From NCBI GenBank assembly GCA_024275095.1, contig JAJRZV010000005.1:1-30170 (forward strand): 30,170 nt of DNA, given 5' to 3'. Under the pieces are notes generated by a model, which searched no databases, had not been told where the DNA came from, and worked only from the letters and a program-made list of their open reading frames with translations. Made by a program: the position numbers and the translations under genes. The stretch's first letter is position 1. Each line of letters begins with the position of its first letter. The stretch is from a bacterium (GTDB lineage: Bacteria; JAJRZV01). Positions 1-30,170 of this stretch are shown piece after piece.

Positions 1-855
1 GCATCTGCATCATGCAGCGAAACCTTTTCCGTCAGCACCAATGCACCGGGAGTGATGCCCTACGTGGTGTTCCGTGTGCGAATGAGCGACGGACGCGGTG
101 GAATGTTTGAGCACTTCGTAAGCGCGTGGGGTCAGGATTGGTCTGGTTCGTCTGTTATTCCCCCAGCACTTTCCGTGGGTCATGGAGAGGTCACGATCAG
201 TGATTCAGGAGCGGGTGAATACACAGTTGTCATTTCCGATGTTACGGGCACGCTCACCATTAACAGCGCCTGGCCCGGTGACAGGAACCTTATCTCATAC
301 AGTGCAGGTATAACCAACCCGCCCTCGGGTATTACGTGGGTGGTAGACTCCGCTGCCGGGCCGTGGCCCATCCAGGGCACGGATCCCCTGCCCGTTACCG
401 TGTCGATACGCCTGTACGGTAAATGGAAACCTGTCGAGCAGGAGACATTGAATTTCACGGTTAGATTCGAGGCATGGTCGGATGAAGCCGGCTACGCGTT
501 CCACAGGGTAAAAGACATTCCTGTACAGGTGGTGCTTGAGAACACGCCGCCGCAGGTGAACGCACCGGCTTCGGTAGAAATTGTTTCCACTGAAGACGAG
601 ACCTGGGGATGCGGACGCATCAGTGTCGAGGCTTTTGATGCCGATGGTGACGCGCTGGAGTATCACTGGGCGGTGCTGGAAAAGTCCCGGGGTGCGGAGG
701 TCGCCCTTTCGGAGAACATGGAGAGCCCGGATGTGGTGATGTGTGCTGGCACATACGAAAGGAAATTCGGCAGCTATACGTTGCGTGTATACGTGCGCGA
801 CGGGCACGGTGCTTACGCCTACAGGGATGTGGCTGTTACCGTTGCGGAAAGGTAA
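1..855 (+). CDS. Ig/PKD-like surface protein, 5' end outside window
   Basis: The frame is open from base 1 to the TAA at 853-855, so the gene starts upstream; 284 residues are visible. No catalytic motif is seen. The C-terminal third resembles a PKD/cadherin-type Ig fold, with the 'NTPPQV' entry, a 'DADGDALEYHW' motif and a closing 'LRVYVRDGHGAYAYRD' strand. The same style recurs in the PKD lipoprotein at 2107-3903. A few cysteines (two in the last Ig-like domain) suggest an oxidising compartment, hence periplasm or cell surface. It is the first visible member of a coupled cluster leading to FHA and kinase genes; the next start lies 7 bases past its stop. The N-terminus, and therefore signal peptide or lipobox, cannot be seen. 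Function is unknown; an adhesive or structural role is inference. Confidence 0.8.
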   Translation, partial: ASASCSETFSVSTNAPGVMPYVVFRVRMSDGRGGMFEHFVSAWGQDWSGSSVIPPALSVGHGEVTISDSGAGEYTVVISDVTGTLTINSAWPGDRNLISYSAGITNPPSGITWVVDSAAGPWPIQGTDPLPVTVSIRLYGKWKPVEQETLNFTVRFEAWSDEAGYAFHRVKDIPVQVVLENTPPQVNAPASVEIVSTEDETWGCGRISVEAFDADGDALEYHWAVLEKSRGAEVALSENMESPDVVMCAGTYERKFGSYTLRVYVRDGHGAYAYRDVAVTVAER

Positions 856-862
856 AGCTGTG

Positions 863-2110
863 ATGAACAGGGGAATGACGAGATTTTTGTTTTCGCTGTT
901 CCTGCTTACAGCCGGATGCGGAAAAGGGAACGGGACAACTTTTACCCTGCGCCTGGAGCCTTTTGCCGGTGGGTTACTCCTTCCCGACATGTCTGTGGAA
1001 CTGGTGGTGAGAGAAAGTGGCGGTGATGAAATGTATCGGGAAACCGTCACTCCACCAGCGCGCAGGATCGAGTTTGCCGTGAACCTTGACAGATGCGTTT
1101 CTATCGAAGCGTACGTTCACAGGAACACGCAGGTGGTGCTTTCCGGTGAAAGCCCGTGTATGCATCGTGAAAGCATAGAGAATGGAAAAATCTACCTGGC
1201 CCCGCCGTTTCAGCCGGTCTGGCGCGATGACATTATCCTCGGAAGAGCCTGCAGTGACGGGAATTTCGTTTATTTTCTTTCGCCCACAGGCGGAGAGCTT
1301 TTGCGAGCCCCGCTCGTTGCACTGGACGAACAGGTCGTGCAGGCTGTTCTGCCTGCCGCGGAGGGTGACGCTGTGGCGTGTACTGAAAATAGCGTTTACG
1401 TTGCCGGGGGTATTGACTCCTCAGGGAATTTCGTTCGAACGGCCTGCTCTTACGGAAAGGCAGGACTCCACTGTTTCCCCGTGGAAACGGCCACCAGCGA
1501 CATGGCTGCTGCTTCTTTGGGAGAGATCGCTGCATTCTGCGGTGGAAACACGGCTGTTGGAAAATACACGGGATGCATGCTCGTTCACGCAGGCGCAGTC
1601 TCGTATTCTGGAGATGTTATCTATGTAACCGCTCGTCCAGTCATTGCAGGAGCAGACGGACTTTTTTATCTCTTTTCAGGTACCAGCAAGGTGTACGCGC
1701 TCTCTTATTCCTTGACACAGCGCATTGACACAGAGATCCCCGAAACCAAGACGCTATCCGCGGTAGCGTTCGATAAAGGATTTTACCTGTACCGGTGCAG
1801 CGATTCTTCCGCAGAGGTTGGTATAGTGCGGATGGAAGACTGGTCTTATACCGTGAGCGGGACAACAGCAACGCTTCTCTCGTCGCCACAGGGTGTCGGG
1901 TGTGGAACAGGAGCGGTGTTTGTCGGGCCTGAAGGGCTTGTTTTCTTTGACGGTTATCAAGTGAGGGAGTTTACTTTTCAACCTTCACTGAAGGTATATT
2001 CAGCCGTTGCACTTTCCAGGCACGCAGTTCTCGTTGCCACTGACAGGGGCACCCTTCTTTTCAACTGCCTGGCAGGCACGAGCGGGAGCAGGGCGGGAGG
2101 AGAGAAATGA
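863..2110 (+). CDS. Lipoprotein with propeller-like repeats
   Basis: The ATG at 863 gives 415 residues with a textbook lipoprotein signal: N-terminal basic residues, hydrophobic stretch and lipobox LTAG|C with Cys19. The longer frame from 743 would bury this signal, so 863 (or ATG 875) is preferred; a GGAAAGG at 845-851 could be the ribosome site. After a beta-sandwich-like first 120 residues, the rest consists of short beta-rich units such as 'GNFVYFLSPTGGELLRAP', 'NSVYVAGGIDSSGNFVRT' and 'DGLFYLFSGTSKVYALSY', the pattern of a kelch/SMP-like beta-propeller. Several cysteines fit disulfide bonding. The last four bases overlap the next gene (ATGA). Likely anchored in the outer membrane or periplasm; ligand unknown. 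Confidence 0.8.
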   Translation: MNRGMTRFLFSLFLLTAGCGKGNGTTFTLRLEPFAGGLLLPDMSVELVVRESGGDEMYRETVTPPARRIEFAVNLDRCVSIEAYVHRNTQVVLSGESPCMHRESIENGKIYLAPPFQPVWRDDIILGRACSDGNFVYFLSPTGGELLRAPLVALDEQVVQAVLPAAEGDAVACTENSVYVAGGIDSSGNFVRTACSYGKAGLHCFPVETATSDMAAASLGEIAAFCGGNTAVGKYTGCMLVHAGAVSYSGDVIYVTARPVIAGADGLFYLFSGTSKVYALSYSLTQRIDTEIPETKTLSAVAFDKGFYLYRCSDSSAEVGIVRMEDWSYTVSGTTATLLSSPQGVGCGTGAVFVGPEGLVFFDGYQVREFTFQPSLKVYSAVALSRHAVLVATDRGTLLFNCLAGTSGSRAGGEK

Positions 2111-3903
2111 AAAGACCACTGTGTTTTCTTGCGATATTTGCGTTGAGTTGGGGGTGCACCGGAGGTGGAGGAGGCATTAACGTTGCTCCTACAGCTGTTG
2201 TGCCGTCATCCATCGAGGCTGAAGTGGGTCGGGTTGTGTACCTGGACGCTTCTTCTTCGTACGATCCGGAAGGTGACCCGCTGAAATTCTACTGGAACCT
2301 GGAAAGCATTCCCCCCGACTCGGTAGACGTGGTCCTTGCAGATCGATATGCGCCTGTTGCGGTGCTGATTCCCGACGTGCCGGGGATTTATTCCGTCTCG
2401 CTGACTGTCTCGGATGGATTCTCTACAGGACTCCCTGCCGGTGTTACTGTAAATGTTTCACCGGGAGTGCTCAAACCCACTCCAGTAATAGAAAAAAGTG
2501 GAGATCCCCTTGTCGGCGAGCGGGTGGAATTAAGGGCGGATTTGAGCGTTAACCCCTTGCAGGAGGAGATGAACTTCAGGTGGGAACTTGTGGATGCTCC
2601 GGAGGGTTCTTCTGCATATTTAAGCGTTATCACGGGACCGTACACGTCTTTCGTGGCCGATGTTCCTCACGGGAGGTACAGGGCAAGGCTTACGCTCCGC
2701 AACCGCAAGGGTGGACCGGCAAGTAATACGGCCACGCTTCTTGTGAAGAACAGCCCGCCCCGTGTGGAACTCATGGCCGTCAGGGTGCCTGAACGCTTGA
2801 AAAGTTTACCGGTGGCATCACAGGAACAGGTTGAGTTTGATGTTAGCACGGCAGACCCGGATGGAGATTCCGTGGAAACGTTCGTATTTACTTACACCTA
2901 CAGGAGTTACGCGGGAGAACCCACTGGTGCAGGGTTTCATTGTCCGGGTTACAGCGGCTACCACAATACGTGTATTACCACCACCCCGGAAGAGGTGCTG
3001 TTTTTTACAGGAGAGAACAGCCTTTTTGAAGGGTCGTTTGTCGTTTCCCTTACAGGGATGGATGAATTTGGTGGAACTGCCGTTGATTCCGTGGTGCTCG
3101 AGAGGGCTTCCGTTGCTCCACCGTCCGTAAAGACAGAAGACTCTTCTACGGGACACCTGTTTTTACGGGGGGAATATACGGCTGAAACGAGAGTAAAAGC
3201 ATATTTCACCAATTCCAATACCGATTCTCAGAGACTCGATTATTCCGTTCAGCTTCAGGCACGTCCGAGGTCAGACTGCCACGTGTCCATTACACCACCT
3301 TCGGGAGCTCTCGATATGGGAGCCGGCGATGCGGCAGCATTGGATATTGCAATTCACGCCAGCGGATCTCACAGGCGATGTGTGGGTACATATCGATTTG
3401 TGGTTGAGGGCTGTTTCGGTGACAAGTGTATGGAGCGTTCGTTTGCCCTGCATGTTCTTAACAAGGCCCCTGCCGGTGCTGGACTGTTTGGTCTTCCCGC
3501 GACAGTTGAAGTGGAGTGTGAGACGGATGCAGACGGAAAGGAGTATTCGCTGGATTCTGTGAATTTTCAACTCATTGTATCTGGAAGGGACACGGACGGC
3601 GATCCTGTGATTCTGACGTTCAGCGCGGACAGGCCTGAGGAGAATGCAAACGGTATCGTGTTTTCCCCGGGGGTACTGCGCTGTGCAAGCGGGGAAGCCT
3701 GCCCGGTTTTGGCCACGCTCAAGGGCTCGCAGGTATGCGTGTCCCGGGAATTGTCGTGGTGCCTTTTCGTCCCGTGCTGGATTTGTGTGAAGAAAGAAAT
3801 TCACGCTGTTCGACCCGGTAAAACATTTTTTTCCGTACAGGTCTCCGACGGGATGGCCGCCGGTCCTTCCACGGGTTCGTTTGTAGAAGTGAAATGCAGG
3901 TAA
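2107..3903 (+). CDS. PKD-domain lipoprotein with Cys-rich C-terminus
   Basis: 598 residues starting at an ATGA overlap with the previous gene. The signal sequence ends in lipobox LSWG|C (Cys17) followed by a glycine run, a typical flexible tether. Residues about 26-113 form a classic PKD domain ('LDASSSYDPEGDPLKFYWNL'). Two further Ig/PKD-like units follow at about 120-215 and 218-330, the last with a 'DPDGDSVETFVF' motif. The C-terminal 200 residues are rich in cysteines (for example GCFGDKC, LRCASGEACP, CLFVPCWIC), indicating disulfides. No enzyme motif is seen. PKD domains usually mediate protein-protein or protein-carbohydrate contacts at the cell surface; that role here is inferred. Confidence 0.85.
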   Translation: MKRPLCFLAIFALSWGCTGGGGGINVAPTAVVPSSIEAEVGRVVYLDASSSYDPEGDPLKFYWNLESIPPDSVDVVLADRYAPVAVLIPDVPGIYSVSLTVSDGFSTGLPAGVTVNVSPGVLKPTPVIEKSGDPLVGERVELRADLSVNPLQEEMNFRWELVDAPEGSSAYLSVITGPYTSFVADVPHGRYRARLTLRNRKGGPASNTATLLVKNSPPRVELMAVRVPERLKSLPVASQEQVEFDVSTADPDGDSVETFVFTYTYRSYAGEPTGAGFHCPGYSGYHNTCITTTPEEVLFFTGENSLFEGSFVVSLTGMDEFGGTAVDSVVLERASVAPPSVKTEDSSTGHLFLRGEYTAETRVKAYFTNSNTDSQRLDYSVQLQARPRSDCHVSITPPSGALDMGAGDAAALDIAIHASGSHRRCVGTYRFVVEGCFGDKCMERSFALHVLNKAPAGAGLFGLPATVEVECETDADGKEYSLDSVNFQLIVSGRDTDGDPVILTFSADRPEENANGIVFSPGVLRCASGEACPVLATLKGSQVCVSRELSWCLFVPCWICVKKEIHAVRPGKTFFSVQVSDGMAAGPSTGSFVEVKCR

Positions 3904-4328
3904 CAGTGAAATATACGTCCATCGTTTTTACATTTTGCGTGCTTGTACTCGCGGGTTGTACTGTTACGCAGCAACTGACACTGGCGAAAGGCGACCGTCA
4001 TATCCATTGCAGGCTCACACCTTCCCCGGTGCGCATGCGGGATTTTGTATGCAATGCATCTGTCCTGGCAACCTACGGACTGCTGGAAGCCTCTGTGGAG
4101 GTGCTCGTGAGGGGAATGCAGCAGTACGGTGAACAGCCGGTGTTGCTGAAGATGCTGGGCAGGATCCTTTTGATGGCAGGTATGCCGGCGGAGGCGAAGA
4201 TGTACCTGTCCCGAGCAGAGAAGAGAGCACCCGGTGATGCCGAAATAAAAAATCTTTTAAGAGAAACAGATTCTGCGAGGAAACAAGATGTGGAACTGGA
4301 ACATAAAACTGTGCCGGAGAAAAGATAA
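3894..4328 (+). CDS. Small TPR-like lipoprotein
   Basis: 144 residues starting 10 bases before the stop of the PKD lipoprotein gene, so translation is probably coupled. The signal peptide ends in VLAG|C with Cys22. Residues about 50-125 are alpha-helical with TPR-like spacing: 'ASVEVLVRGMQQYGEQPVLL' then 'GRILLMAGMPAEAKMYLSRA' then a helix starting 'PGDAEIKNLL'. Two or three such helical hairpins are too few for a full TPR superhelix, so it may be an adaptor binding the other lipoproteins or the periplasmic domains of the FHA and kinase proteins. The 3' end overlaps the next gene by 41 bases. Confidence 0.75.
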   Translation: MQVTVKYTSIVFTFCVLVLAGCTVTQQLTLAKGDRHIHCRLTPSPVRMRDFVCNASVLATYGLLEASVEVLVRGMQQYGEQPVLLKMLGRILLMAGMPAEAKMYLSRAEKRAPGDAEIKNLLRETDSARKQDVELEHKTVPEKR

Positions 4329-4902
4329 CGGCAAAAGTTGTTACTTCGTGGTCCTGGGTGGTCGTGAAGCCAGCGATAATTTCCGTGCTACGGATAAGCT
4401 GACCGTCGTGGAGAAAGTTTTTCTCCTGAAGGTTGTTTCCGCATACCTTGCCCTTGCCATGAGCGTAGCGATTCTATTTGCCGTGCCCGGGAGAAAGCCA
4501 GGGGGGCTGCAAGAAGGTCCCGTTGATAACAATGCACCAGGCACTGGTGCCATGCACGAACCATCTGCTGCCTTGATGACCCTTAAAGAGATAGAACGCG
4601 TCATTATCAACAGGAATGCCCTTTCCGTTGAACTCGGCAGGGCATTGAAAACCGTTTCTTCACTGCTGGAACAATGCGAAAGATGTGAAAAAAGGGAAAA
4701 CCTTTTGGAACTCCGCGGTGCTCTTGAACTCCGTGTAAAGGAGAGGTTCAGAACATTGAGGTTTGAGGCTGAAAAAGCGATCAGGTTCGGCAATACCATG
4801 CGCGCTCGCCGGACACTCGAAGAAATAATGAGTCTCGTTGTTCACCACGACGATGAGCCTTACAGATACGCGGTGCGCAGGCTGAAGGAGTTGAGGCGTT
4901 GA
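4288..4902 (+). CDS. Single-pass membrane protein with helical periplasmic domain
   Basis: 204 residues of unrecognised family. The ATG at 4288 follows a GAGGAAA purine stretch and overlaps the TPR-like lipoprotein gene by 41 bases; an internal start cannot be excluded. One transmembrane helix at about residues 46-66 ('VSAYLALAMSVAILFAVPG') follows a basic N-terminal segment, predicting N-in/C-out topology. The C-terminal domain (about 90-204) is charged and helical, with a 'CERC' pair, and could be a coiled coil or TPR-like bundle. The stop codon overlaps the start of the FHA gene as TTGA. It probably works as a membrane partner of the FHA and kinase proteins; this is inference from context. 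Confidence 0.7.
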   Translation: MWNWNIKLCRRKDNGKSCYFVVLGGREASDNFRATDKLTVVEKVFLLKVVSAYLALAMSVAILFAVPGRKPGGLQEGPVDNNAPGTGAMHEPSAALMTLKEIERVIINRNALSVELGRALKTVSSLLEQCERCEKRENLLELRGALELRVKERFRTLRFEAEKAIRFGNTMRARRTLEEIMSLVVHHDDEPYRYAVRRLKELRR

Positions 4903-6116
4903 TTCGCCTTGTTCATGAAAGAAAGGGTTGCAGGCGGGAGTTCCTGCTCCAGGAAGGAGTGTACGTTGTGGGAAGGGCCCCTTTCTGTGACATCGTAATA
5001 GATGACCCGTATCTCTCGCGTCGTGATTTCTCGATTCACGTGAAAGAAGGGGAAATCGTGGTGATGGACGAGCACTCGAGAAACGGGCTCACTGTGAACG
5101 GAAAAATTGTAAACAAGGCCGGGTTGAAGGAAGGGGATGTTATTGAGGCCGGTGATTCAAAATTCACGGTTCTCTTTGCGGACGGGACCGAGGAAACGCT
5201 GGTAAAAGCCGCTTCCGGTTCCCCTGGCTCTTCGGGTGAGACAGTGGTGCTGAAGTCCCCGTCGAATGCCACGGACTGCAAAGGCGCGCCGTTGAAGGTT
5301 GTGGAAGTTACGGCGTTTGTCAGGTGCTGGAAGCTGGTGGCCGGAACCGCTGTGTTCCTGCTGGGCGTTGCTATCGTGAATGTGAATGGTTCACCCGGGC
5401 TTCGTTCCGGCCGCGCCGGGCCCGAGGGGTTACGCGCGGGAAAAACCCCGGTTCCTGCAGACAGGGAACTTAAAAAAGGACCTGTTCAGGAAGAGCCCGT
5501 CCATGTCCATTCGAAAAAGCCCATGGTATTGCCGAAGGCCTTCTTGCCCAGGAAGAGGAAAGAAGGCGGGAGTCCCGGGAGGCCAGCCTCTTCGAAGGCG
5601 GGTGCGGGGCCTGCGAAGGCGTTGAACGGGAAGAAGGGAACAGGTTCCGATACGCCGGTTGTGTTTCGTTCGAGAAGAGAGTCAGATTTTGCCCGTTTTA
5701 ATTTTCAAAACCTGATGCGTAGGGGGGCAATGTTCGTTGCTGAAGGTCGGTTGAGAGAAGCTGAAGGTGTTTTCCAGAAGGCATGTGATATTGCCCGGAA
5801 ATTCCTCAACGATGTGGATGTGAAAAAGTGCCGGCAGAATTACAGAAGCGTGGTTCTGGTACGGGCGAAAGCGATGCTCTCGTCCGGTGATTACGCAGGC
5901 GCTTATTCTCTCACTTACAGGCACGCGGGCGAAGCGTTCGAGTCCTTGAGAAAGAAAGCAGTAGAGGGCATAGATAAACTATTGAGGGCTGCTTATGCAG
6001 ATGCGGATGTCGACGCGGAGGGTGCAACATCGCGTATTCGTAGAATCCTGGAAGCTGTCCCCAGGGGCTCGCCGGTATCCCGGAGGATTCAGAGAATCCT
6101 GCAGAGGTTGCAATGA
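4899..6116 (+). CDS. FHA domain protein with one TM helix and periplasmic helical repeats
   Basis: 405 residues from a TTG start inside a TTGA overlap, with AAGGAG at 4884-4889 as ribosome site. FHA domain at about 22-90: 'YVVGRAPFCDIVIDDPYLS' then 'DEHSRNGLTVNG', the phosphothreonine-binding fold. The usual SxxH motif reads SRRD here, so the conserved His is replaced by Asp43, while Arg25, Ser40 and the NG turn are kept. One transmembrane helix at about 143-164 is followed by a Lys/Pro/Gly-rich linker (165-260) and a helical TPR-like domain (262-405). Predicted topology is FHA in the cytoplasm, repeats in the periplasm. It ends in an ATGA overlap with the kinase gene, its likely phospho-partner. 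Confidence 0.85.
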   Translation: MIRLVHERKGCRREFLLQEGVYVVGRAPFCDIVIDDPYLSRRDFSIHVKEGEIVVMDEHSRNGLTVNGKIVNKAGLKEGDVIEAGDSKFTVLFADGTEETLVKAASGSPGSSGETVVLKSPSNATDCKGAPLKVVEVTAFVRCWKLVAGTAVFLLGVAIVNVNGSPGLRSGRAGPEGLRAGKTPVPADRELKKGPVQEEPVHVHSKKPMVLPKAFLPRKRKEGGSPGRPASSKAGAGPAKALNGKKGTGSDTPVVFRSRRESDFARFNFQNLMRRGAMFVAEGRLREAEGVFQKACDIARKFLNDVDVKKCRQNYRSVVLVRAKAMLSSGDYAGAYSLTYRHAGEAFESLRKKAVEGIDKLLRAAYADADVDAEGATSRIRRILEAVPRGSPVSRRIQRILQRLQ

Positions 6117-7663
6117 TTATTGACAGGCCGGTACGTTTTGCGAATTTCGTGGTGCTCTCGCGCCTTGGTTCGGGTGGCATGGGTGAGGTCTACAGGGCAG
6201 TAAAGATCGGGACGGGTGGGTTTGAAAAGGATGTGGCTCTGAAAATTATTAACCCCGATATATCCAGTGATAGCGAATTCAGGCGCCTGTTTTTGCGCGA
6301 GGCTCGCATTGCTGCGAAAATTCAGCATCCCAGCGTGGTACAGGTGTACGAGCTGGGTATGGCCCGCGGAACATTGTACATGTCCATGGAACTGGTAAAA
6401 GGTGTGACCCTTCGAAAGCTGATCAATGTGTTGCGAGAAAGGGATGAGAAACTCGGTGACGAAGAAGCGGCGTTTGTGCTGTACAGTGTAGCCACGGCAC
6501 TTTCTGCAGTGCACAACTTGCGCGATGGTGTAAGTGGGGTACAGAAGGTCATCCACCGTGACGTGTCGCCTCAGAACATTTTTGTTTCATACGTCGGCGG
6601 GGTGAAATTGGGAGACTTCGGTGTTGCCAAGGTGGTGGGCTATACGGACGTCACCCGGCCCGGCGAGGTGAAGGGCAAGCTGGGGTACATGGCCCCAGAG
6701 CAGTTACACGGGGAAGACGTGGATGAACGCACCGACATTTTTTCCCTGGGCGTGGTGATGGTTGAGGTTCTTACAGGCCGAAAGCCTTTCCCGATGGCAG
6801 AAATCACGTCGGGAGGTTCTGTGGTACGCGAATTTGATGCCGGATGCCTGGAGGTAAGACCCGCCTTTACCAGCATACTCGCAAGAATGCTCTGCGAGGA
6901 AAAGGCAGAACGCTATTCCAGTGCGAGTGTACTTGCTGAAACTGTCGCTGCCGGATTTGACGTGCTGAAAGGACAGGAGAACCTTTTACGGAGAATGGAC
7001 CGCCTCTTCGCCAGTGAAAGAGAGAACACGGAAAAGCACGTACAGTCACTCATGTGTTCCAGGGAATTTGCCAGGTGTCGCAGGGAAATTTTGAAGGCAG
7101 AGGGAGGAGAACGCACCATTGTTCAGGGAGGACACAAAAAGAATTTTTTCGCGTATGGCGGTGCCGTGCTGGGAGCGTTTGCTGTTGCTGCGTTGCTGGT
7201 GGGGTACGTTTTGATACTCAAGAATGATTTTACAGCACGCGTGATCCAGGAGCCTGCTCGCCCATCGAAGTCTCTGAAAGTACTTCAAAAAGAGAGAGGT
7301 GCTCGTGGCAGTGCCAGGACGAGTGGACACCTGAAAGAATCTGAATTATCGGCCAGGAGAAGAGGCACCCGTTCAAATTCAAAACCCGGGAAATACGTGC
7401 CCTTAAAGAAACCCGCTGTTGCTTACATAAGCGTTCGTTCAGAGCCGGATGGTTACGTGTTTGTGGACGGGAAGAACACGGGGGTAAAGACTCCGGTGCA
7501 GCGCCTTACCTTAAAGCCGGGAGATCACACGATTGCAGTGGTGAATCCCGAACGCGGGATTATAGGCATGGAGCGGGTTACCCTTAAGAAGGGTGGCTTG
7601 AAGATCTTCAGGTTTTATCTTCGAAAAGAGAAGCAAAAAATCCAGGAGGGTGACAATGAATAG
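6113..7663 (+). CDS. Transmembrane Ser/Thr protein kinase with PEGA domain
   Basis: 516 residues, eukaryote-like (Hanks) kinase. All key elements are visible: glycine loop GSGGMGEV (19-26), catalytic Lys44 in VALK, helix C Glu63, HRDVSPQN with Asp150 and Asn155, DFG at 168-170, and APE at 194-196. It should be active, phosphorylating Ser/Thr of partners, most simply the FHA-binding partner or itself. A transmembrane segment lies at about 344-364. The periplasmic C-terminus (about 435-505) is a PEGA domain ('AYISVRSEPDGYVFVDGKN', 'TPVQRLTLKPGDHTI'), found in surface-linked bacterial proteins. Starts by ATGA overlap with the FHA gene; a downstream secreted-protein gene overlaps its last 8 bases. 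Confidence 0.93.
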   Translation: MIIDRPVRFANFVVLSRLGSGGMGEVYRAVKIGTGGFEKDVALKIINPDISSDSEFRRLFLREARIAAKIQHPSVVQVYELGMARGTLYMSMELVKGVTLRKLINVLRERDEKLGDEEAAFVLYSVATALSAVHNLRDGVSGVQKVIHRDVSPQNIFVSYVGGVKLGDFGVAKVVGYTDVTRPGEVKGKLGYMAPEQLHGEDVDERTDIFSLGVVMVEVLTGRKPFPMAEITSGGSVVREFDAGCLEVRPAFTSILARMLCEEKAERYSSASVLAETVAAGFDVLKGQENLLRRMDRLFASERENTEKHVQSLMCSREFARCRREILKAEGGERTIVQGGHKKNFFAYGGAVLGAFAVAALLVGYVLILKNDFTARVIQEPARPSKSLKVLQKERGARGSARTSGHLKESELSARRRGTRSNSKPGKYVPLKKPAVAYISVRSEPDGYVFVDGKNTGVKTPVQRLTLKPGDHTIAVVNPERGIIGMERVTLKKGGLKIFRFYLRKEKQKIQEGDNE

Positions 7664-8486
7664 AAAAGGCATCCTGTTGACCGCTCTGGTGCTTGGAACG
7701 TGTGTGTGTGCAATTGCAAAAGCAGGCATGCTGACTTACCAGGGGAAAATCTATACGGATGAAGGTGTCCCGTACAATGGTGCTGTCCAGATGACTGTTC
7801 GCATTTACAGTGTGGATGCGGGTGGTGCACCTCTATGGGAAGAAACGGATACGGTCGAGATTGTCAATGGAGTGTTTTCCACAGTCCTGGGAGATAAGGC
7901 CTCACTTGAAGGAGTGGATTTTTCGCGTGCGTTGTACCTGGGGGTAGAAGTTAACAACGATGGTGAAATGTCTCCAAGGATGCTCATAACATCCGTGCCT
8001 TCGTCGATGTATGCCGGAAAGGCAGGATACGCCGAGGCAGTCACCATTGTTAACTATTCATATGTGCTCTGCTGGTACAGCATCGAGCCGTGCGGTGCTC
8101 TACCCAATACAAGCCTCTCCTCGTATCGCCTCCTCACCGACGACGATCCCTCACTTTACCTGCCGATAAAGAATGACACCACAAGGGTTCAACTTTATCT
8201 TGTTAATATATTTATGGGGCTTTACAACCCGGGAACCATCAACAAGGTTGTACGGTACAGCCCTGCACTCGACTCCGAGCCTGTATATCCCGTGCACATA
8301 TGCAGCATTCACCCATCAACCTTTACCGCAAACGAAGAATTTGACACGGGCTCGTGTTTCAGTTCCTATATCTTTGAAGTACCGCCTGGTACGCACACAC
8401 TTACCCTCAGGTACGCAACAGACCAGCAATCAACGGACAATCTGGAGCTGGTTGCACTGCGTTTTCAACTTGTACGCATCAGGTAG
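7656..8486 (+). CDS. Secreted beta-rich protein of unknown function
   Basis: 276 residues from ATG 7656; AGGAGGG at 7644-7650 gives ideal spacing, whereas the in-frame GTG at 7650 would lie inside that site. Signal peptide of about 22 residues ending near AIAKAG. Residues about 25-130 ('LTYQGKIYTDEGVPYNGAVQ', 'GVFSTVLGD', 'YLGVEVNNDGEMSPRMLIT', 'SSMYAGKAGYAEAV') match a module frequently found at the N-terminus of secreted or tail-fibre-like proteins in Deltaproteobacteria and relatives. The C-terminal half is beta-rich with several cysteines. It overlaps the kinase gene end by 8 bases and closes the cluster, so it may be a surface product or target of the signalling system; unproven. Confidence 0.8.
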   Translation: MNRKGILLTALVLGTCVCAIAKAGMLTYQGKIYTDEGVPYNGAVQMTVRIYSVDAGGAPLWEETDTVEIVNGVFSTVLGDKASLEGVDFSRALYLGVEVNNDGEMSPRMLITSVPSSMYAGKAGYAEAVTIVNYSYVLCWYSIEPCGALPNTSLSSYRLLTDDDPSLYLPIKNDTTRVQLYLVNIFMGLYNPGTINKVVRYSPALDSEPVYPVHICSIHPSTFTANEEFDTGSCFSSYIFEVPPGTHTLTLRYATDQQSTDNLELVALRFQLVRIR

Positions 8487-8487
8487 A

Positions 8488-8646
8488 ATTCTGCGAATTG
8501 CGCCGGAGCTTCACCCTTTAGTGACAACCCTGTTCACAGGTGCTACCAGCGGGCAGGTGAATTGGGGATGCACAGTTATCTCCGGGGTGTTTGAAAAAGT
8601 TCCAAGAAGAAAATTCGTCCCTACATATGGTGCGACTTTACTTTAA
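8488..8646 (+). pseudogene. Possible remnant of a type IV pilin C-terminus
   Basis: Just after the stop at 8486 a different frame reads about 50 residues ending at a TAA (8644-8646), including 'LVTTLFTGATSGQVNWGCTV' and 'KFVPTYGATLL'. Type IV major pilins commonly end in a 'G-x-V-x-W-x-C ... K-Y-V-P-x-x-C' pattern; the match covers the glycine, Trp-Cys and Lys-Phe-Val-Pro positions, though the final Cys is lost. No pilin N-terminus, prepilin cleavage site or ribosome site is seen upstream, where the frame runs antisense-like through the preceding gene. If real it is a decayed fragment left between two convergent genes. Similarity by eye only. Confidence 0.3.
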
Positions 8647-8682
8647 TCTTCCGCCCATTGCGTGAGTAAAACGCTATACACA

Positions 8683-10929
8683 TCACCAGAGATTCTTTAT
8701 CAACACATTGTGAGAGTTAAGTATATCGTGGCCGGGTTGCGGCCATTCGGGGATGTTAGATGTTGGATAAAATTTTCCAAAAGCTGTTACTTTTCCTCCA
8801 CCAACTGCGATAATTTCATAAGCTCCGTCGTTATTGAAATCTACAACTGAAGCTTTGAAAAACTGAGAGCCTTCCCCGGCCTTGCAAATGGTTTCGCCGG
8901 TTAAACCATCAAGCACATAGATGGCATCGTTTGGAAAAATTACGTCCTCTATTCCGTCTCCGTTCATATCGGCTGTAACTATTTTCATATTTGTTCTTGC
9001 TGGGGTTAAATCTTCTCTTTCCCAGAATGGATTCCCGAATGGAGTAAAGACCTGCAGGTGGCCCCCGAAGCTTCCCGTGATTATCTCAAGTCGTCCGTCG
9101 TTGTTGAGGTCTGCGATGACAGGGGTTCCGAAGAAGTTTTTGGAACTTACCGCGGATACCTTTCTCCATTGAATACTGTAATTAGAGTCTAAAACAAAAA
9201 TTTCACTTTTGGCCTGTCCTGCAAAATAATTTTGAGATGAATATATTACTGCTTCTAAATAGTTGTCTCCATCTATATCCCCAAGAACAGGCGCTGCATA
9301 GGAGCCATTCAGTAAATAATGGAAATATTCTATGTTCCCGGTTTGGGCATTTATTACCAAAACTCTTCCAGGAGGCCATGCTCCCTGGGTTATAATAATT
9401 TCTGATATATTGTCCTTATTTATATCTCCGATAGCCTGGCTTGCTTCCGCCCATCCTGAAAATGATAAATTCCACAGGATTGTGCCTTCAGCGGTTAGAA
9501 GATACCATTTGGCATAAGCTCCCCCTCCTGAAAATATTTCGGGCACACCGTCACCGTTTATGTCAATTATCCCTGTGGTATAAATCCTGTCGGCAAGAGG
9601 TTTTCTCAAAAACTCATTTTTTGACGCTCCATCTATAATAAGAAGTCCCCCTGTACAACAAAACGTTCCAAATCCTGTGATAATATCTTTGATTCCGTCA
9701 TTGTTGATGTCTGCAATAGATGGCTCATTAGTGGCTCCTCCGATGGATTGAGCGTTGATGTGATATGAGAACAAAACATTTCCAGTAGCTGCATCAAGTA
9801 TGTAAAGGTTACCGATGATGCTACCAGCGGACGATTGTGACCCGGTACCGACAATTACTTCAAATTTTCTATCATTTTCGAGATCGCTTATTTTTATACT
9901 TGAGGCTCCTGTAATTTGAGTCGACCACAGTTGCGTACACATGGGTGAGAGCACATGAAGTATCGCTGAACCATAAAAGTATTCCACCCAAGCTCTTATT
10001 TCAGTAGTACCTGGATTGAGCGCTGTAACAGTTCCAGAAGAAGATACCGATGCTACGTTAGGATCTGTTAAATCCCACGTAAAATCCACACATTCCACCT
10101 CTTCATTTTGCAAGGTGTAAGCAGTGGCCGAGAAGGTAAACGTCTCTTCAGTGTAGATGGTTGCTTCTTTAGGGTATACTCTCACATCTGCCAGTAAAAG
10201 TTTTTTATCACAGTGCATGGTAGCATGGCCTGCCATGTTAAAGTCCAGAGTTTGGGCACATCCCCATAAAACGGAGTCACCTTTTACTTCAACTCTTCCA
10301 TCTGTTAATATTAAACCTCTTACCGCCGCATGGCCTTTTAAATTAAACTTTCCCGATACCGCAAAGGTGAGCATTTGAGGGTTATCATTCAGGTTAATAG
10401 AGGCATTTCCTGAGACGGTCACGTTTCCGTCTACAGCTATCAACACAGGGCCGGAAAAGTTTAAGCTGGCATTGCCTGAAACTTTGACCCCTGTGAAATA
10501 ATACGTCCCTCCTTTCAAAGTAAGTGAATCGTGATTACTTAACACGAGAATTCCGTTTTGGAGAAATTGAATGGGAATGGAAGAGTTGTTGTTTTGTGTA
10601 ATCGCACTATTTATGTAATTTTGGACATAAGAAACAACAGAGGAACAATCTTCGAATTTAGCAAATTCTCCATATACTTCGGAATGGCCCTTTAGAGTAA
10701 GACCATTTTCATAATTCAAAGTTACGCTCAAGCGACTTTCGGGTGTATAAGGGGTGCAAAAGGAGTTGTAACCATCAATTGATGTTGCACCTTTTATAGC
10801 GATATCACATGCTTGAACGGCAATAAAAGCATACGCTGTTGGCTTACATATAAGTACCGAGAAGATTGAAGAAAATGTTATTAAAAGATAATAAAAGCTA
10901 AAAAAACGACCTTTTATTGATTTATTCAT
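8683..10929 (-). CDS. Large secreted FG-GAP/VCBS repeat protein with Ig-like and beta-solenoid domains
   Basis: 748 residues. Signal peptide of about 35 residues ending near PTAYA. Residues about 75-245 have a repeating 'L-x-G-x-A' pattern ('KVSGNASLNFSGPVLIAVDG', 'NVTVSGNASINL', 'KFNLKGHAAVRG') suggesting a beta-solenoid like bactofilin/polymer-type domains. About 248-335 resembles a Big_2 bacterial Ig domain. Residues 340-730 carry eight FG-GAP-like repeats with Ca-binding-style motifs (DINNDGIKD, DINGDGVPE, DIDGDNYLE, DLNNDGRLE, DMNGDGIED and others), predicting a beta-propeller. It ends with a 'WPQPGHDILNSHN' motif typical of such proteins. AAGGAGG lies just before the ATG. Base composition is more A+T-rich than neighbours. 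Probably an exported surface or adhesion protein. Confidence 0.88.
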   Translation of the reverse strand: MNKSIKGRFFSFYYLLITFSSIFSVLICKPTAYAFIAVQACDIAIKGATSIDGYNSFCTPYTPESRLSVTLNYENGLTLKGHSEVYGEFAKFEDCSSVVSYVQNYINSAITQNNNSSIPIQFLQNGILVLSNHDSLTLKGGTYYFTGVKVSGNASLNFSGPVLIAVDGNVTVSGNASINLNDNPQMLTFAVSGKFNLKGHAAVRGLILTDGRVEVKGDSVLWGCAQTLDFNMAGHATMHCDKKLLLADVRVYPKEATIYTEETFTFSATAYTLQNEEVECVDFTWDLTDPNVASVSSSGTVTALNPGTTEIRAWVEYFYGSAILHVLSPMCTQLWSTQITGASSIKISDLENDRKFEVIVGTGSQSSAGSIIGNLYILDAATGNVLFSYHINAQSIGGATNEPSIADINNDGIKDIITGFGTFCCTGGLLIIDGASKNEFLRKPLADRIYTTGIIDINGDGVPEIFSGGGAYAKWYLLTAEGTILWNLSFSGWAEASQAIGDINKDNISEIIITQGAWPPGRVLVINAQTGNIEYFHYLLNGSYAAPVLGDIDGDNYLEAVIYSSQNYFAGQAKSEIFVLDSNYSIQWRKVSAVSSKNFFGTPVIADLNNDGRLEIITGSFGGHLQVFTPFGNPFWEREDLTPARTNMKIVTADMNGDGIEDVIFPNDAIYVLDGLTGETICKAGEGSQFFKASVVDFNNDGAYEIIAVGGGKVTAFGKFYPTSNIPEWPQPGHDILNSHNVLIKNLW

Positions 10930-10961
10930 TAATTCCTCCTTTTAAAATTTATTTGGACATT

Positions 10962-10990
10962 AAAATAAAAAATTTTTGATGTAATGTCAA
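10962..10990 (-). promoter_or_regulatory. Sigma70-like promoter for the FG-GAP protein gene
   Basis: On the minus strand a perfect TTGACA (10990-10985) is followed after 17 bases by TATTTT (10967-10962). Start of transcription would be near 10955, leaving about 25 bases of leader that hold the AAGGAGG ribosome site at about 10941-10935. Confidence 0.6.
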
Positions 10991-11042
10991 GGATTTTTTA
11001 TAGATTGCTCTAACAGCTAAGATTCACTATGCAAGCATTCTT

Positions 11043-11080
11043 CAAGTTTCGGTATGCCTCGGCGATATTTTTAAAACTTG
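11043..11080. repeat. 7-bp perfect inverted repeat in intergenic region
   Basis: CAAGTTT at 11043-11049 and its exact complement AAACTTG at 11074-11080 flank 24 bases. It lies between two divergent promoters, so it could be an operator or a transcript stem; no T-tract follows, so a terminator is unlikely. The rest of the intergenic region shows nothing else recognisable. Confidence 0.25.
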
Positions 11081-11138
11081 CTTTAAGTCACAAACATTGC
11101 CCGTGATTTCTTGTATTCTGCGCAAGGTATTGGTATGG

Positions 11139-11167
11139 TTGACTTAATAAGGCAGGAAGGGTATAAA
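11139..11167 (+). promoter_or_regulatory. Sigma70-like promoter for the methyltransferase gene
   Basis: TTGACT (11139-11144), 17-base spacer, TATAAA (11162-11167). Each hexamer matches the consensus at five of six positions. Transcription would start near 11174, giving a 22-base leader that includes CGGAG upstream of the ATG at 11196. Confidence 0.65.
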
Positions 11168-11195
11168 GTAACATTTTTAAACGGAGAAAACGGCA

Positions 11196-12104
11196 ATGCA
11201 TAATTCAAAAGAATTATTTTCAATGTTTAAGTGCGTTGATTGTGGGTGTGATTTCGTCGAAAAATTATCAGAAACACGCGTTAAATGTGAAAAATGTGGT
11301 AGAATATTCAAAAAAGAAGATGGAAGCTGGAATTTTCTTCCATGTGGAGAGGTTCCTTTACGTGTCTCAATAGAAGAAAAATGGTTGGCTCATGAAGATC
11401 GGGGGGTTAGTTTCAGGGTGGCCAACTGGCTCATTCCCCTTATTAAAAGGAATTTTGGAGAAAAGAAGGTAACGATCCTTTCTGTTGGGTGCGGAACAGG
11501 CATTGATGTACAAATGTTAAATAATGAAGGTTACGATGCCTACGGGATAGATATAGGTACGCGAGCCTCCAGATGGCAAAGAAATCCCTGGAGAGAAAAA
11601 ATATTATTTGCAAGGGGGGAGGTTCTTCCTTTCATAGACGGAGTTTTTGATGTTGTATATTCATGGGGGGTGATAGAGCACGTTGGACAGAAAGGGGCCA
11701 GAAGTGTTGGAGATGAATATCTCAAACAGCGTGAAAACTTTTTAACTGAACAGGTGAGGGTGCTAAAGAAGGGGGGCATAGGAATCGTTACCTGTCCTAA
11801 CAGGTGGTTCCCTTTTGATCCTTTCCATGCTCGCCCGGGAAGGCCTGCGTTAAATTTTCCATGGAATAGATTTTTGCTTTCTGTAGGTGATGTTAAACGT
11901 CTTTTGCGGTCCAGAGACGATATTGCTCAATGGCAAGTGGTGTCACTTAAAGGATATTTCATTTTTGAAAGATCTTTTGATACTGCTTTGAAGAAACTTT
12001 TTAAGCCGGTGATAAAAATATATACTGAACAGTTAACAGGCAATCCTTTTTTTCACAGGTCTTTTCTGAATCCACATATAGCGGTGTTGTTTAGAAAAAA
12101 ATAG
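11196..12104 (+). CDS. Class I SAM-dependent methyltransferase with N-terminal zinc ribbon
   Basis: 302 residues. The N-terminus carries a Trm112-like zinc ribbon with Cys13/Cys16 and Cys31/Cys34 (CVDC...CEKC). SAM-binding motif I is 'ILSVGCGTGIDVQML' (about 89-103), followed by the acidic loop 'YGIDIG' and the motif 'FDVVYSWGVIEHVG'. A later 'TCPNRWFPFDPFH' motif is typical of Methyltransf_11-type enzymes acting on small molecules or lipid/sugar moieties. The acceptor substrate cannot be told from sequence. It has its own promoter and lies in the A+T-rich section beside the FG-GAP gene, so a surface-polysaccharide or transferred accessory role is possible. Not linked by operon to fur, which is convergent. 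Confidence 0.88.
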   Translation: MHNSKELFSMFKCVDCGCDFVEKLSETRVKCEKCGRIFKKEDGSWNFLPCGEVPLRVSIEEKWLAHEDRGVSFRVANWLIPLIKRNFGEKKVTILSVGCGTGIDVQMLNNEGYDAYGIDIGTRASRWQRNPWREKILFARGEVLPFIDGVFDVVYSWGVIEHVGQKGARSVGDEYLKQRENFLTEQVRVLKKGGIGIVTCPNRWFPFDPFHARPGRPALNFPWNRFLLSVGDVKRLLRSRDDIAQWQVVSLKGYFIFERSFDTALKKLFKPVIKIYTEQLTGNPFFHRSFLNPHIAVLFRKK

Positions 12105-12175
12105 GGAAAACTTTTTCTGGATTTCCCAACAACCTTTCTCAAGCTTTCTTTTCGCTCGGGCGGGGCGATACAGAG

Positions 12176-12625
12176 TCACACGAGGCTTTTGTGAGGCCTG
12201 CAGATGTTACAAAGTCCAAATATCTCCAGCCTGTGTGAAAGGATTTGAAACCTGTATTTATCAGCAACTTCTGTTTGTAGCCTTTCTATGCGAGGACTTT
12301 CGAATTCTATAACCCTCCTGCACCTTATGCACACCATGTGATCATGATGGTCTGTGCCCACTGTTTTCTCGAATCTTTCGGCGCGTTCGTCAAAGGAGAG
12401 CCGGGTGGCAAGCCCTGCATCCTCAATTAATTTGATTGTTCTGTAAACAGTGGAAAATCCGATCCCTGGATGTTTTTTTCTCAATTGCATGTAAAGTTCT
12501 TCCACTGTGACGTGTCCGTCAGCGCGTAGAAATGCCTTGAGGATCGCTTCTCGTTGTTTCGTGTACCTGAGCCCTTTATCCTTTATGTACTGGCGGAATG
12601 CTTCGAGGATTTCTCTTATCTCCAT
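12176..12625 (-). CDS. fur: Fur-family metal-responsive transcriptional regulator
   Basis: 149 residues, normal length for the family. N-terminal winged helix with recognition helix 'GIGFSTVYRTIKLIEDAGL' (about 54-72). Metal sites are visible: 'HHDHMVC' (His93, His94, His96), structural Zn cysteines C99/C102 and C139/C142, and His131. Sequence alone does not separate Fur (iron) from PerR or Zur; the HHDH pattern fits Fur/PerR. No Shine-Dalgarno precedes the ATG, while a -10-like TATAAA ends 8 bases upstream, so the message may be nearly leaderless. A possible Fur box lies upstream of its promoter, hinting at autoregulation. Divergent from moxR and convergent with the methyltransferase. Confidence 0.9.
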   Translation of the reverse strand: MEIREILEAFRQYIKDKGLRYTKQREAILKAFLRADGHVTVEELYMQLRKKHPGIGFSTVYRTIKLIEDAGLATRLSFDERAERFEKTVGTDHHDHMVCIRCRRVIEFESPRIERLQTEVADKYRFQILSHRLEIFGLCNICRPHKSLV

Positions 12626-12633
12626 AACACAAG

Positions 12634-12661
12634 TTTATATTTTGTGCCTCTTTTTTTACAA
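12634..12661 (-). promoter_or_regulatory. Putative fur promoter giving a nearly leaderless transcript
   Basis: Minus strand TTGTAA (12661-12656), 16 bases, TATAAA (12639-12634). Transcription would begin near 12627, two bases before the fur ATG at 12625. No ribosome site is visible. Confidence 0.45.
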
Positions 12662-12667
12662 CCTGTA

Positions 12668-12686
12668 TCAAATGAAATTTAATATC
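12668..12686. promoter_or_regulatory. Candidate Fur box
   Basis: TCAAATGAAATTTAATATC agrees with the classical 19-bp Fur consensus at 12 of 19 positions by hand alignment. It sits between the fur and moxR promoters, just upstream of the fur -35. An A+T-rich stretch could give this by chance. Confidence 0.25.
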
Positions 12687-12731
12687 ACTACCTGCTGGAA
12701 CAGAAATTTTTGTGGACGGTTCCCGTTACCG

Positions 12732-12760
12732 TTGTGCTGTACCTTTGCCTGCAATAAAAT
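12732..12760 (+). promoter_or_regulatory. Putative moxR promoter giving a leaderless transcript
   Basis: TTGTGC (12732-12737), 17 bases, TAAAAT (12755-12760). The expected start site coincides with the A of the moxR ATG at 12767. No Shine-Dalgarno is present. Confidence 0.45.
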
Positions 12761-12766
12761 GGAACT

Positions 12767-13720
12767 ATGCGCCCAGAAACAGCACCTGTATCTCAACATG
12801 AAAAGGCGCTTGAAATATATTCCTCTGTCAAGCGCGTGATCGTGGGCAAAGATGAAGAGGTGTTTCTGTTTCTTTCTGCCTTTTTTGGAAGAGGGCATGT
12901 CCTGATTGAGGACCTTCCGGGCACGGGTAAGACTACATTAGCACGGGCTCTCGCTCGGGCACTTGAGCTTTCTTTTGCAAGGATTCAATTTACGAGCGAT
13001 CTACTACCTTCAGATATTATCGGTGTAAACGTGTTTGACTCAAGGAAAGGAGAATTTGAGTTTCGCAAAGGGCCTATATTTGCCAATATTGTTCTGGCGG
13101 ATGAAATTAACCGTGCCACTCCGAAGACACAAAGCGCACTGCTTGAAGCGATGAGTGAAGAACAGGTTACCGTTGACGGGGTTACGTATCATCTCAGCAC
13201 TCCGTTTTTTGTCATTGCAACACAAAATCCTTTCGAACAGCACGGAACATATCCGTTGCCGGAGTCGCAACTCGATCGCTTCATGCTCTGGTTGAATCTG
13301 GGTTATCCATCACGAGAGGATGAAATAAAAATTATAGAGAATGATCCGGCTGAGAGAGTAGAATTTCTCGTTCAACCGGTGGCGGATGCAGATACTGTGA
13401 AACGCATAATCCAGGCCGTTGAGCGCGTGAGTGTCTCAGAAAAAATTCTCGGATACATTATGGATATTGTAGAGAAGACAAGAACGCATCCTGAAATTCT
13501 TATCGGAGCCAGTACGCGTGCAGGAATCCACCTCAGGAGGGCTTCTGCTGCATTTGCCTTTCTTAAAGGTCGTGATTTTGTAACACCAGATGACGTAAAG
13601 GCAGTGGCACCTTATGTGTTGAAACACCGCTTGGTGTGGAAGCGATGGGATGTGGACCGGTTTGACTCCAGAGCCGCGGCGATCCGGAGCATTATTGATT
13701 CAGTTTGTGTTCCTCTTTGA
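12767..13720 (+). CDS. MoxR-family AAA+ ATPase
   Basis: 317 residues, typical MoxR length. Walker A 'PGTGKTT' at 51-57, Walker B 'IVLADE' at 108-113, followed by 'INRATPKTQSALLEAM' and sensor 'IATQNPFEQHGTYPLPESQL', all diagnostic of the MoxR/RavA group. These ATPases act as chaperones that help assemble or activate partner proteins, usually encoded next to DUF58 and von Willebrand A proteins. Here the following genes are DUF58 and a TgpA-like transglutaminase, with TTGA coupling to DUF58. The ATG lacks a ribosome site and fits a leaderless start. Confidence 0.95.
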   Translation: MRPETAPVSQHEKALEIYSSVKRVIVGKDEEVFLFLSAFFGRGHVLIEDLPGTGKTTLARALARALELSFARIQFTSDLLPSDIIGVNVFDSRKGEFEFRKGPIFANIVLADEINRATPKTQSALLEAMSEEQVTVDGVTYHLSTPFFVIATQNPFEQHGTYPLPESQLDRFMLWLNLGYPSREDEIKIIENDPAERVEFLVQPVADADTVKRIIQAVERVSVSEKILGYIMDIVEKTRTHPEILIGASTRAGIHLRRASAAFAFLKGRDFVTPDDVKAVAPYVLKHRLVWKRWDVDRFDSRAAAIRSIIDSVCVPL

Positions 13721-14754
13721 AGGGGCTTGAAATCAGAGGGGACTTTGATAATAACCTGAAATCCCGCTTGAGGGAGTTCTGGGAGTGGCTTGTTACACCA
13801 CCGCGACCTATCCGTATAGCCCGAAGTGGCTGGATTTATCTCTCCATTACCATCGGCGTGGGTTTTGGTGCTCTTGCATCAGGGAACAATCTGCTATTCA
13901 TCATTTTCGGGGGATTGTTGAGCATGATCGTGGTTTCAGGAGTTTTAAGCGATTTTGTATTGCGCAGTATTCATATAAAGTGGGAGTTACCCGAGGTTGT
14001 TGTTGCAGGCAAGGCTTCACATTTCAGTGCGGGAGTGACCAACAGGAAGTGGTATTTTCCCTCTATTGATTTGCACGTTGAAGTGCAGGGGGAGCGTGTC
14101 AGGTGTGAACCGGCATATTTCCCGGTAGTGGAAAAAAGACGAACCCGCTGGTCTCAGGGAGAGCTCATAATACCTTCGAGAGGTATTGTAGAAATTAAGC
14201 GAGTAAGAGCTTTCAGTCGTTTCCCCTTTCACTTCTTCGAGAAAATGCTCTACGTGAAAACCAGCGCTATGGTTTACGTGGCTCCACGGCCGGTACCGTG
14301 GGAATGGAAGACAGTATTTACAGGAGCCGAAGGGGTACATGAAAGACCTGTAAAGAAAGACGAAGGTGATGATTTGCTCAACATTCGACCTTTTGTTCCA
14401 GGGGATAACCCGCGGCTCATTCACTGGAAGCTCACGGCCCGGGTAGGCGAAGAAATGATGAAGGTGATGGGAGAGCCACCGGGAGCCACCTGTTATATCC
14501 GGCCTTTTGTTGAGGTGCCTGAAGGCCTTCAGCTTGAGCAGGTGTTGGGTAAAACACTTTACATGGCCAGGAAATTAATTGATGAGGATTGGAAGGTTGG
14601 TTTGATTCTTGGCGGAGAGGTGCTTCATCCCGCTTCTGGAAAGGGCCAGTTGTTTCAGATAATGAAAATGCTCGCTGCCTTTCGCCCTGGAGAGAGGTTT
14701 CAGCCCCCGGTGATAGGTGACGGCACTGTCTCCGTGGTAGAGGTGCGCCCGTGA
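13717..14754 (+). CDS. DUF58 membrane protein
   Basis: 345 residues from TTG 13717, which overlaps the moxR stop as TTGA; an in-frame TTG at 13705 is also possible, and neither has a good ribosome site. Two transmembrane helices near the N-terminus (within 'WIYLSITIGVGFGALASG' and 'NNLLFIIFGGLLSMIVVSGV') precede a soluble domain. The DUF58 signature is clear: 'DDLLNIRPFVPGDNPRLIHW' followed by 'KLTARVGEEMM'. DUF58 proteins are partners of MoxR ATPases, with a fold related to vWA, and are associated with envelope stress or proteolysis; exact role unknown. Its stop overlaps the next start as GTGA. Confidence 0.9.
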   Translation: MKGLEIRGDFDNNLKSRLREFWEWLVTPPRPIRIARSGWIYLSITIGVGFGALASGNNLLFIIFGGLLSMIVVSGVLSDFVLRSIHIKWELPEVVVAGKASHFSAGVTNRKWYFPSIDLHVEVQGERVRCEPAYFPVVEKRRTRWSQGELIIPSRGIVEIKRVRAFSRFPFHFFEKMLYVKTSAMVYVAPRPVPWEWKTVFTGAEGVHERPVKKDEGDDLLNIRPFVPGDNPRLIHWKLTARVGEEMMKVMGEPPGATCYIRPFVEVPEGLQLEQVLGKTLYMARKLIDEDWKVGLILGGEVLHPASGKGQLFQIMKMLAAFRPGERFQPPVIGDGTVSVVEVRP

Positions 14755-16781
14755 GGTCTACCCCCAAACTGATCGTTCACGTTCTCCTCGCAGTTGGTAC
14801 CTTCAGTTTATATATGACGGGTGAGATCCCGCTGCCGATCATCGCCGTTACTGTATGTGCCTACGCTGTGAAGGTTTTTGTTAGAAGCAACGTGATGGAA
14901 GAATTTGTGGAGCGCAACCTCGGGTACCTCACCTTTCTGTTCGTTGCTGTTTTTGCAGCCGCAGTGCTGTTCAAAATAGTGAGCATTTTACACGCAGCTG
15001 CCGAGTTTATTCTCATAACCAGTGCGTTTCGCATCCTCGGCCCTCAACAAAAACGCCAGTTGAACCAGATTGTTCTTTTGTCACTTTTTGAAATTCTCGC
15101 CGCCTCAACGCTTACCGGTGATATTTACTTTGGATTCGTTGTGATTGCTTACCTCTTTATCGTGCCCTGGGCTCTTATTCTCGCTAACCTCGAGGGAGAG
15201 CCAGCATCACAGGAGATACAAGATCGCCTGAACCGTCCTGACTTCGTATTTTTCCTGTCAGGTTTTTCCACAATGGCAGCAGTGATGACGGCCATGTTCT
15301 TTTTTATTTTTCCGCGCTTCACGCTTTCCCTGGTAAAGCCTGTAATGCTGGAGGAGCACTTCGTGGCGGGTTTTTCAGATGAGGTAAAACTCGGTGACAC
15401 CGGAAAAATCCTGCAGAACATGCCTGTGGTGATGCGATTTGTGCCTCATTCTTCAGATGGATGGAAAGACAAGGTTTTCTATCTGAGGGGAAGGGTATAC
15501 ACCGTATATCAACAGGGCTTATGGAAAAGAAGCAATTACAAAGTAAGGTCGGTCAGGCGCGTCAACGCCAGAGACGTGTACCTGGAAAAGAGCCCGTTCG
15601 CTGGTCATGAAAGCGCTGCAGATATCTACTTCGAGGTGCTTTTTACAGACAACCTCTTTGTTCCTTACGGAACAGTGTATTTGTCCCGTCTCAAAAAAGC
15701 CCTCAGCACCAACGACGTGTGGGAGTTGTTTCCCCGGGCTGGCATGGGCGTTCCGCCGGTTTATACTGTGGAAGGATCACTGCTTCAGCAAAATTACATC
15801 CTTCCACCGGTATATGACGAGCCCCCCGAATATAATCTTTTTATTTCTTCCCAGTTGAAAGAGGAATTAAAAGAAGTTGTTACACGTTCCTGGGGGGTGG
15901 ATTTTTCCTCAATTGGACCTGACGATGTCGCCAGATATTTGAAAAAGCATTATTCATACACTTTAAAAATAGAACGCAGGGACCTGCAGGAAGACCCTGT
16001 AATAGACTTTCTCGTGCACGTGAGAAAAGGACACTGCGAGCTATTTGCCTCGGCCATGGTCCTTATTTTGCGTACCCTTGGTATTCCTGCGCGATTCATC
16101 ACAGGATTCCTTGTGCATGAATGGAATGACATCGGAGATTATTTTGTTGTTCGCGAGAGAAATGCACACACGTGGGTGGAGTATTTTGACGGTCAATACT
16201 GGAGAGCCATTGATCCGACACCCACTGCAGAATTGATCTCAGTGAAAAGTGCGGGTACCCTGTGGGAATTTTTTGATACTTTGAAGCTCTGGTGGATGGA
16301 ATATGTGCTTGAGTATTCTTTAAAAAAGCAGATGGAGTTTGTCCAGCGCGCGGGTGTGAAAATTACCCGTGGGGGAGAAGGACGAATTGCACGCATTTAC
16401 GAATGGGTAAGGGCTCATAACCGGCTGGTTGTGGTGATACTGGTATTTGCGGGCATAGCCTTTTTCTTCTGGAGAAAAACAGGCAGTGCTTTTCCACGGA
16501 TAAGGCGGCGTTCTCCATTGGGAAAAGTTGCAGGAGAATACGTAAAAATTCTCCGCGAAATTGCACGAGCATCGGGAATTCAATACAGTCCGGGTGAGAC
16601 ACCGCTGGAATATTTGAGAAAGGTAAGGCATTTGCTTGACGCGGATTTCGAGGCTGAACTCTATTCAGCGACTCAAAAGTTTTACTTGATGGTTTACAGG
16701 GGTATAAACTGGCCTGAAGCACTGAGTGTGTTTGGTCGGCTTAGAAAGAGAGTTCGAGAGTCCGTAAGGAGGCCTTGTTGA
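14751..16781 (+). CDS. TgpA-like membrane transglutaminase (DUF3488/DUF4129 type)
   Basis: 676 residues from a GTG start in a GTGA overlap. The N-terminus has a bundle of transmembrane helices, the periplasmic middle holds a transglutaminase core, and a further helix near 'LVVVILVFAGIAFFFW' leads to a cytoplasmic C-terminal DUF4129-like tail. The triad is intact: Cys429 in 'GHCELFAS', His473 in 'NAHTWVEYF' and Asp488 in 'RAIDPTPTAEL'. Members such as Pseudomonas TgpA are periplasmic and associated with moxR/DUF58 operons, as here. The substrate is not evident; it could be a cross-linking or protease-like enzyme for envelope proteins. Last gene of its operon. Confidence 0.93.
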   Translation: MRSTPKLIVHVLLAVGTFSLYMTGEIPLPIIAVTVCAYAVKVFVRSNVMEEFVERNLGYLTFLFVAVFAAAVLFKIVSILHAAAEFILITSAFRILGPQQKRQLNQIVLLSLFEILAASTLTGDIYFGFVVIAYLFIVPWALILANLEGEPASQEIQDRLNRPDFVFFLSGFSTMAAVMTAMFFFIFPRFTLSLVKPVMLEEHFVAGFSDEVKLGDTGKILQNMPVVMRFVPHSSDGWKDKVFYLRGRVYTVYQQGLWKRSNYKVRSVRRVNARDVYLEKSPFAGHESAADIYFEVLFTDNLFVPYGTVYLSRLKKALSTNDVWELFPRAGMGVPPVYTVEGSLLQQNYILPPVYDEPPEYNLFISSQLKEELKEVVTRSWGVDFSSIGPDDVARYLKKHYSYTLKIERRDLQEDPVIDFLVHVRKGHCELFASAMVLILRTLGIPARFITGFLVHEWNDIGDYFVVRERNAHTWVEYFDGQYWRAIDPTPTAELISVKSAGTLWEFFDTLKLWWMEYVLEYSLKKQMEFVQRAGVKITRGGEGRIARIYEWVRAHNRLVVVILVFAGIAFFFWRKTGSAFPRIRRRSPLGKVAGEYVKILREIARASGIQYSPGETPLEYLRKVRHLLDADFEAELYSATQKFYLMVYRGINWPEALSVFGRLRKRVRESVRRPC

Positions 16782-16866
16782 GTGTTTTGTGGAACAACGG
16801 CTGGAATCCTGGACAAAAATCATTGCGGGTGTGAGCAAAATCTGAGATTTTAAGCATTAGCGAAAG

Positions 16867-17823
16867 ATGAAAATTACAGGGCTGAAAATCGGTCACGTGG
16901 ATAACAGGGAGTGGGGTACGGGGGTTACCGTGTTTATTCCCGATGAACCCTGTACCTGTGCGCTTCACGTTCACGGATTCGCCCCGGGAACGCGACAGGT
17001 GGATTCTCTTTCTCCAGACCATATTGTAGATCGGGTTGATGCTGTTCTTTTCTGCGGGGGCAGCGCTTACGGCCTTGATGCTGCCTCCGGGGCCATGGAA
17101 TATTTCAGAGAAATGGGACGAGGCATGGTTTTTGGAAACTTTACGGTGCCCATAGTACCTACAGCTGTCATTTTCGACCTCTTTTTTAAAGAACCACATC
17201 CTCCAACGCCGGAGATGGTAAAAAAGGCGTGCCAGATAGCGGATTATGAAGTGGAGTGCGGGAGTGTAGGAGTGGGGTGTGGTGCGACTGTGGGTAAGGT
17301 GCTTACTGTAAGATACGGAACCAAAGGAGGTTTTGGAGCAGCACAGCACCGTATCGGTGATGCCGAAATTAACGTTTTTATCGTGCTTAACGCGTTTGGA
17401 GACATACTGCATCCGGAGACGGGCTCCGTTATCGCAGGTGCTCGAAAGCCCGATGATGAAAGTCAGTTTCTCAACACGGAGAAATTCCTGTGTGAAGGTG
17501 GAAAACCTTACGTGTACCCTGGAGAAAACACCACCCTTGTATTAATTCACGTTCACGGAAGTATGGATAGAGAGAATCTCAGACGGGTTGCTGTGGCCGG
17601 GGGGGCAGCACTTGCACGGTTTATCTCCCCATCTCCCAGCATGTTTGACGGTGACGCAGTATTCGCCATATCCACAGGTACTGTGCCTGTTGATGCGACG
17701 GCTGCGGCTTCTGTGGTAAGGCGACTTGTGCCTGCTGCGGGGATTTCCGCAGTGCAGTCAGCTGATGGCATGGGTTTTTTACCGGCCTGGAGCGACCTGA
17801 AACAATTCCAAAGGAGTGGATGA
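16867..17823 (+). CDS. P1/DmpA-family (S58) self-processing peptidase
   Basis: 318 residues, usual family length. Conserved blocks are 'VDAVLFCGGSAYGLDAASG', 'GSVGVGCGATVGK', 'NAFGDILHPETGSVIAGARK' and 'SMFDGDAVFAISTGTVP'. In this N-terminal nucleophile family the precursor cuts itself before a Ser/Thr, which becomes the catalytic N-terminus; here the Asn221-Thr222 pair ('GENTTLVLIHV') is the likely site. Family members release N-terminal D-, L- or beta-amino acids, or perform related acyl-transfer reactions; the substrate is unknown. No signal peptide, so cytoplasmic. The ribosome site is weak. Followed immediately by the HEAT gene. Confidence 0.9.
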   Translation: MKITGLKIGHVDNREWGTGVTVFIPDEPCTCALHVHGFAPGTRQVDSLSPDHIVDRVDAVLFCGGSAYGLDAASGAMEYFREMGRGMVFGNFTVPIVPTAVIFDLFFKEPHPPTPEMVKKACQIADYEVECGSVGVGCGATVGKVLTVRYGTKGGFGAAQHRIGDAEINVFIVLNAFGDILHPETGSVIAGARKPDDESQFLNTEKFLCEGGKPYVYPGENTTLVLIHVHGSMDRENLRRVAVAGGAALARFISPSPSMFDGDAVFAISTGTVPVDATAAASVVRRLVPAAGISAVQSADGMGFLPAWSDLKQFQRSG

Positions 17824-18396
17824 ATGAGTGTTGTAGAACGGATTGAGGTTTTGAAATCCTTACTTAAAGATAACCATGAAGAAGTGAGAAGGGCCGCCAA
17901 GGAGGCGCTTGAAAAAATCGAAGCCCGGGAAAAACTCAAGGAACTGGAAAAAATTATTACCAGCGGAGAAAAACATGACAAAATGCGCGCCATTTTTGCA
18001 CTTACTGAATACAAAGGTGAAGAAGCTGTCCCGCTTCTCGCATTGGCCCTTACAGATGATGACCCTGATGTGAGGGTTGCCGCGGTAAAGGGGCTCGGAG
18101 AGATTGCCGATCCCAGGACATATGATGAGGTAATAGAGATGCTCAAGGACCTCGATTTGAACGTTCGTGTTGAGGCTATCCGCGCGCTTGGCCGATTTAA
18201 AAATCGTGAAGCTCTCAAAATGATTCTTCCATTTCTCAAGGTTAAAAACAAACACGTACTGCTGGCAGCGGTAGAGGCCATTGGTGAGCTGGGTGACCCA
18301 CTCACGGAAAAGCCCTTGCTTTTGATGATCCGGCACAAGGATCCCGATATCAGGGCGGCAGCGGCAAGGGCTCTGGGCAACCTTCTTCCCGACTAA
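17824..18396 (+). CDS. HEAT-repeat protein
   Basis: 190 residues, starting directly after the stop of the peptidase gene with AAGGAG at 17811-17816. It consists of about five HEAT/PBS-lyase-like repeats, each with a 'D-x-D-V-R-x-A-A-x-x-A-L' core: 'PDVRVAAVKGLGEIADP', 'LNVRVEAIRALGRFKN', 'KHVLLAAVEAIGELGDP', 'PDIRAAAARALGNLLPD'. No signal peptide or enzyme motif. Such small HEAT proteins act as binding scaffolds; co-transcription with the peptidase suggests a link, but the partner is unknown. Confidence 0.85.
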   Translation: MSVVERIEVLKSLLKDNHEEVRRAAKEALEKIEAREKLKELEKIITSGEKHDKMRAIFALTEYKGEEAVPLLALALTDDDPDVRVAAVKGLGEIADPRTYDEVIEMLKDLDLNVRVEAIRALGRFKNREALKMILPFLKVKNKHVLLAAVEAIGELGDPLTEKPLLLMIRHKDPDIRAAAARALGNLLPD

Positions 18397-18502
18397 CCTC
18401 CGGGGTCTGGTCTCAACATTGGACATTCGGGGTGTTTGCTGCAGTAACGTAAGAGTTTCTTTGGAAAGCATGTGCTGTAAACGGGCAAGGTGAAATCTCT
18501 GG

Positions 18503-18531
18503 TTGACATAGGAGCTGTGTCGAATTATGGT
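18503..18531 (+). promoter_or_regulatory. Sigma70-like promoter for the small secreted protein gene
   Basis: Perfect TTGACA (18503-18508), 17 bases, TATGGT (18526-18531). Transcription would start near 18538, leaving a 22-base leader with a strong AAAGGAGG before the ATG at 18560. This makes a leadered contrast to the moxR and fur promoters. Confidence 0.55.
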
Positions 18532-18559
18532 GAAAGAGATAAAAAAAGGAGGAACAGAA

Positions 18560-19306
18560 ATGATTAAGAGAGTTCTGATTGCAGTATTGCTTGCAGGGAT
18601 GGTTCCGGGGATTGCTTCCAGTGGTGAACCATCCAGAGTTGTGGGTAGTTTTGTAAAAACCTTTCAGGCACGCAACCTCAACAGTGCAGAGAAATTCCTG
18701 TCCAAGCTGGACTACGACTACCTGAAGCAGCTTAATGCACGATTTCAGGCCGCGTACCAGCGCATGGGCATGCAACACCAGCCGTTTACAATGAAAGATC
18801 TGCTCGAACGTTCGTGGAGAGCCATTAACGATCCGGAACAAAAGAGGAAAACACTTGAACGTATGAAGACTGTTTTTGATAAGCACCCAGCTAATCTGCA
18901 GAATGCAGAAGAGTTGAAAAGGAAGGTTGAGGTTTTGCTAAAAATTGCCCCTGACTCGGTTTACATCCCCTTTTCAGGAAAGGTGATTAAAGAAGAAGTT
19001 GCCGGCTCTTACGCTGTAGTTGTGGGGGACGCTTACATAGAGTATCCATCAAAAGTTTTGAAAGAAGCAAAAAGATTCTATGGCGAAATGAATAAAAACG
19101 TTAACAAAGAAAGGGGTAAATATATACGCTGGGAAAAGAACCGCTATCACTTTCCCGTGGTTTTTTATCTGGTGAAGGAAGGTCCTCAATGGAAGGTTGT
19201 GTATTTCAACAGGGCTGCATTTCCAAGAGACAAATTTCAAAAACTCCTTGATGTATTTGAACCTCAGCGTACCGGTCCGTCTGCTGCTCACTCCCCCATG
19301 AAATAG
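18560..19306 (+). CDS. Small secreted protein of unknown function
   Basis: 248 residues from ATG 18560, preceded by AAAGGAGG; the frame is open further upstream but lacks a ribosome site. A signal peptide ('MIKRVLIAVLLAGMVPGIAS') is followed by a soluble, lysine-rich domain. The first part ('VVGSFVKTFQARNLNSAEKF') and last part ('FYLVKEGPQWKVVYFNRA') have the feel of an NTF2/SnoaL-like or DUF4878-like fold, where a helical start and closing beta strands enclose a pocket. No conserved active-site residues are recognised. It is monocistronic, with its own promoter, and convergent with the EndoQ-helicase gene. Confidence 0.75.
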   Translation: MIKRVLIAVLLAGMVPGIASSGEPSRVVGSFVKTFQARNLNSAEKFLSKLDYDYLKQLNARFQAAYQRMGMQHQPFTMKDLLERSWRAINDPEQKRKTLERMKTVFDKHPANLQNAEELKRKVEVLLKIAPDSVYIPFSGKVIKEEVAGSYAVVVGDAYIEYPSKVLKEAKRFYGEMNKNVNKERGKYIRWEKNRYHFPVVFYLVKEGPQWKVVYFNRAAFPRDKFQKLLDVFEPQRTGPSAAHSPMK

Positions 19307-19376
19307 TACACGATTTTTGCATTGGCATTAGATGTGCTTGAACCTTAAATCATCCGGGTAATAAAGCGAATGCCTT

Positions 19377-22300
19377 TTAAAATAAATTGAGCTGCTGATT
19401 TTCTTTTTTTATCAAACGTTTTCGTGGCGAGTCTTTGCTCAGGGATACGAGAGATGAAGGAAGATTTCGAATAAGAGATGAAATTCGCATTTCTCTTGAT
19501 TTTCCTTGCCATTTACGTTTTTTTGCATGGCACAGGAAAACTCTTTCCTTTGCACGTGTGATGCCCACATACAGGAGCCGCTTCTCTTCTTCCAGGTTGA
19601 TTGCTTTTCCTCCCCAGATAAGAGGTAAAATCCCTTCTTCACAACCAATGATGAATACCACGCGCCATTCCAGACCTTTGGCACTGTGAAGTGTAAGAAG
19701 TGATACCCGGTCAGCACGGGTATCAAGGGTATCGTCTTCTGTCATGAGATACAGGGTGGTGAGAAATGTCTGAAGGTCCCCTCCGGATGCGATAAGTGCA
19801 GGTTTGAGAATTTCGAAGATGCTCTCTGCAGTGAGGTGGGAGTGGTTGCTCTTAGCGACTTCTTCCACCGCACTGCGCACGATATCTTCGAGAGACGCGG
19901 AAGGATTGGAATTTTTAACCGCATCTACAACGTGGTGAATTTCGGGGCGGGCCATCAGAGGTTCGTTTGAGCGTTTTTGAAAGGGTATGCCTGCCCGACG
20001 CATGGCTTCTTCTACTTCTTGTGCAATTGCTTCGGTACGGTACAAAACAGCAAAATCCGCGAAGGAAAATTCTCCACCAGCGAGACCATCGGAAAGCTGG
20101 CTGTCTATTGCATGAAATGAGCTACCTCCTACAAGACGTTCTATGGTTTTTACAACAAAGAATGCTTCAGAAGAAGCAGAAGGGGCTGCGTGTATTACCA
20201 CTTTCGGCTCTATTGATTCTTCTTTTTCGTGTGTGATTGTTTCAGCTGGGTTGAGGACGTGTTTTGCAGTATTTGTAATAAATGAACTGGAGCGATAATT
20301 GCGTTCCAATCTGAAAATTTTTGCCGACGGAAAATCCTGCTGAAAGCGAAAGAAAAATGACGTGTCTGCACCCCTGAAAGAATATATGGCCTGGTCCGGG
20401 TCTCCAATCACACAGATGTTGTCTCCAGGTGGTACCATATATTTAATGAGTTGATACTGTAAAAAGTCTATATCCTGGTACTCGTCCACACTAACGTATG
20501 CAAATCGGGACTGCCACAACTTGCGAAGTTCAGGAAATTTCTCAAGAAGATCAACGGGTAAACGGATAAGATCATCGGTGTCAACCGCGTTTATGGAAGA
20601 TAGGAGTTTTGAATAGGTCTCGAAAATTGTTTTTGTATCACTGTCTGGAGGCTCCTGCCGGGTTCGCTTGGCAAATGATATTTTTTTCAGTACCTGCAAG
20701 GCTTTTCTTTCCGATATGTTGAGATGTTTGGAAAGGAGTCCCACTTTTTCCCATTCGCTGAGGATTTTGAAGTCGGGTTGCAGGTCCGCTTCCCTCGCGT
20801 GTTCGCGCAAAATCGAGAGTCCCAGTGAATGAAACGTGTGGACTGCGACATCCTTACCGCGCTCTCCCAGTAACTGTGCAAGTCGCTCTCTCATTTCCTC
20901 TGCAGCCCGACGCGTAAAAGTAACAGCCAGGCATGCCTGTGGTTTCACATTCAGTCTGAGGATAATATGAGCAATTCGATGAGTAAGCGTGCGTGTTTTC
21001 CCTGAACCCGGGCCAGCGATGATAAGCACAGGTCCCTGTGTGCACTCGGCTGCTTCTCGCTGGGTTGTGTCCAGCGGATCCAAAGGATCTCCGGTTTCGG
21101 GTGCTGAATCCATTTCCCGAAGCGTGTGTGACTTTGCCGGAGGAATCAGCAGTGGCAGGGCAAGGGCAGGCTCTTCCTGCTGTCCGCCGGCTTCTTCTGC
21201 TCTGCGGGAGGACTCAGGGAAAGAGAACAAAAGCCCCCCTGACCTGAGTTTTTTTAACTCTTCATCCGAGAAGAGCCTTATTAGCCCATACTCACCATCG
21301 TATCCACCTTCGCGAATAACCTTTCCTTTTCTCAAACGTGAAATGGCTTCAGCAACTGTCGGGGATGACGCCCGTGCAATTTCCTGTAGGGGTGCTTTTT
21401 CGAGAATGTAGAGTTCCGGTCCCACTTCACGAACCAGGCGGGAGTAAACCCTCTGGACCGTACGCGTTCGTGGACCTGTTCCGTAAATTTCCGAGAGTAT
21501 CTCAGCGAGAGGAACAAGGCTGTGAACTTCACCTGCTGTTTTCGGAGGTAGCGGTTCCGCCCTGTCCGCCAATTCCTCAACACGGTACATGACTCCGAGG
21601 GTGAGAGGCTTCCCGCATTTTGGACAAATTCCTCCAAGGCGTCGTGACTCTCGTGGCTCTAAACGCATGCCGCACTTCCGGTGGCCGTCAAGGTGGTACT
21701 TGCCCTCCTCAGGGAAGAATTCGACAGTGCCGACGTATCCTTTACCCTCTTTGAGGGCTTCACGAATAGAAGAATAATTTGCAGGACAGTTGAATATACA
21801 TGCTTCGCGTCCGAGCCGGTCCAGCGAATGTGCGTCCGAACTTGAGACCAGACGGAATTTATCAAGTGAAGAGACACGCCAGTTCATGTAAGGATCGGAG
21901 GAAAGCCCTGTTTCTACCGCCAGGATGTAAGATGCAAGGTCTTCATAACACTCCTCAATGGAATCGAATCCGGAACGTGATCCCAGCACAGCAAACCACG
22001 GCGTCCAGATGTGTGCAGGAATGAGCATTGCCTGTTCGCTGCATTCCAGAAGTATCTCCAGCAAATGCCGTGAATCAAGTCCGAGTATGGGACGGCCATC
22101 GGATGCAATATTACCGATACGTGAAAGTTTTTCAGTGAAACGCTCCGCTGCAGTCATATCAGGGACACATATCAGGTGATGCACTTTGCGCGTACGTTTT
22201 CCTTTTTTGTAAATGGTTGATATTTCAACCGTGAGCATGAAAAGTACTTCTACCGGTGGAAGTCTTTTGCCTTCGAATTCATCTTCAGGTACGGGTGGAA

Positions 22301-22514
22301 CTTTCAGTTTAAAAAGTCCTTCTTCTGCTTCACGGAGTTTTTCCCTGATTTCCTTCCACCATTCTGGATGGGTAAAATCACCGGTACCTATCACTTTTAA
22401 GCCTTTAATCGCACCCCACAGAGCCAGATTTTCGAGTGTAATGGCCCTGCTGGTACCGCGAGAGAACCGCGAGTGTATATGGAGGTCTGCATAAAACATG
22501 GTGATAATCGCCAT
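19377..22514 (-). CDS. Endonuclease Q (TIGR00375/PHP) fused to UvrD/Rep-type helicase
   Basis: 1045 residues. Residues 1-420 match endonuclease Q: PHP entry 'ADLHIHSRFSRGTS', 'HIWTPWFAVLGSRSGFDS', 'VETGLSSDPYMNWRVSSLD', 'SSSDAHSLDRLGREA', and a zinc finger with Cys281, Cys297 and Cys300 plus a nearby His, ending 'LTLGVMYRVEELADR'. EndoQ cuts DNA 5' of deaminated bases. Residues about 485-1045 are a full superfamily 1 helicase: Walker A 'GPGSGKT' (501-507), 'VTFTRRAAEEM', DEYQD box, 'DQAIYSFRGADTSF', 'TLHSAKGLEWRVVFI' and 'LLYVGITRAKERV'. Start ATG 22514 follows GGAG with good spacing. Both active sites look intact. Inferred role: one-protein incision and unwinding of damaged DNA. Confidence 0.93.
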   Translation of the reverse strand: MAIITMFYADLHIHSRFSRGTSRAITLENLALWGAIKGLKVIGTGDFTHPEWWKEIREKLREAEEGLFKLKVPPVPEDEFEGKRLPPVEVLFMLTVEISTIYKKGKRTRKVHHLICVPDMTAAERFTEKLSRIGNIASDGRPILGLDSRHLLEILLECSEQAMLIPAHIWTPWFAVLGSRSGFDSIEECYEDLASYILAVETGLSSDPYMNWRVSSLDKFRLVSSSDAHSLDRLGREACIFNCPANYSSIREALKEGKGYVGTVEFFPEEGKYHLDGHRKCGMRLEPRESRRLGGICPKCGKPLTLGVMYRVEELADRAEPLPPKTAGEVHSLVPLAEILSEIYGTGPRTRTVQRVYSRLVREVGPELYILEKAPLQEIARASSPTVAEAISRLRKGKVIREGGYDGEYGLIRLFSDEELKKLRSGGLLFSFPESSRRAEEAGGQQEEPALALPLLIPPAKSHTLREMDSAPETGDPLDPLDTTQREAAECTQGPVLIIAGPGSGKTRTLTHRIAHIILRLNVKPQACLAVTFTRRAAEEMRERLAQLLGERGKDVAVHTFHSLGLSILREHAREADLQPDFKILSEWEKVGLLSKHLNISERKALQVLKKISFAKRTRQEPPDSDTKTIFETYSKLLSSINAVDTDDLIRLPVDLLEKFPELRKLWQSRFAYVSVDEYQDIDFLQYQLIKYMVPPGDNICVIGDPDQAIYSFRGADTSFFFRFQQDFPSAKIFRLERNYRSSSFITNTAKHVLNPAETITHEKEESIEPKVVIHAAPSASSEAFFVVKTIERLVGGSSFHAIDSQLSDGLAGGEFSFADFAVLYRTEAIAQEVEEAMRRAGIPFQKRSNEPLMARPEIHHVVDAVKNSNPSASLEDIVRSAVEEVAKSNHSHLTAESIFEILKPALIASGGDLQTFLTTLYLMTEDDTLDTRADRVSLLTLHSAKGLEWRVVFIIGCEEGILPLIWGGKAINLEEEKRLLYVGITRAKERVFLCHAKKRKWQGKSREMRISSLIRNLPSSLVSLSKDSPRKRLIKKENQQLNLF

Positions 22515-22535
22515 AAGTTTACTCCAGCAGGCCCT

Positions 22536-22563
22536 TTGACAAAAGAAGATTGAGGAGTATGCT
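22536..22563 (+). promoter_or_regulatory. Sigma70-like promoter for the threonine operon
   Basis: TTGACA (22536-22541), 16 bases, TATGCT (22558-22563). Transcription near 22570 would leave about 85 bases of leader before the hom GTG, enough for a control element, though no attenuator peptide or clear hairpin is seen. Confidence 0.45.
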
Positions 22564-22654
22564 TTTAGAAAAGTGAGTCGTGGTGCCTAAATGCGTTGAT
22601 TTAAGAGCCCTGTTCCATATATCTTATGCGCCAGAGATAGCAAGGAGGTGCTTC

Positions 22655-23953
22655 GTGAAACTGGGCGTGCTCGGACTTGGTACTGTTGGCAGCGCTGTTG
22701 TGAGGTACGTACTTGAGGAAGGACACGAAAGGATTGTCATCAAGAAAATAGCTGTACGTGATGTGCGGAAGAAACGAGCTGTAAAAGTCAGTCGAAGGCT
22801 TCTCACAGGGAACTTCCGTGAAATTTTAAAAGATCCGGAGATTGATACTGTCGTGGAGCTCACCGGTGACGAAAAGGTTGCCATTGAAACAGCGAGAGAA
22901 TGTTTGAAAAGAGGTAAGCATTTCATCACGGCAACGAAACGCATTATCAGTGACATGGGCGGCGAGTTGTTTCGGGAAGCACGCAAAAAACAGCTGTACA
23001 TCGGTTACAGAGCAACAATTGTGGGGTTGTTTCCCATACTCAGTTTCATCCAGTTTGCCATGTCCTCCGGAAAGAGGATTAAGAAGGTCACGGCTGTACT
23101 CAACGGGACGTGTAATTTTGTACTTGATGAGATGGAGAGAAGTGGCCGGTCTTATGCAGAGGTAATAAAGGATGCTGTGGAGAGAGGATTTGCGGAGCCT
23201 GATCCCACGGCGGATGTGAGTGGTTATGATTCAGCATTGAAGTTGAAGATTATTTTAAGGCTGCTTTTTGGGAATCATACTGCTGATGGTATACGGTTGC
23301 GTCAAGGTGTTCGTAAGAAGGGCAGGGCACTTTTTTATTCGGGGATTGATGCATTAACGCTTGAAGATGTACGTTTCGCCAGCGAAATGGGCTACAGGAT
23401 GAAACTTCTTGGAATGATTTTCGCGACGGAGAAGGGTTATGCAGTATGTGTTGAGCCGGCATTGGTCGCTCAGGATACTATTCTTGCGTCGCTACGAGGC
23501 CCGGAAAATGGTGTCGAAATGCTCGATGATAAAGGTGAGGTTTCAGGCTGGTTTGGCCATGGAGCAGGGGCCGAAGCGACGCGCATTGCCGTAATGCAGG
23601 ATATAGAAAGCATTCTCAGCGGGTATGCAACGCTTTTCCCTCAGGATAACGGTGAAGATGTAAAAATTGCTTCTTATGAAGACATTTACACCCGGTATTT
23701 CATTAAACTTTATGCTATGGATAAACCGGGTGTCTTGGCTAAAATAGCCGGGGTACTGGGACGCAATAACATTAACATTGCGTCCGTAATGCAAAAGGAA
23801 TCGGCGGTTAAGGGGCGTGAATTCGTACCCCTGGTCATTACAACCTATCACATAGATGCAGCGAGCGTTTATCACGCTGTCAGTATTTTGAAAAGAATGA
23901 ATATAGTAGACAGCAGGAAACTTTCCTGTTACAGAATAATTGACCAGGTATAA
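22655..23953 (+). CDS. hom: Homoserine dehydrogenase with C-terminal ACT domain
   Basis: 432 residues from GTG 22655, chosen because AAGGAGGTG lies at 22642-22650 and the Rossmann motif 'GLGTVG' (7-12) then sits at the true N-terminus. The enzyme reduces aspartate semialdehyde to homoserine with NAD(P)H. Catalytic block 'GFAEPDPTADVSGYDSALK' keeps Glu181, Asp192 and Lys196; 'LNGTCNF' and Lys95 are also present. ACT domain at about 350-425 ('LYAMDKPGVLAKIAGVLG') probably senses threonine for feedback. It is divergent: the usual 'E-A-x-V-x-G-G-I-P' segment reads 'YRATIVGLFPI'. First gene of the threonine operon. Confidence 0.92.
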   Translation: MKLGVLGLGTVGSAVVRYVLEEGHERIVIKKIAVRDVRKKRAVKVSRRLLTGNFREILKDPEIDTVVELTGDEKVAIETARECLKRGKHFITATKRIISDMGGELFREARKKQLYIGYRATIVGLFPILSFIQFAMSSGKRIKKVTAVLNGTCNFVLDEMERSGRSYAEVIKDAVERGFAEPDPTADVSGYDSALKLKIILRLLFGNHTADGIRLRQGVRKKGRALFYSGIDALTLEDVRFASEMGYRMKLLGMIFATEKGYAVCVEPALVAQDTILASLRGPENGVEMLDDKGEVSGWFGHGAGAEATRIAVMQDIESILSGYATLFPQDNGEDVKIASYEDIYTRYFIKLYAMDKPGVLAKIAGVLGRNNINIASVMQKESAVKGREFVPLVITTYHIDAASVYHAVSILKRMNIVDSRKLSCYRIIDQV

Positions 23954-23968
23954 GCGAGGGGATGAAAC

Positions 23969-25045
23969 ATGGATGACGGTGGTTGTTCGGGTGGATGGCC
24001 TGGAGTTATCAGAAAATACCGTAAATTTTTACCCGAACTTCCCGATGAACATGTAGTTACTCTTCTGGAAGGAAACACCCCTCTTATCCGTGCGTATAAC
24101 CTGGAAAAGGAACTGGGTGGAGATATCAGCATTTATCTCAAATACGAAGGTTTGAATCCCACGGCTTCTTTTAAAGATCGCGGGATGACCCTTGCTGTTT
24201 CCATTGCCAGGGCGAGGGGGTCTCAGGCTGTTGTCTGTGCTTCTACAGGAAACACCTCTGCATCTGCGGCGGCGTATGCTGCGCGGGCAGGCATGAAAGC
24301 GTATGTGCTGGTACCAAAGGGAAAAATTGCTCTTGGAAAATTAATTCAGGCTTTGATGCATGGTGCAAGGGTTCTCGGCATAGAAGGGAATTTTGACGAT
24401 GCACTCCGTATTGTCCGGGAAATTGCGGACAAGAGAGGCCTGACCATTGTTAACTCCATTAACCCCTTTCGTCTTGAGGGACAGAAAACAGCGGCCTTTG
24501 AAGTATGTGATGTTCTGGGGCGGGCTCCTGATTTTCACGCGTTGCCTGTCGGCAATGCAGGTAATATTTCTGCATACTGGAACGGTTACAAGGTTTACCG
24601 TGAACATGGAATAATAGAAAACCTACCGAAAATGTTAGGTTTTCAAGCAGAAGGTGCTGCCCCCATTGTCAGGGGAGAGGTTGTGGAATCTCCGGAAACA
24701 GTAGCCTCGGCCATTCGTATCGGCAACCCTGCAAACTGGGAAAAGGCTGTGAAGGCGAGGGACGAGTCGGGAGGGCTTATAGAAATTGTGACTGATAAAG
24801 AAATTTTAACCGCGTACAAGTTGCTCGCATCCAGGGAAGGGATTTTTTGTGAACCAGCGAGTGCAGCAGGGGTGGCCGGAGTGTTCAAACTTCACCGAAA
24901 GGGTTTTTTTGAAAAAGGTGCACTGGTTGTGTGTACGCTTACCGGCCACGGTCTCAAGGACCCCGATGCTCCCAATCTCGTGTGTGAACTCCCCCCAACG
25001 GTAAAAGCTGATCCTGTGGCAGTTCTTGGCGCCCTTGACGCATGA
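23969..25045 (+). CDS. thrC: Threonine synthase
   Basis: 358 residues, PLP-dependent (fold type II). It converts O-phosphohomoserine to threonine. The cofactor lysine is Lys69 in 'NPTASFKDRGM'; 'EGNTPLI', 'CASTGNTSASAAAYAARAG' and the glycine-rich phosphate loop 'LPVGNAGN' are typical. Length fits the short bacterial class. GAGGGG at 23956-23961 serves as ribosome site, 15 bases separate it from hom, and its end overlaps apgM by ATGA. No homoserine kinase gene lies in the operon, so its substrate must come from elsewhere or from the following apgM-type protein. Confidence 0.95.
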   Translation: MDDGGCSGGWPGVIRKYRKFLPELPDEHVVTLLEGNTPLIRAYNLEKELGGDISIYLKYEGLNPTASFKDRGMTLAVSIARARGSQAVVCASTGNTSASAAAYAARAGMKAYVLVPKGKIALGKLIQALMHGARVLGIEGNFDDALRIVREIADKRGLTIVNSINPFRLEGQKTAAFEVCDVLGRAPDFHALPVGNAGNISAYWNGYKVYREHGIIENLPKMLGFQAEGAAPIVRGEVVESPETVASAIRIGNPANWEKAVKARDESGGLIEIVTDKEILTAYKLLASREGIFCEPASAAGVAGVFKLHRKGFFEKGALVVCTLTGHGLKDPDAPNLVCELPPTVKADPVAVLGALDA

Positions 25046-26244
25046 GATATTGTATTATCCAGGCAGACGGCATGGCTGATGAGCCATTGCCTGAACTGGG
25101 AGGGCGCACCCCTCTTGAAGCTGCACACACTCCGTACATGAACGAGCTGGCCGCACGGGGTGTGGTTGGTACTTTCAATCCCATTCCGTCCGGTATGGAT
25201 TCGGGTTCGGATGTGGGCACCCTTTCCGTTCTGGGATATGACCCTGCAAAATACTACACTGGAAGGGCTCCGATAGAGGCAGCTGGCCTGGGCCTGCACC
25301 TGGAAAGGGACGATGTTGCATATCGTATGAATCTGGTGACTGTTGAAGGAGATGTGCTTAACGGCGTGATGAAGGATTATTCTGCGGGTCATATTTCGCC
25401 GGAGGCGGCAGCCACCATCGTGGCCGCGATAAAAGTAAATTTTGAAACTTCTGAAATTCGCTTTTTCAAAGGGCTCAGTTACCGTCATATTATGGTATGG
25501 AGGAACGGCCCTTTGAATATAACGACAACGCCTCCTCACGATATTACTGATAGGTCGACGCAGGAACACTTACCACGGGGTAATGGTGCTGAGGAGTTGT
25601 GTACACTGATGGCGGAAGTATCCTTTTTTGTCAGGGAGTTTGTGTCGAGGCATTGTCATGGTGATGTGAAGGCAAATGCTGTATGGTTCTGGGGGCAGGG
25701 CAGAGCAGCGGTTCTGCCACCTGTCTCCCGGGTTTTCGGCGGTCGTGGAGCCATTATTGCTGCCGTGGATCTGGTCAAAGGAATAGGCGCTCTGGCAGGC
25801 ATGGATCACGTGAAAGTGCGGGGAGCTACCGGTGACGTGGATACCAACTATTCAGGTAAGGGTAAGGCTGCTGTTGAGGTGCTTGAGGGTGGATATACCC
25901 TTTGTATGGTTCACGTAGAAGCTCCGGATGAGGCTGGTCACAGGGGAGATCCATACCTCAAAAAAGAAACCATCGAGCTGATCGATGCTGAAGTTGTAGC
26001 TCCTGTGCTCAGACTTGCACACGAAAAAAAGGATATCGTTGTGCTTGTTACCTGTGACCACAGAACTCCGTGCAGGATTCGTACACATGCAACAGGTGAT
26101 GTTCCGTTTGTGCTTTATCATCCGGCTCGGAGAATTTCAGCTCAAACCTCCATAAATTTTTGTGAAAAGAGCTGCCGGAAAGGCGTTCATTTTTCAAGTG
26201 GTGAAGAACTCATCAATTATGTGATCGACAGAAAGGTGAGGTGA
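25042..26244 (+). CDS. apgM: ApgM-type alkaline-phosphatase superfamily protein (phosphoglycerate mutase or ThrB replacement)
   Basis: 400 residues of the archaeal-type cofactor-independent phosphoglycerate mutase family. Metal and phosphate residues are visible: Asp9 in 'QADGMAD', nucleophile Ser56 in 'DSGSDVG', then 'HVEAPDEAGHRGD' and 'VTCDHRTPCRIRTHATGDVP'. The family normally swaps the phosphate between 3- and 2-phosphoglycerate. Its coupling to thrC by ATGA, in an operon with hom but without thrB, fits the comparative-genomics proposal that some ApgM homologues supply phosphohomoserine. Which activity this copy has cannot be settled from sequence. Confidence 0.88.
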   Translation: MRYCIIQADGMADEPLPELGGRTPLEAAHTPYMNELAARGVVGTFNPIPSGMDSGSDVGTLSVLGYDPAKYYTGRAPIEAAGLGLHLERDDVAYRMNLVTVEGDVLNGVMKDYSAGHISPEAAATIVAAIKVNFETSEIRFFKGLSYRHIMVWRNGPLNITTTPPHDITDRSTQEHLPRGNGAEELCTLMAEVSFFVREFVSRHCHGDVKANAVWFWGQGRAAVLPPVSRVFGGRGAIIAAVDLVKGIGALAGMDHVKVRGATGDVDTNYSGKGKAAVEVLEGGYTLCMVHVEAPDEAGHRGDPYLKKETIELIDAEVVAPVLRLAHEKKDIVVLVTCDHRTPCRIRTHATGDVPFVLYHPARRISAQTSINFCEKSCRKGVHFSSGEELINYVIDRKVR

Positions 26245-26247
26245 ATC

Positions 26248-26877
26248 TTGTCTCTTATGGTAAAGATATGCGGCATAACCCGATCCGAGGATGCACGTTT
26301 TGCTGTGGAGGTGGGTGCTGACGTGGTTGGAATTGTTTTTTATCCAGGGAGCCCGAGGTACGTGAAGACGAGTGATGCCGTAAATATCGTTGCAGCAGCA
26401 CATGATGCTGGTGGAAAGGTTGCGGGTGTTTTTGTGAATGAAAAACCACGAGATGTTGACTACATGTGTCGGAAATTAAAGCTTGACCTCGTTCAACTGC
26501 ACGGGCACGAAAGTCCTGTAGATTATAAAAATTTAGGAGTACCGATTATCAAAGCAATCCACGTAAAAGAGGCTCTACCGATCGATCGGATCGAGGAATG
26601 GACAGGAAAGGCATTTCTTTTCTTGTTCGAAGGTGCATCCTCGACATACGGCGGTGCAGGTGCATCGTTTGATTTTACAATGCTCAGCAGCCTAAGACTC
26701 TCAACACCCTTTCTCATCGCTGGTGGACTAACCCCGGCGAATGTGGGCGATGTGGTGAGGGCGGTGAGACCGTATGGTGTCGATGTATCATCAGGTGTAG
26801 AGAGCGGTAACCCTGGTGTAAAAGACCACGAAAAAATAAAATCTTTCATCCTGCATGCGAGGGGAGCTCTTGATTAA
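26248..26877 (+). CDS. trpF: Phosphoribosylanthranilate isomerase
   Basis: 209 residues, TIM barrel, third step of tryptophan synthesis from anthranilate. Start TTG 26248 has AGGTGAG upstream; the in-frame ATG 26257 is an alternative. Motifs: 'VKICGITR' with catalytic Cys8, 'VQLHGHE', 'GGAGASFDF', 'IAGGLTPANV' and 'VDVSSGVES'. Odd point: the general acid usually written as L-L-D is 'LFE' here, so Asp is replaced by Glu128. No other trp gene is in the window, although separation of trpF from the rest is common. It lies three bases after apgM and overlaps nusB. Confidence 0.93.
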   Translation: MSLMVKICGITRSEDARFAVEVGADVVGIVFYPGSPRYVKTSDAVNIVAAAHDAGGKVAGVFVNEKPRDVDYMCRKLKLDLVQLHGHESPVDYKNLGVPIIKAIHVKEALPIDRIEEWTGKAFLFLFEGASSTYGGAGASFDFTMLSSLRLSTPFLIAGGLTPANVGDVVRAVRPYGVDVSSGVESGNPGVKDHEKIKSFILHARGALD

Positions 26878-27301
26878 ATCCAGCAGACGCAAACTACGAG
26901 AGCTTGCTTTTAAAATGCTCTATCGCATGGAAATGACAGGCGAACTTATTCAGTCTATTATGCGTGACCTTGAAGAGGAAATAAGGAGTGTTCCAGATGC
27001 AGAGGCGGTATATGCAAAAAAGGTAATTAAAGGAGTATACGAGAAAAAAAACGAGCTTGACGAAATGATCAATAGGTGTCTTATACGATGGAGACCTGAA
27101 AGGGTCAATCTTATCGAAAGGTGCATATTGCGGCTGGCAGCGTATGAAATTAAGTACATGCCGGATATTTCACCGGCTGTAGCTATTAACGAAGCTGTGG
27201 AACTGGCCAAAAGATACGGAGATGAAAAATCTCCTATTTTCGTAAACGGTGTCCTCGATGCAGTGCGGAAGGAACTTGGGTGCGAGGAAGAAAGAAAATG
27301 A
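26870..27301 (+). CDS. nusB: Transcription antitermination factor NusB
   Basis: 143 residues from TTG 26870 (the alternative ATG 26855 gives 148). The N-terminus 'SRRKLRELAFKMLYRMEM' and C-terminal blocks 'RWRPERVNLIERCILRLAAY', 'PAVAINEAVELAKRYGDEKS' and 'FVNGVLDAVRKEL' are diagnostic of NusB, an all-helical RNA-binding protein acting with NusE/S10 on boxA in rRNA antitermination. Start choice is uncertain: the AGGGGAG at 26860-26866 is only three bases from the TTG. Translation is coupled to trpF on one side and to the next ORF by ATGA on the other. Confidence 0.92.
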   Translation: MIKSSRRKLRELAFKMLYRMEMTGELIQSIMRDLEEEIRSVPDAEAVYAKKVIKGVYEKKNELDEMINRCLIRWRPERVNLIERCILRLAAYEIKYMPDISPAVAINEAVELAKRYGDEKSPIFVNGVLDAVRKELGCEEERK

Positions 27302-27666
27302 CCGAGTTTCCTGAACAGAAGCGATGTGCATGTGTGATTATGCCAGTGGATAAAAGTGGAATCCCTGTTGGCTCTCATGCACGCCGTCTTGATTGGGCCA
27401 GTGGCTTTTCCATTTCTTCATGTCTTAAGTCTTCTAAAAAATGGACGGTGACCATGGTTGCACTTGGAAAGGGCACTGCTGCACCTCGAATTGTATGTCT
27501 TTGTACGGATGAAGGTGACTACATGCAAAAGGCTGCAGAGGTTATATCAATGCTCAACATATCGCCGGTTGTTGTCATTCTCCCTCCTGGAGTCTCTGAC
27601 CAGGAAAGTGATCAAATGCCTCCTGATATCAATAACATCGAGGTTATCTTCCTGCATCAGGTGTAA
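27298..27666 (+). CDS. Small protein of unknown function
   Basis: 122 residues starting with an ATGA overlap on nusB, so it is probably translated with it. I do not recognise the family. It has two cysteine clusters ('CACV' near residue 10 and 'CLC' near residue 68) and alternating beta/alpha segments ('PRIVCLCTDEGDYMQKAAEV', 'ISPVVVILPPG', 'IEVIFLHQV') suggesting a small Rossmann-like or ferredoxin-like domain. No signal peptide or transmembrane helix. Last gene of the threonine-nusB operon. Confidence 0.65.
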   Translation: MTEFPEQKRCACVIMPVDKSGIPVGSHARRLDWASGFSISSCLKSSKKWTVTMVALGKGTAAPRIVCLCTDEGDYMQKAAEVISMLNISPVVVILPPGVSDQESDQMPPDINNIEVIFLHQV

Positions 27667-27749
27667 CTTTCCTGTTTTGCAGTGATATAAATTGCACCCC
27701 GGTGACTTCCATGATATTTTTATATTTTACTTTTATCTAATAGTAGCTG

Positions 27750-28926
27750 ATGAGACGCAGACAGATCACCGCCGTTTTAACCGTACTGTTGGGAACTTTT
27801 TTCTCACCGGGATTTCCGCCGGGGTGTTATATCTTTACTTTAGTCAGAATATTGAACGCTACTGCTGGAGCCGGCCCCATATACAGAAACTGGTCTCTCC
27901 TGCCGAGAAACCACTCGCAGAAGAACATCTCAAAATTCCTTTTTCGGAAGATGGTTCCTATCTTACCAAAACGCTATCCCTGATTTTTGGAGGGAGTGCA
28001 AATGCTGATACTCTGAAACCTGAAGAGCGGGTGATTGAGATTCTCAAATATGTCTCCAGTGTTATTCGACCCGGGAAGCCAGGCGGCAGTGGTACAGATG
28101 CTCTTAAAAACCGCCTGGGCGCATGTGACAGCATGGCCAAAGCACTGATAGCACTGGTACGCAAAAGCGGCATACCTGCCCGGTTTGTCACAATGGCCAA
28201 TTTGAAGGTAATGGGGTCCCATACGGGGGTAGAAGTATTTTATGAAAATAACTGGCATTTTTTGACCCAACCTTCGGAGTATTCTTCTATTCCAGAAAAA
28301 CATACGATGGTAAAGGATACATACCTTCATTCCAACAGATACTTGAACGTCCCGAAGCATACTACATGTTTAAAGTAGTTGACCAACCGTGGCAGGGCAC
28401 GTATACCCGCAAAGCGAGACAATTTCCTGTGACACCCGTGGAGAGTGAGTACCTTAAAGACAGGTACAAAGTCGGACTCCCTGAAATGTACATGTTGAAT
28501 GTTCGGGCAGCTTTTCCGGTGAGAGAGGGTTGGCATATGATAGCCTCATTTCCAGTGGTGGTGGATTTGCGAGATTCTGAAAGTGTTCAGCTCGGGCAAA
28601 TAGATGGCTCCAGTGCTGAGTTGGTTACATTCAAACAGAGATTTACCGGTAATGGTCGCCTTTCAACCAATGCCTTTCACACGTGGTTTGTTCACCTGCC
28701 GTCCTCTCCGGTTAATCTCCTCGTGGAATACATAAGCACCCGCAAAAATGCTTCGTCACTGAACCTTGTCCCTTTGATAGGGGTGAGGCTTACACGAGCA
28801 GAGAAAGAGAAAAACATTCAGCGTTTCTTTCTGAGTGCTGGAGAACAGGAAATCGTTTTTGCCGTGTTCAGTCCCGGGGTACCGTGGCCTGTGGATTCCC
28901 TGAAAATTTCTATCATTTTTCCATGA
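27750..28926 (+). pseudogene. Transglutaminase-like membrane-anchored protein with two frameshifts
   Basis: Three frames join into one plausible protein of about 392 residues. From ATG 27750 a signal anchor begins ('MRRRQITAVLTVLLG'). At the T6 run 27797-27802 the hydrophobic segment continues in the -1 frame ('FFLTGISAGVLYLYFSQ'). This carries a transglutaminase-like core with Cys in 'LGACDSMAKAL', 'RKSGIPARFVTM' and His in 'SHTGVEVFYENNWHF'; the usual Asp appears as Thr ('FLTQP'). At the A5 run 28296-28300 it shifts -1 again, reading 'EKTYDGKGYIPSFQQILERP' into the C-terminal beta-rich part. Adding one base at each run makes 1179 bases, exactly 393 codons. Could be decay, sequencing indels or, at T-TTT-TTC, recoding. 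Unshifted pieces: TTG 27692-28378 and ATG 28366-28926. Confidence 0.65.
28366..28926 (+). CDS. C-terminal part of the frameshifted transglutaminase-like gene
   Basis: This open frame (186 residues) would be called alone, but coding-like sequence in the same frame continues upstream of the ATG ('IPSFQQILERPEAYY'), and no ribosome site precedes it, so it is most likely the C-terminal domain of the broken gene. Beta-rich; no catalytic motif is recognised. Confidence 0.5.
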   Translation: MFKVVDQPWQGTYTRKARQFPVTPVESEYLKDRYKVGLPEMYMLNVRAAFPVREGWHMIASFPVVVDLRDSESVQLGQIDGSSAELVTFKQRFTGNGRLSTNAFHTWFVHLPSSPVNLLVEYISTRKNASSLNLVPLIGVRLTRAEKEKNIQRFFLSAGEQEIVFAVFSPGVPWPVDSLKISIIFP

Positions 28927-29011
28927 ACTGTATATCATCACCTTATTACGGTGACGGTAGCGGGACAGAAATTAAAGAAAAAAGACTTTTCATTATACAG
29001 CTTGTCCAGTT

Positions 29012-29017
29012 TAAAAT
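29012..29017 (+). promoter_or_regulatory. -10-like element placing the start of transcription at the def ATG
   Basis: TAAAAT (29012-29017) ends seven bases before the A of ATG 29024, the same geometry as at moxR. The -35 is poor (TTCATT at 28989-28994) and no ribosome site exists before the ATG. Confidence 0.35.
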
Positions 29018-29023
29018 TCTTAT

Positions 29024-29518
29024 ATGGCGATTCTGAACATTAAAGTATTTCCCGATCCTGTTTTAAGGAAGGAAGCCGCTGGTGTAGATGTATTTGACGA
29101 AGAGCTGAAAGAGCTCGTTGAGGATATGAAAGAAACTATGTACGCTCGTTCTGGTATAGGCCTGGCTGCCCCGCAGGTAGGTGTACTTAAACGGGTGATT
29201 GTCGTTGATGTAGAGCAGGTGGATGGGGAACCCTCTCCCATTGTGCTCGTAAATCCCGAAATACAGGAAGCAAAAGGCTGGATTGAGCTGGAAGAGGGGT
29301 GTTTGAGTGTGCCGGGTATCCGGGAGAAGGTGAAAAGGCGCCGTTTTGTGCACGTGAAAGCGTGGACAGAACATGGAGAGCCCGTTGAGATAAAAGGAGA
29401 GGGTCTTCTCGCGGTGGTCCTCCAGCATGAGATAGACCACCTTGATGGTATTCTTTTTATAGATCGCCTTTCTCCTGCCAAAAAGAAACTTGTCAAAGCT
29501 GTGCTGACACAGGGCTGA
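29024..29518 (+). CDS. def: Peptide deformylase
   Basis: 164 residues, normal length. It removes the formyl group from the initiator methionine of new proteins, using a bound metal (usually iron). All three motifs are intact: 'GIGLAAPQ' (44-51), 'EGCLS' with metal ligand Cys93, and 'HEIDH' (135-139) with the two His ligands and catalytic Glu136. The ATG lacks a Shine-Dalgarno and may be on a leaderless message. It stands alone between the broken transglutaminase-like gene and the ZapB-like gene, rather than beside fmt as in many genomes. Confidence 0.97.
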   Translation: MAILNIKVFPDPVLRKEAAGVDVFDEELKELVEDMKETMYARSGIGLAAPQVGVLKRVIVVDVEQVDGEPSPIVLVNPEIQEAKGWIELEEGCLSVPGIREKVKRRRFVHVKAWTEHGEPVEIKGEGLLAVVLQHEIDHLDGILFIDRLSPAKKKLVKAVLTQG

Positions 29519-29618
29519 ACGGTAAAAAACACTCCTGAAGTCAAGTAATAGCAAATCTTTTTTAAGAGATTGGGTCAACAAGCTTTTGTAATCTGTTAAT
29601 CTTTCAAGTTTTTCTACC

Positions 29619-29647
29619 TTGACATCCGGTTTTTTACCTGGGACAAT
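29619..29647 (+). promoter_or_regulatory. Promoter of the zapB-like/zapA pair, nearly leaderless
   Basis: Perfect TTGACA (29619-29624), exactly 17 bases, GACAAT (29642-29647). Transcription would begin near 29654, one base before the ATG at 29655. Confidence 0.55.
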
Positions 29648-29654
29648 TAACAAA

Positions 29655-29885
29655 ATGAGTATTGAAAAGAAAATAGCCCGGCTTGAAGAGGTGTCTCAGC
29701 AGGTCCTGCACTTTATACGCGAGTTAAAAGAAAGGGAAAGCCGGTTGCTTCAACGAGTGCAGGCACTCGAAGAAATAATGAAGCAGGATGTAAAAGTTCA
29801 GAAGGAAGTGCTGCAGATATTGAAAGAAATTGTCACAGAGGTCAAGGACCTGGAAGATGAACTCAACGGAAGAAAAAAGAGTTAA
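29655..29885 (+). CDS. Small coiled-coil protein, ZapB-like
   Basis: 76 residues from ATG 29655; the in-frame codon at 29619 lies within the -35 box, so it is rejected. Almost the whole chain is a charged coiled coil ('IARLEEVSQQVLHFIREL', 'SRLLQRVQALEEIM', 'ILKEIVTEVKDLEDEL'). Length, coiled coil and position immediately before zapA, overlapping it by 29 bases, suggest a ZapB-type partner that bundles ZapA/FtsZ at the division site. Coiled coils give weak homology, so the name is inferred from context. Confidence 0.8.
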   Translation: MSIEKKIARLEEVSQQVLHFIRELKERESRLLQRVQALEEIMKQDVKVQKEVLQILKEIVTEVKDLEDELNGRKKS

Positions 29886-30170
29886 ACAGGTCAAAATTCT
29901 CGGTCAGGAACTCAGGGTTGCTACTGATCTGGATGATGAAGGTTTTGAATATATCACTTCTCTCGTGGGCGAGATAGCCCAGCGGATAAAGGGAAAGTTC
30001 CCGGACGCACGCGTTGTGGAAGTAATGATTCTTGCAGCCCTTGAAATAGCGGAAAGGCTTTACAGGCTGCAACGTGGCGATTCTCAGGATGAAAAAGGGT
30101 CCATTGACATGCGCCTGGAGAGGATAATAGAATGCTTAGACAGGGAAATAAAAAATGGACAGGAAAGGGA
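29857..30170 (+). CDS. zapA: Cell division protein ZapA, 3' end outside window
   Basis: The ATG at 29857 opens a frame that runs to the window end without a stop (104 full codons). The ZapA domain is clear: 'VKILGQELRVATDLDDEGFE' followed by a domain with 'EVMILAALEIAERLYRLQRG', then the start of the C-terminal coiled coil ('MRLERIIECLDREIK'). ZapA binds FtsZ and promotes bundling in the Z ring. It overlaps the ZapB-like gene by 29 bases, so the two are co-translated. In many bacteria 6S RNA or rny follows zapA; that would lie past the window. Confidence 0.88.
   Translation, partial: MNSTEEKRVKQVKILGQELRVATDLDDEGFEYITSLVGEIAQRIKGKFPDARVVEVMILAALEIAERLYRLQRGDSQDEKGSIDMRLERIIECLDREIKNGQER

Follow-up and report, generated by a model that had tools for sequence, protein, structure and literature searches.

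A widespread bacterial fusion of endonuclease Q with a UvrD-type helicase carries a putative sliding clamp-binding tail

Endonuclease Q (EndoQ) has been characterised from P. furiosus (PF1551), T. kodakarensis (TK0887) and B. pumilus. Incision by EndoQ leaves a 3'-OH and a 5'-phosphate, and for the step that follows the nick alternatives have been proposed without proof, either strand displacement together with Fen1 or a 5'-3' exonuclease (PMC4357722). In the P. furiosus enzyme (PfuEndoQ) the zinc ligands E76, H84 and H139 are each essential, and H139, G169 and S171 shape the base pocket and exclude T and A (PMC8307549). Mutation of D192 in the M. acetivorans enzyme, which corresponds to D193 in PfuEndoQ, results in an inactive enzyme (PMC6202378). 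Archaeal EndoQ binds PCNA via a C-terminal PIP box that is required for stimulation, and clamp motifs in bacterial EndoQ homologues have already been noted (PMC4858679); the consensus of the bacterial beta-clamp motif is QL[S/D]LF, or more generally QxxLF (PMC12309361). Among the SF1A helicases, UvrD translocates in the 3' to 5' direction (PMC8636605), and the 2B subdomain is autoinhibitory, its deletion activating Rep monomers (PMC13238157).

Here we analyze a gene in which these two enzymes are combined. The window, i.e. the whole stretch of DNA that was analyzed, is 30,170 nucleotides long, and the gene is located on its minus strand. A preliminary description of this DNA had claimed that EndoQ is joined to a UvrD-type helicase in a single protein, with no frameshifts and with both active sites intact, and all of this held: the gene is a single open frame from ATG to stop with neither internal stops nor frameshifts (plus-strand reading of 19377-22514 meets stops throughout), both domains were matched by sequence as well as by predicted fold, and all catalytic and base-pocket residues examined are present. 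The features are as follows, all on the minus strand.

22514 to 19377, minus: EndoQ-UvrD fusion gene, 1045 aa, with the ATG at 22514 and the stop codon at 19377-19379
21255-22490, minus: EndoQ domain, residues 9-420, comprising the PHP nuclease, zinc-binding and C-terminal domains (phmmer and structure)
21993-22013, minus: HIWTPWF block, residues 168-174, where H168 aligns with H139 of PfuEndoQ (zinc ligand and base pocket)
21615-21683, minus: zinc-binding site H278-x2-C281...C297-x2-C300, invariant in 39/39 fusions (alignment A1)
21078-21254, minus: disordered linker, residues 421-479 (pLDDT below 50 at 427-473, and linker comparison)
19443-21077, minus: UvrD/PcrA-type SF1A helicase, residues 480-1024 (Pfam, NCBIfam and PDB matches, and structure)
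20994-21017, minus: helicase motif I (Walker A), AGPGSGKT, residues 500-507, with K506 and T507 invariant in 39/39
20472-20486, minus: helicase motif II (Walker B), DEYQD, residues 677-681, with D677 and E678 invariant in 39/39
19710-19913, minus: shortened 2B region of a few helices, approximately residues 868-935 (length compared with PcrA)
19380-19394, minus: C-terminal QLNLF, putative beta-sliding-clamp-binding motif, residues 1041-1045 (consensus match and family conservation)

The first 420 residues show clear similarity to EndoQ, as residues 9-418 match the PfuEndoQ chain 5zb8_A with an E value of 1e-51 (phmmer), and the predicted fold superimposes on 5zb8 over the whole domain length with Z 46.6 and an rmsd of 2.0 over 380 residues (VIA-align). 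In the profile search that the preliminary description had proposed, TIGR00375 matched with E 9.2e-53 and 179.9 bits, which does not reach the curated cut-off of 326.6. Since this cut-off was passed by none of 386 sampled bacterial genomes, even those with a stand-alone EndoQ, TIGR00375, a hypothetical equivalog model, marks a narrow subgroup. The claimed PHP metal motifs were found complete, with matches to H8, H10, D42, E76, H84, H139, D193 and H195 of PfuEndoQ, and the claimed HIWTPWF block is located as listed above. E76, H84, H139, G169, S171 and D193 of PfuEndoQ correspond to E97, H112, H168, G203, S205 and D227 of the fusion, all six of which are invariant in 39 aligned fusions, and the ten positions made up by the eight metal ligands and G169/S171 are intact in 67 of 69 fusion EndoQ domains, in all three split forms (see below) and in 48/48 stand-alone sequences. 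The claimed zinc finger is present as a four-ligand site, but its first ligand is a histidine and not a cysteine (HxxC...CxxC, or HCCC compared with CCCC in PfuEndoQ); histidine replaces C249 of PfuEndoQ in 69/69 fusions and also in 43 of the 48 stand-alone sequences. Thus, the fusion is like characterised EndoQ in fold, metal ligands, zinc-binding domain and base pocket, and differs from it by the added helicase and by the histidine in place of the first zinc cysteine. Judged by the sequence, its predicted activity is 5' incision at dU, dI, dX and AP sites, and the EndoQ identity together with the intact residues supports repair of deaminated bases as the likely function, as was suggested before.

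The helicase part matches PF00580 (E 7.3e-70), PF13361 (E 6.2e-39) and PcrA 1pjr (E 1.9e-81), and its predicted fold superimposes on D. radiodurans UvrD 4c2t with Z 37.6 and an rmsd of 3.1 over 519 residues. It was claimed that every SF1A helicase motif is kept, and with respect to the core this is correct: motifs I (residues 500-507), Ia (532-534), II (677-681), III (704-715), IV (740-742), V (941-949) and VI (983-988) are all present, and their key residues are invariant or nearly so across 39 fusions. What was overlooked is that the 2B subdomain has only about half the length of that in PcrA, with 89 residues between positions 848 and 936 compared with approximately 178 by our reading of the alignment. 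Across the family the 2B length ranges from 77 to 166 residues, apart from one outlier of 18, and it is nearly full length (161-166 residues) in some members (L014, L016, L019, L020 and L029). The fusion therefore shares with UvrD, PcrA and Rep the core motifs, the 1A/1B/2A architecture and presumably the 3' to 5' motor, but differs from them in 2B and in scoring far below the equivalog cut-offs (393 of 911 bits for PcrA, 361 of 951 for Rep and 290 of 1144 for UvrD). RecB and AddA also combine a nuclease and an SF1A motor in one chain. The matches to RecB and AddA were confined to the motor. The nuclease of RecB and AddA is of the PD-(D/E)XK type and placed at the C-terminus, while that of the fusion is PHP-type, lesion-specific and N-terminal.

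An AlphaFold2 model built from 39 fusions (mean pLDDT 85) shows two domains joined by a disordered linker at residues 427-473; with a pTM of 0.62 it does not fix the relative placement of the domains. The reading of the fusion as a two-part protein was incomplete, as it missed the QLNLF motif at the C-terminus, which lies in a low-confidence tail of the model (residues 1030-1045). A loose clamp motif closes 40 of 43 fusions in a first set, where two of the three misses are sequences that end at contig ends and the third ends in QRNLF, and the motif or close variants of it are found at the C-terminus of most members of a second set of about 30 fusions. Only one of 780 other ORFs of at least 200 aa from the same loci ends in such a motif. 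A clamp tail is known in kind from EndoQ, where it is likewise C-terminal, but in the fusion it sits behind the helicase, and a bacterial clamp motif takes the place of the PIP box. QxxLF-like strings also occur in 27 of 70 linkers, many of them shortly after the EndoQ domain, at the place of the C-terminus in a stand-alone EndoQ (QLGLF in L011, QTALF in L026, QSLLF in L020), and the linker of the protein analyzed here reads GGLLF where several relatives retain this second QxxLF. The stand-alone bacterial EndoQ proteins of L058, L059 and L060 end in QLSLF, QISLF and QMSLF, respectively. A DnaN gene is present in the source genome, and QLNLF is predicted to dock the fusion on the DnaN clamp.

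A scan of genome contigs gave 48 loci, mostly with full-length fusions, from Acidobacteriota, Verrucomicrobia, Actinobacteria, Chloroflexi, Gastranaerophilales, Desulfovibrio, Desulfoluna, Sorangium, Clostridia and others. For a domain-wide estimate we used the sample of 386 bacterial genomes, with an EndoQ homologue defined as a TIGR00375 match at E <= 0.001. The fusion, counted as open frames of about 950 aa or longer, occurs in approximately 31 of these genomes (about 1 in 12), and the long-frame members that were fetched and scanned contain both domains with the nuclease first. The remaining EndoQ homologues in the sample are mostly single domains of approximately 400-450 aa. EndoQ homologues were found altogether in 99 of the 386 genomes. 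The preliminary description took EndoQ to be best known as a stand-alone enzyme of Thermococcales and some Bacillus. Its rarity is overstated in the literature, as about a quarter of the sampled bacterial genomes have it, far above the "few bacteria" of the published accounts.

In three cases the EndoQ and UvrD-like genes are separate but adjacent or overlapping, namely in L039 (Patescibacteria), L040 (Woesebacteria) and L127. As a side observation, both products of the split pairs in L039 and L040 end in clamp-like motifs, while the motif in L127 lies a few residues from each end. A phylogenetic survey of the fusion had been called for, and it shows that the fused nucleases and the fused helicases each form essentially one clade. 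In the EndoQ tree, rooted on PfuEndoQ, a single region holds the fusions and the split forms together with a few helicase-less members, at least two of which (L032 and L132) lack the helicase only because the contig ends. With the exceptions of a long-branch paralogue and a broken sequence, the fused helicases group as essentially a single lineage (support 0.89) in the helicase tree, and most of the sampled PcrA/UvrD genes lie outside it. A single pairing followed by fusion, with occasional fission or loss, would be the simplest history, and the split adjacent genes together with the near-single clades in both trees indicate a stable functional pair. In the full-text literature searched, including that on COG1379, a description of an EndoQ-helicase fusion was not found; subscription journals or a homologue figure from 2015 could mention one. 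The fusion is conserved and widespread and is not described in the literature searched, while its components and its clamp tail are of known kinds.

Having computed the fusion, the intact residues, the folds, the clamp motif, the short 2B, the conservation, the near-single lineage and the presence of DnaN, we infer the enzymatic activities, the choice of strand, the order of steps and the clamp binding. We consider it probable (roughly 0.6) that the fusion is a clamp-tethered repair enzyme that nicks 5' of a deaminated base and then displaces the damaged strand in the form of a 5' flap. The EndoQ domain would locate uracil, hypoxanthine, xanthine or an abasic site and nick just 5' of it, leaving a 3'-OH. 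As UvrD moves 3' to 5' and the nick lies 5' of the lesion, stripping of the damaged strand requires a motor that travels on the intact one, while a motor on the nicked strand would open the DNA upstream. The UvrD-like motor, relieved of much of the autoinhibitory 2B, would thus load on the intact strand at the nick, move 3' to 5' and peel the lesion-bearing strand off as a 5' flap. The enzyme would be tethered to the DnaN clamp by its QLNLF tail, so that a polymerase on the same clamp could extend the 3'-OH, and a flap nuclease and a ligase would complete the repair. Apart from the added helicase, such a flap route would correspond to one of two proposals made for EndoQ in 2015 (PMC4357722). 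The pathway was previously called self-contained, which does not fit, as other proteins must provide the repair synthesis, flap removal and ligation, and conservation of the clamp motif points to a link with the replication machinery. The parallel drawn to UvrABC-UvrD is also loose, as UvrABC makes two incisions and EndoQ one, and a 3' to 5' motor on the intact strand resembles 5'-directed mismatch repair more than nucleotide excision repair.

Two other readings keep a repair function but change the order of steps or the substrate. The helicase could act before the nuclease: the motor would translocate along DNA that is single-stranded or has just been opened, close to the fork or at stalled sites, and pass it to EndoQ, making the fusion a surveillance device. 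This would agree with EndoQ cutting uracil and hypoxanthine in single-stranded as well as double-stranded DNA (PMC11354406; PMC6202378) and with deamination being faster in single strands (PMC6202378). The clamp tag would likewise place the fusion near replication, but a cut in single-stranded DNA at the fork would break the fork. SF1A monomers furthermore usually require a 3' tail to start, and we regard this order of events as unlikely. Less likely again is that the nuclease has drifted to another substrate, be it another lesion, abasic sites only, or branches and flaps, with the fusion serving general or recombination repair. The fused EndoQ has only about 36% identity to PfuEndoQ over the aligned residues and scores below the TIGR00375 cut-off, so its specificity could have drifted, and one pair of relatives (L118 and L119, see below) has actually lost nuclease residues; on the other hand, 67 of 69 fusions retain the counterparts of G169, S171 and H139, the residues by which PfuEndoQ excludes T and A (PMC8307549).

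The least probable of the alternatives, and one that we hold to be quite improbable, is an anti-phage enzyme that, in the manner of nuclease-helicase defence systems, would cut phage genomes carrying uracil or other modified bases and then degrade or unwind them. Bacillus EndoQ is not inhibited by Ugi and has been proposed to act against viruses (PMC8307549), and the helicase part of the fusion matches the PADLOC models for GajB and the DRT helicase. These matches cover only the generic UvrD part, however, and with no defence genes nearby the defence-system reading was rejected. The fusion has a UvrD-like motor in common with GajB of Gabija but carries its own EndoQ nuclease. The annotated neighbours include no gene for a partner nuclease, and a Pfam scan of 20 neighbouring ORFs gave no match to the GajA partner (OLD/TOPRIM nuclease). 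The fusion gene is solitary and flanked by genes on the opposite strand, with a HEAT-repeat protein gene and an unannotated ORF on one flank and genes for homoserine dehydrogenase, a threonine synthase-like protein, phosphoglycerate mutase and PRA isomerase on the other, and the neighbours in the window are overall amino-acid and central-metabolism genes along with membrane and regulatory genes. A conserved operon was rejected as well, as the commonest neighbour family occurs in at most 7 of 74 loci and there is no constant partner. Searches with the fusion gave no phage match, no plasmid match with 80% cover and a single edge fragment on viral contigs, which led us to reject a mobile element. 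The lack of conserved neighbours, of a phage copy and of a full-length plasmid copy argues against a mobile or defence role. Rfam gave no match anywhere in the window.

The fusion is not the only deamination pathway of the source genome, since homologues of UDG and EndoV are encoded there, and with a further UvrD-type helicase also present (the PcrA-like C73, 496 bits) the fusion is not obviously needed; C73 also led us to reject the fusion as the sole UvrD of the cell. The UDG family PF03167 is found in 369 of the 386 sampled genomes, the source genome included, and a general replacement of UDG by the fusion was therefore rejected. EndoQ is weakly enriched where UDG is lacking (8 of 17 genomes compared with 91 of 369, p 0.04, a value not corrected for phylogeny). 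Beyond the source genome, the fusion may represent a widespread, dedicated and glycosylase-free pathway for excising deaminated bases, with incision 5' of the lesion and stripping of the damaged strand by a built-in, 2B-reduced helicase both carried out by a single clamp-bound protein, a broader proposal to which we give slightly less than even odds. If true, there would be a glycosylase-free excision repair beside UDG-type base excision repair, unnoticed since EndoQ was thought to be rare in bacteria. The natural fusion would name a 3' to 5' motor as the likely partner of EndoQ after the nick, and the clamp tail would name the platform, which makes the pathway testable with one purified protein.

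The long relatives mentioned above are encoded by L118 (2584-6603, minus strand, 1340 aa) and L119 (73-4296, minus strand, 1408 aa). Their EndoQ domain lacks catalytic and pocket residues (H84R, S171M, D193N and H195Y), and their linker contains three or four QxxLF/QxxLL motifs; by sequence they are possibly clamp-binding helicases with a dead nuclease domain. In L047, on a contig labelled Nanoarchaeota, a UvrD-like gene (1599-3104, plus strand) and an EndoQ-like gene (3160-3933, minus strand) lie convergently side by side, and the contig is possibly mis-binned. Elsewhere in the window, genes for a MoxR ATPase, a DUF58 protein and a TgpA-like transglutaminase lie in a row at 12767-16781, which is a common bacterial cluster, and at 4899-7663 an FHA-domain protein adjoins a PEGA domain-containing Ser/Thr protein kinase.
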